This document shows positions 1 to 64,000 of a stretch of 64,000 bases of DNA, piece after piece; positions within the stretch are counted from its first letter, which is position 1, and every line of letters begins with the position of its first letter. The DNA is taken from contig NZ_FONW01000018.1 of NCBI RefSeq assembly GCF_900113005.1, forward strand, positions 1-64,000, written 5' to 3'. The DNA is from Sunxiuqinia elliptica. GTDB taxonomy: Bacteria; Bacteroidota; Bacteroidia; Bacteroidales; Prolixibacteraceae. Under the pieces are notes generated by a model that ran no database searches, had not been told where the DNA came from, and saw only the letters and a list, made by a program, of their open reading frames with translations. The position numbers and the translations under genes were made by a program.

Positions 1-251
1 TCCATTTTCATGTCTGCCAATTCCTTTTGAAGACGAGCAATCTCTCTTTGTTCTTCTGTTAATTTAGGATTACCGTTTCCCGGGAAACTTGCTCCCTCAC
101 AACTGGCTAGCTCACTACGCCATCGATAAATTAACTCTGGACGGATCTTCAGCTCATTAGCTAGCTCTACTATGTTGCCTCTTTCGTAACTAAGTTCAAC
201 TGCGTTAAGCTTAAATTCTCTTGTAAAAGTCCTTCTTGCCTTGTTCATCAT
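1..251 (-). CDS. IS3-family transposase OrfA, 3' end outside window
   Basis: The minus-strand reading frame begins MMNKARRTFTREFKLNAVEL and continues through a helix-turn-helix segment (ELANELKIRPELIYRWR) into a coiled, charged region ending in QKELADMKM at the window edge. This is the usual build of the IS3-family OrfA (InsE/HTH_Tnp_1 type), the DNA-binding half whose product is joined to OrfB by frameshifting. Two adjacent ATG codons (251 and 248) can serve as start. About 83 codons are visible; OrfA is usually 90-110 codons, so only its end and the integrase-like OrfB lie outside. Whether the element is intact cannot be seen. Confidence 0.88.
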   Translation of the reverse strand, partial: MMNKARRTFTREFKLNAVELSYERGNIVELANELKIRPELIYRWRSELASCEGASFPGNGNPKLTEEQREIARLQKELADMKM

Positions 252-300
252 ACTAAGATAAAATTTAAGGCCAATCATACCTTAACTTATTGTCCGATCA
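1..300 (-). mobile_element. IS3-family insertion sequence, upstream end
   Basis: The transposase start is followed outward by about 50 non-coding bases. Read on the minus strand, the element would begin TGATCGGACAATAAGTTAAG at position 300. IS3-family elements begin with TG and end with CA and carry their terminal repeat just upstream of orfA, so 300 is the likely junction. The other terminal repeat is outside the window, so the boundary and any target duplication cannot be confirmed. Confidence 0.6.
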
Positions 301-467
301 AATGTAGCAACTCCAGCTTGGGGAGAGTTTGAAACAACTCCAGGAAGACGCTAAACTCAATGAAGACACGGATCCAACTACTAATTATCGGTAACAGGAT
401 TGGCCTACGAGGGTTTTGAACCAGAAAACAAGGGAAGGAATTTACTTATAGGTTTTAAGTGATAGTT

Positions 468-1076
468 TTACTTCTCAATGTAAGTTTTTAGAGTTATATA
501 ATGGATTGCTACCAATAGTCTGACTGCTTCATCATTAAAGTCTAAAAAGTCATGTATTCTTGGAAACTCAAACGCAAGAGATGGAGGAATAGTACCCATA
601 ACTAGAATACCATTCTTGTAGTCTTTAAGATATTTATTCTTTCTTGCTAAGTAATTTAGCAACTTCATATATTTCCCATCCCGATTCGGCTGTAATGCAT
701 AATTAAGAGTACCATTATCTTCAGTTATGTATAGGACTGTCCATAGCTCATCGATGCTTTGATTACCTTTAATTAAGTTTAAGAATCTATCGTTTGTTTC
801 TTCGTCCTCACAGATCTTCTTCCATAGTTTTTCGATTGATTCAGTGTATTTTAGGTCTTCGCTAAATTGATGATAAGCTGAATCAACTTTCTGAATATTC
901 GTTTTATCAATTAGGTAATTGTCGAAATGAATCAAGATTTTGTTTAATGTTACAATTTCAGCTTGTGTAAATATCTTATTTATTTTTTTATCGTTTTCTA
1001 GTTTCTGTCCAAATGAATTGATATTCAATAGAGCAAGAATTAAGAGGAGGAATTGATATTTAATTGTTTTGATCAT
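468..1076 (-). CDS. Secreted protein of unknown function
   Basis: I do not recognise this 202-residue protein. Residues 1-23 form a signal peptide (MIKTI, then a run of Leu/Ile, cut after SFGQ), so it is probably periplasmic. The mature part is rich in Lys, Asn, Tyr and aromatic residues, mostly helical in appearance, without cysteines other than one in KKICEDEE and without a motif I can assign. It stands alone between the IS3 end and a palindrome-rich spacer, and its AT-rich codon use differs from the housekeeping genes further right, which fits accessory DNA. The start ATG at 1076 directly precedes the signal peptide. Confidence 0.7.
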   Translation of the reverse strand: MIKTIKYQFLLLILALLNINSFGQKLENDKKINKIFTQAEIVTLNKILIHFDNYLIDKTNIQKVDSAYHQFSEDLKYTESIEKLWKKICEDEETNDRFLNLIKGNQSIDELWTVLYITEDNGTLNYALQPNRDGKYMKLLNYLARKNKYLKDYKNGILVMGTIPPSLAFEFPRIHDFLDFNDEAVRLLVAIHYITLKTYIEK

Positions 1077-1204
1077 CTTGTTGATAAGACCGAAGTTACT
1101 GGGGCTTTAAATTTTCGCGGATCAATTTACAAAATATGTTAATTCAAGAGCTCAGCTTACTTAAGTTTTGAGTACTGTTCTTGAACAGCTCCGCGGTGAT
1201 CAAA

Positions 1205-1235
1205 CCTTTTCCAAAGTTTCAAACTTTGGAAAAGG
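1205..1235. repeat. Perfect 15-bp-arm palindrome
   Basis: Arms CCTTTTCCAAAGTTT (1205-1219) and AAACTTTGGAAAAGG (1221-1235) are exact inverted copies around one base. No T-run follows on either strand, so a terminator is unlikely. It resembles the small palindromic intergenic repeats scattered in many Bacteroidota genomes. Confidence 0.75.
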
Positions 1236-1338
1236 AGAAGCCAAGGGGTAAGAACTTCAGAGATTTAAGAAAGGTCTGATGCCCTTTTGCTGGCAAAAAT
1301 AATTTTGCTGATCTGCGATAAAGCCGGTGGTTGGATTT

Positions 1339-1380
1339 CCTTCCCTTTTTCAAGGGAAGGTGGTTCCGATGCTCGGAACC
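1339..1380. repeat. Pair of adjacent inverted repeats
   Basis: Two hairpins lie back to back: CCTTCCCTT (1339-1347) with AAGGGAAGG (1352-1360), then GGTTCCGA (1362-1369) with TCGGAACC (1373-1380). Both are exact. The double-stem form is typical of REP/MITE-like intergenic repeats. Confidence 0.7.
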
Positions 1381-1437
1381 GGAAGGGTTAAGAATTAAGC
1401 GATTTTCCTATTCGTTTGACAGGAAAGTGAACCACGT

Positions 1438-1479
1438 CACCGGTAACCCGGTGCCACTCCTCCTTAAAACAAAGGAGGA
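1438..1479. repeat. Second pair of adjacent inverted repeats
   Basis: CACCGG (1438-1443) pairs with CCGGTG (1448-1453), followed by TCCTCCTT (1458-1465) with AAGGAGGA (1472-1479). With the two preceding repeats it fills most of the gene-free stretch 1077-1620. I see no coding region or promoter there. Confidence 0.65.
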
Positions 1480-1620
1480 TAAAAGAACACTCGAGCATAC
1501 GAAGTCATGAATCCAACTACGAATGATACAGACCAAATTTCCCAATCGTGTTTCAATTAGCAGTTAATCAAGCTCTGTAGAGAGCTCGACAGAATAACTC
1601 CCAATAATCCAAAGCTGGTT

Positions 1621-2607
1621 TTATAAGCCCCGTTTTTTGGTGCCTTTCAAAAGCAGCAGGATAGCCACCAGGCGTTGATTGCGTTTGAGGGTGGTTTTCC
1701 AGACCGGTTCTGTTGCAGGCAAGTCGCCTTTTGGAGCAGCTTTGTGCTGAACAACAGTGAATACCGATCCCAGAATTAACAACATGGCCAGCAGGCTTTT
1801 CAGGTCCAGTGTTTCGTGAAAAACAAGAACGCCCACCACGACACCCGTAAGTGGTTCCAAGGTGGATAGCAAGGAGGCGTTGCCAGGACCGATTCGCTTG
1901 AGCCCGTTAAAGAAAAGAACCACCGCCACAAAGCTAGACCATATGCTGAGGTTAAGCGTGTAAAACAGGGCTTTGGGCGTAAACTCCACAATGATGTTGT
2001 TGCTTGCCAGCCCTTGCATGAGAAACAGCAGGGCCGTGATTCCAAAAATCCAGAAGGTCGCCGTAAAAGAGTTTAGCTTTTTGAGCTCGGGATGCGACAT
2101 GCTGATGATGTAAATGGCATAAAGCACGCCGGAAACCAAAGCCCAAAGGATGCCAACCAGGTTGAGTTCTTCACCCGTACCGATAGCTAAAATTCCAATG
2201 CCGGCAATCGACAGGAGCAGGGCCAAAAACTTACGAGCTGTAAACCGTTCTTTAAACAGAATGGCAGCCAACGCCAGTGTAATGATGGGGTACACAAAGT
2301 GCAGCGTGCTGGCTAATCCGGACGAAATGTATTGGTACGATTTGAAAAGGGTATAGGTGGTCATCATGGTTCCTACCAAGGCCGCCATTAGCAAGTGCAT
2401 AAATTGCTTCCGACTAATGCGGATGCTGATTCGCTTGTACAAACAAAACAGGGCAATTAGGATAAAGGCAAAGGTATAACGATACAGCAAAAGGTTGTTC
2501 ACATCAAGTCCTTCGGCGTAGGTTTTCAATGCAAAAAATGGCATCAGCCCGAAAAAGATGGCCGATAGCAAAATCATTACAGTTCCTTTAGAGGTAGAAG
2601 ATATCAT
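1621..2607 (-). CDS. EamA/DMT-family membrane transporter
   Basis: A 328-residue inner-membrane protein with about ten hydrophobic helices. It shows the internal duplication of two EamA domains (about residues 8-138 and 150-286) that defines the drug/metabolite transporter superfamily. Typical motifs are the early SAIFFGLMPFFALK helix, HFVYPIITLALAAILFKER closing the first half and STLEPLTGVVVGVLVFHE closing the second. The 40-residue cytoplasmic tail is basic. Substrate cannot be inferred: the family exports amino acids, nucleosides and other metabolites. The gene is monocistronic with free spacers on both sides. Start ATG at 2607 directly precedes the first helix. Confidence 0.85.
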   Translation of the reverse strand: MISSTSKGTVMILLSAIFFGLMPFFALKTYAEGLDVNNLLLYRYTFAFILIALFCLYKRISIRISRKQFMHLLMAALVGTMMTTYTLFKSYQYISSGLASTLHFVYPIITLALAAILFKERFTARKFLALLLSIAGIGILAIGTGEELNLVGILWALVSGVLYAIYIISMSHPELKKLNSFTATFWIFGITALLFLMQGLASNNIIVEFTPKALFYTLNLSIWSSFVAVVLFFNGLKRIGPGNASLLSTLEPLTGVVVGVLVFHETLDLKSLLAMLLILGSVFTVVQHKAAPKGDLPATEPVWKTTLKRNQRLVAILLLLKGTKKRGL

Positions 2608-2833
2608 AGCAACACACTGTTATTCTTGTAATTGTTTAATTTCTAGTTATTCAAGCCCACTGGCTTGCGGGCAAAAAGTCCGCAAATATCCACATTTTTC
2701 TTCGATAAGCAACACGGAATTTGTTCGCTTGTGCTTACTTGTTTTTGTGAGTCTAAGTCGTCGTTAATCAGTGGTTTTGTGAGTTGTTTTTGTTGAAAGG
2801 AACAGCCGTTTTATAAGTCGGCTCCTTGCTTGT

Positions 2834-3409
2834 TCATCCCGGGTTCTTCTCAAAATACGGGCGATGAATGATGGGATGCCCCTTCGTCTGGAAGGTCTGT
2901 AAATCATCTTCTCGCAGTTTGTCAGGATAAGACATCAGGAGTAATTTAACAAAATCACCTCCTTCGAGGTAGGGTGGATGGGCATAATCGTAGGCATTCA
3001 GGTGAAAACCCAGCCGTTGGTAAAAGCCAATCCTTCGTTGTTTGAGCGAATCCTCTGGTTTTTCCACTTCCAGCAGCACTTGCACGTCACTTTCGGCAAT
3101 AAAGTTTTCAAGACAAGTTTTTCCAAAACCCGAATTTCGCTGGGATGTTTGAATGGCAAAATGCTCGATGTAACGGATTGTTGCAAACTCCCACCACAAA
3201 AGGATGCCAACAAACTCATTGTTGAACATGACAAGATCGAAATGATACGCTTCAAGCTGCATGATTGCTTGTTGCTGATTCCAGTCCCGTCTCTCTTCTG
3301 TCGGAAAGGAGCTTTCATATAACTTCCAGGCTTCAGCAAGCAAGGAGGCAGAAATATCTTTTACTCGTAGTCTTTTCATGGCAACCAATAGTTCTGTCAA
3401 TTTATGCAT
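2834..3409 (-). CDS. GNAT-family N-acetyltransferase
   Basis: An acyl-CoA-dependent acetyltransferase of the GNAT fold, about 190 residues. The acetyl-CoA-binding motif A appears as HFAIQTSQRNSGFGKTCLENF (roughly residues 96-116; R/Q-x-x-G-x-G/A type), followed by VEKPEDSLKQRRIGFYQRLGF, the usual motif B containing Y-x-R-L-G-F. The substrate is unknown. The longest frame opens with TTG at 3424; ATG at 3409 (MHKLTEL) is chosen, though ATG at 3379 (MKRLRVKDIS) begins right at the conserved domain and may be the real start. The gene stands alone, transcribed in the same direction as its neighbours. Confidence 0.8.
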   Translation of the reverse strand: MHKLTELLVAMKRLRVKDISASLLAEAWKLYESSFPTEERRDWNQQQAIMQLEAYHFDLVMFNNEFVGILLWWEFATIRYIEHFAIQTSQRNSGFGKTCLENFIAESDVQVLLEVEKPEDSLKQRRIGFYQRLGFHLNAYDYAHPPYLEGGDFVKLLLMSYPDKLREDDLQTFQTKGHPIIHRPYFEKNPG

Positions 3410-3424
3410 CACAATATAGCCCAA

Positions 3425-3758
3425 GCCTTTTGCAGTCCCTGCTTTTCGGTAAAAAGTAAAGCGATGTTTGCTTTGCCTTTTTCTGAACTACTGGACTGGC
3501 CGGGCCTGACTGAAATCGCTCACTTGCTTTGATTTCAGGGGTGAAATGCGATCGGATTGACCGCTTGTTAACTTCTTTCAAAACGACGCTTGCTAAAATT
3601 CAAGCGTAGCCTTGAAGAGAAAGACAAAGGTCGCCTTTTATTGTGGTGATAACAAGCCCTGTTTACGGTGAAGCAGGGACTTTTCAAGAGGATGACTGTG
3701 AGCCTGATGCCAACCCGCAGGTGCTTTTGGGGTGGCGGGAGTGGCTAAATTTTGGAGG
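3425..3758. other. Gene-free spacer with weak hairpins
   Basis: No credible gene is seen here. Two inverted repeats stand out: TGAAATC (3511-3517) with GATTTCA (3531-3537), and ACGCTTG (3586-3592) with CAAGCGT (3601-3607). Neither is followed by a T-run. Confidence 0.5.
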
Positions 3759-4688
3759 TTAGCTTCCCATATTTAGCGCCCAAAGCGACAGGGAAGCAAT
3801 AAAAAACCAAAGCAAAATGCCCAGCATAAAACTTCGTATCCCGGCTTGTTTGGCTTCAGCAAGCGAAATGTTTGAGCCAATGAGTAGCAAGGCAACCACC
3901 ATTCCACGGTGTCCCAGCCAACTGAAATGCTGGTAAGTGTTTGCCCATTGAGGGAGGAAGTGTCCTAAAACGATGGCTCCAACAAACAAGGCGATAAACC
4001 AAGGGACTTTAATTTTTTTGCGGTTTTCGGCAGGTTTGAAAAGGGCAATAGCAACCGACAGCGGAATGATCCATAACGCACGGGTGAGTTTGACGGCTGT
4101 GGCTACTTCCAAAGCTTGGGGGCCGTAGGTGGCGCCTGCTCCAACCACCGAGCTGGTGTCGTGTATGGCAATGGCCGACCAAAATCCAAAGGTTTCCTGG
4201 CTGAGGTTGAAATAATGTCCGAGCACTGGAAACAGGATCAAGGCAACCGCATTGAGCACAAAAACAACCAATAAGGCGAAGGACGTTTGGTGATTCTTGG
4301 CATCAATAACCGGGGCAACAGCTGCAATGGCGCTCCCTCCGCAGATGGCGGTCCCTGAGGCAATCAACCAGCTGGTGTTGGTGTCAACTTTTAGCAGTTT
4401 GCCGAGTAAAAGCCCCAGCGTAATGGTAACAATAACCGAGCAGGCAGTGAGTACAAATCCGGTTTGGCTGGCCTGAATCGCTTGGCTTAAATTCATGCCA
4501 AAGCCCATCAAAACGATGGAAGCCTGCAGTAGCCAAGGCGTATAACGCTGGCTGTTGGGTAGGCGGATTCCTATGAGTGATAAGCCAATTCCGGCTAAAA
4601 GTGCCATGGCCGGAGAAATCATGGGGAGAAAACAGGCAGCTAGCGCCAGTCCGTAAATCAGTTGTTTGGTTTTATCTGTAAGCTTCAT
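3759..4688 (-). CDS. YeiH-family (UPF0324) membrane exporter
   Basis: A 309-residue protein with 9-10 predicted membrane helices and the signatures of the YeiH/UPF0324 family: GIGLSLIGIRLP near residues 33-44, VLMGFGMNLSQA (58-69), SGTAICGGSAIAAVAPVI (110-127) and AIHDTSSVVGAGATYG (173-188). Family members are described as putative sulfate or sulfonate-related exporters and are usually paired with a LysR regulator, as here: the regulator lies 78 bp upstream on the same strand. A good promoter in that gap suggests it is transcribed separately. Start ATG at 4688 is followed at once by a basic stretch and the first helix. Confidence 0.87.
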   Translation of the reverse strand: MKLTDKTKQLIYGLALAACFLPMISPAMALLAGIGLSLIGIRLPNSQRYTPWLLQASIVLMGFGMNLSQAIQASQTGFVLTACSVIVTITLGLLLGKLLKVDTNTSWLIASGTAICGGSAIAAVAPVIDAKNHQTSFALLVVFVLNAVALILFPVLGHYFNLSQETFGFWSAIAIHDTSSVVGAGATYGPQALEVATAVKLTRALWIIPLSVAIALFKPAENRKKIKVPWFIALFVGAIVLGHFLPQWANTYQHFSWLGHRGMVVALLLIGSNISLAEAKQAGIRSFMLGILLWFFIASLSLWALNMGS

Positions 4689-4711
4689 CTTCTGCGTTTT
4701 TATTAATGACG

Positions 4712-4743
4712 CAAAAGTAGCTTCAGATTATAATCAAGTCAAA
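4712..4743 (-). promoter_or_regulatory. Promoter of the YeiH-type exporter gene
   Basis: On the minus strand, TTTG (4740-4743) is followed after 20 bases by TACTTTTG (4712-4719), an exact match to the Bacteroidota -33/-7 consensus. Transcription would start near 4706, leaving a leader of about 18 bases. Confidence 0.7.
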
Positions 4744-4762
4744 TAGTGAATTTTTATATCAG

Positions 4763-4777
4763 ATAACTAAAAGTTAT
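4763..4777. promoter_or_regulatory. LysR-type operator candidate (T-N11-A)
   Basis: ATAACT (4763-4768) and AGTTAT (4772-4777) are exact inverted halves separated by AAA, giving the T-N11-A form bound by LysR-type regulators. The site overlaps the stop codon of the LysR gene and lies 20 bp upstream of the -33 element of the exporter promoter, a normal activation position. Confidence 0.5.
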
Positions 4778-5654
4778 ATTGAAGTAAGAAGTTTTGAAAC
4801 AACTGTTGGGTGTTATTCTCGTGTCCCAGGCGGCTGGCAATGCGGAATTGACGTGGAATATGCAGACCTTTAACCTGAAGTTTGACCATGCTTTTCAATA
4901 ACAATTCTTTTTCGATTGACTTTTCGGAGACAAAGGCGATTCCATCAAAATTGGTCAGGAAGTTCTTGATGGCTTCGGTGCTGCCCAGGTGAATCAGAAT
5001 ATTAAGTGAATCAAGCGTCAAGTTATGCCGGATTAAAGCGTGTCGGATCACCTCCAACGTTCCGGATCCTCGTTCGCGCAAGACCAGTGGAATTTGTTGA
5101 AGATCGGCCACCGCCAAGGTCTTTCGCTTGCCATAGACACTTTGGCTGCCGGTAACCACTACGATTTCATCACCCAAAAAACTTTGGTAGCGGATATTGG
5201 TTTGCGACGAATCGTTTTCCACCAGGGCCAACTCAATCTCCTGGTTCAGCAGCTTTTGTTCCATTTCCTGCGAGTTGCCATTCAGCAGATCGAGTTTGAT
5301 GTCGGGGAAGCGGCGATGAAAAGCAGCGAGAACTTCGGGAATCAGGTACTGGGCAATGGTTGAACTGGCCCCAATTCGGAGATTTCCTTTGTAAGCCTGG
5401 TTCAAGCGTCCCAACTCAAAAGCCATTTCATGATACTGCTGCCTGATTTGTTTTAGCTGGCGGTAAACCAGCTTGCCAGCTTGAGTCAGGTACACCTTGT
5501 TGCCCTTTCGCTCAAAAAGGGCTGCTTCGAGCTTACTCTCCAACTCCTTGATGTGTTTGGTCACAGCCGGCTGGCTGATGTACAATTCCTCTGCAGCTTT
5601 CGAAAAGCTGAGGTTTTCGGCAACGGTAAGAAATACTTCATCCCGGTAATCCAT
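4767..5654 (-). CDS. LysR-family transcriptional regulator
   Basis: A 295-residue regulator. Residues 1-60 form the winged helix-turn-helix (FLTVAENLSFSKAAEELYIS, QPAVTKHIKELE), followed by a linker helix and a periplasmic-binding-like effector domain (about 90-293, beginning GNLRIGASSTIAQYLIPEVL). The order LysR then YeiH-type exporter on one strand, with a T-N11-A site in between, makes control of the exporter its likely job; the CysB/Cbl-like GASST motif is common in regulators of sulfur or oxyanion metabolism, but the ligand is unknown. The usual arrangement is divergent; the tandem order here is less common. Confidence 0.88.
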   Translation of the reverse strand: MDYRDEVFLTVAENLSFSKAAEELYISQPAVTKHIKELESKLEAALFERKGNKVYLTQAGKLVYRQLKQIRQQYHEMAFELGRLNQAYKGNLRIGASSTIAQYLIPEVLAAFHRRFPDIKLDLLNGNSQEMEQKLLNQEIELALVENDSSQTNIRYQSFLGDEIVVVTGSQSVYGKRKTLAVADLQQIPLVLRERGSGTLEVIRHALIRHNLTLDSLNILIHLGSTEAIKNFLTNFDGIAFVSEKSIEKELLLKSMVKLQVKGLHIPRQFRIASRLGHENNTQQLFQNFLLQYNF

Positions 5655-5785
5655 GAGCAGGCAATTTTAGTTAATGCCGAAAGTTATTGATTTTTCAGAA
5701 AAGTAAAACCTGAAGTTATGAAAGTACTCGAAACTGTTTATGAAAATCATAGCTCATCGAGTGTCTGGTTAATCATTTGATTCAT

Positions 5786-6496
5786 CTATTTCACGAACTC
5801 TGGGAATTGGCTGATAAATTGCGATTTTATTTTTGAAGGGAGATGTACTAGGTTATTGTAAAAAAGGATACTGAATGCTACTAAAGTAAATGACATGCTT
5901 AGTTGAACACTCAAAAGTTCTGAATATTTATGATCTGCAAAGTGAGCAAAATTGGAAGCGATGAAAGGTAACTGAAGGAAGATGACTGAAAAGTGTCTGA
6001 CTGACTTTAACCGTTCGGTTAATAAGAATGATTTTCCGGGAATAAGATTGATGGAGTATTTCTTTGGGAAAAGGATGAAAATATAGAGGATGGTGAAGAA
6101 AAAGATTAGAAGTGAGTAAACTATTAATACCTCAGATGCTTTGTCGATAAGTTGAAAAATGAATGTGAGACATAGAGTAGAAGCAATTGTAAAAAGGAGT
6201 TTGGGCCATCGGAAGAAGCTGATCCAATGGCTGATTAATAAATGATTGTATTTTTTCGATAAGGCTTTCTCATGTTGCCGTTCTACTTTTAAAAAACCAT
6301 CGCTTCCAAATTGAGAAAAGCATTGGTTACGTGCTTCTTCAAAAGGAAGATTGGGATTCGTTTCCCACGCTGTTTCGATTGCAGATGCCATATGGTCAAC
6401 AAGTTCAACCTGTAGGTCATAGTGGTAAACATGATGCTTTCTACAGAATGTAAAAAGTGATTCAACTTGTTGTGAATTTAGTGTTTTATGATTCAT
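5786..6496 (-). CDS. Integral membrane partner of PadR regulator
   Basis: A 236-residue protein whose first ~80 residues are a soluble helical domain (HVYHYDLQVELVDHMASAIE, EEARNQCFSQFG) like the DUF1700/permease-prefix domains that accompany PadR-type regulators. Four or so membrane helices follow (about 100-120, 125-142, 175-195, 200-220). Its ATG overlaps the TGA of the PadR gene (ATGA, 6493-6496), so the two are translationally coupled. In such pairs the membrane protein usually modulates or is controlled by the regulator. The exact role is unknown. Confidence 0.72.
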   Translation of the reverse strand: MNHKTLNSQQVESLFTFCRKHHVYHYDLQVELVDHMASAIETAWETNPNLPFEEARNQCFSQFGSDGFLKVERQHEKALSKKYNHLLISHWISFFRWPKLLFTIASTLCLTFIFQLIDKASEVLIVYSLLIFFFTILYIFILFPKKYSINLIPGKSFLLTERLKSVRHFSVIFLQLPFIASNFAHFADHKYSELLSVQLSMSFTLVAFSILFYNNLVHLPSKIKSQFISQFPEFVK

Positions 6497-6831
6497 TTTA
6501 GTTTAGGTATTGGGCTTATTAAAACTTCCATTTGCTTCAAAAAATCCTGCATTTCTTTAAGTAAATGTGTGGTTTCATGGTGTCCGCTTTGAGTTAGTTT
6601 ATAATATTTTCTTGTTCGGTTATTGGTCTTTTCATGCCTGACTTCAACTAAACCGTTAGCTTCAAGCTTGTGCAGAATTGGGTAAAGCGCTCCCTCCGTT
6701 AACTGAACTTCTCCAGAGGAAAGCTCCTTAACCATTCGGGTTATTTGATAGCCATACATTTCATCATTGTCAGCCAGAAGCTTTAGGACAATGGTTGTTA
6801 AATGTCCCTGGTAAAGTGATTTTTTAGTCAT
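6493..6831 (-). CDS. PadR-family transcriptional repressor
   Basis: A 112-residue winged helix-turn-helix protein of the short PadR type: LYQGHLTTIVLKLLADNDEMYGYQI (helices 1-2), EGALYPILHKLEANGLVEV (recognition helix and wing), then RKYYKLTQSGHHETTHLLKEM. PadR proteins repress small operons that include their own gene. It heads a two-gene operon with the overlapping membrane protein. An inverted repeat sits where the -33 region of its promoter would be, consistent with autorepression. Confidence 0.9.
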   Translation of the reverse strand: MTKKSLYQGHLTTIVLKLLADNDEMYGYQITRMVKELSSGEVQLTEGALYPILHKLEANGLVEVRHEKTNNRTRKYYKLTQSGHHETTHLLKEMQDFLKQMEVLISPIPKLK

Positions 6832-6835
6832 AATC

Positions 6836-6875
6836 CAAAGTTACAATTTTTTTAATACCTAATTTGCTTAGGCAT
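6836..6875 (-). promoter_or_regulatory. padR promoter -7 box with overlapping inverted repeat
   Basis: TAACTTTG on the minus strand (6836-6843) matches the -7 consensus but lies only five bases before the ATG at 6831, predicting a leaderless or nearly leaderless mRNA. An inverted repeat ATACCTAA (6855-6862) with TTAGGCAT (6868-6875), seven of eight pairs, covers the -20 to -40 region and is a likely PadR operator. No TTTG is seen at the -33 position. Confidence 0.5.
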
Positions 6876-6888
6876 GATGTTTGAACGT

Positions 6889-6925
6889 AAAAAAAGCCAC
6901 CAAAGCTTTAATCCTTTGGTGGCTT
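6889..6925 (-). terminator. Rho-independent terminator of the persulfide-enzyme gene
   Basis: AAGCCACCAAAG (6894-6905) and CTTTGGTGGCTT (6914-6925) form an exact 12-bp stem with an 8-base loop; on the minus strand it runs directly into seven U residues. It lies 25 bp past the stop codon of the gene at 6951-9443. Confidence 0.92.
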
Positions 6926-6950
6926 ATAGAAAATCTGGTATTATTTCGTT

Positions 6951-9443
6951 TTAAATAAACAGGTTGAGGTTGGCTTGTTCTGCTTCTTCGAGGTAGGTGG
7001 CTACCCCGCCAATTTCAACACCATCCATCAGTTCGTCGGCATTCACGCCCATCACATCCATCGACATTTGGCAGGCAATCATCTTCACGCCATTGTCCAA
7101 AGCCGTTTGAATCATATCTTCAATGGAATCCACCCGTTTGGCTAGCATGCGCTTTTTCATCATTAGCGATCCCATGCCGAACATGTTCATTTTCGATAGC
7201 TTCAGCTTACCCGCATTTTCAGGCATCATCTTTCCAAACATTTTGCCCATCAGGTCTTTGTCCACTTTGGGTTTATCGGTTTTCTTGATGATGTTGAGTC
7301 CCCAGAAGGTAAAGAATAAAGTCACTTGTTTGCCCATTGAGGCAGCTCCGTTAGCAATGACAAAGGAAGCCAATGCGCGGTCCATATCATCGCTGAAAAC
7401 GACCATTGTTTTGTTTGTGGGCAAGTTGGCAGCCAATGTTTTTTCGTTGCTTGTTGCTGCAGGCGCTTCGGCTCCTTTTTCAATCACCGCGGTAATAATT
7501 CCTTCTTTCGAATCGATGGAAATCAACTTGTTCCCGGTCATGTTACACCACGATTGAACGTCTTTCATGAAACCGGGGTCGCTGGCTTTTTGAATCAAGC
7601 GCTCGCCGGCTTTCAATTTCTCAATCTCCGTTTTCAGTTTTAAAACCGGGCCCGGACATTGTAACCCACAGGCATCCACCTCAATGGTTTTGATATGTTC
7701 TGCAAATGGAGCTGCTTCGGCAGGTTTTCCCCGGTAAATGTGGTCATCTTTGGCAATGTAGCTGGACTCAAAAATATCCTCGTTACTTTGCTTGCACATG
7801 GTGTGCTCATAAGTTTTGTAGCCACCACTCAGGTTGTAAACTTCTTCAAAACCGTTTTGCATCAAGATACGGCAGGCAAAATAGCCACGGATTCCAACAC
7901 CACAGTACACAATGATCTTTTTATCGCGAGGGATCTCACTCAAGCGCTGACGCAGTTGATCAACTTCAACATTAATGGAACCTTCAATGTGTCCCAATTG
8001 ATGTTCAGAAGGGGTACGCACATCCAACAGGCAAATTTGCGGTGCGTGGAGCTTGCTGACTTCTACCCAGTTGATGTTTTTTAATCTTCCGGTAAGGATG
8101 TTTTCAGCGACATAACCCGCTTGGTTAACCGGATCTTTTGCTGAAGAATAGGGTGGGGCATAGGCATGCTCAATCTCCTGTAGGTCGTAAATGCTGCCGT
8201 TATTCATCAGTACGGTGGCAATCAAATCAATGCGCTTGTCAATTCCTTTGTAGCCAATCATCTGCGCTCCATACAGTTTTCCGTTTTCCGGATGAAAAAG
8301 AATTTTCAAGGTGTAGGGCAAGGCGCCAGGGTAATAGCCGGCGTGCGATGATCCGTGGATGATGTTGGAAACGTAGTCAATACCCTCGCGTTTCAATGCT
8401 TTGGCAGAAAGGCCTGTTGAAGCAACGGTGAGGTCAAAGACTTTGGCAATGGCAGTGGCAATGGCTCCTTTGTACTTACGTGTATTGTTCATCACCAGGT
8501 TATCGGCAACAATCCGGCCTTGCTTGTTGGCTGGCCCTGCCAGGTAAGTGTTTACGTAGTTACCGGTAATCGGATGAGGGAAGGCGATGGCATCACCCAA
8601 CGCATAAATGTTTGGGTCGTTGGTTTGCAGGTACTCATTGACCTTTATGCCGCCATTCTCGGCCAATTCCAATCCGGCTTCACGCACCAGTTTGGTTTCG
8701 GGGCGTACGCCAATGGACAAGATGACCATATCAGTTTCCAGTTCCCGGCCTGATTGTAGCTGAACGCTCAGTGAATTCCCCTTGCGGGTAAAGGCATTCA
8801 CGCCATCTTTCAGGTAAAACTCAACTTGCTTGGTTTTTAGATGCTGGTGCACTTCGGCCGCCATTTCGTAATCCAGAGGTGCCATCACCTGGCTGGCCAT
8901 CTCTACGATGGTTACATTCATGCCTAGCTGGTGCAGGTTCTCCGCCATTTCAAGGCCAATAAATCCGGCTCCAACCACAACTGCGCGGCGTGGTTGATGA
9001 TCGTCGCAAAATGACTTGATGCGATCGGTATCACTCACATTTCGCAGGGTGAAAATGGAATGATCATTGATTCCAGGAATGGGTGGTTTAACCGGTTCTG
9101 CTCCTGGCGACACCACCAGCTTGTCGTAACTTTCCAGGTAGGTTTCTCCGGTTGTGTGGTTTTGGATTTCCACCTGCTTGGCATCACGATCAATTTTGGT
9201 GACTTCCTGCAACACACGCACATCTACATTCAGTCGAGCGCGAAAGCTTTCTGGTGTTTGAACCAGCAATTTTTCCCGTTCGGTGATCGTTCCTCCAATG
9301 TAGTAAGGAAGTCCGCAGTTGGCATAGGAAATATTTTGTCCCCGTTCAAATAGGATGATTTCAGCATGTTCGTCCAGTCGTCGTAGTCGGGCAGCAGCTG
9401 TTGCTCCTCCGGCAACGCCACCTATGATTACATATTTTGTCAT
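6951..9443 (-). CDS. CoA-disulfide reductase fused to rhodanese, TusA and DsrE-like domains
   Basis: An 830-residue cytoplasmic fusion for low-molecular-weight persulfide/thiol redox chemistry. Residues 1-445 are a FAD/NAD(P)H CoA-disulfide/CoA-persulfide reductase: dinucleotide motif GGVAGGATAAAR (8-19) and the active Cys43 in SYANCGLPYY. Residues 455-545 are a rhodanese domain with Cys514 in VYCGVGIRG. Residues 585-655 are TusA/SirA-like (CGLQCPGPV, Cys592 and Cys596). Residues 677-830 resemble DsrE/DsrF-like proteins (VVFSDDMDRALASFVIANGA) with Cys791. All expected redox cysteines are present, so sulfane sulfur could be passed along one polypeptide. The gene is monocistronic with its own terminator. 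The substrate (CoA-persulfide, polysulfide or other) is not settled by sequence. Confidence 0.9.
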   Translation of the reverse strand: MTKYVIIGGVAGGATAAARLRRLDEHAEIILFERGQNISYANCGLPYYIGGTITEREKLLVQTPESFRARLNVDVRVLQEVTKIDRDAKQVEIQNHTTGETYLESYDKLVVSPGAEPVKPPIPGINDHSIFTLRNVSDTDRIKSFCDDHQPRRAVVVGAGFIGLEMAENLHQLGMNVTIVEMASQVMAPLDYEMAAEVHQHLKTKQVEFYLKDGVNAFTRKGNSLSVQLQSGRELETDMVILSIGVRPETKLVREAGLELAENGGIKVNEYLQTNDPNIYALGDAIAFPHPITGNYVNTYLAGPANKQGRIVADNLVMNNTRKYKGAIATAIAKVFDLTVASTGLSAKALKREGIDYVSNIIHGSSHAGYYPGALPYTLKILFHPENGKLYGAQMIGYKGIDKRIDLIATVLMNNGSIYDLQEIEHAYAPPYSSAKDPVNQAGYVAENILTGRLKNINWVEVSKLHAPQICLLDVRTPSEHQLGHIEGSINVEVDQLRQRLSEIPRDKKIIVYCGVGIRGYFACRILMQNGFEEVYNLSGGYKTYEHTMCKQSNEDIFESSYIAKDDHIYRGKPAEAAPFAEHIKTIEVDACGLQCPGPVLKLKTEIEKLKAGERLIQKASDPGFMKDVQSWCNMTGNKLISIDSKEGIITAVIEKGAEAPAATSNEKTLAANLPTNKTMVVFSDDMDRALASFVIANGAASMGKQVTLFFTFWGLNIIKKTDKPKVDKDLMGKMFGKMMPENAGKLKLSKMNMFGMGSLMMKKRMLAKRVDSIEDMIQTALDNGVKMIACQMSMDVMGVNADELMDGVEIGGVATYLEEAEQANLNLFI

Positions 9444-9667
9444 GTTGATATTGGTTTTTAAAACATCAAACTAAATAGATATACAAATGTCTATATATTA
9501 AAATTGATAATGCCTGAGTTTTGTCTGGGAAAGATGTAAATAATGTATTCTTAACACGAGTTCCTACTATTTAGAATGGTTCTGAAAAGAACGCGTCGAT
9601 TGATTGATTTTTGACAGGTTTTCCCCAATTTTTTGTTCTTTTGTGAGATCATTCTTAATTCTGAATC

Positions 9668-10405
9668 ATGAAACGTTTACTGGGCTATTTGTTAACGCCT
9701 ATTTATTTGTCGGTGTTTGGCTTGTTGTTATTGGTATTTCACCCGGTTCAAGTAATTTGCCGTTGGATAGGCGGTTATCCTTTGCGGAAGAAATCGGTTG
9801 ATGTGCTAAACTTCTTTCTTTTGTACAGCCTTGTTATTATGGGGGCGCGTATTCGTTTCAGAGGGTTGGACTTGCTACCGGAAGGGCGTCCATTCATTAT
9901 TGTTTCCAATCACCAAAGTACGTTCGATATTCCACCAATTGTTTGGGGATTTCGCAAACACCATCCCAAATTTGTGTCAAAGAAGGAGCTGGGGAAAGGG
10001 ATTCCAAGTATCTCATACAACCTGCGACATGGTGGTTCCGCTTTAATTGATCGCAAAAATGGGAGGCAGTCCATCATCGAAATCACCAAGCTGGGCAAGC
10101 ACATTGAGAAAGAACAGTACTGTGCGAGCATTTTTCCGGAGGGAACACGCAGCAAGACTGGGAAGGTGAAACGTTTCCAACATGCCGGGATTGCCTCTTT
10201 GTTGCGGGCTGCACCTTCAGCCATGATTGTTCCCTTTGTGATTGAAGGCAACAGTTGCTTGATGGAGCGTGGCTATTTCCCATTAACTTTTGGATGTCGA
10301 TTAAATTATACGGTTTTGCCTCCGATTGATCCTGCGGGAAAGGACTTGAAAGAACTCACGCAGCAGATTGAGGATCAAATTAAAGCTCATCTAAATCAGG
10401 CCTAA
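9668..10405 (+). CDS. plsC: 1-acyl-sn-glycerol-3-phosphate acyltransferase
   Basis: A 245-residue membrane-associated acyltransferase that converts lysophosphatidic acid to phosphatidic acid in phospholipid synthesis. A hydrophobic N-terminus (residues 8-30) anchors it. The catalytic HX4D box is NHQSTFD (His82, Asp87). The glycerol-phosphate-binding motif appears as IFPEGTRSKTG (155-165), and motif IV-like AMIVPFVIEG follows near 204. Length and order match PlsC. It is transcribed away from the persulfide enzyme gene and converges with the oxidoreductase gene at 10468. Other members of the family acylate different lysolipids, so the exact acceptor is inferred. Confidence 0.9.
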   Translation: MKRLLGYLLTPIYLSVFGLLLLVFHPVQVICRWIGGYPLRKKSVDVLNFFLLYSLVIMGARIRFRGLDLLPEGRPFIIVSNHQSTFDIPPIVWGFRKHHPKFVSKKELGKGIPSISYNLRHGGSALIDRKNGRQSIIEITKLGKHIEKEQYCASIFPEGTRSKTGKVKRFQHAGIASLLRAAPSAMIVPFVIEGNSCLMERGYFPLTFGCRLNYTVLPPIDPAGKDLKELTQQIEDQIKAHLNQA

Positions 10406-10467
10406 ACAAGATTCTTTAATAAAGCTACTCACCTCCTGATTCCTGAAAAACAGAGCATTTCGTGCGC

Positions 10468-11955
10468 TTAAATTTGCTCCCACCCTTGTCTGTAGTTGTG
10501 ACGAATCCACTCTTGAGCAGCCTGTTGTGCTGAAAGAGTGACGTATTTCTTGTTGAAACGCGGATCGCCATTGACTACTTCAAACTCATCGGAAGCCAGG
10601 ATGCGTAATTGATCTTGACTGTTGATGTTGGTGAAACGCATGTTTGCTCCGTCCCAAAGCAGCTTGCGTTGCAGGCTTTGCAGACGAACAGCCAACACAC
10701 CCATGACAACCATTTCATTGAGCGGACCACTGTACTCAAAGTAGGAAGATGCTTCCACCCGGTTTTGAGGAGTTTCTTTACAAGCTCTGATCCAATCTTG
10801 CTCATGTCCGTTGGTTGTTGCGTTGGGAATTCGATGGATGATTTTTTCGGGCGCTTCAAAATGAGCCATATCACTCGTCGGTAAAAGCGTTGGATTGGCA
10901 GAAGAAGCTCCACACATGATTTTGCCTTTTGTTCCGTAGAAAATACAACCCCCACTTTCATTTCCCATGGCTTGTCCTTCAAGCAACTCATCGGGGCGAG
11001 GAGGCATCAGACCTCCATCATACCAGGTTACTTTTACTGGTGGCATGGCAACTTTCGGCAGGTTATCGCGTGCCGGAAACTCATAAATAACCATTTCAGC
11101 ATTGGGCGCTGATTCGGTATTGACAGGTGTTGAGCTCCCCTGAACGGAGCTTGGGTATTGAAGTTTCAAGGCTTTAAATACAGGATCGAGAATATGGCAG
11201 GCCATATCGCCTAAAGCGCCGGTTCCAAAATCCCACCAGCCGCGCCAATTCCAAGGGGTGTAAATTTCGTTGTAAGGACGGTAAGCGGCAGGACCTAAGA
11301 ACAGATCCCAGTCCAATGTTTTTGGAGTGCGCATTTCCTTTTGGGGGCGTTCCAGCCCTTGCGGCCAGATAGGGCGGTTGGTCCAGGCATCAACTTTGGT
11401 GATGTCTCCAATTTTACCAACCCAAATCCATTCGCAGATTTGTCGGATTCCTTCATTGGAATTTCCTTGGTTCCCCATTTGGGTGGCGACATTGTATTTC
11501 CGTGCTGTTTCCGTCAATATTCGACTTTCGTAAACCGAGTGGGTCATTGGCTTTTGCACATAAACATGAAGGCCTTGTCGCATGGCCATCAAAGCAGGCA
11601 AAGCATGGGTGTGATCGGGGGTTGCAATCATCACGGCATCAATGTCTTTTTGCTGATCAAACATGACCCGGAAATCCTTGTAGCGGTTGGCTGTTGGCCA
11701 TTCCCGAAATGAATTTCGGTTGGCATATTTCCAATCGACATCGCACAAAGCCACAATGTTTTCGCTCTCCATATTTTTCAGGTTGCGATAACCCATTCCG
11801 CCAACACCAATACCAGCAATATTGAGCTTGTCACTAGGTGCCCGGTGTCCTAAGCCTCCAATAACCTGACTGGGAAGAACGGTTAATCCGGCAAAGGCTG
11901 CTGAAGCTGTTCCGATAAAATGACGTCGGTTGATGGCTTTGTGTTCTCGTTTCAT
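10468..11955 (-). CDS. Tat-exported Gfo/Idh/MocA-family oxidoreductase (copy 1)
   Basis: A 495-residue NAD(P)-dependent sugar dehydrogenase-like protein. The N-terminus carries a twin-arginine signal (NRRHFIGTASAAFAG) typical of the exported Bacteroidota branch. The Rossmann motif is IAGIGVGGMGYRNL (residues 46-59). The family EKP motif reads QKP (VYVQKPMTHSVYESR), as in other members of this exported branch. The alpha/beta C-terminal domain (PWNWRGWWDFGTGALGDMACHI) supplies the substrate pocket. It is strongly similar throughout to the gene at 12204-13703 and shares its strand, but a terminator between them indicates separate transcripts. Substrate unknown; glycoside or polyol oxidation is likely. 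Confidence 0.9.
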   Translation of the reverse strand: MKREHKAINRRHFIGTASAAFAGLTVLPSQVIGGLGHRAPSDKLNIAGIGVGGMGYRNLKNMESENIVALCDVDWKYANRNSFREWPTANRYKDFRVMFDQQKDIDAVMIATPDHTHALPALMAMRQGLHVYVQKPMTHSVYESRILTETARKYNVATQMGNQGNSNEGIRQICEWIWVGKIGDITKVDAWTNRPIWPQGLERPQKEMRTPKTLDWDLFLGPAAYRPYNEIYTPWNWRGWWDFGTGALGDMACHILDPVFKALKLQYPSSVQGSSTPVNTESAPNAEMVIYEFPARDNLPKVAMPPVKVTWYDGGLMPPRPDELLEGQAMGNESGGCIFYGTKGKIMCGASSANPTLLPTSDMAHFEAPEKIIHRIPNATTNGHEQDWIRACKETPQNRVEASSYFEYSGPLNEMVVMGVLAVRLQSLQRKLLWDGANMRFTNINSQDQLRILASDEFEVVNGDPRFNKKYVTLSAQQAAQEWIRHNYRQGWEQI

Positions 11956-12143
11956 GCGTTGTACAATTATTTGTTGGTTAGGGGAATCCGTATAAATTTC
12001 TGATTAAAAAGATGAAGAACGCAACTGTTTGGTTTGCGATTCTATTCATCGGTTTTAATGTTGGGAACATGCCCGGGGCAATTTAATAAGAAATGTTGAT
12101 TTATTGAACTGGCGGGCTTGATCACTGGCTCTTAAAGTCGCAG

Positions 12144-12177
12144 AAAAAACGGGATAAGAAAGAAATCTTATCCCGTT
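12144..12177 (-). terminator. Rho-independent terminator of Gfo/Idh/MocA copy 2
   Basis: AACGGGATAAG (12148-12158) pairs exactly with CTTATCCCGTT (12167-12177); on the minus strand the stem is followed by a U-run (12144-12149 on the plus strand is all A). Confidence 0.9.
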
Positions 12178-12203
12178 GATATGTTGTTTTACCGTATTCA
12201 AAA

Positions 12204-13703
12204 CTAAGCTGGCATGTCTGGCAAGCTCCATGGTGCACGGTAAGTGTGCTTGATCAATTCTGCTGCAAATTCTTTAGCAGGAACAGGATCAGTCCATGTT
12301 TTCTTGAATGTTGGGTGACCATCGTGAATAGCGAAACCGTCTTTGATAACCGTTCTGATTTCTTCGCTATCATTCAAGTTGGTGAATTCCATGCTTTCGC
12401 CATTCCACTCAAGCTCTTTGTTCAAACCTTGCAAGCGAACAGCTAATACTCCCATGACAACCATTTCGTTGAATGGGCCTGCTTCGCTGAAGTCAGATGC
12501 AGTTGGAATACGGTTGGCTGCAGTTTCTTTACATGCACGTACCCAATCCATTTCGTGGCTTGTTTCAATCCGACGACGGAATTTAGGAGCATTCGGCGTA
12601 CGACCTGACAATAACCAAGGATCTTTTCCGTAGCAACCACAAACTAAGGTGTCTTTTGTTCCGTGGAACAAGACGCCACCACCTGCGTTGTTTGGATTTT
12701 TGCCTTCTGGCCATCCGTCTGGAAGCATTGGCTTGATTCCACCATCATACCAATATACTTCTACTTCAGGAAGTTTAATTTTCATTTTTTTGCTGGCTTT
12801 ACGCTTAGGGAAAGTCAGTTTTACCGATTGTGCAGTAGGCGCACAGTCTTGTAACAATAGCGTTGAGTTTCCTTGAGCTTTGGTTGGGTAGCCTAATTCA
12901 AGACCAACAAATACCGGGTGAAGGATGTGGCAAGCCATATCTCCAAGAGCACCAGTACCGTAGTCCCACCAACCACGCCAGTTCCATGGGTGATAAATTT
13001 CATTGTAAGGACGCATTTGTGCTGGTCCTACGAACAAGTCCCAATCCAATGTTTCAGGAACCCATTGTCCGTTTTCAGGAGTGTTTAATCCTTGTGGCCA
13101 GATTGGACGGTCGGTGAAAGCTTCCACTTTGGTGATTTCACCAATTTCGCCGTTTGCAATCCATTCAGTAGTTAGGTTTACACCTTCGCCTGATGAACCT
13201 TGGTTACCCATTGAAGTCGCGACATTGTATTTGTCAGCTAGCTTGGTTAACAAACGAGATTCATAAACGGTGTGTGTCAATGGCTTTTGCACGTATACGT
13301 GTTTGCCCATTGTAATGGCATGTGCTGCAGTGATGGCGTGCGTATGGTCGGCAGTTGCAATAACAACAGCGTCGAAGTCCTTACCCATTTCATCGTACAT
13401 TCTACGCCAGTCTTTGTATTTTTTAGCTTTTGGATAGCGGTCGAAAACGCCGTTTCCACCAGTGTACGCCCAGTCAACATCGCAAAGACCAATGATGTTT
13501 TCTGATTCCAAATTTTTCAGGTTAGCAAAACCCATTCCGCCAACACCAACGCCGACGATGTTTAGTTTATCACTTGGAGCCTTATGTCCTAATCCGGCAA
13601 TCACATTGCTGGGAAGGATGGTAATTCCTGCCGCTGCGGTAGCTGCAGTTCCCAAAAAGGCCCTTCTTGAAACTTGCTTAGATTCTTTAGAAAGCTTTTT
13701 CAT
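12204..13703 (-). CDS. Tat-exported Gfo/Idh/MocA-family oxidoreductase (copy 2)
   Basis: A 499-residue paralogue of the preceding dehydrogenase. It has a twin-arginine signal (SRRAFLGTAATAAAG), a Rossmann motif VGVGVGGMGFANL, the QKP variant of the family EKP motif (VYVQKPLTHTVYESR) and the same WRGWWDYGTGALGDMACH block. Catalytic His/Lys candidates of the family lie in these conserved stretches. The two genes probably arose by tandem duplication and diverged in the C-terminal substrate half. Export of a nicotinamide-dependent enzyme implies folding with a tightly held cofactor before Tat transport, as in glucose-fructose oxidoreductase. The gene has its own terminator. Confidence 0.9.
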   Translation of the reverse strand: MKKLSKESKQVSRRAFLGTAATAAAGITILPSNVIAGLGHKAPSDKLNIVGVGVGGMGFANLKNLESENIIGLCDVDWAYTGGNGVFDRYPKAKKYKDWRRMYDEMGKDFDAVVIATADHTHAITAAHAITMGKHVYVQKPLTHTVYESRLLTKLADKYNVATSMGNQGSSGEGVNLTTEWIANGEIGEITKVEAFTDRPIWPQGLNTPENGQWVPETLDWDLFVGPAQMRPYNEIYHPWNWRGWWDYGTGALGDMACHILHPVFVGLELGYPTKAQGNSTLLLQDCAPTAQSVKLTFPKRKASKKMKIKLPEVEVYWYDGGIKPMLPDGWPEGKNPNNAGGGVLFHGTKDTLVCGCYGKDPWLLSGRTPNAPKFRRRIETSHEMDWVRACKETAANRIPTASDFSEAGPFNEMVVMGVLAVRLQGLNKELEWNGESMEFTNLNDSEEIRTVIKDGFAIHDGHPTFKKTWTDPVPAKEFAAELIKHTYRAPWSLPDMPA

Positions 13704-14016
13704 AGTTTATTATTTGAAATTGATTCAGGTAAAAAAAGATTTTTAAAGCTTAGAAAGCTTTGAAAAACCAGTTAAAGATATAATTCTTGATCCTTTTGCC
13801 CAAACATTTTAGGCGGCGAATACCTGCTCTAACTTACAAGGCTTATCTTTTGTTAGTTGGGCTTACGATTTGTGCTTAAGATAACTATTGGGTTTTGACT
13901 CGCTTGGAAATAGTTTTTGTCTATTCCGAATAAAAAAAATCAATTTGATTGGTGTTGAGTGGGCGGTTATATTTGCAGCATTATTTTTAATAAATCTAAA
14001 TTAAAAACAAAGAATC
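13704..14016. other. Divergent intergenic region
   Basis: No gene is seen. The right-hand part holds the peroxiredoxin promoter; no matching minus-strand promoter was found for the oxidoreductase gene. Confidence 0.5.
13944..13975 (+). promoter_or_regulatory. Promoter of peroxiredoxin gene
   Basis: TTTG (13944-13947), 20 bases, then TATATTTG (13968-13975): both elements match the Bacteroidota -33/-7 consensus exactly. Transcription should start near 13981, about 36 bases before the ATG. Confidence 0.85.
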
Positions 14017-14547
14017 ATGTTGACAATAGGACAAAAATTCCCCGAATTTAAAAAGACAGCTGTCGTATCTCTAGAAGTAGGTAAAGAGTTCGAAACACTA
14101 AGTAATGAAGATTTAAAAGGAAAGTGGAGCGTTATTTTCTGGTGGCCAAAAGACTTTACGTTTGTTTGCCCAACTGAGATCACTGCTTTCAATGATCATT
14201 ACGCAGATTTCCAAAAGTTGGATGCCAACTTGGTTGGTGCTTCTACTGACTCCGAATTTGTTCACCTGGCCTGGAGAACTCATCACGTTGGTTTGAAAAA
14301 AATTCAATTCCCAATGTTGGCTGATACTTCAAAATCACTGGCAGAAGAGCTAGGAATTTTGGAAGCAGAAGAAAAAATCGCTTATCGTGCAACTTTCATC
14401 ATCGATCCTGAAGGAGTTACTCGTTGGGTAAGTGTAAACGATTTAGCCATTGGAAGAAATGTACCAGAAGTGTTGCGTGTGTTGGAAGCTTTGAAAACAG
14501 GAAAGCTTACTCCTTGCGACTGGGAACCAGGTCAAGCGACACTCTAA
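14017..14547 (+). CDS. Peroxiredoxin, AhpC/Prx1 type (2-Cys)
   Basis: A 176-residue thiol peroxidase that reduces hydrogen peroxide and organic hydroperoxides in the cytoplasm. The peroxidatic cysteine is Cys51 in FTFVCPTEI with the preceding Pro/Thr of the active site, and Arg in RATFIIDPEG completes the pocket. A resolving cysteine, Cys167, sits in the C-terminal TPCDWEPG. The sequence resembles the AhpC branch with FVHLAWR (as in actinobacterial AhpC) more than the enterobacterial one. No ahpF or ahpD gene is adjacent, so its reductant is unknown. It is a single-gene unit with a strong consensus promoter and a terminator. Confidence 0.92.
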   Translation: MLTIGQKFPEFKKTAVVSLEVGKEFETLSNEDLKGKWSVIFWWPKDFTFVCPTEITAFNDHYADFQKLDANLVGASTDSEFVHLAWRTHHVGLKKIQFPMLADTSKSLAEELGILEAEEKIAYRATFIIDPEGVTRWVSVNDLAIGRNVPEVLRVLEALKTGKLTPCDWEPGQATL

Positions 14548-14594
14548 CAATACGCCATAACAAGTTAAGTTAGATTAGTAAATCTGATATTATC

Positions 14595-14625
14595 AAAGGG
14601 TGCTGTTTTCAGCATCCTTTTTTTT
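14595..14625 (+). terminator. Rho-independent terminator of peroxiredoxin gene
   Basis: AAAGGGTGCTG (14595-14605) pairs with CAGCATCCTTT (14610-14620), one G-T pair, loop TTTT, followed by eight T (14618-14625). Confidence 0.92.
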
Positions 14626-14823
14626 GTTTGCATATTTTGAAGGATGCTGGTGATCAGTTATTATTTGATGGAGTGCTGTATTATAGGAGGTAAAAGTATC
14701 CGTAATATTTCAGATGATGTGCTATTCCTTATTCATCTCTTTTCAATATTCTGATCGTCCAATCTGTATAGAAGACTAGGCTTTGATTTGTAAAACAGAA
14801 GGGGGGTGAAGCACGCATTTCTG

Positions 14824-14852
14824 TAAAAAAGAAAAGAGGCCAATAGCCTCTT
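14824..14852 (-). terminator. Probable terminator of TonB-dependent receptor gene
   Basis: AAGAGGC (14834-14840) and GCCTCTT (14846-14852) form a 7-bp stem with a 5-base loop, followed on the minus strand by a U-rich run. It lies 25 bp past the receptor stop codon. The rest of 14626-14823 contains nothing I recognise. Confidence 0.75.
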
Positions 14853-14876
14853 CTCCTCTAACTAAAAAATGTAAAA

Positions 14877-17342
14877 CTAAAATCCACCATCATCAAAGTC
14901 CATTTCACGTACTCCATTTCCATTGCTGCCGCGGTCCAGCTTAAAATTGTTGAGTTTGTAGCTAAGTGTAAGCGTAACCACTTGTGACTCACGTTCCCGT
15001 TTGAATCGATCCGAGAAGTCAACTCCTGATGAGGTGCGTTCAAATTTCATTGTTCCAAAAACATCGCGTAAGCTAAGTGTTGCTGTGAGCTTCTTTTTCA
15101 GCAGATCCTGGCGGTAGGATAAATTGGTGAAAAAGAAGTCAGAGCGATCTCCTTGGGCTGACACGGATGGTCCGCGATAATAGCCAGTCATCTGAATGCG
15201 TGAGTTTGGGTTGAGTTTTACCGTTGTATTTAAACGCCCGGTATAATTGGTGCTTTTTCGATCAATGGACTCTCCCAGCACTTCTCCCTCAATGCGGTAG
15301 CGATATAACGAAAAACTACCATTGAAAATTAACCAATCTTTGATATTTAGGTTCCCCATAATTTCGGATCCTAACGAATAGTCGTTGTTCAGATTTTCAG
15401 TATTGATGTAAAAAATACCATCATCACCTAATTCAGTTACCTGCGTGATTAAGTTGTTGGTTACCCGGTAAAAACCTTCAAGAGAGATGAATGATTTCCC
15501 ATAGTTCTTCATAATTCCCAATTCATAAGAATCGGTGTATTCTGGCTCCAATTCTGGATTTCCATAGCGAATGGTGTACCGGTTGTAATAATTGGGAAAT
15601 GGGTCGAGATCACGTCCGTTGGGACGGTCAATCCGGCGGCTATAGCTGGTCATAAGTTGCAGACGGTTTAAAAACTCATAAGAGAAGTGCAAGGTTGGAA
15701 AGAGGTCGAACCTGTTGATCTCTGCCGGACGTTCTGCTTTCTCGTGAGCAATACTCCGATTGGTATATTCTCCCCGTAGGCCAAGCTGATAACTAAAGCT
15801 TCCTACTTTGTTGGCAAAGGTGGAATAGCCGGCAACAATGTCGCGCTTAAAATTTTGGGAACTTGAAAATTCCGGATTATCGACATAGTCATTTAAATCG
15901 TTGTCCCAATCATTAAACGAGTATGATTCATACTCGCGGTCAATCCGACTTTGAAAACCTGCTTCAAAACGACCATCATCGCCCACAGGCCTGGTATAGT
16001 CCAGTTCAATCCGGTATTCATCTTCATCCTCTTCTTCCAAGGTTTTGATTCGGGCTAAATAGCCTTCGGTGCGCTGATAGTTTGAATCGGTATAAAACTC
16101 ATCTTCATACTCGTAGTCATCGCCTACACTGTTTGAGTAATAGAAGAGTGCGTCGAGTTTATGTTTTCCGCTTTCGTCAAATTTCTGCTGAAAGTTGATG
16201 TTGGTACTTACGTAGGTTCCTTCGCGTTTTGAGTTTTCATCTTCGATGGAGAAAATCTCCTCATTGGCAGGTGCCGTGTACTCATGCAACCTGCTGGTCC
16301 CGCCTCGTTTGCGTCCGTACTCGCCATAAGTTCCCGACAAGGTTAAGGTGGACAAATCGGTCAGGTAAAGGTCAACGCCTCCTTTAAACCGGTGCCCGCT
16401 GCGTCCAAAGTCCCGGTTCCCATCCGAAATCAGGTAGCGGGTGGTATCGGTCAGATAGGTTTCGCGGTAGGAATTGCCAGAGCCATAAAATGTTTCGTCG
16501 TTAAAGTCCGCACCAAAGAACAGGTTGCTTTTTTTCGTTTTGTAATTTAACGTGAGGTCGGTACGATATTTATCCCGGGTTCCGACCATCGCATTGATAA
16601 TCCCGTTAAAGCCGGATAACACATTTTTCTTCATCACAATATTGATGATTCCGGCCATCCCATCAGGATCGTACTTGGCTGATGGATTGGTGATGATTTC
16701 AATGTTTTCAATAACTGAAGCCGGAAGCTGACGAAGGGCATCGCTTCCTTCGAGCACACTTGGTTTACCATCAATAAGAACGGTAAAGCTTGAGGAACCT
16801 CGCAAACTGACGTTTCCTTCAATATCCACTTCTACCGAAGGGGTATTTTCAAGCACATCGACAGCTGTTCCGCCGGCAGCATTAATATCCTGGCTTACAT
16901 TAACCACCTTCTTGTCAATTTTATATTGCACTCGTGAGCGGTCAGCAACAACACTTACCGTTCCAATTTCCTGGGTTGATGGTTGAAGTTCAATAACTCC
17001 CAAGTCGATTTCACGATTTGACGAGTTGATGCGAATGTTGTTGATACGCAGTTTGTTAAAGCCGATGAAGTTGGCTTCTGCATAATAGGTTCCAAAATTG
17101 ATCTTACGAATGACAAACTCTCCTTGAACGTCGGTAATGCTTCCTGTAACAAGTGATGAATCCTGCGGATTAAATAAGGAAATGTTGGCGTACTCCATAT
17201 GCTGTTTCGTGTCAGCATCAATAATTTGCCCTTTGATTGTAGCCTTGTTCGAAGGCTGGGTGGTCGTTGCCTCAGGGGGTTGAGCTACTACAGCCAAATG
17301 CGCAAAAAGGAAGAATATAATCAGTGTTTTGTGAATATTCAT
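14877..17342 (-). CDS. TonB-dependent receptor, outer-membrane beta-barrel family 3 type
   Basis: An 821-residue outer-membrane protein. Signal peptide MNIHKTLIIFFLFAHLAVVAQ is followed by a carboxypeptidase-like regulatory domain (about residues 35-115: ATIKGQIIDADTKQHMEYANI), a TonB plug (about 125-235: VDVLENTPSVEVDIEGNVSLRG, then ITNPSAKYDPDGMAGIINIV) and a large 22-strand type barrel ending in aromatic-rich strands (LTLSYKLNNFKLDRG). The order matches the OMP_b-brl_3 receptors of Bacteroidota rather than SusC. The longest frame opens 15 codons upstream at 17387, but the ATG at 17342 begins the signal peptide and is preferred. No SusD partner is present; the ligand is unknown. Confidence 0.87.
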   Translation of the reverse strand: MNIHKTLIIFFLFAHLAVVAQPPEATTTQPSNKATIKGQIIDADTKQHMEYANISLFNPQDSSLVTGSITDVQGEFVIRKINFGTYYAEANFIGFNKLRINNIRINSSNREIDLGVIELQPSTQEIGTVSVVADRSRVQYKIDKKVVNVSQDINAAGGTAVDVLENTPSVEVDIEGNVSLRGSSSFTVLIDGKPSVLEGSDALRQLPASVIENIEIITNPSAKYDPDGMAGIINIVMKKNVLSGFNGIINAMVGTRDKYRTDLTLNYKTKKSNLFFGADFNDETFYGSGNSYRETYLTDTTRYLISDGNRDFGRSGHRFKGGVDLYLTDLSTLTLSGTYGEYGRKRGGTSRLHEYTAPANEEIFSIEDENSKREGTYVSTNINFQQKFDESGKHKLDALFYYSNSVGDDYEYEDEFYTDSNYQRTEGYLARIKTLEEEDEDEYRIELDYTRPVGDDGRFEAGFQSRIDREYESYSFNDWDNDLNDYVDNPEFSSSQNFKRDIVAGYSTFANKVGSFSYQLGLRGEYTNRSIAHEKAERPAEINRFDLFPTLHFSYEFLNRLQLMTSYSRRIDRPNGRDLDPFPNYYNRYTIRYGNPELEPEYTDSYELGIMKNYGKSFISLEGFYRVTNNLITQVTELGDDGIFYINTENLNNDYSLGSEIMGNLNIKDWLIFNGSFSLYRYRIEGEVLGESIDRKSTNYTGRLNTTVKLNPNSRIQMTGYYRGPSVSAQGDRSDFFFTNLSYRQDLLKKKLTATLSLRDVFGTMKFERTSSGVDFSDRFKRERESQVVTLTLSYKLNNFKLDRGSNGNGVREMDFDDGGF

Positions 17343-17480
17343 GATTTTACATTTAGGGTTCCATGTTCTAGGACATCTTTTTAACACATTGGTTTAAGCA
17401 AAGCTTGGAGATGCCCTGTTAATAATTGTAAATAGCTTGAACGTGATGCTTTTGGAAGCATTTTTTCAACGAAACTTTAC

Positions 17481-17512
17481 TTTCAGACTGGCTAATCTTT
17501 TCGTTATATTTG
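17481..17512 (+). promoter_or_regulatory. Promoter of TIM-barrel isomerase gene
   Basis: TATATTTG (17505-17512) is an exact -7 box. Twenty bases upstream the -33 element reads TTTC (17481-17484), one mismatch. The predicted start near 17518 gives a 44-base leader. Confidence 0.65.
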
Positions 17513-17561
17513 TCGGAACAACTAATTTTTATCAACGATAATCTATTAAAACCATTTAAGA

Positions 17562-18440
17562 ATGAAGGATTTTAAAACACGGACAAAAAGTCTGTTATTG
17601 ACTTTTACATTGCTGGCATTTTCTGCCTCAGTGTTCGGAGGAAACTCGATGGCAAAGAAAAAAGAGAAAGAAATTGGGATTCAACTGTGGTCGGTTCGCG
17701 AGGATATGAAAAAGGATCCTGCTGCTACAATTGCCAAGCTGGGTGAAATTGGCTATGCTTATGTTGAAGCGGCTGGTTACAACGATGGCAAGTTCTACGG
17801 AATGGAGCCTGAAGCATTTAAAGCATTGCTGAAAAAGAATGGCATGGAAATGCGTGGTTCGCATACGGGTATTAACTTACCTAAAGAGGGAGAATGGGAT
17901 CAGGCAATGGAATGGTGGAAAACCTGCATTGCAGCACATAAAGCAGCTGGTGCCGAGTGGATCGTAAAACCATCGATGGGGCGTGAGTCTTATGAAGATT
18001 TGGCGATCTTGAAAGAGTATTGTGACTATTACAATACAATTGGCGAAATGTGTAATAAAGCTGGGATTCGTTTTGGTTACCACAACCACGCTCGCGAGTT
18101 TGACACCGAGTTAGAAGGCAAAATCTTTTACGATTACTTGCTGGAAAACACCGATCCGAAGAAAGTCATGTTTGAGCTTGACTTGTATTGGATTCAAGAG
18201 GGTGGCAAAGATGCTGTTGATTATTTCAAAAAATACCCTGGACGTTTTGAGCTTTACCATGTAAAAGATGTGGAAGAGTTAGGCGCTAGCGGTAAAATTG
18301 ATTTTGAGCCAGCATTTAAAATGGCGAAGAAAGCCGGTATGAAAAACTACATTGTTGAGGTTGAGCGATACAACTATGCACCAATTGTAAGTGTTGAAAA
18401 GAGCTTTGAGTTTTTGAACAACGCTTCTTTCACTAAATAA
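17562..18440 (+). CDS. Exported sugar phosphate isomerase/epimerase-like TIM barrel
   Basis: A 292-residue AP-endonuclease-2/xylose-isomerase-like TIM barrel with an N-terminal signal sequence (LLLTFTLLAFSASVFGG), so it acts in the periplasm. Metal-binding positions of the fold are visible: IGIQLWSVREDM at strand 1, YVEAAGYNDGKFYG at strand 2, GIRFGYHNHAREFD (His of strand 6), VMFELDLYWIQEGGKD and LYHVKDVEE (Asp/His pairs), and NYIVEVERYN at the last strand. Exported relatives occur with Gfo/Idh/MocA dehydrogenases in Bacteroidota and have been linked to handling of 3-keto sugars and glycosides. It has its own promoter and terminator. No phosphate-specific feature can be read, so the family name should not be taken literally. 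Confidence 0.85.
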   Translation: MKDFKTRTKSLLLTFTLLAFSASVFGGNSMAKKKEKEIGIQLWSVREDMKKDPAATIAKLGEIGYAYVEAAGYNDGKFYGMEPEAFKALLKKNGMEMRGSHTGINLPKEGEWDQAMEWWKTCIAAHKAAGAEWIVKPSMGRESYEDLAILKEYCDYYNTIGEMCNKAGIRFGYHNHAREFDTELEGKIFYDYLLENTDPKKVMFELDLYWIQEGGKDAVDYFKKYPGRFELYHVKDVEELGASGKIDFEPAFKMAKKAGMKNYIVEVERYNYAPIVSVEKSFEFLNNASFTK

Positions 18441-18457
18441 GTTGGAAAGATATTGAA

Positions 18458-18497
18458 CAAGAAAGCCTGACTTTTTTAAGTCAGGCTTTCTTGTTTT
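18458..18497 (+). terminator. Strong Rho-independent terminator
   Basis: A perfect 16-bp stem, CAAGAAAGCCTGACTT (18458-18473) with AAGTCAGGCTTTCTTG (18478-18493), loop TTTT, then a T-run. It ends the TIM-barrel gene. Confidence 0.96.
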
Positions 18498-18551
18498 TTA
18501 TAGCGTTTTAAAGGAATAAAAGGAGTTATTTCCCTTTATCCTCTGCCTTTT

Positions 18552-19832
18552 TTACTTATTCTCTTTGGTTCCAAACTTCGGGTCAATCTTTAAAAAGTTG
18601 ATGATGATAAAACCAGGAATGGTACACAGCATCACCCAAACAAAGAAGTATTTGTAGCCGATCAATTCCTGAATCCATCCACTCACCATACCAGGAAGCA
18701 TCATTCCTAGGGCCATGAAACCTGTACAAAGAGCATAGTGTGCCGTTTTGTGCTTGCCTTCCGAAAGGTAGATCATATAAAGCATGTAGGCCGTAAATCC
18801 GAAACCATAGCCAAATTGCTCAACAACAACCGAAGCGGTAATAACTGTAAGACTTTGCGTTTGAGTGAAGGCCAGAAAAACATAAACCAAGTTGGGTAAG
18901 TTCATGGCCAGTACCATTGGCCATAGCCACTTCTTCATGCCATGGCGGGCAACGGCAACTCCTCCCAAAATACCTCCTAGTGTTAATGCGATAATTCCAG
19001 CTGTTCCATATACGAAGCCGATGTTGCTGGTGGTTAATCCTAAGCCTCCTTGTGTGGGATCATCCAAAAGGAAAGGGGATGCCAGTTTGACCAACTGAGC
19101 TTCTCCAAGCCTAAATACCAAAATAAAGATTAGGGCAACGCCAATTCCTTCTTTTTTGAAAAAAGAGGCAAAGGTGTCAACAAAGTCGGCTATCACTTCT
19201 TTTATGTTTTTTCCGCCTCGCTTTTCATCACTGGTTGGGTAGGGTAGAATGAACAGGTGCCACAGAAAGAAGGCCGCAAATAAGGCTGCAAAGATGAAGA
19301 AAGTGATACTCCAGGCCCAGGAAGTTTTTTCTGCAATGTTTTCCATCTGTCCGGCAAGAATCACTAAGGGGCCTTGTCCAGCGAGCATGGCAAAGCGGTA
19401 AAAGGTGTTGCGGATGCCCACAAAAAACGCTTGGTCGTGTTTGGATAAGCCGAGCATATAAAAGCCATCGGCAGCAATGTCGTGTGTTGCTGAGCTAAAG
19501 GCCATGAGCCATAAAAATGCCAAACTGTATTGAAAGAAGTTGCTCATGGGCAGGGTAAAAGCCACCCCGGCAAGGGCACCTCCCACCAGAAGCTGCATAC
19601 TGATGATCCAAAAACGTTTGGTTTTAAGGTTGTCAACAATCGGACTCCAGATGGGCTTGATCACCCACGGCAGGTAAAGCCAGCTGGTATAGAGCGCAAT
19701 ATCGGTATTGGAAATGTCAAGTCGCTTGTACATGATGACTGACACCGTCATCACAAAGACGTAGGGAAGCCCTTCAGCAAAGTAGAGCGATGGAATCCAT
19801 GCCCAAGCGTTTCTTGTAGTTGGTTTTTTCAT
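18552..19832 (-). CDS. AmpG-family muropeptide MFS permease
   Basis: A 426-residue major-facilitator protein with 12 predicted helices. The N-terminal SLYFAEGLPYVFVMTVSVIMYK is the AmpG/PAT family hallmark, followed by WLYLPWVIKPIWSPIVDN (loop 2-3 with family Lys and Asp) and SSATHDIAADGFYM. AmpG permeases take anhydromuropeptides or GlcNAc-anhydroMurNAc into the cytoplasm for wall recycling. It is the last gene of a five-gene minus-strand group with a SpoIID-like protein and a GHL10 hydrolase, which supports the substrate. In some Bacteroidota, related permeases (MurT-type) carry MurNAc instead. Confidence 0.88.
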   Translation of the reverse strand: MKKPTTRNAWAWIPSLYFAEGLPYVFVMTVSVIMYKRLDISNTDIALYTSWLYLPWVIKPIWSPIVDNLKTKRFWIISMQLLVGGALAGVAFTLPMSNFFQYSLAFLWLMAFSSATHDIAADGFYMLGLSKHDQAFFVGIRNTFYRFAMLAGQGPLVILAGQMENIAEKTSWAWSITFFIFAALFAAFFLWHLFILPYPTSDEKRGGKNIKEVIADFVDTFASFFKKEGIGVALIFILVFRLGEAQLVKLASPFLLDDPTQGGLGLTTSNIGFVYGTAGIIALTLGGILGGVAVARHGMKKWLWPMVLAMNLPNLVYVFLAFTQTQSLTVITASVVVEQFGYGFGFTAYMLYMIYLSEGKHKTAHYALCTGFMALGMMLPGMVSGWIQELIGYKYFFVWVMLCTIPGFIIINFLKIDPKFGTKENK

Positions 19833-19920
19833 ACGATTATTTTTTCGTAGGATGTTTGACTTTTAGATCCTCGAATAGCGATCCGGGTTTCTAATTTAGT
19901 CATTCTCCCAGGAGTTAACA

Positions 19921-21252
19921 CTAATACAGTTTTTTCAGGTCCGCATCACGGAAGTAATGGTTGAGGATGGCTTGGTAGTTGTAGCCTTTTTCGCCCATCA
20001 CGGCTGCTCCAATTTGGCAAAGTCCAACACCGTGTCCCCAGCCCGATCCGATAAGAACAAACTGTTGAGGGATCCCGTTTTGCAGGTTCAGATGATCAAT
20101 GACGAAAGCCGAACTGTATAAATGCGATTTGGACAGAGCACGACGAATCTCCAATTCTTTACCGATGGTCAGCGTTTTTTTGCTTCCCACAATTTGAAGC
20201 TTGATCAAGCGAGCAGAATGTCCACGCTCAATCGGCTTGAGCTCGATAATTTCGCCAAAGTCAATTCCTGTTTTTTCCCGGATAAGTGAGGTTAGCTCTT
20301 CTTGGCTATAAGTCACTTTCCAACGGTAAAAATCTGCGGTTGCCTGATCAAAATCGGGTAAGACTTGCGATAGGATCTGCTTGTCAGTGGTATTGCAAAA
20401 AGCTTCAGGGCTGGTTCTTATCCAGCTGTCTGCTTCATCTTCCTGGCGCAAATCAACGCATGTTGTGGCAGCCTTTTCCGAATCCACCACTTTGGTTAGG
20501 TAGCTGTGGTAAACGGGCTCCCAAACATTTTCAAAGTTTTCAGACACTCCTCCGCAGCATTTCGAAAAGCGGGCATCGCAAATTTTATCATGAGCAGTTA
20601 GTACTTCTCCTTGGGTGGCATCAATCGCCTGGCTTGCCTTGTCGCTAATGATTTTGGTGATTCCTTGGTAGCGCTGGCAGTGGTCGTCGGAACAAACATC
20701 AAATAAAGTGTGGTCTTCCCGGTCGTACCAGCGAATCAATTCGCCCTCGCGCTGTTCGGTTGATTGATATTTTTCATTGGCCGATTGGATGGCTTTGCTC
20801 TTTTCAATTTGTGCCAAAAGCCAGCTGCGCGAAATGACTGCATGCGCCTTCAAGAGTTCGGGTGAGCTGGTGGCACTCATTTCTGAAGAAATTACAGAGC
20901 GCAGGTATTCTTCAAGGGGAACCAGGTTGATGGCCCGCAATTTTCCGCTTTCAATCACCAATTTTAGGTCACCTCTGAAACGCTGATCTTCCTTTTGTTC
21001 CCAGTGAAAGTCAATCCCAATGGTCACAGCTTTTAGCAGGAAGGAATCTTCTGCTGACTTGGTGGAGAACACAACGCTTTCGGCAGCAATGGTTTTGCCA
21101 TCTTCTGATGTTATTTGAATGCTGTTGTCAATGAGCGATGCTTGAAAACGTGTTCCACTAAGTTGTTCGGGCAGTGAGTAGTTGCCACTCAACTCAAAGT
21201 CGATGTTTGACTCGGCCATGATGCCGACATGTATTATTGGTTGTTCTTTCAT
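19921..21252 (-). CDS. SpoIID/LytB-domain protein without a signal peptide
   Basis: A 443-residue protein built around a SpoIID domain: INLVPLEEYLRSVISSEMSA (109-128) carries Glu124, equivalent to the catalytic Glu of the lytic transglycosylase SpoIID, followed by LLKAHAVISRSWLL. The C-terminus has the family ending GSGWGHGVGLCQIGAAVMGEKG (about 405-426). SpoIID cleaves glycan strands from which stem peptides have been removed. The N-terminus (MKEQPIIHVGIMAESNIDFE) has no signal peptide or membrane helix, so unlike SpoIID and LytB this protein appears cytoplasmic. There it could act on imported muropeptides. The gap to the upstream DUF4922 gene is 228 bp, without a consensus promoter that I could find. 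Confidence 0.85.
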   Translation of the reverse strand: MKEQPIIHVGIMAESNIDFELSGNYSLPEQLSGTRFQASLIDNSIQITSEDGKTIAAESVVFSTKSAEDSFLLKAVTIGIDFHWEQKEDQRFRGDLKLVIESGKLRAINLVPLEEYLRSVISSEMSATSSPELLKAHAVISRSWLLAQIEKSKAIQSANEKYQSTEQREGELIRWYDREDHTLFDVCSDDHCQRYQGITKIISDKASQAIDATQGEVLTAHDKICDARFSKCCGGVSENFENVWEPVYHSYLTKVVDSEKAATTCVDLRQEDEADSWIRTSPEAFCNTTDKQILSQVLPDFDQATADFYRWKVTYSQEELTSLIREKTGIDFGEIIELKPIERGHSARLIKLQIVGSKKTLTIGKELEIRRALSKSHLYSSAFVIDHLNLQNGIPQQFVLIGSGWGHGVGLCQIGAAVMGEKGYNYQAILNHYFRDADLKKLY

Positions 21253-21480
21253 GGTTTGATTTTTCTTTTAGGGTTTATTGTTTACAAGATATTAGAACTG
21301 AGACAACAGATTTTTAGATACCTGGATTGTGTTATGAATTTTGGGGCACTGTTTCCCAATTTAATTGTTATTCTGTGTGCCTTTCATTCATTTTCGTATC
21401 TGTATTTTAAAATTTTTGAGTGTTTAGTTATTTGCTGTAAAACATTGAGTCTTTTTGTCTAAATATCTAAAATTTAGAAT

Positions 21481-22452
21481 CTATTGCGAGTATGGAGCAA
21501 GCTCTTTGAGTTGGTCTTTTAAACGTTCAAAGTCTGTATCGTTAATGGTTACTTGCTCGTAGATTGAGATCAGGTCCTTGGCTGTTAGTTTTTCAAAATC
21601 TTCTTTTCGGGGAAGAATGGCCAATCCTCCCATTTCAACAGATGCCGGACTCATTAGAATTTGCTCTTGCCCTTCGGCAAAAAACTGCGAAGGGCGCTGT
21701 CGGTCCCGTGGGAAAATTACAATTCGCCACTTCTGCTGAGTAAAACGAGCCAATACATTGAGCATGGGTTCTCCTTCCTGCCCTCGCTGTTTGAGCCGTT
21801 CCAGAATTTGCTGGAAATAATAGGCAATTTGAGTGGACGAGTCTGATTCCAGATACAATAGCTTACGCAGGTAAGCTTTCCCAACTGCAACCAAACGGGT
21901 ATGTTCATTTTTCAAAATGGGTTCTCCCAATTGAGCGACGATTGAATCAAGCTCTGTGTCTATTGGCATCTCATCCGCATTGCCTGCCTGAAAATGAAAA
22001 TGATCCGGAGCCGAAGCGCCACATTTGGGGCCGTTGTAAAAGAAGGTAAACTCAGGAAGTTCTCGGCTTAGTTGAAGCAAATCGTTAAAATAAGGTTCAA
22101 TTTCTTGGGGCAAATGACGGTTTAATGGAACGGTCAGGTGCTTCTTGAAAATGGGAAACGGGTTGATCAACAAGGTGTAGTCGTCTTGGAAGTCGACTCC
22201 TTTTTGAACATCCTGCTGATTTTTCTGACACAGAAAGCAAGCCCTTTGTTGAATCGATTTGGCATCTGTTTTTGCTGCGGAGGAACGAATTCGCTCTGGA
22301 TTGAACTGTACTTTGACTTTAAATCCATCAAATTCAATGGTCCTTGAAGCGACTGAAGCCAAGCCTGCATAGTTGCTTGTGGCCAATGGCCAGGATTCAA
22401 TTTGTTGGTTGATTAGCTGATGAACCTTTTGACTGAGTGAGTTTTCGGGCAT
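21481..22452 (-). CDS. DUF4922 protein, HIT/GalT-Ap4A-phosphorylase-like
   Basis: A 323-residue cytoplasmic protein of the Bacteroidota DUF4922 type. Two features point to the HIT superfamily branch holding galactose-1-phosphate uridylyltransferase and Ap4A phosphorylase. One is CFLC (Cys72, Cys75) followed by LINPFPIFKKHLTVPLN (95-111). The other is FFYNGPKCGASAPDHFHFQ, whose HFHFQ (His151, His153, Gln155) fits the H-x-H-x-Q nucleotide-transfer motif. The nucleophile would be His151 or 153. No function is published that I know. It is located between a GT2 gene (50 bp upstream) and the SpoIID gene. Transfer of a nucleotide to a sugar phosphate is a reasonable inference. Confidence 0.8.
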   Translation of the reverse strand: MPENSLSQKVHQLINQQIESWPLATSNYAGLASVASRTIEFDGFKVKVQFNPERIRSSAAKTDAKSIQQRACFLCQKNQQDVQKGVDFQDDYTLLINPFPIFKKHLTVPLNRHLPQEIEPYFNDLLQLSRELPEFTFFYNGPKCGASAPDHFHFQAGNADEMPIDTELDSIVAQLGEPILKNEHTRLVAVGKAYLRKLLYLESDSSTQIAYYFQQILERLKQRGQEGEPMLNVLARFTQQKWRIVIFPRDRQRPSQFFAEGQEQILMSPASVEMGGLAILPRKEDFEKLTAKDLISIYEQVTINDTDFERLKDQLKELAPYSQ

Positions 22453-22502
22453 GTTTCTACAAGAGTTTTGAGCTGAAGTCCGGGCCGAAACCCGGACCTA
22501 AT

Positions 22503-23948
22503 TTATCGGTTGAGATTTAAGCGAGCTTTCAATTCGTAGGTGCGTAAGCTGTCTTTGTAGGCGTTGTGTGCATTATGACGCGAAATATCCAGCGAAGCAT
22601 CAGAGTTGTCTTCCCAACGGCGACAACGATAGATGGCATCGTAAATCCGGCCAATTTTCCAGGTGCGCGAAATGGCTAGTCCAACGGCATAGTCTTCACC
22701 ATAGCTGGTGTTTGGTATCCGGATTTCTCGCAAAATAGGCGTGTAAAAGGCGCGTGGAGCACCCAGCCCATTGATGCGGAGGGCATTGTTTGGTCCGTTC
22801 TCCGGAGTCCATTCTTTGTGATCAATCAGGCCTGGAGGAATCTCTTCAAGCTTGAAGTTACACATCTGGTATGAACCAATGACCATGGCACACTTTTCTT
22901 CATAAAATTTGTCAACTACTTTCTGGAGGGTTTGCTCATCAAAATACAAGTCGTCACTGTCTAGCTGAACAGCAAAGCGCCCGCATGAGTCGTGGTAAAC
23001 CGCTTCATTCCAACATCCACCAATGCCGAGGTCTGTTGACTCTGGTATTACATGAATCAAGCGTTCATCATCATAGCTTTTCAATAGCTCGGTGGTTCCG
23101 TCAGTTGAATGGTTGTCAACGACAATAAGGTTGAACGGGAAGCTTGTTTTCTGCGAAAGAACCGAATCAACGGCATCTTTTATGGTTTTTATCCGGTTGC
23201 GAACAGGAATAACGACAGAAACTTCTTGCTCAAAATCCTGGTCAAACTCAACCGACTTGAAATTGGGTTGAAGAAATCCATTGATCTTTTTGAGGTGATC
23301 GGTGCAGGCTTCTTCCATTTCAATTTGCTTTTGCCGTGCGTTGCCACTAACGTAGTCAAATTGTTTTTCGCCAGACAAACGCGTGTCAGTTTCCGTCATG
23401 CTGAATAGAAACTCAGGAACGCGAAGGATTTCTCCTAAACGTGAAGCATGTAGGCGCAGGGCATAAAGTCCGGCATCTTGCCAATCCGGGTAGTTTTCGC
23501 TGGCAAAGCTTTTTACCGACTGCTGAGAAAACAGTTGTACCGGTCCGAAGTTAAAATCATCGCGCAAACTGCCAGCTTGGTAATCAATGACCGGATGGTT
23601 GGAACGTTCACCCGCTTTAATTTCAAAGTAGTCTGCGTAGAACATCGCTGCTTTGCTGCCTTCAGCTAATTGCATCATGCGTTCCAAGGCCCATTGGCCG
23701 AGTCCCAGTTGGGTAGCTTGCAATCCTAGTAAAGCGTAATCTGCATTCAGGTTGGCCGCAATCAAATTAATGGTTGCTGTGCTTTGTGGCTGACTAATCG
23801 TTAGGTTTTGGCTACCTTCCAGTTGAACAGGGCTGGCACTGAGCACAAAAATGGATTGTACCACTTGGCTTTTTCGAAGCAGATTGATGGTGTTTTGGGT
23901 CTCTTGTTGACCACTGTATGCGATAAAGCAATCGATTTTTTGATTCAT
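22503..23948 (-). CDS. Tandem-domain family 2 glycosyltransferase
   Basis: A 481-residue soluble protein. The C-terminal half (about 242-470) is a normal GT2 domain: EVSVVIPVRNR (242-252), VVDNHSTDGT (276-285) and the DxD motif QLDSDD (Asp330, Asp332), with YGEDYAVGLAISR as the acceptor-side ED motif. The N-terminal half (1-235) looks like a degenerate GT-A domain: ADYALLGLQ and AAMFYADYFEI match the positions of the nucleotide-binding strands but lack a clear DxD. No membrane segment is seen. It begins six bases after the GHL10 gene and is clearly in the same operon. The sugar acceptor is unknown. Confidence 0.83.
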   Translation of the reverse strand: MNQKIDCFIAYSGQQETQNTINLLRKSQVVQSIFVLSASPVQLEGSQNLTISQPQSTATINLIAANLNADYALLGLQATQLGLGQWALERMMQLAEGSKAAMFYADYFEIKAGERSNHPVIDYQAGSLRDDFNFGPVQLFSQQSVKSFASENYPDWQDAGLYALRLHASRLGEILRVPEFLFSMTETDTRLSGEKQFDYVSGNARQKQIEMEEACTDHLKKINGFLQPNFKSVEFDQDFEQEVSVVIPVRNRIKTIKDAVDSVLSQKTSFPFNLIVVDNHSTDGTTELLKSYDDERLIHVIPESTDLGIGGCWNEAVYHDSCGRFAVQLDSDDLYFDEQTLQKVVDKFYEEKCAMVIGSYQMCNFKLEEIPPGLIDHKEWTPENGPNNALRINGLGAPRAFYTPILREIRIPNTSYGEDYAVGLAISRTWKIGRIYDAIYRCRRWEDNSDASLDISRHNAHNAYKDSLRTYELKARLNLNR

Positions 23949-23954
23949 AGGTGA

Positions 23955-25460
23955 TTAGAGTTTTATGATGACAGGATCGGAAACGGGGCTTTCATTTTGA
24001 AGCCGGTCAAGTGCCGATACCCTGAATTCGTAGGCTATTTTATTCGGTGTTTTTCGGAGTTCAAGACGTGTGTCCTCAGTGATTCGATAAATAAAATGAG
24101 GATCATCCGCATCGAATGTTTCTCCGACTTTGTTTCGGTAGACAATGTAGCGAACCGCTTTGTCCAGCTCCTGCTCGGCCTTTTGTGGTTTCCATTTCAG
24201 AACTTTTCCCCAGCCCTTTTTTACTTTGCGTAGGTTGGCGGGAGCTTGGTTGTCTATCCAGGGCATTGGTGGAACCAAAGCCGGGTAAGCATACAATTGG
24301 TTCGAAAGTGTGTCTTGAAATCCGATGATATCGCGTGAGAAATGTTTGGCACTGTAGAATGCACTACCGCCAATTTCTTTGATTTTCCGGGTTATGCGGA
24401 TTTGGTTAGGTAACTGACTGGCTTGTCGCCATTCAACAATATTCGATGTCGGATCGCTTTTATAAACTCCATGGCCAATATACATAGCTCTGTCGTAGGC
24501 GTGATCTTTCCACCAGTTGGATAAAGTCAAAAAATCCACTGCCGGGTGTCCAATTTGCCAGTATAATTGCGGAAGCATGTAATCAATCCAGCCTTTTTCG
24601 AGCCACAAAATAACATCGGCATACAAATGGTCGTAGTTGGTATTTCCGGCCGTTGTTTTTGAGCCACGTGGGTCATCAGCAATATTGCGCCATACGCCAA
24701 AAGGACTAATGCCAAACTTCACCCAAGGCTTTACTGACTTGATGGATTGACTCAATTGCTGGATCGTTTTATTGACATTCTCACGTCGCCAGTCAGTAAT
24801 TTCGGCTTTCGAGAAGTTACCGTGGTACTTTTCAAAAGAAGTGGAATCCGGAAATGCCTCGCCAATAATTGGGTAGGGATAAAAATAATCATCAAAGTGA
24901 ATAGCATCTACATCGTAGCGCCGGACAACGTCGACAACCACATCGGTAATAAACTGGCGGGCTTCGGGTAGTCCCGGATCAAAATAAAGTGAGTTGCCAT
25001 ACTTGAGTACCCACTCAGGATGCCTAAAGGCGATATGATTGGCGGCTAAGGGTTCATCGTATTTTAGCGCAACGCGATAGGGATTAAACCACGCATGAAA
25101 TTCCATATTTCGTTTGTGGCATTCCTGAACCCAAAATTGTAGTGGATCGTAGCCTGGATCTTCTCCAGGGGTGCCAGTGAGGTACCGAGACCAAGGTTCA
25201 AGTTCGGACGGATAGAATGCATCAGCAGTCGGACGCATCTGAAAAATGACAGCATTCATTCCCAGCTGCTGCAACTTATTCAGTAAGATGATCGCCTCCT
25301 GCTGCTGTCTTCCGGCACTCAATCCGGGTTTTGAAGGCCAATCGATATTGGCAACCGTGGCCACCCAGCTTGCCCGGAATTCTCTTTTAGGACTGACTTG
25401 AGAAAAGCCAGTAAAGGATAAAAAAAGCAATAAGAATACTAGCCCAATTGTGGTACGCAT
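23955..25460 (-). CDS. Exported GHL10-family glycoside hydrolase (DigH-like)
   Basis: A 501-residue protein: signal peptide MRTTIGLVFLLLFLSFTGFSQ, a GHL10 (former DUF187) TIM barrel of about residues 25-340, and a fibronectin-III-like C-terminal domain (about 400-501). Barrel landmarks are FRASWVATVANIDWPSKPGL, AVIFQMRPTADAFYPS, FHAWFNPYRVAL, VDAIHFDDYFYPYP (acidic catalytic-side residues) and KFGISPFGVWRN. The Escherichia coli member DigH (YddW) cleaves peptide-free peptidoglycan glycan strands. As first gene of the group with SpoIID-like and AmpG genes it fits wall-glycan turnover in the periplasm or outer membrane. Part of its upstream region is shared with the small-RNA unit. Confidence 0.87.
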   Translation of the reverse strand: MRTTIGLVFLLLFLSFTGFSQVSPKREFRASWVATVANIDWPSKPGLSAGRQQQEAIILLNKLQQLGMNAVIFQMRPTADAFYPSELEPWSRYLTGTPGEDPGYDPLQFWVQECHKRNMEFHAWFNPYRVALKYDEPLAANHIAFRHPEWVLKYGNSLYFDPGLPEARQFITDVVVDVVRRYDVDAIHFDDYFYPYPIIGEAFPDSTSFEKYHGNFSKAEITDWRRENVNKTIQQLSQSIKSVKPWVKFGISPFGVWRNIADDPRGSKTTAGNTNYDHLYADVILWLEKGWIDYMLPQLYWQIGHPAVDFLTLSNWWKDHAYDRAMYIGHGVYKSDPTSNIVEWRQASQLPNQIRITRKIKEIGGSAFYSAKHFSRDIIGFQDTLSNQLYAYPALVPPMPWIDNQAPANLRKVKKGWGKVLKWKPQKAEQELDKAVRYIVYRNKVGETFDADDPHFIYRITEDTRLELRKTPNKIAYEFRVSALDRLQNESPVSDPVIIKL

Positions 25461-25829
25461 AGAAAATAGGTTTTATATGTCATTAGTCGAAGGTATAAAA
25501 ATAGGCTTATTCTCTAAAATTAAATAATCAATCGATCATGAATTTGTATGGCAACATTTTTTGTGTTACGGAGTGTGTTTTTAAGGTGTTGTTAATTAGA
25601 ATATTGTGTTTGTTTTATTTTTCTTGAAGAAAATTTTGAAATCAAATATTTTGTATCTGTAATACCAATTGTGGAGGTGTTCCATATTGAAGAGGACAGA
25701 ATGACTGATTTGCTATAAATATGAAATCGATTGAAAAAATGCAAAGGGTATTCTGGGGGAGATCGCTTGGAGCCTTGGTTTAATGTTGGCTAAGTCCTGC
25801 AAAGCTAGGTCTTAGAATTAGAAAATATC

Positions 25830-25862
25830 TTTGCAATTCTCTTGTTTTTTTTGATATCTTTG
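25830..25862 (+). promoter_or_regulatory. Promoter of small-RNA unit
   Basis: TTTG (25830-25833), 21 bases, then TATCTTTG (25855-25862), an exact -7 box. A second TATCTTTG at 25826-25833 overlaps the -33 element. No protein-coding gene with a recognisable start follows within 380 bases. Confidence 0.72.
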
Positions 25863-25867
25863 AAGCG

Positions 25868-26056
25868 AAATCGAATGTGCCTGTTGTTGCTTTTGCATAT
25901 GGCAGGTATATTAGTAGCAAACTGGGAGTTAGCTGTTTTAAACAGTACACCACAATTTCCAGTAGGCTCATGGTTTATTAGGTTTAGTTGGTTTAGGTTA
26001 GTTCCCCGAGAGATCGGGGCGGAAAAGGCAGTCAGAGGACTGCCTTTTTGTTTTTT
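25868..26056 (+). ncRNA. Candidate structured small RNA, about 190 nt
   Basis: A transcript would run from just after the consensus promoter to a strong terminator. Visible structure: CCTG (25880-25883) with CAGG (25903-25906) around a TTTT-capped stem; ACTGGGA (25921-25927) with TTTCCAGT (25956-25963), enclosing CTGTT/AACAG (25933-25945); then three GGTTTA units at exact 9-base spacing (25972, 25981, 25990) in an apparently unpaired stretch; then two terminal hairpins. A 75-codon frame overlaps but crosses the terminator and looks accidental. Size and lack of coding content would fit 6S-type RNAs of Bacteroidota, but I cannot confirm that family. No pairing of the 5' and 3' ends typical of 6S is obvious. 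Confidence 0.55.
26004..26056 (+). terminator. Double-hairpin terminator of small-RNA unit
   Basis: CCCCGA (26004-26009) with TCGGGG (26014-26019), then AAAAGGCAGTC (26023-26033) with GACTGCCTTTT (26038-26048), followed by TTTTTGTTTTTT to 26056. Confidence 0.92.
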
Positions 26057-26244
26057 AGGAATAAGTTAAGGAACTTTTGAAGCCTTGAGAAATATTTTAG
26101 TTTCATCCGGATTATTTTCCTTCCTTTGGGAAGAGATGCTTCCCGGAAAGGGTATTTTGAGGAAGAATTTCCAGGTTTTTAAAAGAGCAATTTATTTAGT
26201 TATTTTGCATGCATTACGAAAATATTATTAACTAACTACTGATA

Positions 26245-27339
26245 ATGAAAGAAGACAAGCTTACTCAAATAGCCGGTCAGTTTATTGATATCGAACAAGT
26301 GGACCGGGTATCTCCGTTAGGGGAAGGTTTTATCAACGACACGTTTTTAATTTATCCTAAAGCCGAGGGACAAAGTAAATTACTCCTTCAGCGGAAGAAT
26401 AAAAATATCTTCATTAATATTCCTGCCATGATGGAGAATATTAATTTGGTAACCAAACACCTGAAAACCAAAATTAAGGCACAGGGTGGCGATCCGGAAC
26501 GGGAAGTACTGACGTTGGTGACTGCAAAAGATGGCAAGTTTTATTATATGGATGAAGCAGATGACTATTGGACTGCTTGTTTATTCATTGAGCCACACCA
26601 GGTGATTGAGACCGTTGATAATTCATCAATTGCTTATTCCGGAGGAAAAGGTGTTGGTCGTTTTCAAGCGATGTTGGCCGATTTTGAAGGTGAGTTGACC
26701 GATATTCTCCCTGGATTCCATGATATTAAATTCCGTTTTGATCAATGGGATAAAGTATTGGCTGAAGACCGTGTTGGCCGGAAAGCTGAAGTTTTGGAAG
26801 AAATTGAGTGGATTGAAAGCCGCCGTGCAGAAATGTTGGACTACTGGAAATTGGTTGAAGAAGGCCAGATTCCACGTCGTATTACGCACAACGATACCAA
26901 GATCAGCAACATTCTGTTTGACTTGGAAGGTGACGTGTTGTGTATGATTGACTTGGATACTGTTTCTCAGAGTCCTGCTTCGAATGACTTTGGCGATGCT
27001 ATTCGTTCCTACTCCAATACTGCTGTTGAGGATGAGCCAGACTTGTCAAAAGTATCGATGAATTTAGAGCGTTATCGTGAATTTACTCGTGGATATCTGG
27101 AAGAAGCCGGTTCTTTCCTGAATGAAAAAGAGCTGGAATACTTGCCATTTTCAGCAAAGTACATCACTTACGAACAAGTGTTGCGTTTCTTGATGGATTA
27201 TATTGATGGTGACCGTTATTATAAAACCAAATCAGAAGATCATAACTTGGTTCGTACGCGTAGCCAGTATAAATTACTGCAGAGCATGGAAGAACAATAT
27301 GCTGAAATGCAGCAACTGACAAAAGAATTTGTGTCGTAA
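26245..27339 (+). CDS. N-acetylhexosamine 1-kinase-like phosphotransferase (APH fold)
   Basis: A 364-residue cytoplasmic kinase of the aminoglycoside-phosphotransferase fold. The start SPLGEGFINDTFLI with LLLQRKNKNIFINIPAMMENI resembles the NahK branch (N-acetylhexosamine 1-kinases). The catalytic loop is RITHNDTKISNILFD (212-226; Asp217 catalytic) and the metal motif is MIDLDTV (Asp236, Asp238). NahK phosphorylates GlcNAc or GalNAc at C1; AmgK, of the same fold, does this for MurNAc. It diverges from the peptidoglycan-degrading operon across the small-RNA region, so GlcNAc or MurNAc from wall recycling is the likely substrate. A terminator follows 25 bp after the stop codon. Confidence 0.82.
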   Translation: MKEDKLTQIAGQFIDIEQVDRVSPLGEGFINDTFLIYPKAEGQSKLLLQRKNKNIFINIPAMMENINLVTKHLKTKIKAQGGDPEREVLTLVTAKDGKFYYMDEADDYWTACLFIEPHQVIETVDNSSIAYSGGKGVGRFQAMLADFEGELTDILPGFHDIKFRFDQWDKVLAEDRVGRKAEVLEEIEWIESRRAEMLDYWKLVEEGQIPRRITHNDTKISNILFDLEGDVLCMIDLDTVSQSPASNDFGDAIRSYSNTAVEDEPDLSKVSMNLERYREFTRGYLEEAGSFLNEKELEYLPFSAKYITYEQVLRFLMDYIDGDRYYKTKSEDHNLVRTRSQYKLLQSMEEQYAEMQQLTKEFVS

Positions 27340-27364
27340 ATCACGACAGTTTGAAATATACTAG

Positions 27365-27391
27365 AAGGATGCTTAAAAAGCATCCTTTTTT
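27365..27391 (+). terminator. Rho-independent terminator of the kinase gene
   Basis: AAGGATGCTT (27365-27374) pairs exactly with AAGCATCCTT (27378-27387), loop AAA, followed by TTTTTT. Confidence 0.93.
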
Positions 27392-27397
27392 ATTTTG

Positions 27398-29002
27398 TTA
27401 AAATTCGAATGGTAAAGCGAAGTTCACCGGTACAGCTTTTCCTCGCTGTGATCCTGGTGACCAATTTTCCATGCCTGAAACAATTGTCATTCCTGTTTTA
27501 GCGGCGACGACCGTTGTTTTTTCTAAGACCTGTACATTGGTTACTTCTCCCTTGTCATTAACGGTAAAGCCAATTGTCGCTTTTCCTTTCAGCTTTTCTC
27601 CCTTGAAAAATAGTTGTTCTTTCAGTTCTCTTTGTTTGGCTTTAACGTATTGTCCCAATCCGTAATGACCATTGGGATAGTGTGGCAGGTCTTCAACGAT
27701 GAAGAATTTAGGAGTCTCCTCTTTTCCATGATTCGTTACCTCTGTTGTTGATGTAGGATCAGGAGTTGGCTTTTCATTGGGAAAATCATTACTGATTGCA
27801 ATAACAGCCTTTTCCATGACAAATCGATAATTAAGCTGTTTGTCATTTTCTGAGATCGTTAACGCATTGACTTTGGTTTGAAAACCAACATAAGAGGCGA
27901 CCAAGGTGAATTCTTTGGCTTTTTCCAGGTTCAGTGTAAAGGTTCCGTCATGGTCTGCAACTGTTCCTATGCTTGTTCCTTTTACAACGATACTTGTGCC
28001 TGGAAGAGGGTTTCCATTTTCGTCGACAACAATACCCTGAATTGTTACTTTATCGCTTGCGATTATTTGATCGTTGGTGTAGGTAATGAAGTCTTGTGAA
28101 ACTGGAGACTGGTATTGATATGCTGGTTCTGCAAAGGAAAACAAGAGGATGGTGATTACTGGCAGAGCCCAGGCTAAACGAAATAGTTTTCGTTTGGATG
28201 TTTTTTGTTTTTTCATCATTTTTAAACGAGTTGGGCCAAGGGCAAAGGTCAGGTTATTGGTTAATCGAATAACTTGCGTACCCATTAGCTGGTTAATTAA
28301 TAATGCTTGATACCTGACAGGTGAGTGGCCCCGGGTTAGTACACCTTCGTCAGCCAGGTATTCATGATTTTGCTTTATGGCATGCTCAAATAGCCAAATG
28401 AATGGATTGAACCATAAAAGCACAGTTAGTAATTCAATAAAAAGCAGGTCAATCCAATGACGCTCTTGAATGTGCACTTGTTCGTGAGCTAAAATGTCAT
28501 TGAATTCTTCCTGTTTGTGGTATTTCGGATTGATAAATACATGGTTGAAAAATGAGAATGGTAGGTCGTAATAGTCATTCTCATGCAGGTGAAAGTTGGT
28601 TGTTTGCTTAGCTGATTGACTACGGATGATTTTGATAGGTTTCCATAGTTGAAATATGAGTCGCAGGAGAAAAATGAGAACTCCTAGACTGTAGACTAGC
28701 CAGCCTAACTGGATCCAATTATTTGTTGATGCTCCGATCTCATGGAGGTTTTCGGTTGCGACCGTTTCCTGAAAGTGCTGGTTGAATTCTGATAACTGAA
28801 ATGGTTGAGCTGCTTGAATCGTCGTTTGATAGTGAATTGGGAATAGAGCCAGAACAAGAGCCATTCCCAAGGCAAAAAGCAAGTAAAAGCGGTTAACCCG
28901 AAAGTGTGTTGATTGTCGGAGGAAAAGCCAATAAACCAGGAAAAATAGAATAATTCCAATGGAGGCTTGAATTAAAAATTCAGCGAACTTTTCCATGATC
29001 AT
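27398..29002 (-). CDS. BlaR1-like M56 metallopeptidase with regulatory and TonB-C domains
   Basis: A 534-residue inner-membrane sensor protease. Helices lie at about 7-28, 38-55, 97-118 and 185-205. The zinc motif HEQVH (His173, Glu174, His177) is followed by NHEYLADE (212-219), the third-ligand helix of M56 peptidases. After another helix (about 283-300) there is a carboxypeptidase-like regulatory domain (about 308-385: IQGIVVDENGNPLPG) and a C-terminal TonB-like domain (about 455-534: GKATIGFTVNDKGEVTNVQVLEKT). In BlaR1 signalling the protease relieves repression by the linked BlaI. The penicillin-binding sensor of BlaR1 is absent, so the signal is not evidently a beta-lactam. The ATG overlaps the BlaI stop by four bases. 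Confidence 0.87.
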   Translation of the reverse strand: MIMEKFAEFLIQASIGIILFFLVYWLFLRQSTHFRVNRFYLLFALGMALVLALFPIHYQTTIQAAQPFQLSEFNQHFQETVATENLHEIGASTNNWIQLGWLVYSLGVLIFLLRLIFQLWKPIKIIRSQSAKQTTNFHLHENDYYDLPFSFFNHVFINPKYHKQEEFNDILAHEQVHIQERHWIDLLFIELLTVLLWFNPFIWLFEHAIKQNHEYLADEGVLTRGHSPVRYQALLINQLMGTQVIRLTNNLTFALGPTRLKMMKKQKTSKRKLFRLAWALPVITILLFSFAEPAYQYQSPVSQDFITYTNDQIIASDKVTIQGIVVDENGNPLPGTSIVVKGTSIGTVADHDGTFTLNLEKAKEFTLVASYVGFQTKVNALTISENDKQLNYRFVMEKAVIAISNDFPNEKPTPDPTSTTEVTNHGKEETPKFFIVEDLPHYPNGHYGLGQYVKAKQRELKEQLFFKGEKLKGKATIGFTVNDKGEVTNVQVLEKTTVVAAKTGMTIVSGMENWSPGSQRGKAVPVNFALPFEF

Positions 29003-29388
29003 TTATTTTTAGGAGTATCGTTTTTTAATTCTTCTTCGGTTTGCTTTAAAATCATTTCCAGATCTTCAATATCCAACTGATTTTCGCGAGCAAAGAAGGT
29101 GGCCATTTTAGGAAAAGAACCATTGAAATAATTCTTTAAAAGGGAAGAGAATTGAAACTTCGTGTAATCTTTACGACTGATTGCTGGCGTAAATAAGTTT
29201 GTATTTCCAACTTTTCGGCGAGCAACAAAGCCTTTTTTTTCGAGAACAGATAAAACGGTAGCAACAGTGGTGTAAGCAGGTTTTGGATCGTCAAATTGGT
29301 CAACAACATCTTTAATAACAGTTTCTTTCAACTGCCAAACATATTGCATGACTTGTTCTTCGGCTTTAGTTAATTGAATCATTCCCAT
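28999..29388 (-). CDS. BlaI/MecI/CopY-family repressor
   Basis: A 129-residue winged-helix repressor: LTKAEEQVMQYVWQLKETVIKDVVDQF, then PAYTTVATVLSVLEKKGFVARRKVGN (recognition helix and wing), and a helical dimerisation tail containing the region cleaved in BlaI/MecI (SSLLKNYFNGSFPKMATFF). It is translationally coupled (ATGA overlap) to the M56 protease, the standard repressor/sensor arrangement. Three TACTA-N6-TAGTA-type sites upstream indicate strong autoregulation. ATG at 29388 or 29382 may be used. No beta-lactamase gene is in view, so the regulon is probably elsewhere or is the pair itself. Confidence 0.92.
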   Translation of the reverse strand: MGMIQLTKAEEQVMQYVWQLKETVIKDVVDQFDDPKPAYTTVATVLSVLEKKGFVARRKVGNTNLFTPAISRKDYTKFQFSSLLKNYFNGSFPKMATFFARENQLDIEDLEMILKQTEEELKNDTPKNK

Positions 29389-29406
29389 CTTTTATTTGTT
29401 TTTATC

Positions 29407-29475
29407 TACTACAAATATAGTAATAGAAAATACAACTAAAACTATTTTTATAGATTTTTTACTATAAAAATAGTA
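29407..29475 (-). promoter_or_regulatory. BlaI-type promoter with three 16-bp operator copies
   Basis: Sites with TACTA-N6-TAGTA symmetry lie at 29407-29422 (TACTACAAATATAGTA), 29440-29455 (AACTATTTTTATAGAT, imperfect) and 29460-29475 (TACTATAAAAATAGTA). The minus-strand -7 box TATATTTG (29412-29419) is inside the first. Sites 2 and 3 also make a 13-bp inverted repeat with each other (29441-29453, 29462-29474). Centre spacings are 33 and 20 bp, close to three and two helical turns. Confidence 0.72.
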
Positions 29476-29514
29476 AAATACAGATTCTTAAAGATGAGAT
29501 TGCTTTGTTATTAG

Positions 29515-30099
29515 TTACTTAGCGCCGTCTCTTTGTCCTAGTTGTTCTGTTTTTTGCAGCCATTTTTGCCGTTGCTTCTCATTGGATGCTTTAACAATTT
29601 GGAAGCTGGTAATATGAACAGGCTTAACGCCGCAGAAATTCAGGAAGGCATTTTTCATCGCATGATGACCGGTGTTGCGATAAAATAAGCGGTAATACCA
29701 TTTGGGGGTGTCCATGGTGGTGATGATCCGAGCCGATTTTCCTTTCAGCTTTTTATCCCAGAAGATGCTGTTGGGCTTGTTCTCGAAAGCAAATCCGGGG
29801 AGAAAGACCCGATCGATAAAACCTTTGAGAAGGGCTGGGAGTGTGCCCCACCAGGTGGGATAAATGAAAACCAGGTGACTGGCTGCTTTAATTTTTTGCT
29901 GCGCTTCGATCAGGTCTGGTTCCAGTTCGGTTCGCTTGCGGTAACCGTATTGTAAATTGGGATTAAAAGTTAGCTGATGTAAGTGAATTACATCAACCGA
30001 AGTTCCCGACTGTATCGCTCCGTGTTGATACTTTTCGGCCAAGGCCTGTCCGAAGCTTTTCGGATCAGGATGGCCGTTTATAATTAGTACTTGTTTCAT
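29515..30099 (-). CDS. NAD(P)H:quinone oxidoreductase, flavodoxin-like fold
   Basis: A 194-residue flavoprotein of the Flavodoxin_2 (NQO1/KefF/MdaB) family. Landmarks are VLIINGHPDPKSFGQALAEKY (phosphate-binding loop, residues 4-24), LVFIYPTWWGTLPALLKGFIDRVF (76-99, the family P-x-WW-x-x-PA-x-LK block) and RIITTMDTPKWYYRLFYRN. It reduces quinones or similar electrophiles by two electrons using NAD(P)H. Gene context gives no more precise role: the BlaI pair and mfd flank it. A TAGTTTTG box at 30177-30184 on the minus strand could be its -7 element, with a leader of about 70 bases. Confidence 0.88.
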   Translation of the reverse strand: MKQVLIINGHPDPKSFGQALAEKYQHGAIQSGTSVDVIHLHQLTFNPNLQYGYRKRTELEPDLIEAQQKIKAASHLVFIYPTWWGTLPALLKGFIDRVFLPGFAFENKPNSIFWDKKLKGKSARIITTMDTPKWYYRLFYRNTGHHAMKNAFLNFCGVKPVHITSFQIVKASNEKQRQKWLQKTEQLGQRDGAK

Positions 30100-30243
30100 G
30101 GCCTTGGTGTTTTGTTGTGTTGTGCTGAGGGATTTCCCTCGCGCTGTGCTTGTTCTGTTTTTTTGTTTTCAAAGGTCAAAACTAGCAAAGCAACTTTCAC
30201 CTGCCTTGTATAAATCGGCTAATGGAAGGAATTGGCGGATTAA

Positions 30244-33200
30244 TTAAGAAATGGTATCGATTTCATTTAAAATGGTTCGGGCTGAAACAATGGTCTTAAT
30301 GTCGTCAAAACTCAGGCTGAGCTTATCTTTCTTTTCTTTCATACGAGCCTTTGTTGGGTTTTGCTGAATGTATTGCAGCACCTTGGTGAAGGCTGGTGAT
30401 TGGTAATAAGGAGATTGTTGATCGGCAATGAAGTAGCAGATCATCTTTTTGTTTTTCAAAACAATGCGCTCAATACCTATGGCAATTGCCACCCAACGCA
30501 AGCGAACCACTTCAAGTAATTCTTTGCTGGCTTGTGGAAGCTTTCCGAATCGGTCAATCAGCCCAAGCTCAAATTGTTGCAAGTTGTCTTCTGTTTCCAT
30601 GTTGTCCAACTCGCGATAAAGCAGCATGCGTTCTGAGATGCTTTGAATGTAGCTGTCAGGAAATAACAGCTCCATGTCTGTATCAATTTGACAATCGCTA
30701 ACAAACTGGGTTTGCAGAAAAGCTTTTCCGGCATCTTCCTGCTCTTCTTTAAACAGCTCTTGGTATTCACCTTGTTTAAGCTCCTGCATGGCCTCGTTCA
30801 AAATACGATGATAGGTTTCGTATCCAATATCTGCAATGAATCCACTTTGCTCAGCTCCCAGCAGGTTTCCGGCGCCTCGAATATCCAAGTCGCGCATGGC
30901 AATGTTGAATCCGCTTCCCAGCTCCGAGAATTCTTCGATTGCTTGAAGTCGCCTGCGTGCTTCTGTCGTTAAGGTCGATAGCGGAGGAGTCAGCAGGTAG
31001 CAAAAAGCTTTTTTGTTGGAACGGCCAACGCGTCCGCGCAGCTGATGCAGATCGCTCAGCCCAAAGTTTTGCGCATGGTTAATAATGATGGTGTTGGCGT
31101 TGGGGATATCCAGACCCGATTCAATAATGGTGGTGGCGATTAATACATCGTACTCTCCATTGATGAAGTCAAGCATGATCTTTTCCAGCTTGGGGCCTTC
31201 CATCTGTCCATGCCCAACCACGGTTTTAACTCCAGGCACAATGCGTTTAATGGCTGCTTCAACCTCAAAAATATTTTGAACCCGGTTGTGAATAAAAAAC
31301 ACTTGTCCATTCCGCGATACTTCGTAGTTGATGGCCTCACGAATGGTGTCTTCGTTGAATCCGTGCAACTCGGTAATGATTGGGTAACGGTTAGGCGGCG
31401 GCGTTTGAATAATGGATAAGTCGCGGGCACCCATTAAAGAGAACTGGAGGGTTCTCGGAATAGGCGTTGCCGTTAGTGTTAAGGTGTCAACATTTACTTT
31501 GAGCTGTTTTAGTTTTTCCTTAACCGAAACCCCAAACTTCTGCTCTTCGTCAACTACCAACAGTCCCAGGTCTTTAAACTTCACATCTTTGCCTACCAGG
31601 CGGTGGGTACCAATCAGAATGTCCACTTCTCCAGCTTCAACGGCTCGCAGAATTTTCCGTACTTCGCCCGCAGGTCTTAGTCGGCTGATGTACTCAATGC
31701 GTGCCGGGAAATCTTTCAACCGATCCGAAAAGGTTTTATAATGTTGTAAAGCCAGAATTGTTGTAGGAACCAAAACAGCCACTTGCTTGCTGTCGGCCAC
31801 GGCTTTAAAAGCACCACGAATGGCAATTTCTGTTTTCCCGAAGCCAACATCACCACAAACCAAGCGGTCCATGGGCATTTCTTTTTCCATGTCCTCTTTG
31901 AGCGCTTGTGTTGCTTTCATCTGGTCGGGCGTATCTTCGTAAATAAACGAAGCTTCCAACTCATTTTGCAGGTAGGAGTCGGGTGTAAATGCAAATCCGC
32001 GTTCTTTCTTGCGTTCGGCATAAAGGGCAATCAGATCTTTGGCAATGTCTTTAACCTTTTTCTTGGTGCGATCCTTCATTTTCTGCCAAGCACCGGTTCC
32101 CAGCTTGTTTATCTTGGGCTCCAGGCCATCTTTCCCTTTGTATTTCGAAATACGGTGCAAGGAATGAATACTGACAAACAAGACATCATTATCGCGGTAA
32201 ACAAGACGAATAGCTTCCTGCATTTTGCCATTGACTTCGGTTTTCACCAAGCCGGCAAATTTCCCGATTCCATGATCAATGTGTACGACGTAATCTCCTT
32301 GGTGCAGCTTGTTTAACTCTTTGATGGAGATGCTTTCCTTTTGAGGCTTCCGTGTTTTGAGTTTAAAACGATGGTAGCGTTCAAAAATCTGGTGGTCGGT
32401 ATAACAGCAAACTTTTAGGTCATGACTCACGAAACCTTCGTGCAAGGTGAAGTTGAGGTCGGTAAACTCGACATTCAACTGCTGATCGTTAAAAATGGCA
32501 TGCAAGCGTTCAATTTGCTTTTCGTTTGAAGACAAGATGAAGTTGGTGTAGCCATTGGCAACATTGTCTTGCAGGTTTTGGGCCAGTAGCTCAAAGTTCT
32601 TGTTGAATATGGGTTGGGCCGTGGTGTCAAAATTGAATTGAAGTGATGTCTGAAAGTAGTTTGCAGTACCTGTTTCGAGACAGGTGAATCGCTCCAGGGC
32701 TTTTGAGAACTCATCCGCAGAAACAATCCGGTCGGCAATATTGGCGGGCAGGTTATCCTGCTCCAGGGTTTGCTGATAAATAGAACCAATCAAATCGCTT
32801 ACTAGAGCTACATTTTGAATAAAAATGCTGCTTTTGCTAGGCAAAAAGTTCAGGAAGTTATCGCGGGTCTCGTCTTCTAAGCCTTGTTGAATATTGGGGA
32901 TGATGACGATTTTGTCAAGCTGCGTTTTCGAAATTTGGTTCTCAATGTCGAAGCTTCGAATGCTGTCAACGTCATCTCCAAAAAAATCGAGCCGGTAAGG
33001 ATCTTCGTGCGAAAACGAATAAATATCCACCAAGCTTCCCCGGATGGAATATTGTCCGGGCTCAACAACAAAATCAACCCGCTCAAAACCATATTCATAA
33101 AGAACATCATTCAGAAATGAAATGGACAGTTTGTCATTCTTCCGAACCGGGAAGCTGTTGGAATCCAGCCCCTCTCCTGAAATTACCTTTTCAGCCAAGG

Positions 33201-33576
33201 CTTCGGGGTAAGTTACAATCCCAATCTGATTTTCAGAATGCAATTGATTGAGGACCTCGGTGCGAAGAATAATGTGTTCCTGCTCGATGGCATCGTACTG
33301 AATCGATTTTTTGTATGAACTTGGGAAAAAGAAGATCGGCGATGTTGGTTGGAGGTTAACCAAATCATCGTAAAAATAAGCTGCTTCCTCTTTGTCACTC
33401 AAAATAAAAACCAGTGGTTCTGGTCGTTTTTCAGCTAATAAAGCAGCAAGTACTGTTTGCGACGAACCAACAAGCCCCGACAGGTGAATTTTTTCACCCG
33501 GGGTATTCATTTTCTCCAGCAACGATTGAGTAAACGTTTGCTGTTCAAATACCGATTTGAATTTCTTCAATTTCAA
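30244..33576 (-). CDS. mfd: Transcription-repair coupling factor
   Basis: About 1110 residues, normal for Mfd, an ATP-driven translocase that removes stalled RNA polymerase at DNA lesions and recruits UvrA. In order: UvrB-like region (about 1-330), the RNA-polymerase-interacting CarD-like domain (LHQGDYVVHIDHGIGKFAG, about 425-445), translocase lobes with Walker A CGDVGFGKTE and DEEQ box (VVDEEQKFGV), motif VI QLRGRVGRSNKKAF, and the C-terminal TRCF domain. There is no ATG at the N-terminus: TTG codons at 33585 and 33576 are the only candidates. TTG at 33576 (MKLKKFKSVFEQ) is chosen because the predicted transcript starts close to 33590. Monocistronic. Confidence 0.95.
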   Translation of the reverse strand: MKLKKFKSVFEQQTFTQSLLEKMNTPGEKIHLSGLVGSSQTVLAALLAEKRPEPLVFILSDKEEAAYFYDDLVNLQPTSPIFFFPSSYKKSIQYDAIEQEHIILRTEVLNQLHSENQIGIVTYPEALAEKVISGEGLDSNSFPVRKNDKLSISFLNDVLYEYGFERVDFVVEPGQYSIRGSLVDIYSFSHEDPYRLDFFGDDVDSIRSFDIENQISKTQLDKIVIIPNIQQGLEDETRDNFLNFLPSKSSIFIQNVALVSDLIGSIYQQTLEQDNLPANIADRIVSADEFSKALERFTCLETGTANYFQTSLQFNFDTTAQPIFNKNFELLAQNLQDNVANGYTNFILSSNEKQIERLHAIFNDQQLNVEFTDLNFTLHEGFVSHDLKVCCYTDHQIFERYHRFKLKTRKPQKESISIKELNKLHQGDYVVHIDHGIGKFAGLVKTEVNGKMQEAIRLVYRDNDVLFVSIHSLHRISKYKGKDGLEPKINKLGTGAWQKMKDRTKKKVKDIAKDLIALYAERKKERGFAFTPDSYLQNELEASFIYEDTPDQMKATQALKEDMEKEMPMDRLVCGDVGFGKTEIAIRGAFKAVADSKQVAVLVPTTILALQHYKTFSDRLKDFPARIEYISRLRPAGEVRKILRAVEAGEVDILIGTHRLVGKDVKFKDLGLLVVDEEQKFGVSVKEKLKQLKVNVDTLTLTATPIPRTLQFSLMGARDLSIIQTPPPNRYPIITELHGFNEDTIREAINYEVSRNGQVFFIHNRVQNIFEVEAAIKRIVPGVKTVVGHGQMEGPKLEKIMLDFINGEYDVLIATTIIESGLDIPNANTIIINHAQNFGLSDLHQLRGRVGRSNKKAFCYLLTPPLSTLTTEARRRLQAIEEFSELGSGFNIAMRDLDIRGAGNLLGAEQSGFIADIGYETYHRILNEAMQELKQGEYQELFKEEQEDAGKAFLQTQFVSDCQIDTDMELLFPDSYIQSISERMLLYRELDNMETEDNLQQFELGLIDRFGKLPQASKELLEVVRLRWVAIAIGIERIVLKNKKMICYFIADQQSPYYQSPAFTKVLQYIQQNPTKARMKEKKDKLSLSFDDIKTIVSARTILNEIDTIS

Positions 33577-33595
33577 AAGACACAAAAATTTCGGA

Positions 33596-33627
33596 CAAAG
33601 ATAACCATTAGTTTTCTCCAGAAGAAA
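33596..33627 (-). promoter_or_regulatory. Promoter of mfd
   Basis: TATCTTTG on the minus strand (33596-33603) is an exact -7 box with TTTC 20 bases upstream (33624-33627). It leaves a leader of only about 13 bases before the TTG at 33576. Confidence 0.6.
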
Positions 33628-33789
33628 AATAAACGAAAAAGAGACGATTCCACAACCCCAGGCAAATACGTTGCTTCATTGCTTTTTTACAGCTATTATC
33701 CTTTTGTATATGAAGGTTTAGCTGAATGGTGAAACGTCAGACCGTTGGTTGGAATAGTCTCTTTCTGCGATTAATGAATCAGGGAGTGT

Positions 33790-34143
33790 TTAAGCTTCCA
33801 ATTTTGGGTTGGGACCGTATTGGTTTTCGTTGGGATCGCCTTCCTGAACCATGAAAATAATTAGGACAATGGCTCCAATAAGCGGGATTAATGAAATTAA
33901 CAACCACCAACCACTCCGGCTGGTATCATGAAGTCGACGAATGCTTACCGCAAGCCCCGGAACAAGTACCAGAAGCGAGTACAGAAGGGTTAAAATTCCA
34001 AAGCTTCCAAGCATCAGGTCTAAAAGGTTTAGAACAATTGCTGCAATAAAGCTTCCTAAAGCAAAGTACCAGTATTCACTTCTTCTGGACCGTCCTGAGA
34101 ATTCTGCGTACCGCTTAAGTACAGTTAAATACCAATTAATCAT
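33790..34143 (-). CDS. DUF805 small membrane protein
   Basis: A 117-residue inner-membrane protein of the DUF805 family (YhaH/YhaI-like). It has the N-terminal YAEFSGRSRRSEYWYFAL motif, three or four helices (about 25-45, 48-66, 78-98) and the conserved VPGLAVSIRRLHDTSRSGWWLLI between them, ending GDPNENQYGPNP. Function is unknown across the family. The gene stands alone between mfd and a divergently transcribed thioredoxin-like gene. Confidence 0.92.
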   Translation of the reverse strand: MINWYLTVLKRYAEFSGRSRRSEYWYFALGSFIAAIVLNLLDLMLGSFGILTLLYSLLVLVPGLAVSIRRLHDTSRSGWWLLISLIPLIGAIVLIIFMVQEGDPNENQYGPNPKLEA

Positions 34144-34319
34144 AGTTTAATAATTTGAATCAATAAAAATGAATTTTTTAAAAATGAGATAGCTCGTTTT
34201 ACACCTTTGTTAAACGACCTCCAAAACGCTGTTTTCGGTTTTATGTTCATTTTTAAATCGATTAATTTTTTGTAATGATTTTAAGTTGGTAGCTGTCAGG
34301 CTGTCAGCTTGAAAATTAT

Positions 34320-34334
34320 TGGCACACGAATTGA
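34320..34334 (+). promoter_or_regulatory. Weak sigma-54-like element
   Basis: TGGCAC-N5-TTGA (34320-34334) resembles the -24/-12 element TGGCAC-N5-TTGC, but the -12 GC reads GA. It lies 38 bp before the thioredoxin-like gene. AGCTG/CAGCT (34291-34309) lies just upstream. Confidence 0.25.
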
Positions 34335-34372
34335 TATATCGAAGTATGTAAATAAATTAATACAATAGAGCT

Positions 34373-34714
34373 ATGCTTCATACAAATTTGAAACACGTGT
34401 TGTCAGCTGACGATCATAAAAAGCTGATTGAAGAAAATGAGAATGTCATGATATGCTGCGGACGAATGGGGCCAATGTGCATTCCGGTATATGCAGCGAT
34501 GAGTGAGCTGGAGAATGAAGTTGACCAAGTGGTCTTTGCGGATATGGAATTTGATATTCCTGATGCAGCAGTAATCCGGGATGCTCCGGAATGTAGCAGC
34601 TTCATGGGATTGCCTTTTACGGTGTATTACAAAAACGGAGAGCTGGTTCATGCAACCAGTAGCATTCAAAATAAAGATCAAATTAAGTCGATCATTGAAG
34701 AAAAGCTCGTGTAA
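34373..34714 (+). CDS. Thioredoxin-fold protein with CCGRMGPMC site
   Basis: A 113-residue cytoplasmic protein with the thioredoxin fold order: an N-terminal helix, the redox segment NVMICCGRMGPMCIPVYAAM (residues 24-43), VVFADMEFDIPDA, the cis-Pro turn GLPFTVYYKNGELV (81-94) and a C-terminal helix. In place of W-C-G-P-C it has Cys28, Cys29 and Cys36 with GRMGPM between, so the dithiol spacing differs from a classical thioredoxin. It is probably a thiol-disulfide exchange or electron-transfer protein, but substrate and reductase are unknown. Single-gene unit ended by a terminator. Confidence 0.75.
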   Translation: MLHTNLKHVLSADDHKKLIEENENVMICCGRMGPMCIPVYAAMSELENEVDQVVFADMEFDIPDAAVIRDAPECSSFMGLPFTVYYKNGELVHATSSIQNKDQIKSIIEEKLV

Positions 34715-34810
34715 GAGATTGCACTTGCTTTAGGAGAAAGAGGGGATTCTCCGAATTGTCAACAGTGAAAACTGTTTGATATCCTTAATTTTTAGGTTTA
34801 TGCAATTTTA

Positions 34811-34841
34811 AAATCCATCGGGAAATACCGGTGGATTTTTT
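34811..34841 (+). terminator. Rho-independent terminator of thioredoxin-like gene
   Basis: AAATCCATCGG (34811-34821) pairs with CCGGTGGATTT (34828-34838) with one T-G pair, followed by T to 34841. Confidence 0.88.
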
Positions 34842-34881
34842 GTTTTCCAGTATCTTTATCTGGCAAAAAAAATCTAAACGA

Positions 34882-35691
34882 ATGAAATTAAAAGTAGGAA
34901 TAGCCTTAAGTGGCGGGGGAGCTCGAGGAATTGCCCATATCGGCGTTTTGGCAGCCTTAGGGAAATACGGTATTCATCCTGAGGTTGTTTCAGGGACAAG
35001 CATGGGGGCAATTGTTGGTGTTTTGTATGCTGCGGGCTATCAGCCAACCGAGATTTTAAACATTGTGAAAGAGCGCAAAGTGCATAAAATTATTAGCTGG
35101 GGTTTGCCATCCAGTGGACTGCTTGATCTGGATAAGGTGGAAGAGCTTTTGCGCGAACACATTCCGGTGGATGATTTCTCCTCGCTGAAGAGAACATTTC
35201 ACTGCGCAGTAACCAACCTGAACAGCGGACAAATTGAGCTGGTCTCGTGTGGGAAGCTAATTGACTTTGTGCTGGCTTCGGCTTCCATTCCAATTGTATT
35301 TGAACCGAGGATAATTGATGGACAAACCTATGTTGATGGCGGGCTTTTAAACAATCTTCCGGTAGAACCTTTGGTGGACGAAACCGACTTGATCATTGGC
35401 GTGCATGTGAATCACAACGAAGCGATGAAGGAAGTTGCAGGGATGAAAACCATTGCTGAACGCTGCTTTCGACTGGCTATTGGTCGAAATGTGGTGGATA
35501 AATTTGACTTATGCGACTTTGTGATTGATCCTCCCAAGGTACGTCAGTTTAACACATTCGATTTTGCCCGGGCTGATGAGATTTACCAAATTGGTTTTGA
35601 TGAAACCGAAAACAGGATTCTGGAGTTTTTCGACCAGTTGGATTTGGAGGAAGTGATGGCTGAAAAGAAAAGACGACAATTACCAAAATAA
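34882..35691 (+). CDS. Patatin-like phospholipase
   Basis: A 269-residue lipid acyl hydrolase of the patatin/RssA type. The oxyanion hole is LSGGGARGIAHIGVL (residues 8-22), the nucleophile elbow is GTSMG (Ser about 43), and the catalytic Asp is in the YVDGGLLNN motif (about 151-159), giving the Ser-Asp dyad. No signal peptide is seen after the chosen start, so it is likely cytoplasmic or peripheral. The frame can be extended 17 codons to a GTG at 34831, but that codon lies within the preceding terminator stem. ATG at 34882 is therefore used. The natural lipid is unknown. Confidence 0.9.
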   Translation: MKLKVGIALSGGGARGIAHIGVLAALGKYGIHPEVVSGTSMGAIVGVLYAAGYQPTEILNIVKERKVHKIISWGLPSSGLLDLDKVEELLREHIPVDDFSSLKRTFHCAVTNLNSGQIELVSCGKLIDFVLASASIPIVFEPRIIDGQTYVDGGLLNNLPVEPLVDETDLIIGVHVNHNEAMKEVAGMKTIAERCFRLAIGRNVVDKFDLCDFVIDPPKVRQFNTFDFARADEIYQIGFDETENRILEFFDQLDLEEVMAEKKRRQLPK

Positions 35692-35829
35692 AACAGCATC
35701 AGGTTTCGTATAAATAAAGGATGGTTTTGTTCGTTAAAAGAACTTAACTTTGAAAGGCTTAAGGACTCTTTTGGAAAGTAAATCCAATCGAAAGATGCTT
35801 GAGTTGCTAAACGCTAAAAAAGAAAAATC

Positions 35830-36699
35830 ATGAGAATTACTTTGCTTTTGTTTGCTTTCGTTGCTTTGGTTGGTTGTCAACAGAAAAAGATTGATCGGAT
35901 GCAAGCTGTTCAAGACAGTTTATCACAACTTGCCGAGGTCAAGGATGTGGCAATTAACGATTTTATTGGAACCATGAACGCCATTCAGACCAATCTTGAT
36001 TCAATAAAACGATTGGAGGACATTGTCAATATTTCTTCGAGCAAAAATGCTGAACCCAAAGCAAGCGACCGGCAGAAGATACTTCAGGATCTTTCTGTAA
36101 TCAGCAGTTTGCTGGAACAAAACAGGGAGCTGGTAGCCAATCAAACGAAGAAACTCAATAATTCGACTTATAAAGTCAGTGAAATGCAGAAAATGTTGGA
36201 TCGGATGAACCGGCAGTTGGAAGAAAAAGATGTGGAGATTGCTACCTTGCGGACAGAGATGGAGCAACTTCATCTGAATATTTCAACCTTAAACCAGAGT
36301 TTGTTGGCTGCTGAAGAGCAGGCAGAGGAGCAGGCTCGGGTAATTGAGGAAAAAACAACGACCATTGATGAGCAAGTAAAGCAGATGAATACCGCTTATT
36401 ATGTATTTGGAACAGCCAAAGAGCTCATCGAAAATGGAATTGTTGAACGGGAAGGTGGTTTCCTGGGACTGGGACGCAGTCTTAAATTCCGTAAGGACTT
36501 CAACCCCGATCTTTTTACAGAAATTGATATTCGGGAGGTACACGAAATTAGCTTGAATGCAAAAAAGGCAAAAGTAATCACAACTCACCCGGCAGCCAGC
36601 TTTGATTTGATTGGTGATGAGAAGATTGAAAAACTGGTCATCAACGATCCGGAACGGTTTTGGGAAACCAACAGGTACCTGGTTCTGGTCGTCAACTAA
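35830..36699 (+). CDS. Coiled-coil lipoprotein of unknown function
   Basis: A 289-residue envelope protein. MRITLLLFAFVALVGCQQKK is a lipoprotein signal with Cys16 as the lipidated residue. Residues about 20-190 form a long coiled coil (heptad-rich, QNRELVANQTKKLNN; MNRQLEEKDVEIATLRTEME; EEKTTTIDEQVKQMN). A compact C-terminal domain (about 195-289) starts YYVFGTAKELIENGIVEREGGFLG, a segment I have seen only in uncharacterised Bacteroidota lipoproteins. It could span from a membrane to a partner or to the cell wall. TAACTTTG (35745-35752) is a possible -7 box; no good -33 is present. Confidence 0.8.
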   Translation: MRITLLLFAFVALVGCQQKKIDRMQAVQDSLSQLAEVKDVAINDFIGTMNAIQTNLDSIKRLEDIVNISSSKNAEPKASDRQKILQDLSVISSLLEQNRELVANQTKKLNNSTYKVSEMQKMLDRMNRQLEEKDVEIATLRTEMEQLHLNISTLNQSLLAAEEQAEEQARVIEEKTTTIDEQVKQMNTAYYVFGTAKELIENGIVEREGGFLGLGRSLKFRKDFNPDLFTEIDIREVHEISLNAKKAKVITTHPAASFDLIGDEKIEKLVINDPERFWETNRYLVLVVN

Positions 36700-36708
36700 T
36701 AAAAACAG

Positions 36709-36738
36709 CGGGGAGCTTATTTAGCTCCTCGTTTTTTT
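36709..36738 (+). terminator. Terminator overlapping the HxlR gene end
   Basis: CGGGGAGCT (36709-36717) pairs with AGCTCCTCG (36723-36731), one G-T pair, then seven T (36732-36738). It ends the lipoprotein gene and overlaps the last codons of the convergent HxlR gene. Confidence 0.85.
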
Positions 36739-37161
36739 AGCAGCTTTCTTATCATAGGCAGCGCGCGATTCCAAAATTTGAGCCTTGTACTCGATGGCCC
36801 AGTCTGCCAATTCCCACACCTTCACCAAAAGCTTTTCTCCCATTGGAGTCAATTCATATTCTACCCGCGGAGGAACTTCGGCATAAACATAGCGATTCAC
36901 CAGTCCGTCTCGTTCGAGCGAACGCAGGGTAACTGTCAGCATACGTTGCGAAATACCTTCAATTTGCGTCTTCAGTTGATTAAATCGAAGGCGCTCTCCG
37001 TAACCCAAATTCAAGATCGCTAACAAAGACCATTTATCTCCAATTCGGTCAACCACGTCTTTCACCGGGCAAAAACCTGCCGGATGATTGTTCGGATCAA
37101 AAAAAGTTTTGACTTTTTCCTGAATCGTATTTGCTTGAGTTTCATTAATAGTTACTTCCAT
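36721..37161 (-). CDS. HxlR-family transcriptional regulator
   Basis: A 146-residue winged-helix regulator: CPVKDVVDRIGDKWSLLAILNL (residues 31-52) with the family Cys and the DKW-L-ILR-like segment, then RFNQLKTQIEGISQRMLTVTLRSLERDGLVNRYVYAEVPPRVEYELTPMG. HxlR proteins respond to electrophiles, aldehydes or quinones, often through the conserved cysteine, and control adjacent oxidoreductases. Here a nitroreductase and a dioxygenase gene diverge from it, which makes those its likely targets. Confidence 0.92.
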   Translation of the reverse strand: MEVTINETQANTIQEKVKTFFDPNNHPAGFCPVKDVVDRIGDKWSLLAILNLGYGERLRFNQLKTQIEGISQRMLTVTLRSLERDGLVNRYVYAEVPPRVEYELTPMGEKLLVKVWELADWAIEYKAQILESRAAYDKKAAKKTRS

Positions 37162-37203
37162 GTGACTAAGTGATTATAGAATGCCCTCTTGTTTTATTAT
37201 TAG

Positions 37204-37214
37204 TTACTAAGTAA
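37204..37214. promoter_or_regulatory. Operator candidate between HxlR and nitroreductase genes
   Basis: TTACTAAGTAA is an exact palindrome (TTACT-A-AGTAA) in the 120-bp divergent region. A related AGTAACT lies 20 bp to the right. It fits a shared HxlR site but no consensus is available to test by eye. Confidence 0.4.
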
Positions 37215-37281
37215 TATTGAGGCACTAAAAGTAACTATTGTAGTTCAGAAAACAAATATTAAAAAGGAAAATTAGAGAGTT

Positions 37282-37911
37282 ATGGAATTAATTGAAGCTT
37301 TAAACTGGCGTTATGCTGCTAAACGAATGAATGGTGAAAAAGTTCCTGAAGAGAAGGTGAATCGTATTCTGGATGCCATTCAACTGGCGCCAACATCTTT
37401 GGGATTACAGCCTTTTTCAGTCATTGTGGTTGAAGATGAGCAGTTGAAAAAAGAAATTAGCGAGAAATCAAATCAGCAGCCTCAAGTCATGGAAGGTTCC
37501 CATTTGTTGGTGTTTGCTTCGTGGAACGAGGTGCAGGATGAGAGTATTGATCGTTACATGCGGGATATTGCAACAACAAGAGGTGTTGATGAAGAAAGCC
37601 TGGATGGATTTAAAACCATGATTAAGCAGTTTATTGGACAAGAAGATGTCGAAACTGTAAAAAACTGGACCGCTCGTCAGGCGTATATTGCCTTTGGTGT
37701 TGGCTTGGTAGCTGCTGCTGCCGAAAAAGTAGATGCGACCCCCATGGAAGGATTTGACAAAAATGAGATGGACAAAATATTAGGATTGAAGGAGAAGGGA
37801 CTCAGCTCAGTCGTGATGATTACTTTGGGTTATCGCGATGCGGAGAAGGATGGTTTAGCTGCCGCTCAAAAAGTTCGCCGACAAAAAGAGGAGTTGTTTG
37901 TTAGAGCTTAA
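37282..37911 (+). CDS. NAD(P)H-dependent nitroreductase-family flavoprotein
   Basis: A 209-residue FMN enzyme of the NfsB-like branch. FMN-binding residues are in the N-terminal LNWRYAAKRMNGEKVPEE (8-25) and in LAPTSLGLQPFSVIVVE (36-52). The dimer-swapped helix is VKNWTARQAYIAFGVGLVAAAAEKVDATPMEGFD (about 130-163) and the terminus GLKEKGLSSVVMITLGYRD. It reduces quinones, nitro compounds or related electrophiles. It is divergent from the HxlR gene and 23 bp upstream of the dioxygenase gene, with which it likely forms an operon. Confidence 0.91.
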   Translation: MELIEALNWRYAAKRMNGEKVPEEKVNRILDAIQLAPTSLGLQPFSVIVVEDEQLKKEISEKSNQQPQVMEGSHLLVFASWNEVQDESIDRYMRDIATTRGVDEESLDGFKTMIKQFIGQEDVETVKNWTARQAYIAFGVGLVAAAAEKVDATPMEGFDKNEMDKILGLKEKGLSSVVMITLGYRDAEKDGLAAAQKVRRQKEELFVRA

Positions 37912-37934
37912 AGAAACAACTGATTCAAAAAGCT

Positions 37935-38747
37935 ATGGATAAGAACTTCAAAGACTGGATGGATGGTCTGAAGCCTTCAGAGCGGATGCCTTTGCTTTTT
38001 ATTGGGCATGGCAATCCGATGAATACGATTTTGGACAATGCGTATCGGAAAAGTTGGGAGTTGCTGGGACAGAAGCTTCCAAAACCGCAGGCAATATTAA
38101 GTGTGTCGGCGCATTGGCTAACGCGCGGAACGGCTGTTACAGCCATGCCTAACCCGAGAACCATCCATGACTTTGGCGGTTTTCCTGATGAGCTTTTTCA
38201 GCAACAATATCCTGCTCCGGGCGAGCCTGAGTTGGCCGACGAGTTGATTGTCATGAGCAAGAGCCATGAGATCAGGCCAGATTACAACTGGGGATTGGAC
38301 CACGGGAGCTGGGCCGTTTTAAAGCCTATGTTTCCGTTGGCCGATATTCCTGTCCTTCAACTGAGCATTGATTACCATCAGCCGATGAGCTACCATTACG
38401 AGTTAGCCCAAAGTTTGCAAAAGCTGCGGGATAAGGGAGTTTTGGTGGTAGGAAGTGGTAATTTGGTTCATAACCTGAGGCGAATGAATTTGTCTGGGAA
38501 GTCATTTGATTGGGCCTTGGAGTTTGATCAGAAACTGGCTGAGATTATTGAAAAGGGAGATGACCAGCAAGCCATGGACTTTCAGCAATGGGGCGAACTA
38601 AGCAAGTTGGCACATCCAACTTACGATCATCTGTTGCCGCTGTTTTATGTGCTGGGTCTGAAAAGGAAAGATGAGGCGCCTGTCTTTTTTAATGAGACAA
38701 TTGATTTGGGCTCTGTTTCCATGCGCTCCATATTGTATCATCAGTAG
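37935..38747 (+). CDS. DODA-type extradiol aromatic-ring dioxygenase (YgiD-like)
   Basis: A 270-residue LigB/DODA-family protein. Metal ligands and catalytic His residues of the family are visible: FIGHGNPMN (residues 22-30), LSVSAHWLTRG (55-65), IHDFGGFPDELFQ (77-89), GLDHGSWAVLKPMFP (119-133) and VGSGNLVHNLR (174-184). E. coli YgiD opens the ring of L-DOPA; the natural substrate of bacterial members is uncertain. Co-transcription with a nitroreductase under an HxlR gene suggests processing of catechol- or quinone-like compounds. Confidence 0.88.
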   Translation: MDKNFKDWMDGLKPSERMPLLFIGHGNPMNTILDNAYRKSWELLGQKLPKPQAILSVSAHWLTRGTAVTAMPNPRTIHDFGGFPDELFQQQYPAPGEPELADELIVMSKSHEIRPDYNWGLDHGSWAVLKPMFPLADIPVLQLSIDYHQPMSYHYELAQSLQKLRDKGVLVVGSGNLVHNLRRMNLSGKSFDWALEFDQKLAEIIEKGDDQQAMDFQQWGELSKLAHPTYDHLLPLFYVLGLKRKDEAPVFFNETIDLGSVSMRSILYHQ

Positions 38748-38756
38748 CGTAGCTTT

Positions 38757-39347
38757 TTAGCGAATCCGGCCAACTAAAAAGCTTAGGCTAAAACCATAGG
38801 CACTCGTACTTTTGCTGACTAACGCATATGGTCCAAACGAAATTCCCATATTATCAACTGAAGCAAACTCAAACTGAGGGGAGAGCAGCAAGCCAATTTG
38901 ATAGTCGGTATGTCTGCTGTAAGAATAGTTCTCTACCCACGGGAAATAGGTCGTTGATGTTTGCTCCCAGTTGGTTGGAATCGAATGGGATAAAAATGCA
39001 ACTCCACCTTGAATTAGCCATCGGCAGTTGCGCAACGAAGGCGTAAGGTATTGTCCTCCGGTAAAAGCAACGGCATGCAATTTTTTGTTGGATTGATTGA
39101 ATCTTAGCTCAAAAAGATCGACTAAGCCGGTAGAGTAATCTGTTGGCTTGTCTGCCTTTTGGTATAAGCCCAAGTATTGAATTCCAACGGCAAAGCGATC
39201 TTTGATTCCGTAATTGACAGCCGGGGTAAATCCCCAGTAGTTGCCGACTCCGGCTCCAAGGCTGGCATAAAACTTTGGCTTGGAATGTTCCTGTCCCAAA
39301 GCACCAAGCGTAAGGAACAGGAATAGAATGGTGAGTTTCGAGTACAT
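38757..39347 (-). CDS. Small outer-membrane beta-barrel protein
   Basis: A 196-residue protein with signal peptide MYSKLTILFLFLTLGALGQ and a mature part of alternating polar/aromatic strands (FYASLGAGVGNYWGFTPAVNYGI, FAVGIQYLGLYQK, ending YGFSLSFLVGRIR with a terminal aromatic strand). This is the pattern of an 8-stranded outer-membrane barrel. I cannot assign a named family. It starts 19 bp after pyrC on the same strand and is likely co-transcribed. Confidence 0.7.
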   Translation of the reverse strand: MYSKLTILFLFLTLGALGQEHSKPKFYASLGAGVGNYWGFTPAVNYGIKDRFAVGIQYLGLYQKADKPTDYSTGLVDLFELRFNQSNKKLHAVAFTGGQYLTPSLRNCRWLIQGGVAFLSHSIPTNWEQTSTTYFPWVENYSYSRHTDYQIGLLLSPQFEFASVDNMGISFGPYALVSKSTSAYGFSLSFLVGRIR

Positions 39348-39366
39348 CTTTTTTTAGAAAAAGATG

Positions 39367-40710
39367 TTAAACCACGAAGTTTAGTTGCTTGCCACGAACA
39401 TGTTTTTTAACCTCTCCGCGATCATAGGCTAATTCACCATTGACAAAAACCTTGGAAACCTGGTGGCTGAATGTGGTTCCTTCAAAAGGAGACCAGCCAC
39501 ATTTGTAGAAAATATTTTCAGGACAAACCGTCCACGCTTTATCTGGATTAACCAAAACCAAGTCAGCATAATAACCTTCGCGAATATACCCACGGCGGTC
39601 GATGCGGAACAAATCAGCAGGTGCATGACACATTTTCTCAACAACTTTTTCTGCAGAAAGCTTTCCTTGTTTGACAAACTCAAGCATGGCAGTTAATGAA
39701 TGTTGAACCAATGGCCCTCCTGAAGGAGCTTGAAAATAGGCATGTGATTTTTCATCGAGGGTGTGCGGGGCATGGTCGGTGGCAATCACATCGATTTTAT
39801 CTGCCAGTAAGGCCTCCCAAAGAGCTTGTCTGTCAGTTGCCGATTTCACGGCTGGGTTCCATTTGATCCGGGTTCCGTAGGCGATGTAATCTTTCTCTTC
39901 AAACCATAAGTGATGAACACAAACCTCGGCGGTAACTTTTTTGTCTTTCACCGGGCCTGCATCAAAAAGCTGCATCTCTTCGGCTGAAGAAAGGTGAAGC
40001 ACGTGCAAGCGCGTGTCGTACTTTCGAGCTAATTCTACGGCCTTGGATGATGACTTGAAACAGGCCTCGGCACTTCGAATTTTTGGATGTCTTGAGATTG
40101 GCACAATTTCGCCATATTTTTGACGGTAGATTTCGGTATTGCGTCGAATAATTTCTTCGTCCTCACAATGGGTTGCCACGAGTGTTGGAGCATTCCTGAA
40201 AATTTCAGACAGAGTTTTTTCATCGTCAACAAGCATATTTCCTGTTGATGAGCCCATGAAAACTTTAATTCCGCAAACTTTGGTCGGATCTGTTTTCAGC
40301 ACTTCATCCAGGTTGTTGTTGGTTGCCCCCATGAAAAAGGAATAGTTGACAGCTGAAACTTCTGCTGCTCGAGCATATTTTTTGGCTAACTCAGCCTGAG
40401 TTGTAGCCTGTGGTTTCGTGTTGGGCATTTCCATGTAGGAGGTAACACCTCCAGCCAAAGCTGCCTGCGACTCAGTGGCAATTTCTCCCTTATGGGTTAG
40501 CCCTGGTTCGCGAAAATGAACCTGATCGTCGATCACACCCGGAATCAACAATTTCCCACTTCCGTCAATAACGGTTGCCTGATCGAGTATCTCTTGAGGG
40601 ACTTCCTCTTCATTGAAGATCTGTTTGATCAGTTCATCTTCAATCAAAACACTACCGTTGAAACGTCTTCCTTCATTGATAATCGTGGTGTTGTGGATGA
40701 GTGTTTTCAT
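39367..40710 (-). CDS. pyrC: Dihydroorotase
   Basis: A 447-residue amidohydrolase of the class I dihydroorotase group, catalysing cyclisation of carbamoyl-aspartate to dihydroorotate in pyrimidine synthesis. Typical blocks are LLIPGVIDDQVHFREPGLTHKGEI (residues 54-77), SYMEMPNTKP, CGIKVFMGSSTG (carboxylated Lys), VATHCEDEE, HVLHLSSAEEM and VIATDHAPHTLDEK (metal and catalytic Asp/His). The usual metal motif H-x-H reads Q-x-H (Gln63, His65), a form I believe is common in Bacteroidota PyrC. An imidase of the same superfamily is possible but less likely given the REPG and DHAPH blocks. Confidence 0.88.
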   Translation of the reverse strand: MKTLIHNTTIINEGRRFNGSVLIEDELIKQIFNEEEVPQEILDQATVIDGSGKLLIPGVIDDQVHFREPGLTHKGEIATESQAALAGGVTSYMEMPNTKPQATTQAELAKKYARAAEVSAVNYSFFMGATNNNLDEVLKTDPTKVCGIKVFMGSSTGNMLVDDEKTLSEIFRNAPTLVATHCEDEEIIRRNTEIYRQKYGEIVPISRHPKIRSAEACFKSSSKAVELARKYDTRLHVLHLSSAEEMQLFDAGPVKDKKVTAEVCVHHLWFEEKDYIAYGTRIKWNPAVKSATDRQALWEALLADKIDVIATDHAPHTLDEKSHAYFQAPSGGPLVQHSLTAMLEFVKQGKLSAEKVVEKMCHAPADLFRIDRRGYIREGYYADLVLVNPDKAWTVCPENIFYKCGWSPFEGTTFSHQVSKVFVNGELAYDRGEVKKHVRGKQLNFVV

Positions 40711-40846
40711 AGTGATCGGGTTTTATTTTCTTATTTAAATTACGAAACCATAATTGAAAAGGCTACATTTCTGCAGCCTTATATTTTGATATTACAATTC
40801 GTTTGCTTGTGTAATTGTCCACAAAGAACGAGTGTTGACTGGTTTT

Positions 40847-41587
40847 TTATTGAGCTTGATAAGGTGGATATTTTTTAACCCAACTTCGGATTTTCATTTT
40901 TAAGATACCCCAAAGTGCTTCGTTAAAAATGCCTCCGCTCATTTTAGACGTTCCTTCCTGGCGTTCTGTGAAAATAATTGGAACTTCAACCAGTTTAAAG
41001 CCGTGTTTCCAGGCTGTGAACTTCATCTCAATCTGAAACCCATAACCTTTCAGTCGAATGTCATCCAGATCGATGGTTTCAAGCACACGGCGTGTGTAAC
41101 ACTTGAATCCAGCCGTTGTGTCCATGATTTTCATGCCAGTTACCATCCGCACATAAACGGACGCAAAGTAAGACATGAGTACTCGCCCAAGTGGCCAGTT
41201 AATCACGTTGATTCCTTTAATGTATCTGGAGCCAATAGCAACATCAGCACCTTCTTTATTGCAGGCTTTATAAAGGTTCTCCAGATCTTCAGGGGGATGG
41301 GAGAAATCGCAGTCCATTTCGAAAATGAAGTCGTAGCCATTTTCCAGAGCCCAGTTAAAACCTGTAAGGTAAGCAGTCCCAAGGCCAAGCTTCCCTTTTC
41401 GTTCGATCATATGCAGTTGACCGGAGAATTCGGATTGAAGTTTTTTTACGATGGCTGCAGTTCCGTCAGGCGATCCATCCTCAATAATTAAAATGTGGAA
41501 AGCGGATGGAAGCGAAAACACCTTCCGGACCATCTTTTCAACATTTTCTTTCTCGTTGTAAGTTGGAATGATTACCAGGTTCTTCAT
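40847..41587 (-). CDS. Polyprenol-phosphate mannose synthase-like GT2
   Basis: A 246-residue family 2 glycosyltransferase of the Dpm1 type, which transfers a hexose from a nucleotide sugar to a lipid phosphate on the cytoplasmic face. Motifs: LVIIPTYNEKENVEKMV (4-20), IIEDGSPDGTAAIVKKL (34-50), EMDCDFSHPPEDL (DxD-like, about 94-106) and TAGFKCYTRRVLETID (about 158-173), then QIEMKFTAWKHGFKLVEVPIIFTER. The C-terminal membrane helices seen in some bacterial members are absent, as in yeast-unlike soluble forms. It lies 136 bp upstream of pyrC on the same strand. Confidence 0.9.
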   Translation of the reverse strand: MKNLVIIPTYNEKENVEKMVRKVFSLPSAFHILIIEDGSPDGTAAIVKKLQSEFSGQLHMIERKGKLGLGTAYLTGFNWALENGYDFIFEMDCDFSHPPEDLENLYKACNKEGADVAIGSRYIKGINVINWPLGRVLMSYFASVYVRMVTGMKIMDTTAGFKCYTRRVLETIDLDDIRLKGYGFQIEMKFTAWKHGFKLVEVPIIFTERQEGTSKMSGGIFNEALWGILKMKIRSWVKKYPPYQAQ

Positions 41588-41824
41588 TTCAATTTAAAAA
41601 TGATTAGTTCTAGATGCGAAAATACAGAAATTTAGTGCAGTATCGGGCACATTTAACAAAGATTGACTCTTTTTTTCAGCAGAAGAAGAATTCCACCTTC
41701 TTTTTTACATCATAAACAAGAATGTTTAAAATGAATGTAAAACGTAATTGAAGGCATTGGTAATGGATTGACAGGTGTATTCGTTAATCTTTCATGATTT
41801 CATTACTTTTAGCGGCAAAAAAGA

Positions 41825-42292
41825 ATGAATTACACATTTGTGCCAATTGATCTGACGAATGAAACTCATGAAAAACAGTTACTGAGATTGCTGGATATTT
41901 ACATGCAGGATGAGATGGGCAAGGGAGCTCCGATGAACCAGAATATGGCTCCAAAAATTATGAAAGGGCTTCGTACTTATTCTGGCTATTTGGGCTTTTT
42001 TGCAGTTGCCGACGGAGAATATGCCGCATTGGCCAATTGCAATCATGACTTTTCAACTTTTCAGGCCAAACCACTGATTAATATTCACGATTTTGTAGTT
42101 CATCCTGATTTTAGAGGAAAAGGAGCAGGTTTATTTTTGCTGGAAGGAATTGCAGCATTTGCTCGGGAGCATGGTTATTGCCGCATCAACCTGGAAGTTC
42201 GACATGATAACGTTGGCGCCCGGAAGCTGTATCAAAAAGCGGGTTACAACGATTGTGAACCACGTATGTATTTGTGGGAGAAAATTTTGTAA
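41825..42292 (+). CDS. GNAT-family N-acetyltransferase
   Basis: A 155-residue acetyl-CoA-dependent transferase. The acetyl-CoA loop is VVHPDFRGKGAGLFLLEGIAAFA (about 90-112, R-G-K-G-A type) and the C-terminal motif is NLEVRHDNVGARKLYQKAGYN (about 121-141). Substrate unknown. It ends 43 bp before the ECF sigma gene, but no functional link to the sigma/SusCD system can be claimed. A near-consensus -7 box TACTTTTA lies at 41804-41811. Confidence 0.85.
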   Translation: MNYTFVPIDLTNETHEKQLLRLLDIYMQDEMGKGAPMNQNMAPKIMKGLRTYSGYLGFFAVADGEYAALANCNHDFSTFQAKPLINIHDFVVHPDFRGKGAGLFLLEGIAAFAREHGYCRINLEVRHDNVGARKLYQKAGYNDCEPRMYLWEKIL

Positions 42293-42335
42293 TTTTTAAA
42301 AAGACGATTGACTTAGTCAGATCGGGGAACTGCTA

Positions 42336-42929
42336 ATGATTGATATTGATTTAAATACGAGACTTAACAGTGGAGAGCCAAAAGCTTACGAAGAATTGTA
42401 TGCTTTAATGAATCCCCGTTTGAAAAACTACTGCAAACTTTTTTTCAAAGATCTTGTGCTGATTGAAGATTTGGTGCAAAATGCGTTTGTGAAATTGTGG
42501 GAAAAGCGGGAAACAATTGACCCTGCAAAATCGGTGGAGAGCTTGCTTTTTACAATCACCCGTAACCAATGCCTGAATTACCTGCGCGATCAAAAATTGA
42601 ATGGTGAGTCGCTAAGTATAGATGAGAAGCCCTGGAGCGATTTGCAACATTTGTATCAACTCGATTTTGAGGGACATGAAGGGCAGAAATTGGAGGAACA
42701 ACTGCTGAAAGCTTTGAAAGAAGCAATTGATGAATTACCCGAGAGGCAGCATGAAATTTTGGTCAAGTGCAAAATTGAGGGGAAAAAGCAAAAGGAAGTT
42801 GCTCAGGAGTTGGGAATCACAATTAAAGCAGTTGAAAAAAGTTTATCCCTTTCTAAAAAACAACTTCAAACAAAATTGATGGCTGAGTTTGCTGAACTGG
42901 CCATTCTTATTGCACTTCTCCTGGAATAG
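42336..42929 (+). CDS. ECF sigma factor, Bacteroidota expansion family
   Basis: A 197-residue sigma-70-family factor. Region 2 lies at about 20-85 (YEELYALMNPRLKNYCKLFFKD, EDLVQNAFVKLWEKRE, SLLFTITRNQCLNYLRDQK) and region 4 at about 130-185 (DELPERQHEILVKCKIEGKKQKEVAQELGITIKAVEKSLSLSKKQL). Regions 1.1 and 3 are missing, as in ECF factors. Followed by a FecR-type anti-sigma gene and a SusC with an STN domain, it should direct transcription of susCD when the receptor binds its ligand. Confidence 0.94.
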   Translation: MIDIDLNTRLNSGEPKAYEELYALMNPRLKNYCKLFFKDLVLIEDLVQNAFVKLWEKRETIDPAKSVESLLFTITRNQCLNYLRDQKLNGESLSIDEKPWSDLQHLYQLDFEGHEGQKLEEQLLKALKEAIDELPERQHEILVKCKIEGKKQKEVAQELGITIKAVEKSLSLSKKQLQTKLMAEFAELAILIALLLE

Positions 42930-43046
42930 CTTTAGGCTGATTCTTCCGATTCTTTTCTAGTTGCATCACAAAAAATGAGATTTTTTTAAAAAAGGTGGTA
43001 GGGTTTTTTTGTTTTTGGTGTATGTAATAGTGAAAAGCAATCAGTA

Positions 43047-44024
43047 ATGGAGAAGAAAATCATTGATTATTTGGATGGAAAGCTCGGTGCTGAAGACCAG
43101 CAAGAGTTACTGAATTGGTTACGAGAGGAACAAGGCCTCGCTCAGTTTAACCAAGTCAAGGAAGCATGGTGGCAGGCGAAGCGGAAAAGCGCAAAAAATA
43201 TTTCTTCGGATTTGAGTTTGTCGCGACTGAGCAATCGATTGTATGAAAAACAGCAGCTTGCCCGTAGTCGGAAGTTGGCTTCGCTCTATAAGTATGCTGC
43301 GGTTTTCTTGTTGTTGCTCGCCATCGGAAGTTCCGTTTTACTGCTGGTAAACCGCTCGCCGGAAATCCCTTTGCAGTTTACCGAGGTGAACACAGAGTAC
43401 GGACAGGTTTCCAGTATTCTGCTACCTGATAGTTCGAAGGTCTGGATCAACTCAGGAACGAGTTTGGTTTATAATAATCATTACGGGATTGATAACCGGG
43501 ATGTTGAAGTGAAAGGAGAAGCCTTTTTTGCTGTTGAAAGGAACAGAGGGCTTCCTTTTAAAGTTGATTTGGGCGAATTGCGTGTTGAAGTTACCGGAAC
43601 CCGATTTGGGGTTTCCAACTACGACGACTCGAATAGCATGCATGTGGTTTTGGAGGAGGGATCAGTCAATGTGCAGTCCCAAACCAATCAATTATTGCTT
43701 CAGCTTAACCCGGAAGAGTTGGCCTTGTTTGATCGGAGGTCGATGCAACTTGGAAAAACCAAGGTGAATCCGGATTTATACACATCCTGGAAAGAAGGCA
43801 TTATTCATATCTACAATCAGCCGTTGAGTGAATTGGTCTTAAAGCTGGAGAAACGGTATAATCAGCGGTTTGAGATCGATCCTGAGGCAGGCAACATTCA
43901 TCTGACATTTAGTATTGAGAATGAGTCTTTAGCGGAGGTACTATCGCTGATTGAAAAAATTGCTTCGGTAAAAGCAGTTCAAAAAAATGAAATCATTCAA
44001 ATTCAATATCAACCTAAAAAATAA
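43047..44024 (+). CDS. FecR-family anti-sigma factor/regulator
   Basis: A 325-residue inner-membrane protein. The cytoplasmic N-terminus (1-75: IIDYLDGKLGAEDQQELLNWL) binds the ECF sigma factor. One membrane helix follows (about 80-98: YAAVFLLLLAIGSSVLLLV), then the periplasmic FecR domain (about 113-210: VNTEYGQVSSILLPDSSKVWINSGTSLVYNN; VKGEAFFAVERN; VEVTGTRFGVSNY) and a C-terminal DUF4974 domain (about 250-320) that contacts the STN domain of the receptor. The position between sigma factor and receptor genes is canonical. Confidence 0.94.
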   Translation: MEKKIIDYLDGKLGAEDQQELLNWLREEQGLAQFNQVKEAWWQAKRKSAKNISSDLSLSRLSNRLYEKQQLARSRKLASLYKYAAVFLLLLAIGSSVLLLVNRSPEIPLQFTEVNTEYGQVSSILLPDSSKVWINSGTSLVYNNHYGIDNRDVEVKGEAFFAVERNRGLPFKVDLGELRVEVTGTRFGVSNYDDSNSMHVVLEEGSVNVQSQTNQLLLQLNPEELALFDRRSMQLGKTKVNPDLYTSWKEGIIHIYNQPLSELVLKLEKRYNQRFEIDPEAGNIHLTFSIENESLAEVLSLIEKIASVKAVQKNEIIQIQYQPKK

Positions 44025-44044
44025 ACTATGAACTAAAAAGAAAC

Positions 44045-44068
44045 AGGAAAGTGCGGTAACACTTTCCT
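44045..44068 (+). promoter_or_regulatory. Intergenic hairpin before susC
   Basis: AGGAAAGTG (44045-44053) pairs exactly with CACTTTCCT (44060-44068), loop CGGTAA. There is no T-run, so an RNA-processing or stabilising stem between fecR and susC is more likely than a full terminator. Confidence 0.6.
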
Positions 44069-44133
44069 GAGGTTAACAAGTCATCGGTAAATGACTGTGT
44101 ATTTTATAAACCTTTTAAAATCAGAACAAAATT

Positions 44134-47100
44134 ATGAAAAAAAAATCAGGAATTTGGGACGTTTTGTGCCCTTTTTTCGATGCTCAAACTGGAAGGATTA
44201 TGCGACTTACATTTCTCTTTCTTTTCATCGGGCTGATGCAGGTTACTGCCAGCTCGTACAGCCAGACTGCGAAGTTGAAGCTTGACTTTAGCCAAACAAA
44301 GGTTAAAGATGTACTGGAAGCAATTGAAGAACAAAGCAAATTCAGGTTTGCCTACAGTTCTGAAATTGTTGATCTCAATCGACAAATCAATATTCGGATG
44401 GTTGATCAGGATATTGAAAGTGTGCTTGGTCAGGTATTTAAAGATACCAATGTAAAATACGAAATTGATGAACGTCATATCATTCTATACACGGCTGAAA
44501 ATAGTGGTGTTCAACAGAGCCTAACAATTCAGGGAACCGTGGTTGATGAAGCAGGTGCCCCGTTGCCGGGTGTTACCGTTTTTGTGAAATCGACAACAAC
44601 GGGAACGGTTACTGACTTGGATGGTGTCTATCAGTTAGCTGAGGTCAAGTCCGGATCAATCTTGGTGTTCTCCTTTGTGGGAATGCGCACTCAGGAGATT
44701 CTGATTAATAACCAAACAAGCCTGGATATTACTATGGTTGTGGATGCTATTGGTGTTGAGGAAATTGTGGCCATTGGGTATGGAAAACAAAAGAAAAGCG
44801 ACCTGACCGGTGCGGTGTATTCTGTGAAAGCTGAAGAGCTGGAAACACTGCCGAATACCAACATCATGCAAGGACTTCAGGGAAAAGTTCCGGGATTGAA
44901 CATTACCAATATCAAATCTTCTCCAGGCGAAGCGCCACGTCTGCGTATTCGGGGAGAGAATTCACTTTCTGCATCGAATAATCCCTTGATTATTTTGGAC
45001 GGAATTCCGTTCGAGGGAAATTTGAATGATATTAACCCCGGCGATATTGAGTCTGCAAGTGTTTTGAAAGATGCATCGTCGGCAGCGATCTATGGAGCAC
45101 GTGCAGCCAACGGAGTTATTCTGATCACAACTAAAAGAGGTAAAACCGGAAAAGTTCAGGTTAACTACCGCGGTTATTATGGTGTTCAGACTGTGGAAAA
45201 TAAGTTGGACTTGCTGGATGGACCTGCTTACGTAAAGTTTTTGCAGGATTATAATGGCTTTTCAGGGAAAGAAGATTTGTCTCCTGAAAACTTATTGATG
45301 ACTGATGAGCTTCCTCAATATAAAGCAGGTATTGAAACGGATTGGCAAGACTTGGTTTTCAGGGCGGCCCCTCAGCAAGATCATCAGTTGAGCTTGTCTG
45401 GAGGTAGCGACAAAACCAGTTACTACACTTCGCTTGGGTTTTTGAATCAACGTGGTATTGTCGAAAATTCAGGCATGAAACGGTACACCTTGCGTTCAAA
45501 TGTTGATCACCAGATTAATGGGTGGTTGAAAACCGGGGTAAACATTCAGTTAACGAATAAAGATTTGGGAGGAAACTCACCGGGAATAACCAACGCCATT
45601 AAAATTAGTCCTTATGGACAGCTAAAAGATGAAAACGGGCGTTACACACACTATCCACAAGAACCTCAGACTTACTATTCTAATCCTTATGCTAATGATG
45701 GAGCAACGGTGGATAACGAAACCAAACGGGCTTTTGCCAATGTGTTTGGAGAGCTGACTTTGCCATTTATTAAAGGCTTGTCTTACCGCTTAAACTTAGG
45801 TTTTGATTACTACAACCGCGAATTTGGAAGTTACTATCCATCGTATACGCTTTCTGGTCGTCAACCGAATGGCTTGGCTAAAATCGAGAACTACAGCCAG
45901 GAGCGTTTGACTTGGGAAAATATCATCAAATACAAAGCTGATTTGAATGAACATCATTTTGATTTTACTGGACTTTACAGTCGTGAATCAGAAACTTACA
46001 AAGAATCGAAATTGGAAGGTAAGGGATTTGTGAATGATGATAACCTGTATCACTACATTCAGTCGGCCGAACAAAAAGACATTGAATCGAAGCTGACCGA
46101 CTCAGAATTGGTTTCCTACATGGGGCGTATCAATTACAATTTTGCCAATAAATATTTCTTTACGGCTACTGGTCGTATTGATGGCTATTCTGGTTTTGGC
46201 GAGAACAACAAATACGGGGTTTTCCCATCACTTGCCTTAGGCTGGATTCCAACTCAGGAAGGTTTTATGCAGGATTCCGAAACCTTTGGTTTTATCGACT
46301 ACATGAAATTGCGGGCTTCGTTGGGTGAAAACGGAAACATGGGAATTTCTCCTTACCAAACACTTGATTCGTTTGCTAACAGATACTATGTGTATGGCGA
46401 TAACGAGACAACGGTTAATGGTTTGGTTATCTCTAAAGTTGGAAACCCTGACTTGAAGTGGGAAAGTACAATTACCTTAAACATCGGATTGGATTTCAAC
46501 CTGTTTGCAAACCGCGTGTCGGGTAATATCGATGTGTATAAGAGTCAGTCGGATAATCTATTGATGTCCCGTCAGTTACCTGTAATGAATGGTTATACCA
46601 GCATTCTGTATAATGTTGGTAAAACCGAAAATAGAGGTTTGGAATTTAACCTGAATACGACAAACATTAAGCAGTCTGATTTTAGCTGGACAACCAATCT
46701 GAATTTCTCCATGAACCGGGACAAAATTGTTGAGCTTCGTGGAGATGGCAAAGATGACTTGGCTAACAAGTGGTTTATTGGAAAGCCTTTGCGTGTGTAC
46801 TACGATTACAAGATGACTGGTATTTGGCAAAAAGATGATGATATTGCGAACTCGCATATGCCAAGTGCTCAGCCAGGAACTCCAATTATCAAAGATGTAA
46901 CAGAAGATGGTAAGATTACTGGTGATGACCGTGAGATTATTGGCTCAAGACTTCCCGACTGGATTGGAGGAATGACCAACACCCTAACTTATAAAAACTG
47001 GACATTCTCAGTTTATGTGAACACGGTACAGGGCGTAACAAAAGAAAATACCTTGTTGGATCCGGGTGAGTGGTTGCCTGAAAAAAACACTAACTACCTG

Positions 47101-47409
47101 AATATTCCTTACTGGACAGAAGAACGTCCAAGCAATGAGTATGTAGCACCAGGTTACGATGAGAATGCTTTGGATCATAAATTCTACCAAGATGCAAGTT
47201 ATGTACGGATTAAAGATGCCTCTTTAGCTTACAATTTCCCTCAGCACATGTTGAAAACCCTTGGCATTTCGAACCTGAAACTTTACGTGAGTGGAAAGAA
47301 CCTTTACACTTTCACCAAGTGGGATGGTTATGATCCGGAGTCTGAAAAATCATTTGGACCTTATCCAAATTCAAGAACAATTATTTTGGGAGTGAACCTA
47401 GGATTCTAA
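44134..47409 (+). CDS. SusC/RagA TonB-linked outer-membrane protein with STN domain
   Basis: A 1091-residue outer-membrane importer. After a 22-residue cytoplasmic-looking extension come a signal peptide (MRLTFLFLFIGLMQVTASSYSQ), an STN domain (about 48-115: LKLDFSQTKVKDVLEAIEEQSKFRFAYS) that signals to FecR, a carboxypeptidase-like domain (about 128-208: IQGTVVDEAGAPLPGVTV), the plug (about 212-335, SusC signature LQGKVPGLNI and NNPLIILDGIPF) and the barrel. It should form the transport duct for the ligand captured by the downstream SusD. ATG at 44134 is kept because the extension is typical of STN-bearing SusC proteins, but an ATG inside the leader (MRLTF) is also possible. Ligand unknown. 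Confidence 0.94.
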   Translation: MKKKSGIWDVLCPFFDAQTGRIMRLTFLFLFIGLMQVTASSYSQTAKLKLDFSQTKVKDVLEAIEEQSKFRFAYSSEIVDLNRQINIRMVDQDIESVLGQVFKDTNVKYEIDERHIILYTAENSGVQQSLTIQGTVVDEAGAPLPGVTVFVKSTTTGTVTDLDGVYQLAEVKSGSILVFSFVGMRTQEILINNQTSLDITMVVDAIGVEEIVAIGYGKQKKSDLTGAVYSVKAEELETLPNTNIMQGLQGKVPGLNITNIKSSPGEAPRLRIRGENSLSASNNPLIILDGIPFEGNLNDINPGDIESASVLKDASSAAIYGARAANGVILITTKRGKTGKVQVNYRGYYGVQTVENKLDLLDGPAYVKFLQDYNGFSGKEDLSPENLLMTDELPQYKAGIETDWQDLVFRAAPQQDHQLSLSGGSDKTSYYTSLGFLNQRGIVENSGMKRYTLRSNVDHQINGWLKTGVNIQLTNKDLGGNSPGITNAIKISPYGQLKDENGRYTHYPQEPQTYYSNPYANDGATVDNETKRAFANVFGELTLPFIKGLSYRLNLGFDYYNREFGSYYPSYTLSGRQPNGLAKIENYSQERLTWENIIKYKADLNEHHFDFTGLYSRESETYKESKLEGKGFVNDDNLYHYIQSAEQKDIESKLTDSELVSYMGRINYNFANKYFFTATGRIDGYSGFGENNKYGVFPSLALGWIPTQEGFMQDSETFGFIDYMKLRASLGENGNMGISPYQTLDSFANRYYVYGDNETTVNGLVISKVGNPDLKWESTITLNIGLDFNLFANRVSGNIDVYKSQSDNLLMSRQLPVMNGYTSILYNVGKTENRGLEFNLNTTNIKQSDFSWTTNLNFSMNRDKIVELRGDGKDDLANKWFIGKPLRVYYDYKMTGIWQKDDDIANSHMPSAQPGTPIIKDVTEDGKITGDDREIIGSRLPDWIGGMTNTLTYKNWTFSVYVNTVQGVTKENTLLDPGEWLPEKNTNYLNIPYWTEERPSNEYVAPGYDENALDHKFYQDASYVRIKDASLAYNFPQHMLKTLGISNLKLYVSGKNLYTFTKWDGYDPESEKSFGPYPNSRTIILGVNLGF

Positions 47410-47428
47410 ATCAATAAAAACGAAAAAA

Positions 47429-49015
47429 ATGAAAACGAGATATAAAATTTTATTGTTGTTGTTGGGGGCAATCATGGTATTTCCATCTTGTAACGATGAC
47501 TATTTGAGCGAGAGCCCCAAAAGCTTTTTAGCACCCGAAAACACCTTTGTAAATACCAAAGGGTTTGAAACGGCATTGACAGGCTTGTATGTCCAGGTGC
47601 GGGATGAATGGGGCTGGTATGCCGGAGGTTTGACTTATGCGCCCATGTTTGCCGGAACCGATTTGAGTCTTGTGGCTAATGCTCATGCTCATATCTCTCC
47701 TTTCGAAGGTTATGCCGATAAAATTTACAGTACAACCACGATTGTAAAAGCTTATTGGAATTGGGGCTACAAAACCATCGGGAATGCTAACTTAATTATT
47801 GAAGCGGCCGAAAAGGAGAGTGTAAGCTGGGATAATGCAGGTGATAAAGCCCGCGTGCAGGCCGAGGCCCGTTTTATCAGAGCTTATGCCTATCGCACCT
47901 TGGTGACACTTTATGGCGATGTACCTATTGTTGATAAAGTGGAGAAACCATTTCGCTTGGATTATACACGCCAACCAGTTAGTGAAGTGTTAGATTTTAT
48001 GATCCAGGATTTGAAATTTGCTGAAGAGAATTTGCCAACAGAAACTACCCAGGAAGGAAAGGTGGTTAAAGCGGCAGCACAACATATGCTGGCCGAAGCT
48101 TATCTGTATAACAACCAACCGGAATTAGCAGAACAAAAAGCCAAAGCAGTCATTAATTCAGGCGACTATCAACTAATGACTGAGCGTTTTGGAACTCAGG
48201 CTGGAGATCCGGGTGATGTATTTGCCGATTTGTTCCTGGAGCATAATCAGAATCGTGAATCAGGCAACTTGGAAACGATCTGGGCTATCCAACAAGAATA
48301 TAATGTAAATGGTGGCGGTGCAGAACGTTATACCGATTGGTCACGCCGGACTTGGGGGCCTTACTATTCACGGATTCCGGGAATGCAGCTTTGTGACTCC
48401 CTGGGAGGTCGTAGTTTAGGGCGTTTGCGTCCGCTAAAATGGTGGATTGATTCCTACGAAGCACAAGATATCCGAGCCTCAAAATACAATATCCGCCGGG
48501 CTTATTGGTACAACGACCCAAGTCATGAGAATTACGGACAGCCAGTAGAAATGACTGAAGAACGTCAAGTTAGTGGTGAGCTTTATCCATCGACTACGAA
48601 GTTTTACTATGGAAAGACAGAGGATAATCCATCTTTCTTGAATAACCTGAAAGACCGGGTGAAAATTCGTTTGGCTGAAACTTACCTGATTTTGGCCGAA
48701 GCTCAGTTGAAACAAAATAAGCCGGGAGAAGCAGCAGCAAGTATCAACGTGGTTCGGGCACGTGCAAATGCAACGCCTGTAGCTGCCGGCGATGTAGATA
48801 TGGACTACATTTTGGATGAACGCGCTCGCGAACTGTTTGGTGAATACCCTCGTCGTTTCACCTTGGTTCGTACAGGCAAATTGTTGGAGCGGGTTCGTTC
48901 GTTAAACCCGGTATCGAAAGAAACCATTCAGGAATACCATGTGAAATGGCCAATTCCCCAAACGGCAATTGATGCCAACTCTGGTGCTGAATTAACACAA
49001 AATGAAGGATACTAA
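47429..49015 (+). CDS. SusD/RagB surface lipoprotein
   Basis: A 528-residue surface lipoprotein that closes over SusC and captures ligand. Lipoprotein signal IMVFPSCNDDYLSESPK (Cys about 21) is followed by the SusD start PENTFVNTKGFETALTGLY, the tetratricopeptide-like helical half (WGYKTIGNANLIIEAAE, AEARFIRAYAYRTLVTLYGDVPIV) and the C-terminal block VKIRLAETYLILAEAQLKQNKPGEAAASINVVRARA, then ERARELFGEYPRRFTLVRTGKLLE. It lies 19 bp after susC in one operon. The absence of adjacent hydrolases leaves the substrate open. Confidence 0.95.
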   Translation: MKTRYKILLLLLGAIMVFPSCNDDYLSESPKSFLAPENTFVNTKGFETALTGLYVQVRDEWGWYAGGLTYAPMFAGTDLSLVANAHAHISPFEGYADKIYSTTTIVKAYWNWGYKTIGNANLIIEAAEKESVSWDNAGDKARVQAEARFIRAYAYRTLVTLYGDVPIVDKVEKPFRLDYTRQPVSEVLDFMIQDLKFAEENLPTETTQEGKVVKAAAQHMLAEAYLYNNQPELAEQKAKAVINSGDYQLMTERFGTQAGDPGDVFADLFLEHNQNRESGNLETIWAIQQEYNVNGGGAERYTDWSRRTWGPYYSRIPGMQLCDSLGGRSLGRLRPLKWWIDSYEAQDIRASKYNIRRAYWYNDPSHENYGQPVEMTEERQVSGELYPSTTKFYYGKTEDNPSFLNNLKDRVKIRLAETYLILAEAQLKQNKPGEAAASINVVRARANATPVAAGDVDMDYILDERARELFGEYPRRFTLVRTGKLLERVRSLNPVSKETIQEYHVKWPIPQTAIDANSGAELTQNEGY

Positions 49016-49073
49016 TTAACAGCATAGTTTCTTTTCTCTGGTAGTTATTCTATCGGAATAATTTTTCTCATTA

Positions 49074-49110
49074 AAATCCTGCGTCTCATAAGTGTAGACG
49101 CGGGATTTTT
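49074..49110 (+). terminator. Rho-independent terminator of the susCD operon
   Basis: AAATCCTGCGTCT (49074-49086) pairs with AGACGCGGGATTT (49096-49108), one T-G pair, loop of nine, then a T-run. Confidence 0.93.
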
Positions 49111-49199
49111 GCTTTTTCAGCTTGTTGTTGTGTTAGTAATGGGCTGGATTTCAATGTGAAATTGTCGTAACTTGTTTGGGAAAATCAAAATCAACAGCC

Positions 49200-51476
49200 A
49201 TGGAAAAGTCAGTTTACCAGGATGCCCTGTGGTATCATAAGAAAGGCCGCCCCGGAAAAATTGAAGTTGTTCCTACCAAACCGCACGACACACAGTACGA
49301 TTTGTCACTTGCCTACACGCCAGGAGTTGCTCAACCCTGTCGCGAAATTCAGCAAAACGAAGAACTTGCTTATGATTACACTTCGAAGGGAAACCTGGTG
49401 GCTGTTATTTCAAATGGAACGGCTGTTCTTGGTTTGGGGGATATTGGGCCACTTGCCGGAAAGCCGGTGATGGAAGGCAAGGGGATGCTGTTCAAAATTT
49501 TTGCGGATGTGGATGTTTTCGATATCGAGGTGAATGAAAAAGATCCGGATCGTTTGATTGAAGTGATCAAGGCAATTGCTCCAACTTTTGGAGGGATCAA
49601 CCTGGAAGATATTAAAGCTCCCGAATGTTTTGAGATTGAAACCCGACTGAAGGAAGAGTTAGATATTCCGGTTTTTCACGATGATCAGCATGGAACGGCT
49701 ATTATCTCAGGGGCTGGATTATTAAACGCCTTGGAGTTGAATGGGAAGGCAATTGACTCGATCCGGGTGGTGATCAATGGAGCTGGAGCTGCAGCCATTT
49801 CGTGTGCGAAGCTATATCTTGGTTTAGGAGTGAAAAAAGAGAATCTGGTGATGCTCGATAGCAAAGGGGTACTCAATGAGAAACGAACTGATCTAAATTC
49901 AGCAAAACAAGAATTTGTGACCAATGAAGCTTACTCCACCTTAAAAGAAGCGATGGTTGGAGCCGATGTTTTTCTTGGGCTATCGGTTGGGAATGTGGTA
50001 TCAGGCGATATGGTGAAATCCATGGCGAAAGATCCCATTGTGTTTGCCATGGCTAACCCAACTCCGGAGATTAGCTACGAAGAAGCTACGGCAGCCCGAC
50101 CGGACTTAATTATGGCGACTGGGCGAAGCGATTATCCCAATCAAATTAATAATGTGCTGGGCTTTCCATTTATTTTTCGAGGAGCTTTGGATGTTCGTGC
50201 CCGAATGATCAATGAAGAGATGAAGATTGCTGCAGTAAAAGCGTTGGCCGATTTAACCAAAAAATATGTTCCCGAGTTGGTCACCAAGGCCTATAATATG
50301 GAGAACATTGTTTTTGGTAAAGAATACATTATTCCTAAACCCTTGGATCCACGCTTGATAACAACGGTGGCTCCAGCTGTTGCCCGGGCTGCCATGGAGA
50401 GTGGCGTGGCTGCTCGCCCAATTACGGATTGGGAAGCCTATGAACGAGAGTTGGGAGCTCGCTTAGGCCTGGAGAATAAGTTGGTCATGACCATTTGCAA
50501 CAAAGCTAAAAAGGCACCTAAACGAGTTGTTTTTGCGGATGCCAATAACCTGAAAATGTTGAAAGCAGCCCGCTTTGTCGTTGACCAGGGAATTGCCAAG
50601 CCCATTTTGTTGGGTAATCGGAAATTGATTGAATCTATTCAGAAAGAGAACAGGCTGGAGCTATCGGATATTCCGATAATTGATATTTTCCACGATATAT
50701 CCGAAAGGCGTCGTATGAGATTGGCTGAAGTACTTTATGAAAAACGAAAGCGTAAGGGAATGACGCAGGAGGAAGCTGTTGAGAAGATGTACAACTATGA
50801 TTATTTCGGTTGTGTGATGGTTGAAACCGGAGAAGCTGATGCGTTTATTTCTGGTTTTTCTCGGAAATATGCCGACACCATTCGTCCCGCGTTGCATGTG
50901 ATTGGAACCAAGGAGGATTTTCATCACATTGCTGGGATGTATATTTTGCTGACGCAGAAAGGGCCATTGTTCCTGGCTGATACTACGGTTAACTCCGATC
51001 CCGATCCGCAGGTGATTGCCGATACGACGGTGTTGGTGGCCAATGAAGTGAAACGTTTTAAAATTGAACCACGCATTGCCGTATTGAGCTACTCCAATTT
51101 TGGAGCATTTAAAGGAAAAGGAAGTCCAGTGAGAGCGAAAGAGGCTGTTCGCATTTTGCACGAAAACTACCCGGACTTAGTGGTTGATGGTGAAATGCAA
51201 GCCAATTATGCATTGAATGGAGCTCTACGAAATCGAAAATTCCCATTCTGTAGGCTTGGTGATCAGGATGCCAATGTCTTGATTTGCCCGAACCTAAGTT
51301 CCGGGAACATTTTGTACAAAGTTCTGCAGGAATTGGGCACCGCAAAAGCCATTGGCCCTATTTTGTTGGGAATGAAAAAACCGATTCATGTCCTCCAAAT
51401 GGAAAGTTCAGTCCGCGAGATTGTCAACTTGGTGGCAATTGCAGTGGTTGATGCTCAAGAGGCCGTTGAAGAATGA
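49200..51476 (+). CDS. maeB: NADP-dependent malic enzyme fused to a phosphotransacetylase-like domain
   Basis: A 758-residue two-domain enzyme of the MaeB type that decarboxylates malate to pyruvate with NADP reduction. The malic N-domain (about 10-155) holds [11 protein letters not shown] and [11 protein letters not shown]. The NAD(P)-binding domain (about 160-390) holds [18 protein letters not shown] and [19 protein letters not shown]. The C-terminal third (about 425-750) is a phosphotransacetylase-like domain ([23 protein letters not shown]) that acts as an allosteric acetyl-CoA sensor in characterised MaeB. A TTG eight codons upstream (49176) extends the frame, but ATG at 49200 begins the conserved [20 protein letters not shown]. 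Confidence 0.95.
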
Positions 51477-51502
51477 TCGTTTAAATGAAAGCAGTAGCCT
51501 CT

Positions 51503-51829
51503 TTATGGAGTGACTGCTTTTAGCCCAATAATGGACGCAATGAGGATTGCCAGGAAAAAAAGTCTCCAGAAATCGGCTGGTTCTTTAAAAAAGAAAATGC
51601 CAACCAATACTGTTCCGACAGCTCCAATTCCGGTCCATACGGCATAGGCTGTTCCAATGGGTAATTCCTGAGTCGCTTTGACTAGTAAAAACATGCTGAT
51701 GGCTAGGCATAGCAAAAATCCCAGGTACCAGTAGGTAGCAACCAACCCTGCGGCATCTTTAGCTTTGCCCAGACAAAAAGCAAAACCAACTTCAAACAAT
51801 CCGGCAACGACCAATAAAATCCAATTCAT
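51503..51829 (-). CDS. SMR-family transporter, Gdx/SugE type
   Basis: A 108-residue four-helix inner-membrane exporter. Glu in helix 1 (MNWILLVVAGLFEVGFAF) is the family proton/substrate site. The pattern GTAYAVWTGIGAVGTVLVGIFFFKEP (about 56-81) and IGLKAVTP at the end match the Gdx/SugE guanidinium-exporter branch rather than the EmrE branch. Guanidinium export is thus the likely role. Start ATG at 51829 is used; the longer frame begins with TTG. Upstream is a 260-base leader with a small reading frame and a terminator-like hairpin. I found no guanidine riboswitch motif that I could recognise there. Confidence 0.85.
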   Translation of the reverse strand: MNWILLVVAGLFEVGFAFCLGKAKDAAGLVATYWYLGFLLCLAISMFLLVKATQELPIGTAYAVWTGIGAVGTVLVGIFFFKEPADFWRLFFLAILIASIIGLKAVTP

Positions 51830-51896
51830 CTTTATTAACAATTATTCTAAAAAACAACAAGGTGAAGATATTGAAAGTTTTTAGGAGGAAAAGACA

Positions 51897-51935
51897 AAAG
51901 GCCGGAAGTTGATGGTATTTTAACTCGAGGCCTTT
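51897..51935 (-). terminator. Terminator or attenuator hairpin upstream of gdx-like gene
   Basis: AAAGGCC (51897-51903) and GGCCTTT (51929-51935) form a 7-bp stem extended by an internal GAGTT/AACTT pairing; on the minus strand it is followed by TTTTGTCTTTT. It lies between the small leader ORF and the exporter, so it could either end a small transcript or attenuate gdx expression. Confidence 0.55.
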
Positions 51936-51954
51936 AGCTTTAGTTATTCTTCAG

Positions 51955-52068
51955 CTACTTGGTTGGAACTGTTTTCTTGTTCTTCGAGAAGACTAAGAAT
52001 TTTAGGGCGTGAAGCTTTGATTTGACCATAGTCAAGGTGCAAGGTGGTGTGCGATAGATTTCTTTCAT
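51955..52068 (-). CDS. Possible 37-codon leader peptide or gene remnant
   Basis: ATG at 52068 opens MKEIYRTPPCTLTMVKSKLH and ends TAG after 37 residues, basic in its second half. In the next frame an open stretch (stop TAA at 51944-51946, open to about 52084, no ATG) reads SYERNLSHTTLHLDYGQIKA and then RPKILSLLEEQENSSNQVAEE, which looks more like real protein sequence. The region is therefore either a leader peptide for the Gdx-type gene or the decayed 3' end of an older gene. I recognise neither product. Confidence 0.25.
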   Translation of the reverse strand: MKEIYRTPPCTLTMVKSKLHALKFLVFSKNKKTVPTK

Positions 52069-52096
52069 AGCTGAATAGCTTTGTTTATTTAGTTTT

Positions 52097-52104
52097 CAAA
52101 CATA
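52097..52104 (-). promoter_or_regulatory. -7 box upstream of leader ORF
   Basis: TATGTTTG on the minus strand is an exact -7 consensus; no TTTG is present at -33. Transcription would start near 52091, 23 bases before the 37-codon frame. The rest of 51842-52288 contains nothing else I can support. Confidence 0.4.
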
Positions 52105-52288
52105 GAGATCACGGAGTTTCTTGTTATTTCTTTTGTTGTTTTAATGGATTCTGGAAAAATCATGAACAAGTTCGAAAGTCGTTGGCACGGAAGAATTTGC
52201 TATGAAACCCTTTTGAGGAGTTTAACAAATCAGGCTGGTTCTTGTTAAATGAAGACAGAACAAGTATGGAGTAAAAAATAATAAAGAA

Positions 52289-52657
52289 ATGAATAAGACA
52301 ATTCTACTGACAGCCGCATTTTTATTGGCCTTGGCTGTAATTTTAGGTGCTTTTGGAGCGCATGGCCTGAAAGAAAAGCTGGGGAATGAAATGATGCAGA
52401 TTTACAAAACGGGCGTGGAGTACCACTTTTATCATGCGCTGGGGCTGTTGCTGGTTGGCGTTTTGTCAGCCCAAATGCCGTCTTCTTTGATGAATTGGTC
52501 GGCCATTTGTTTAACTGTGGGGATCGTCATTTTCTCAGGAAGCTTATACACGTTGGCCATAACCGGAGTTCGTTGGCTTGGAGCAATTACCCCTTTGGGA
52601 GGTTTAAGCTTTATCGCCGGCTGGGTATTACTCTTTATTGCCGTGTGGAAAAAATAA
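52289..52657 (+). CDS. DUF423 small membrane protein (YgdD-like)
   Basis: A 122-residue inner-membrane protein with four helices and the DUF423 pattern: LAVILGAFGAHGLKEKLG (about 14-31), YKTGVEYHFYHALGLLLVG (about 39-57), GIVIFSGSLYTLAITG and ITPLGGLSFIAGWVLL. Function across the family is unknown. It is a single-gene unit that shares a bidirectional terminator with the RND efflux operon. Confidence 0.92.
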   Translation: MNKTILLTAAFLLALAVILGAFGAHGLKEKLGNEMMQIYKTGVEYHFYHALGLLLVGVLSAQMPSSLMNWSAICLTVGIVIFSGSLYTLAITGVRWLGAITPLGGLSFIAGWVLLFIAVWKK

Positions 52658-52690
52658 AAAAAACGGAAGCGTAACTGCTTCCGTTTTTTT
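52656..52690. terminator. Bidirectional Rho-independent terminator
   Basis: ACGGAAGC (52663-52670) and GCTTCCGT (52677-52684) form the stem, loop GTAACT, with A-run to the left and T-run to the right, so it terminates both the DUF423 gene (plus) and the efflux operon (minus). Confidence 0.95.
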
Positions 52691-52703
52691 GCAATACTTG
52701 AAA

Positions 52704-54101
52704 CTATCTCCAGCCACCTCCCAGTGCCCGGTATAGTGAAACAACTGCAGTGAGTTGCTGTATCTGGTCGTTTACTTGGCTAAGTTGTGCACCAAGTAAA
52801 CTTTGTTGTGCATTCAACACCTCCGTATAGGTTGCCGAGCCAAAGCTGAGCAATTCCTGGGTGTATTCAACCGATTTTTTGAGCGCCTCGAGTTGTGAGT
52901 CCCGCAAAACCATTTTCTTTTCCGAGTTGTCGTACAGGCTAAGTGCGTTGTTAACTTCTTGCCCGGCCTGTAGCAACGTGCTCTTCAAATTTTGGAGAGC
53001 AGCTTCCTGTTTGGTTTCCGCTACCTTCAAGCGAGTCACATTGGCTTTTTTTTGAAAGATGGGAGCCGCCAAACCGCCAATAACGTTGGCTGCAAAAGAT
53101 GAAGGATCCAATAGTTCATCTAACTCGGTAGCCCCAAATCCCGATGAAGCCGTAAGGGTTAACGAAGGATAGAAATAAGCCCGGGCATTGTTTGTTAATT
53201 CGTAAGCCTGCATAACCTGGAATTCAGCTTGCATAACATCTGGACGATTATCCAACAGTTGAGCAGGAATACCGGCAGCCAATGTGCTATTGATTTCTTG
53301 CTCACTTAACGAACCGCGTTCAACGGGGCCAGGCACTCTTCCCAGTAGTGAGGACAGTGCATTCTCTGTTTCCCTGATTTGTTGATCCAAGTCGGGTAAA
53401 GTTACTTCAGCGGCATAACGGGCTGCTTCACTTTGCACAATGGCAGCTCCTGTTACGAGTCCGCTTTCTTTCAGAACTTTCATTGTTTCAACTAAGTCAA
53501 TGTTATTGGCAACCGTTTGCTTGGTTATTTCCAGTTTTGCATCGAGTGCTGCAAGCTGGTAATAATACATGGCTATTGTTGAAATCAAGCGCGTTTGAAC
53601 TGCTTTTTGCCCGGCATCAGTTGCCAACAGGTTGGCGTAGGCAGCACGCTTTGAGCTTCGCAGTTTTCCCCAGATATCAATTTCCCAACTGGCTTCAAGT
53701 CCCAGCTGGTATGAGGTAACATCGCGAGGTCCGTTAGGGTAAACTGACTCAGGATTGCGTGTGTAATTCTGCGATGCTCTGGCTGAAACTCCCGGAAGTA
53801 AAGCGGCTTTCCCTTGTGTTAAATAAGCTTCTGCTTCGAGTACTCGTTGCACAGCAATCTGCATGTCCGGATTATTGGCAAGTCCTTCAGTAATTGAATT
53901 TTTCAGAAAAGGGTCTGTAAAAAGTTCCTCCCATGGCTGTGTTGCGATGGTGGTTGAGTCCGTATTTTCTACGGCTCCGTACAACCCTTCTGTTTCGACT
54001 GTTGATCGTTGAAATTGGCGTGATGTTCCACAAGAGAACAACAGAGCCGAAGTTCCAATCAGCAGTAGTATTTGTTTGAATGAATGTATCTTCATAATCA
54101 T
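52704..54101 (-). CDS. RND efflux outer-membrane factor (TolC/OprM-type lipoprotein)
   Basis: A 465-residue outer-membrane channel of the NodT/OprM type. The lipoprotein signal ILLLIGTSALLFSCGTSR gives lipidated Cys. Two outer-membrane-efflux repeats follow, with helical hairpins such as LVETMKVLKESGLVTGAAIVQSEAARYAAEV and PDVMQAEFQVMQAYELTNNARAYFYPSLTL. A TTG at 54125 would extend the frame into the pump gene; ATG at 54101 is preferred, preceded by an A-rich stretch. It is the last gene of the marR-adaptor-pump-channel operon. Confidence 0.92.
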   Translation of the reverse strand: MIMKIHSFKQILLLIGTSALLFSCGTSRQFQRSTVETEGLYGAVENTDSTTIATQPWEELFTDPFLKNSITEGLANNPDMQIAVQRVLEAEAYLTQGKAALLPGVSARASQNYTRNPESVYPNGPRDVTSYQLGLEASWEIDIWGKLRSSKRAAYANLLATDAGQKAVQTRLISTIAMYYYQLAALDAKLEITKQTVANNIDLVETMKVLKESGLVTGAAIVQSEAARYAAEVTLPDLDQQIRETENALSSLLGRVPGPVERGSLSEQEINSTLAAGIPAQLLDNRPDVMQAEFQVMQAYELTNNARAYFYPSLTLTASSGFGATELDELLDPSSFAANVIGGLAAPIFQKKANVTRLKVAETKQEAALQNLKSTLLQAGQEVNNALSLYDNSEKKMVLRDSQLEALKKSVEYTQELLSFGSATYTEVLNAQQSLLGAQLSQVNDQIQQLTAVVSLYRALGGGWR

Positions 54102-54117
54102 TTTCTTTTTTGCCGGC

Positions 54118-57100
54118 TTATTCAAAACTGTTTAATTCTGAAATTTCCTTGATTTCAGGTTTCTTAACCTTTTCCTGTAGCGTTTGGAACAGCACGTACA
54201 TGGATGGAATAACCAGGATTCCGATCATGGTTCCAATTAACATTCCACCTACAGCACCCACACCAATGGAGCGGTTTCCGTTGGCTCCAACACCTGTTGC
54301 CAACACCAATGGAATTAGTCCAAAGATGAATGCAAATGAGGTCATCAGGATCGGACGTAAACGTGCGGTCGCCCCTTCAATGGCCGATTGAACAATGCTC
54401 ATGCCTGCCTGGCGTCGTTGCAATGCAAACTCAACTATCAGAATGGCATTTTTTGCCAGCAAACCAATCAACATGATTAAAGAGATTTGCAGGTAGATGT
54501 TGTTCTCAACACCCATAATACGGGCAAAGATGAACGATCCGGCAATACCAATCGGTAATGAAAAGATGATTGATAACGGCAATAGGAAACTTTCGTACTG
54601 AGCTGCCAGCAAGAAGTACACGAAAATCAAACTCAAAATAAAGATGATGATGGATTGGTTCCCAGACTTTAATTCTTCTCTGGTAAGTCCGGAAAACTCA
54701 TAACCATAGCCGGTTGGAAGGGTTTCTGCTGCTACTTCCTGTACCGCTAAAATTGCATCACCGGTACTGTAGCCGGGGTTTGGAGCTCCATTAACATCGA
54801 TCGAGGTATACATGTTAAAGCGCGTAATGTTTTCTGGACCATAAACCCGTTTTAGGTTGATGAACTCCGTAATTGGTGCCATCTCTCCAGAGGGTGTCCG
54901 GATATAGATGTTGTTGAGGTCTTCCGGATTTCCCCGGTAGTTAGCCTCTGACTGAACCATAATCCGGTATTGTTTACCAAAGCGGTTGAAGTCGGATGCA
55001 TAGTAGCCTCCAATATAACCTTGCAGTGTTGTTAAGACCGAGTTGACTGGAATGCCAGACTGCTTGCAACGAGCCACATTCACATCAACCTGGTATTGTG
55101 GAAAGTTGGTGTTGAATGAAGTGGTGGCATACTGAACTTCTGGACGCTGATTAAGTTTTCCCAAAAAGTTTTTGGAAATCTCCTCAAACTTCTTGATATC
55201 ACCTCCGGTTTTATCTTCAAGCTTGAGCTCAATTCCACCAGAGATACTAAATCCAGGAACCATTGGAGGTGTAAAAATGATGATTCGGGCATCTTTGATT
55301 TGTGAGGTTGCACCATAGAGTTTCCCAATTACACTGTTGAGGTCTTCTCCTTCATCTTCTCGCTCTTCAAAAGGTTTCAGGTTACAGATTACCATTCCGT
55401 AGGAACTACCACGTCCACTAATCAGGGACATTCCAACAACGGTTGATCGGCTTTCAACTTCGGGAGTGTTGGCCAAGATTGCATCAACTTGGTTGGCAAT
55501 CCTCCGAGTTTCCTCCATGGATGTTGCAGGAGGCAGACTGATGTCAACAAACATACGTCCGGTGTCTTCTGCAGGAACAAATCCTGTTGGGGTTGTTTTC
55601 ATCAAGAAGTAGAGTGCTCCGGAAAATGCAATGATTAGCACAGGCGAGATCCACCTTTTTTTCATCAGGAAGCTTGTCGTGTGCTTGTATTTATTGGTCA
55701 TCGCATCAAAAGCCACGTTGAATGACGTATAAAAACGTTGCAGATAGCTTTGCTTTTTCTCTGGATCGTGTTGATGTGGTTTCAGGAAGATAGCACAAAG
55801 TGCCGGGCTAAGCGTTAGGGCGTTGATGGCCGAAAGGATAATGGATATGGCCAGGGTAATCCCAAACTGCTTATAGAAAACACCGGTTGTTCCGGTAATA
55901 AATGCTACAGGAACAAACACTGCTGACATCACCAAGGTAATTGAAACAATTGCTGTAGAGATTTCATTCATCGCTGAAACAGCAGCTTCTTTGGCATTTT
56001 TGGCTCCTTTGTCCAGCTTGGCATGGACGGCTTCAACAACAACAATGGCATCATCTACCACAATTCCAATGGCCAGGATGAGTGCAAAAAGGGTAAGCAA
56101 GTTGATGGTAAATCCAAAAATATTTAGGAAAAAGAAGGTACCAACAATCGCTACTGGAACCGATATTGCAGGGATCAGCGTCGCTCTAAAATTCTGTAGG
56201 AAGACAAACACAACGATGAATACCAGAATGAAGGCTTCAATCAGCGTGTGAATTACTTTTTCAATGGAGCTGTCCAAAAACTGGTTGGCATCCATCAGGA
56301 TTTCATAGGTAATTCCGGGAGGGAACGATTTTGATGCTTCTTCCAAGACCTCTTTGGCTTCAATAATTACTTCGCGGGCATTGGACCCTGCTGATTGGAA
56401 GACTGCCATGGCAATTCCCGGGCTCCCTTGTGTTGAAGTTGAAATGGAATAATTAAGTGCTCCCAATTCGATTCGGGCAATATCAGTTAACCGTAAAATA
56501 TTACCGTCTTGGTCTGCTTTAATAATGATGTCTTCAAATTCTTCGGGTTGAGTCAGCTTTCCTTTGTACTTCAAGACATACTCAAACGACTGGTTATTTT
56601 GTTCTCCCAGACGGCCGGGAGCTGCTTCGAGGTTTTGCTCATTCAGTGCAGCAATAACATCGGTTGGAACCAAGTTGTAGGCGGCCATAACGTCTGGCTT
56701 TAACCAAATTCGCATGGAATAATCTTTGGCACCAAAAACCATCGCTTCACCTACCCCGTTGATCCGCTGGATTTGCGGGATAACATTGATCCGGCTATAG
56801 TTTTGCAGGAAGGTCTCATCGTACTGGCCATCTTCGTTGTATAATGAGAAAACCATCAACATACTGTTTTGCCGCTTTGCCGTGATAACTCCGGCCCTTG
56901 TTACCTCCGAAGGAAGTAGGGCAGTGGCTCGAGCTACCCGGTTTTGAACGTTTACAGCAGCCATATCCGCATCGGTTCCTTGTTTAAAGTAAACCTGAAT
57001 GGTTGCCGAACCGTCGTTACTGGCCGTTGATGTCATGTAGGTCATGTCTTCAACACCGTTAATCTGCTCTTCCAGCGGGGTGACCACACTTTTCAATACG

Positions 57101-57267
57101 GTTTCGGCATTGGCTCCGGTATAGTTGGCCGAAACACGGATGGTTGGAGGGGCAATATCCGGGTATTGCTCGATGGGAAGACTAATAATTCCCAGAACTC
57201 CCAGAATAACGATAATAATGGATATGACCGATGAAAGAATCGGTCTTTCTATAAATTTTCTAAACAT
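54118..57267 (-). CDS. RND efflux pump, AcrB/HAE1 type
   Basis: A 1049-residue inner-membrane proton-drug antiporter with 12 helices and two large periplasmic loops. MFRKFIERPILSSVISIIIVI is the usual start; NYTGANAETVLKSVVTPLEEQINGV begins the porter domain; GIVVDDAIVVVEAV carries the proton-relay Asp pair in helix 4; and GLLAKNAILIVEFA lies in helix 10 with the relay Lys. The order GTTGVFYKQFGITLAISIILSA and the large loop with FPPGITYEILMDANQFLD fit HAE1 multidrug pumps. Substrates cannot be read from sequence. Confidence 0.95.
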   Translation of the reverse strand: MFRKFIERPILSSVISIIIVILGVLGIISLPIEQYPDIAPPTIRVSANYTGANAETVLKSVVTPLEEQINGVEDMTYMTSTASNDGSATIQVYFKQGTDADMAAVNVQNRVARATALLPSEVTRAGVITAKRQNSMLMVFSLYNEDGQYDETFLQNYSRINVIPQIQRINGVGEAMVFGAKDYSMRIWLKPDVMAAYNLVPTDVIAALNEQNLEAAPGRLGEQNNQSFEYVLKYKGKLTQPEEFEDIIIKADQDGNILRLTDIARIELGALNYSISTSTQGSPGIAMAVFQSAGSNAREVIIEAKEVLEEASKSFPPGITYEILMDANQFLDSSIEKVIHTLIEAFILVFIVVFVFLQNFRATLIPAISVPVAIVGTFFFLNIFGFTINLLTLFALILAIGIVVDDAIVVVEAVHAKLDKGAKNAKEAAVSAMNEISTAIVSITLVMSAVFVPVAFITGTTGVFYKQFGITLAISIILSAINALTLSPALCAIFLKPHQHDPEKKQSYLQRFYTSFNVAFDAMTNKYKHTTSFLMKKRWISPVLIIAFSGALYFLMKTTPTGFVPAEDTGRMFVDISLPPATSMEETRRIANQVDAILANTPEVESRSTVVGMSLISGRGSSYGMVICNLKPFEEREDEGEDLNSVIGKLYGATSQIKDARIIIFTPPMVPGFSISGGIELKLEDKTGGDIKKFEEISKNFLGKLNQRPEVQYATTSFNTNFPQYQVDVNVARCKQSGIPVNSVLTTLQGYIGGYYASDFNRFGKQYRIMVQSEANYRGNPEDLNNIYIRTPSGEMAPITEFINLKRVYGPENITRFNMYTSIDVNGAPNPGYSTGDAILAVQEVAAETLPTGYGYEFSGLTREELKSGNQSIIIFILSLIFVYFLLAAQYESFLLPLSIIFSLPIGIAGSFIFARIMGVENNIYLQISLIMLIGLLAKNAILIVEFALQRRQAGMSIVQSAIEGATARLRPILMTSFAFIFGLIPLVLATGVGANGNRSIGVGAVGGMLIGTMIGILVIPSMYVLFQTLQEKVKKPEIKEISELNSFE

Positions 57268-57293
57268 GATTTGTCGCTAATTTTCTGGTTTAA

Positions 57294-58457
57294 CTAGTTG
57301 GAAGAGTTATTCGCTTCAGCTTGAAGATCAAGTTTTACCAGTTTCGGTTTAATTGGGGTATTGTCTCTTAGTCCCGCAATTCCTTCAACGACTACCTTAT
57401 CTCCTTTTGCCAGGCCAGAGGTTACAATGTAATTATCTTTCAGGTTTCCGACGATAACTTCTATGGGCGTTGTTTTTGCCTGATTGTCATTGCTAACAGT
57501 GTATACAAAATGTCTTCCTTGTAATTCAAATGTGGCTTTTTGAGGAATCAGTAAAGCCGAATTAAGATGCTGATGAATACGTACCGTTCCGCTACTTCCG
57601 TTTCTTAAGATGGCATTTGTGTTGGGGAAGGTTGCACGTATGTTAACAGCACCGGTAGCGATATCAACCAAACCACTTGCAGTTTGAATGTTTCCTGTTT
57701 GTGAGTAGACCGAGTTATCAGCAAGGACTAATGAAACATCGGCCATTTGTCCAAACTTTTGCTGCAGGTTGTCTCCTTCCAGTTCATTGGTGAGCTGCAG
57801 AAAGTCTTTTTCATTCATCGAAAAGTAGGCATACATTTCCTGGGTGTTTGAAACGGTTGTTAGTGGTTGTGCAATGGCACTGCTTACTAAACTTCCAACG
57901 CGGTAGGGGAAAGTTCCTATAATCCCATCTGTGGGGCTGGTTATTCTTGTGTATTGCAGGTTGGCTTTAGCATTTGCCAGATTGGCTTTTGCCTGAGCAA
58001 GCTGAGCTTCTTTGGCCTGCAATGCTGATTCTGCCGACTCCAATTCAAACGAACTTACAATGTTCTTTTCTACCAGCGGTTTGGTCTTTTTTAAGGTGAT
58101 TTGCGCTGCGACAATTTGAGCTTCAGCAACTTTTACTTGAGCTTCAGCTGAGCGCACGGTGGCTTGAAGGTCGTTGGCATTTAGTCGGAATAACACTTGT
58201 CCTTTTTTGACGGATGCTCCTTCGTCAACTAAAATTTCTTCGATATAACCTGCTACCCTGGGGCGGATCTCAACGGTTTGCTTTCCTTGTAAGGTTGCCG
58301 GATAATGTTTGTCGAGCGTTACAGGGTGGGACTCAACGGTCATTACTTGGTATTCTTTTACCTGCCCGGCACTTCCCGGGCCTCCTTCTCCTTGTGAGTT
58401 TGAGCATGATGATGCTACAAACAGCGCAAAAATGAATGTCAAATTTCTTAAATGCAT
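57294..58457 (-). CDS. RND efflux periplasmic adaptor (AcrA/MexA type)
   Basis: A 387-residue membrane-fusion lipoprotein. LTFIFALFVASSCSNSQ provides lipidated Cys. Next come the biotinyl-lipoyl-like halves (VEIRPRVAGYIEEILVDEGASVKKGQVLFRL, and LQYTRITSPTDGIIGTFPYRVGSLVSS) around a coiled-coil hairpin (about 88-155: AQVKVAEAQIVAAQITLKKTKPLV). The beta-barrel and membrane-proximal domains end NYIVTSGLAKGDKVVVEGIAGLRDN. It links the pump to the channel. It lies 26 bp upstream of the pump gene. Confidence 0.94.
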   Translation of the reverse strand: MHLRNLTFIFALFVASSCSNSQGEGGPGSAGQVKEYQVMTVESHPVTLDKHYPATLQGKQTVEIRPRVAGYIEEILVDEGASVKKGQVLFRLNANDLQATVRSAEAQVKVAEAQIVAAQITLKKTKPLVEKNIVSSFELESAESALQAKEAQLAQAKANLANAKANLQYTRITSPTDGIIGTFPYRVGSLVSSAIAQPLTTVSNTQEMYAYFSMNEKDFLQLTNELEGDNLQQKFGQMADVSLVLADNSVYSQTGNIQTASGLVDIATGAVNIRATFPNTNAILRNGSSGTVRIHQHLNSALLIPQKATFELQGRHFVYTVSNDNQAKTTPIEVIVGNLKDNYIVTSGLAKGDKVVVEGIAGLRDNTPIKPKLVKLDLQAEANNSSN

Positions 58458-58506
58458 AATTGTTTCTGTCTTAGTTTTTGTTGTTTATTGCTAATGGTTG
58501 TTGTTG

Positions 58507-58953
58507 TCAACTATTTGGTATATTACTGCCTTCGCTATTTTCTCGAATCTTGTTTAAAACCCGGAAAAAGGTGAGAAACTCTTCATCAGTAACTCCTTGA
58601 AGCAGCTCATTGGAAAGAGATATCCCTGTTGCTCTTGCTTGAGTTAGCACTTGGTAACCTTTATGAGTTAAAATCAGATTTTTTTTTCGTTTATCTAATT
58701 TATCCGGGAGACGAACCAAATAACGTTTATCAATTAAAGTGTTTACTTGCCTCAGAATAGCCGATTTGTCTCTGATGATGATCTCGGATAAATCCTGTTG
58801 AGTCATGTCTTCTTTATCGCCTATTTCAAAAAGGATAACAACCAAATCAAAAGTTAGATCGATCTTTTGTTGTCTAAATTTCTCAGATAGCTTGCTTTTG
58901 AAGATTCGCATTGTTTTTCCCAGTAAATAACCGAGTGGTTTTTCCGTTTGCAT
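58507..58953 (-). CDS. MarR-family repressor of the efflux operon
   Basis: A 148-residue winged-helix protein: MTQQDLSEIIIRDKSAILRQVNTLIDKRYLVRLPDKLDKRKKNLILTHKGYQVL (about 54-107) contains the recognition helix and the DxRxK wing of MarR proteins. It is first in the operon, 49 bp before the adaptor gene. A perfect palindrome overlapping its own promoter makes autorepression and control of the pump very likely. The inducer is unknown. Confidence 0.93.
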   Translation of the reverse strand: MQTEKPLGYLLGKTMRIFKSKLSEKFRQQKIDLTFDLVVILFEIGDKEDMTQQDLSEIIIRDKSAILRQVNTLIDKRYLVRLPDKLDKRKKNLILTHKGYQVLTQARATGISLSNELLQGVTDEEFLTFFRVLNKIRENSEGSNIPNS

Positions 58954-58972
58954 GACTAGTTTTTATTTTTTG

Positions 58973-59008
58973 CAAAGCTAATTTTAGTTAGTTGATATTA
59001 TCAACTAA
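58973..59008 (-). promoter_or_regulatory. marR promoter with palindromic operator
   Basis: The minus-strand -7 box TAGCTTTG (58973-58980) is exact. TTAGTTGATA (58988-58997) and TATCAACTAA (58999-59008) form a perfect palindrome around one base, covering the spacer and the -33 position (TTGA, 59001-59004). Binding here would block RNA polymerase. Confidence 0.8.
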
Positions 59009-59311
59009 AACTAGTTAAAGAATCTTTAATCATTTTGCGTAGGGAGCTAAGGTCTTGATGTACAAGTGTTTGTATGGTGTTAATTTTTTGTGAATTTGAA
59101 TTCAAAGAAATAGGAAGAGATGAAGGATAAATCCTAGTTCAAGGCAGTTTGAATAACGATATGTTAAAAATAGTTAATAAAGTTTAAAAGGGTAGATTGG
59201 CTGCAATACGCCGTTTAACTGTTCTTGGATAAAACACCAATGATTTATCGTGCGTTATATTATTGTTTAGTGCGTATGTGGCTGGTTGTGAGTGAAATGT
59301 ATTGTATAACA

Positions 59312-59319
59312 TACTTTTG
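59312..59319 (+). promoter_or_regulatory. -7 box of ROK regulator gene
   Basis: TACTTTTG is an exact -7 consensus, giving a start near 59325 and a 75-base leader. The -33 position is poor (TTG at 59286-59288, spacing slightly long). Nothing else is recognised in 59009-59311. Confidence 0.5.
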
Positions 59320-59399
59320 AAAAAAAAAGTAAAAGTGTTGTGTTTAATTCAATAAATCTATAGAACTTGTTTCTCAATGGGAATTATTTACTGAACAAA

Positions 59400-60659
59400 A
59401 TGGTTCTACTAAAAAAAACTAACGTAACTGAACTCCTTGGTAGTGAATTGAAAAAATACCGTCTTAAAAAGGAAGTTTTAAAAATGCTGTATGCTTCAGA
59501 GATTATGTCTGCGGCAGATTTAAGCTTTTCTGTTGGGGTCAGTAATCCTACCATGCGAAACCTCATTGAAGAGCTGATAAAAGAAGGGTATGTAAAATCG
59601 TACGGGCTGGGTGAGTCAAATGGCGGACGAAAGCCAGCACTTTTTGGATTGATTGAGAATACGCTTTTTGTTATTGCTTGCGAAATGGGGCGCTTTCATT
59701 CTAAAGTGACCATATTTAATCCCCGACATGATCAAGTTACCAGAACCCTACTTGTTGAAACCGAGATTGATGATCCGGATTTAGAAGATAAACTCTTTGA
59801 TGCAGCAAAGGTGTTGCTGGACGAATCACAAATTCAATACGAGCACATTATAGGTGTGGCTGTTGGTATGCCGGGTTTAGTAGATGCTGAAAAGGGGATC
59901 AACTACACGATCAAGAATTCGGAGAATAATCATATAAAGGAACGACTTGAAAATCGCTTTGAAAAAGAGGTGCTTATTGAGAACGATGCGAGAAGTCAAG
60001 CTTATGGGGAGTATATGTTTGGTGATGCCAAGGAAGTAGAGAATGCTTTGGTTGTAAATTGGAGCTGGGGACTTGGACTTGGAATGATTCTCAACGGAAA
60101 ATGCTTCAGTGGGGCCACCGGTTTTGCGGGTGAGTTTAGCCATATCAAACTAGAAGAAGGGGGCGATTTGTGTATCTGTGGTAAGCGGGGCTGTTTGGAA
60201 ACGATTGCTTCTGCAACAGCTTTGGTTAGAATGGCGAAAGAGGGAATTCAACAAGATAAGGTATCACAGTTAACAAGAAAGTTTACTGAGAACATCCAGG
60301 AAATCACTCCTGAAGATATTATTAAAGCGGCGAAGAGAGGGGATGAATTTGCCATTTCACTTTTAAGCAAAATTGGCTTTGGAATGGGAAAAGGATTGGC
60401 GATTTTAATTCAATTACTGAATCCCGAGGTTATTGTTTTAAGTGGAGATTTGGCAAAGGCCAATCAGTATGTGCTGATTCCAATTCAACAAACACTTAAT
60501 CGCTATTGCCTCGAAAATATAAGCCAGCAAGCTGAGGTCAAAATCTCGACACATAGTGATGGGTCTGGTTTGCTTGGGGTCACTGCGATGTTCTATAATT
60601 ATCTATTTAATCAAGAATCTATTCGGTCTAACTATAAATCTGTACAAGTCAAAACTTAG
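59400..60659 (+). CDS. ROK-family regulator/sugar kinase-like protein
   Basis: A 419-residue ROK protein. An N-terminal winged helix-turn-helix (about 24-70: KEVLKMLYASEIMSAADLSFSVGVSNPTMRNLIEELIKEG) is followed by the sugar-binding/ASKHA domain with GVAVGMPGLVD (152-162), IENDARSQAYGE (catalytic-position Asp196) and GATGFAGEFSHIKL. The zinc motif is His248 with CICGKRGC (Cys258, 260, 265). It is thus a NagC/Mlc-type sugar-responsive regulator, though kinase residues are kept. The frame extends to TTG at 59367; ATG at 59400 is chosen. A susC gene follows 49 bp downstream on the same strand and is the likely target. Confidence 0.92.
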   Translation: MVLLKKTNVTELLGSELKKYRLKKEVLKMLYASEIMSAADLSFSVGVSNPTMRNLIEELIKEGYVKSYGLGESNGGRKPALFGLIENTLFVIACEMGRFHSKVTIFNPRHDQVTRTLLVETEIDDPDLEDKLFDAAKVLLDESQIQYEHIIGVAVGMPGLVDAEKGINYTIKNSENNHIKERLENRFEKEVLIENDARSQAYGEYMFGDAKEVENALVVNWSWGLGLGMILNGKCFSGATGFAGEFSHIKLEEGGDLCICGKRGCLETIASATALVRMAKEGIQQDKVSQLTRKFTENIQEITPEDIIKAAKRGDEFAISLLSKIGFGMGKGLAILIQLLNPEVIVLSGDLAKANQYVLIPIQQTLNRYCLENISQQAEVKISTHSDGSGLLGVTAMFYNYLFNQESIRSNYKSVQVKT

Positions 60660-60708
60660 TCTTAACATGTGTAGTTCAACTGCACAAATTAATCTAAATC
60701 TTTATTTT

Positions 60709-63700
60709 ATGAGAAAAATTATCTTAACATTTATGAGTACAGTCTGTTTGGCTCTTTTGCTAATCGGGCAGACTCATGCGCAAATGAGCGTGAGTGGTAC
60801 AGTAAGGGATGTGGACGGGGGTGAGATCCCCGGAGTTACAGTCCTGGAAAAAGGAACGACTAACGGAACGGTTACTGACATGGAGGGAAGGTACACTCTT
60901 CAGGTTTCGATGGATGCCGTGCTTGCTTTCTCTTTTGTAGGGATGACTACCAAAGAGATTCGGGTCGATGGTCGTGAATCTATTGACGTTCAGATGGATG
61001 CTGAGGAAATTGGAATTGACGAAGTGGTGGTAACCGCTTTGGGTATTAAAAAGGAAGCAAAAGCATTAGGATATGCGGTTTCTAAAGTGAGCTCTGAAAG
61101 GATTTTGGCCAGTGGTACTCCAACGAATGCACTTCAGTCATTGTATGGTAGCGCTGCCGGAGTTCAAGTTGCAGCAACGGCAACCGGGCCAACTGGAGGT
61201 ATGAAAATTAACATTCGTAATGCCGTTTCGTTTGATGCAAATTCTTCGACAAGGCCTTTGATTGTTGTTGATGGTGTTCCAATTCATGATGAAAACACGG
61301 GGATTGGATACAACAATCGTAGTGGACGAGATAATGGTACAGGGATTAATGATATCAACCCGGATGATATCGCCTCTTTTGAGATTCTGAAAGGGGCAAA
61401 AGCATCGGTGCTATATGGTAGTGAAGGTGCCAACGGAGTTGTTTTGATTACAACGAAAAGTGGAGCCAGAGGACAAGGACTCGGGGTTTCGGCATCTTTT
61501 ACCACATCGTGGGATAACATCGCTTTTATGCCTGACTTACAAGATCAGTATGGTACTGGTAGGAGTCCGAGCAATACACAAACAGATGATCAGGGCTATT
61601 ACTTGGATGATGAAGGGCAACGTGCTTTGGATTATAGTGGAGGTGCATTTGGGCCTAAGTTTGATCCCAATGTTTCTTTGGTTTGGTGGGACGGAAGTAC
61701 GCGTCCTTGGGTCGCTCAGAATAAAACAATCTATGAGCAATTGTTCCAGCAGGGAAGACAAAATACAACAAATGTTGCCTTAAGCTCCGGTGGGGATAAA
61801 GGTTCTATGCGTTTTTCATATACAAATATGCAGCTAACACCGACAACACCAGGTGGTGAGTATGATCGGAATACGTTCAGTATTAATTCAACCTACGATA
61901 TCAATGATTATATTACGGTAAAATATGCAGGGAACTATTATGTGTCAAAAAATCAGAATGGTTCAAGTGCAAATTCATTTGATGCGCAGGGAGCGCGTTC
62001 TTCATTGGGAGCCTATAGTGCTGATATTGATGTCGATTTGCTTGAACAATATTTGGTAACCGAAGATGGGTACAACTATTTCTCAAACCCGGATTTACAG
62101 TATTTCATTTCTACAGGTCGTTCCTCTATCGTAGGTTCTTTGTGGGATTGGAGTCAGGATGAGTCGGTGAATGACCGAATCCACAACATTCAGTCGTTGA
62201 CACTTGATGTCAAACTAAGTAAAACCTTTGGAGCAACAATCATGGGGGGACTTGATAATACAAACGAAAGAAGTATTTATCGAGGAAAACTGCGAGATCC
62301 GTCTTTAGCAGGTCCTGGTAGTGGTTCCATTTATCGGGATGTTTCCAGACAAATTAGAAAAAGCTATGGACAGGGAATGTTCAATTTTGATACCAATGTA
62401 TCAGAGGTCAATATATCGGGGTTTGTAGGAGGAGTTATCCGTCATAACTACCTGGAGCAAAAAGGAGCAGAAGTTGTGGGGGGAATGGTTATCCCAAATT
62501 TCTTTTCTTTTTCTAATTTACCTTCTGGTGTTCAGCCTCAGTATGTAAATAATAATGAGGAAGATATTCTTTATAGTGTATTGGGATCGGTACAGGGAGC
62601 ATGGAATGATCAAGTGTACGTTGAAGCTCAAGCACGACAAGACTGGTCTTCAATCTTACCTGTAGATAACAATAGTTACTTTTATCCAGGGCTTAGTGCA
62701 ACTTGGATTGCATCGAATAGTTTGGAACTTCCGTATTGGGTTGAGTTTGCTAAACTAAGAGCATCTTGGGCAGATGTTGGTCGTCCGGGCCCTCGCTATT
62801 TTAGTAATGTAAACTATGAAGTATCAGCCTCAGGCTCTGGGTATATTTTAGCTCCTCCCGGAGAACTACCTCCAATGGATGAGAATTTCAAGCCAAACCT
62901 AAAGCCAGAAAGGAAACGGGAGTTTGAAGTGGGACTGGAGGCTTATATGTTTAAAAATCAACGCATCGGTGTAGACTTTTCTTTCTATACATCCAATACC
63001 TACGATCAGATTATGGCGGTGGCTGCACCTCCAGGATTAGGAGTATCTAAAATTAGAATGAATGCAGCTAATGTGGAGAACACAGGATGGGAATTGGCGA
63101 TTAAAACAAAACCAATTCATACGCGTGATTTCAAATGGAATGTTGACCTAACCTTTGCTTCCAGCAAAACGAAAGTGAAAGAATTGGGTGGTGGACTAAC
63201 TTCATTGTCTTTATGGGGTACGAATGGGCTAAATGCTGTTGCTGAGGTTGGCGGTGAGTATGGTTTGATCTATCAGCAAAAAGGTTGGCAGCATTATATC
63301 AATCCTTCCGATCCTAATGATCCGAAAAATGGACAGCGGGTTGTTTCTAGTAACGGGGCTTCATATAACTATGCTTCTAGCAGTACCAAGATGGTGGGTA
63401 AGTTGATCCCTGATGTAACCGGAGGTTTGTTCACCTCTTTTAGTTATAAAAACCTGCGTTTGATCGCTAATATGGACTATTCTTTTGGTGCGTTCTTTAT
63501 TTCAGAAGGAGAAACCTACATGATGGCAGCTGGAGTGCTTAAAGAGAGTTTAGCTTATCGTGATCAGGCTAGTGGAGGTATTGCATACCACCTAGATGAA
63601 ACCGGTACAAAAGTAAAAGGAGAACATCCATCAGGAGGTGCAACTTATTATGATGGTGTTTTGCTGGATGGTGTTTTGCCCAATGGAGAGACTAATGATA

Positions 63701-64000
63701 AGGTTGTTGCTGCTGAAGATTATTATGGCGAATCGTATTTCTCCAATGGTTTCTTCCCGGAAGATCGGCTTTTCAAAAGTGATTACATTGCTTTAAGAAA
63801 CATTGCTTTGGATTATACTTTACCAATAAAATTAACGCAAAAGATCGGTGTTAATGGCTTGACGGTTTCCGTTTTTGCGAACAATGTTGCCTATCTGTAT
63901 AAAGATGCACCCAACACAATTCCTGAATCTTCAAATGGAACAGGATGGAATGATAGTTCATACGGAACCACTGCGCTTCCTGCTCAGCGGTCTATTGGTA
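60709..64000 (+). CDS. Second SusC/RagA receptor, 3' end outside window
   Basis: At least 1097 residues, open to the window end, where ALPAQRSIG looks like the last barrel strand, so only some tens of residues or fewer are missing. Signal peptide MRKIILTFMSTVCLALLLIG with cut after HAQ; carboxypeptidase-like domain (about 28-103: VSGTVRDVDGGEIPGVTVLEK); plug with EEIGIDEVVVTALGIKKE (TonB-box region), LYGSAAGVQVAA, RPLIVVDGVPIHDE and ILKGAKASVLYGSEGANGVVLI; then the barrel. It lacks the STN domain of the first SusC, so it is not coupled to a FecR. Control by the adjacent ROK protein is more likely. A susD should follow beyond the window. Confidence 0.93.
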   Translation, partial: MRKIILTFMSTVCLALLLIGQTHAQMSVSGTVRDVDGGEIPGVTVLEKGTTNGTVTDMEGRYTLQVSMDAVLAFSFVGMTTKEIRVDGRESIDVQMDAEEIGIDEVVVTALGIKKEAKALGYAVSKVSSERILASGTPTNALQSLYGSAAGVQVAATATGPTGGMKINIRNAVSFDANSSTRPLIVVDGVPIHDENTGIGYNNRSGRDNGTGINDINPDDIASFEILKGAKASVLYGSEGANGVVLITTKSGARGQGLGVSASFTTSWDNIAFMPDLQDQYGTGRSPSNTQTDDQGYYLDDEGQRALDYSGGAFGPKFDPNVSLVWWDGSTRPWVAQNKTIYEQLFQQGRQNTTNVALSSGGDKGSMRFSYTNMQLTPTTPGGEYDRNTFSINSTYDINDYITVKYAGNYYVSKNQNGSSANSFDAQGARSSLGAYSADIDVDLLEQYLVTEDGYNYFSNPDLQYFISTGRSSIVGSLWDWSQDESVNDRIHNIQSLTLDVKLSKTFGATIMGGLDNTNERSIYRGKLRDPSLAGPGSGSIYRDVSRQIRKSYGQGMFNFDTNVSEVNISGFVGGVIRHNYLEQKGAEVVGGMVIPNFFSFSNLPSGVQPQYVNNNEEDILYSVLGSVQGAWNDQVYVEAQARQDWSSILPVDNNSYFYPGLSATWIASNSLELPYWVEFAKLRASWADVGRPGPRYFSNVNYEVSASGSGYILAPPGELPPMDENFKPNLKPERKREFEVGLEAYMFKNQRIGVDFSFYTSNTYDQIMAVAAPPGLGVSKIRMNAANVENTGWELAIKTKPIHTRDFKWNVDLTFASSKTKVKELGGGLTSLSLWGTNGLNAVAEVGGEYGLIYQQKGWQHYINPSDPNDPKNGQRVVSSNGASYNYASSSTKMVGKLIPDVTGGLFTSFSYKNLRLIANMDYSFGAFFISEGETYMMAAGVLKESLAYRDQASGGIAYHLDETGTKVKGEHPSGGATYYDGVLLDGVLPNGETNDKVVAAEDYYGESYFSNGFFPEDRLFKSDYIALRNIALDYTLPIKLTQKIGVNGLTVSVFANNVAYLYKDAPNTIPESSNGTGWNDSSYGTTALPAQRSIG

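Follow-up and report, generated by a model that had tools for sequence, protein, structure and literature searches.

The window (the whole 64,000-nt stretch of Sunxiuqinia elliptica DNA that was analysed) is taken from a genome of 5.09 Mb in 26 contigs and carries a predicted small RNA unit next to a divergently oriented gene for a GHL10 protein (Table 1). The gene on the other side of the unit encodes an APH-type phosphotransferase. The features of the unit, together with related elements elsewhere in the genome, are given in the table.

Table 1. Features of the RNA locus (positions in the window) and its paralogs in the same genome (contig:position)
Feature	Position	Strand	Remarks
GHL10 (PF02638) protein, divergent neighbour	23955..25460	-	Conserved neighbour, outside the RNA
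-33 element TTTG	25830..25833	+	Within the first TATCTTTG box (25826-25833); read from the sequence
-7 box TATCTTTG, Bacteroidota type	25855..25862	+	Invariant in 8/8 aligned sequences
Inferred transcript, about 185 nt	25868..26056	+	From promoter, fold and terminator; start inferred from the -7 box
5' stem P1	25874..25912	+	Centroid fold; both-side changes at 2 pairs (8-sequence alignment)
5' stem P2, closing right before the array	25916..25968	+	Centroid fold; both-side changes at 4 pairs (8-sequence alignment of its own clade)
GGUUUA/GGUUAG array CATGGTTTATTAGGTTTAGTTGGTTTAGGTTAGTT	25969..26003	+	5' half CATGGTTTATTAGG, a possible anti-start seed; core TTAGGTTTAGTTGGTTTAGGTT
Hairpin 1, CCCCGA-GAGA-UCGGGG	26004..26019	+	Centroid fold
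Intrinsic terminator, stem GAAAAGGCAGTC/GACTGCCTTTTT, loop AGAG, U run	26022..26056	+	Terminator prediction
Paralog C6	C6:222839		Short, own -7 box
Paralogs C7	C7:24959 and C7:25146		Tandem pair
Paralogs C10 and C9	C10:402190 and C9:89855		Placed right after stop codons

Two TATCTTTG boxes precede the RNA. An earlier note on this DNA had described them as overlapping, but they are separate, with starts 29 nt apart. Because the first box keeps the TATCTTTG form in only one of seven other aligned sequences, the TTTG within it is best read as a -33 element, 21 nt before the -7 box, and this reading of the sequence agrees with the consensus promoter that the note had proposed. In 38 of 55 loci, the distance from the end of an exact TATCTTTG to the array is 68-141 nt; most of the others have a variant -7 box, and no -7 box was found in four.

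The RNA (25866-26056) is predicted to fold with an energy of -65.5 kcal/mol (z -4.66), and none of 200 shuffles is equally stable. Across relatives, the predicted length of the RNA is roughly 125-226 nt. Two stem-loops follow the array, as had been described: hairpin 1 and the terminator (stem-loop 26022-26049, with a T run), the latter being the sole terminator predicted on either strand of 25400-26300. The covariance analysis of relatives that had been proposed as a check finds both-side changes in P1, P2, the terminator and a sister-clade hairpin. The terminator stem is paired in 99.7% of cells, with both-side changes at 3 of 11 pairs (35 sequences). Pairing reaches 98.5% in the sister-clade hairpin just 5' of the array, where 6 of 8 pairs show both-side changes (18 sequences, 17 of them distinct; 0/500 shuffles as high). 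Hairpin 1 differs between genera and is absent in 12 of 53 aligned sequences, mostly those of Draconibacterium and Maribellus. Conservation and covariation put the RNA unit far beyond chance.

With its conserved promoter, structure and terminator, the unit is very probably a real conserved RNA gene, as judged from sequence comparison. A short protein-coding gene in the overlapping 75-codon frame (25842-26069) has a negligible probability and is already contradicted: the frame is open in the window and two close relatives, but it starts upstream of the -7 box, ends beyond the terminator and is interrupted by stops in 5/7 relatives. The view that the unit contains no convincing open reading frame therefore holds, and the conservation of this frame that was to have counted against an RNA is not seen. 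The proposal of a 6S-type RNA fares little better. A length near 185 nt and a single copy would suit a 6S RNA, which has the shape of a long hairpin with a bubble, but the best conserved part here is a G/U-rich array. No Rfam family reaches its gathering score in the window, and the ten weak matches to 25500-26400 (E up to 10) include no 6S family, which makes an RNA polymerase-binding RNA of this type highly improbable. The Rfam families SraB, Ricks_sRNA10 and SurA have E-values of 0.002-0.007 with scores far below gathering, and are taken as chance matches to the A/T-rich terminator region.

Blast recovers almost the whole RNA in five of six same-genus relatives and two pieces of it in the sixth (G002); in other genera it matches the 3' part. 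An exact scan of genome contigs for GGYTTAWTAGGTTTAGTTGGTTTAGGTT gives 54 records with one match each. Those named by genus are mostly Sunxiuqinia, Maribellus, Mariniphaga, Draconibacterium, Tangfeifania, Gaoshiqia and Mangrovibacterium, and the remainder are MAGs, three of them oddly labelled Odoribacter, Chlorobiota and Chitinophaga. A covariance model of the 3' module (R1) was searched over 140 Prolixibacteraceae genomes and matches 133 of them at an E-value of 0.01 or better. Exactly one match of at least 69 bits is present in 73 of the 140, with the next score at 54.1 (hand count of rows). In G300 there is a further copy of the RNA, cut by the contig end. The plasmid search gave no match, and in viral contigs (IMG/VR) neither the array core nor the paralog string is found.

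Of 55 loci, 38 have a GHL10 homolog on the opposite strand within the first three ORFs upstream (a lower bound, as many loci are short), and in 29 of them it is the closest. The unit had been placed between divergent salvage genes; the upstream gene is indeed divergent and is the conserved neighbour, but the downstream gene encodes an APH-type phosphotransferase and downstream neighbours vary. This variation, some of it involving genes on the opposite strand, also counts against reading the unit as a cis-acting leader or attenuator for the gene downstream. Such an element would fit the same-strand APH-type gene that begins at 26245 with the terminator in between, but the conserved neighbour is the divergent one, and the leader reading is quite improbable. 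The conserved upstream GHL10 gene, the varying downstream genes and the single strong match per genome together point to one vertically kept, free-standing gene and not a leader. Conservation and covariation show the predicted transcript to be that of a free-standing non-coding RNA gene. A murQ homolog (NCBIfam match of one member) is upstream in 13 of 55 loci. In a Mariniphaga-type clade (L137, L145, L187 and others), the RNA gene has murQ and a second gene, which lacks a Pfam match in the member L187, close by on its upstream side, a hint that it may be connected with the recycling of cell-wall amino sugars.

The array comprises three GGTTTA copies, at exactly the positions first reported (25972, 25981 and 25990), then GGTTAG, and UAGG occurs in it twice. 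No part of the RNA is as well conserved as the core of the array, which the paralogs share; the 5' domain differs strongly between genera, but the core does not. Invariance of the array in alignments A1 (two identical segments dropped) and A3 (identical segments dropped, 35 remaining) is partly an effect of how the sequences were picked, since the 28-nt search pattern demands the array. The five lowest-scoring orthologs (L246-L250), which were fetched via a model search that did not demand the exact array, differ at its 5' end and have an unchanged core. The array had also been described as unpaired. It is mostly so in the window's own fold (predicted unpaired probability 0.63), but this is weakly supported across relatives: in 48 sequences, window included, the mean is 0.44 versus 0.36 for the rest of the RNA, and the array exceeds the rest in 32. 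In 30 of 35 distinct sequences, the triplet before GG (CAU 15, UGU 7, UAU 6, CGU 2; hand count) could base-pair with AUG when wobble is included, a count to be read with the facts that the same stretch also closes a stem and that the sequences are related.

Pattern and model searches find at least five further array-plus-terminator elements in the same genome (Table 1). The short paralogs read TTTNTTTCATAAGTTTAGGTTT.. close behind the -7 box and consist of two parts, a U-rich anti-start half (e.g. UUUUUUUUCAUAAG) and a GGUUUAG/GGUUAG part. This anatomy, judged by eye, is also present in nine of twenty lower-scoring members fetched from other genomes. Tandem pairs of FopS-like sRNA genes, spaced by 177-187 nt and with a -7 box for each gene, are seen at G000:C7:24929-25222 (L048, L049), L228 and L240.

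The closest published relatives are the FopS RNAs (RF04319), which are about 65-70 nt long, occur in 12-15 copies per Bacteroides genome and are described, from a BLAST search, as highly conserved within Bacteroidaceae (PMC11697453). The likeness consists of a Bacteroidota -7 box, a G/U-rich stretch of the form CAU-R-G-U..AUUAG-R-UUUA and then an intrinsic terminator with a similar stem. A search of 198 genomes of the order for the FopS seed consensus of PMC11697453, with up to three mismatches allowed, gave sites in 35 (reversed control: 0). The 31 seed sites in 30 fetched loci, inspected by eye, all have a hairpin downstream, and 30 of them (not L108) have a TAnnTTTG-like box just upstream. 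The RF04319 model finds all eight FopS loci and none of the six Prolixibacteraceae loci that it was given. The window is below its gathering cut-off (56 bits), with no match in 25500-26400 at E-values up to 10. None of the 140 Prolixibacteraceae genomes has a match over the cut-off, and 47 have one below it; the source genome has none. One sub-threshold match is an ortholog of the RNA (G294:C80:3586-3649, 33.3 bits).

In the other direction, R1 overlaps seven of the eight FopS loci given (13-25 bits), with five matches starting exactly at the TCAT of the seed and two 9-14 nt off. A second model (R2), made from 14 short Prolixibacteraceae paralogs only, matches the window at 39.4 bits and the held-out locus L233, which is outside the R2 pattern, at 60 bits. 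At 18-44 bits it also matches 29 of 30 FopS loci, all with a constant offset apart from one that deviates by 3 nt. On most FopS loci its scores (18-30 bits) are at the level of other matches in the search (up to about 32 bits); individually they are weak, and it is the constant offset that makes the kinship convincing. In the R2 alignments of two orthologs, CAU is not aligned to CAU. Comparison by these models therefore places the RNA, the short Prolixibacteraceae paralogs and FopS in what appears to be a broader FopS-like family, although individual FopS scores are weak. The RNA itself is probably a relative of FopS, and we conclude from the model searches that there is kinship with FopS but not membership of RF04319. 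Array-plus-terminator elements are also seen in other families of the order (L035 in G083 and L036 in G072, with R1 scores of 43 and 31 bits), and L037 (G033:C39:21929; 31.8 bits) has a GGTTTAGTT repeat array with no obvious terminator.

FopS starts just upstream of its U-rich anti-start seed, whereas the RNA studied here has a structured 5' domain and no U-rich half. Of the FopS R1' seed, the CATGGT..ATTAG-G-TTTA part is present, but stem P2 replaces the U-rich half (TTTTTCATRGTATTAG..). FopS is also short and multicopy, with a single-stranded 5' stretch, in contrast to about 185 nt, 5' stems and one strong match per genome here. These data support a divergent single-copy branch of a FopS-like family that has several members per Prolixibacteraceae genome.

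FopS and GibS repress mRNAs by pairing at start regions (PMC11697453, PMC7366714). Duplex energies were calculated for 30 of the 56 susC start regions of the genome and for upstream and downstream control stretches. Paralogs C6, C7 and C9 reach -20.3, -16.6 and -14.2 kcal/mol at susC starts, each 3.5-8.3 kcal/mol better than at controls, and none of 100 shuffled seeds does as well. For the FopS consensus, the values are -12.0 versus -9.5 and -10.1 (1/100 shuffles as low). No preference for these 30 susC starts is shown by C10, nor by the studied RNA (-14.1 at starts versus -14.7 upstream and -14.2 downstream). Although only 4/100 shuffled seeds are as low, susC targeting by the studied RNA is rejected because its energies are the same off target. 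At the C9 paralog (L051; G000:C9:89855), the array has its CAT at the stop codon of what looks, by eye, like a small heat-shock protein gene, and a terminator follows; given its better pairing at susC starts than at controls, this arrangement suggests a 3'UTR-derived FopS-like RNA.

Pairing was also assessed at 339 start regions from the window plus 400 kb of stretches of the one genome, called simply (first ATG, at least 120 codons) such that some starts are wrong. Exact complements of the array of at least 8 nt occur in 20 of the 339, compared to 8 upstream and 2 downstream, with no excess over shuffles (241/300 at least as high). The core likewise gives no excess of 8-mer complements (13 start regions; 215/300), while the 5' half of the array gives a weak one (11; 38/300). 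For C6, the 5' half is in clear excess (45; 10/300) and the 3' half is not (11; 253/300). As the FopS consensus also shows no excess (31; 122/300), this exact-complement test is insensitive. Duplex energies are more telling. The array averages -15.36 kcal/mol at the 339 start regions versus -13.95 for 60 shuffled seeds, none of which is as low, and shows no difference in coding control stretches (-15.41 versus -15.50; 38/60 shuffles). The bias is small, about 1.4 kcal/mol, and survives shuffling with 15 and with 60 shuffled seeds. The 5' half of the array has the same relative bias (start minus coding, 0/60 shuffles), as does a Draconibacterium array (1/60); the core has none (43/60).

Individual targets are less clear. 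A near-full complement of the array with up to three mismatches occurs only at the array itself and at C7:32572. With wobble there are seven sites, including the array, versus seven for a reversed-pattern control; of these sites, C19:118372 alone has an ATG at its end as well. The gene at C7:32572, which by eye resembles a lactonase gene, was dropped as a target, as it has no match at an E-value of 1e-60 in three of four other same-genus genomes searched and related genes do not conserve the site. A duplex of -30.1 kcal/mol over the start of a gene in L260 (5818-7158) is not claimed, because 4/30 shuffled seeds reach -30 somewhere. No convincing target was found among the candidates tried.

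Two small RRM proteins are encoded in the genome. The longer carries a tail of the RGG type and is related in sequence to many RRM domains of solved structure, P. gingivalis 7JLY among them. The RRM protein RbpB binds FopS and counteracts it (PMC11697453), and is reported to bind a GUAGGAUA probe in work cited as Adams 2021 (PMC12119571). UAGG was rejected as a general FopS-RbpB site, being present in 2/23 FopS sequences, and the UAGG/UUAG enrichment rests on 15 near-identical arrays, in effect one observation. The suggestion that the repeats may bind an RRM-family protein nevertheless looks like a good guess by analogy, as the 3' module is related to the RbpB ligand FopS and the genome has two such proteins.

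The best explanation, and a tentative one, is that the RNA is a divergent FopS-like RNA with changed targets, the core of which would dock an RRM protein. As the U-rich half is replaced by a structured 5' domain, the RNA would not be aimed at susC. Instead, the 5' half of the array (CAUGGUUUAUUAGG) may pair weakly with the start regions of another set of mRNAs and block their translation, and the GGUUUAG core would be the docking site of the RRM protein. By analogy with RbpB, docking by the core is an even question; pairing at start regions as the main role is slightly more doubtful than that.

The main rival, though a rather unlikely one, is that the array titrates protein, docking an RRM protein such that the main effect is on how much of it is free for FopS-like anti-susC RNAs and other ligands. 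The conserved core that is common to the paralogs and lacks start-region bias would fit such a role, as would the two RRM proteins, the precedent of RbpB (PMC11697453) and a single copy with its own structured domain. UAGG, however, is not a FopS feature, and titration alone does not need the start-region bias of the array 5' half; it is this energy bias that ranks pairing ahead of titration. It is improbable that the activity lies in the 5' domain, through ligand or protein binding, with the array only a stabilising 3' module, because that domain, for all its covarying stems, varies strongly between genera and the array core is constant. An unlikely further variant of titration is a 'counter-RNA' of the FopS-like network, present as one copy per genome, in which docking repeats without an anti-susC half take up or deliver the RRM protein. 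Through the many anti-susC RNAs under the control of that protein, the counter-RNA would set the gain of polysaccharide uptake. If true, such a scheme would amount to a Csr-like logic in Bacteroidota that relies on RRM proteins, and the variable 5' stems would act as its control point. CsrB/RsmZ-type RNAs titrate the protein CsrA with repeated short motifs; the titration reading resembles them in its repeats and differs in that the protein would be of the RRM family.

Among known RNAs, GibS of B. thetaiotaomicron offers a further comparison, made by description, in that it is a longer (145 nt) single RNA that shares the R1 seed of FopS (PMC7366714). GibS is GlcNAc-responsive, and orthologs of the studied RNA are near murQ in the 13 loci mentioned above. 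Most of GibS is without structure, its seed is at the 5' end and its promoter is of the PM2 type (PMC7366714), whereas the RNA studied here has stems first, the array last and a canonical -7 box.

These results add a further Bacteroidales family, with several members per genome, to the known range of FopS-like RNAs; no report of such RNAs in Prolixibacteraceae was found in the open-access literature searched. From their anatomy, these RNAs seem divisible into two modules: the GGUUUAG part, which the members seen have in common, and a U-rich anti-start half directed at susC. Bacteroides and the like are reported in PMC12119571 to be without Hfq, ProQ and CsrA. The studied RNA is a natural variant without the U-rich half; setting it beside the short paralogs addresses directly how targets change and to which part the RRM protein binds. 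A same-family genome (G037:C1:2455428-2457278) has five sub-threshold RF04319 matches within 2 kb on one strand, and the FopS seed string is present in 24 viral contigs (IMG/VR, L318-L341), in agreement with published phage occurrence.
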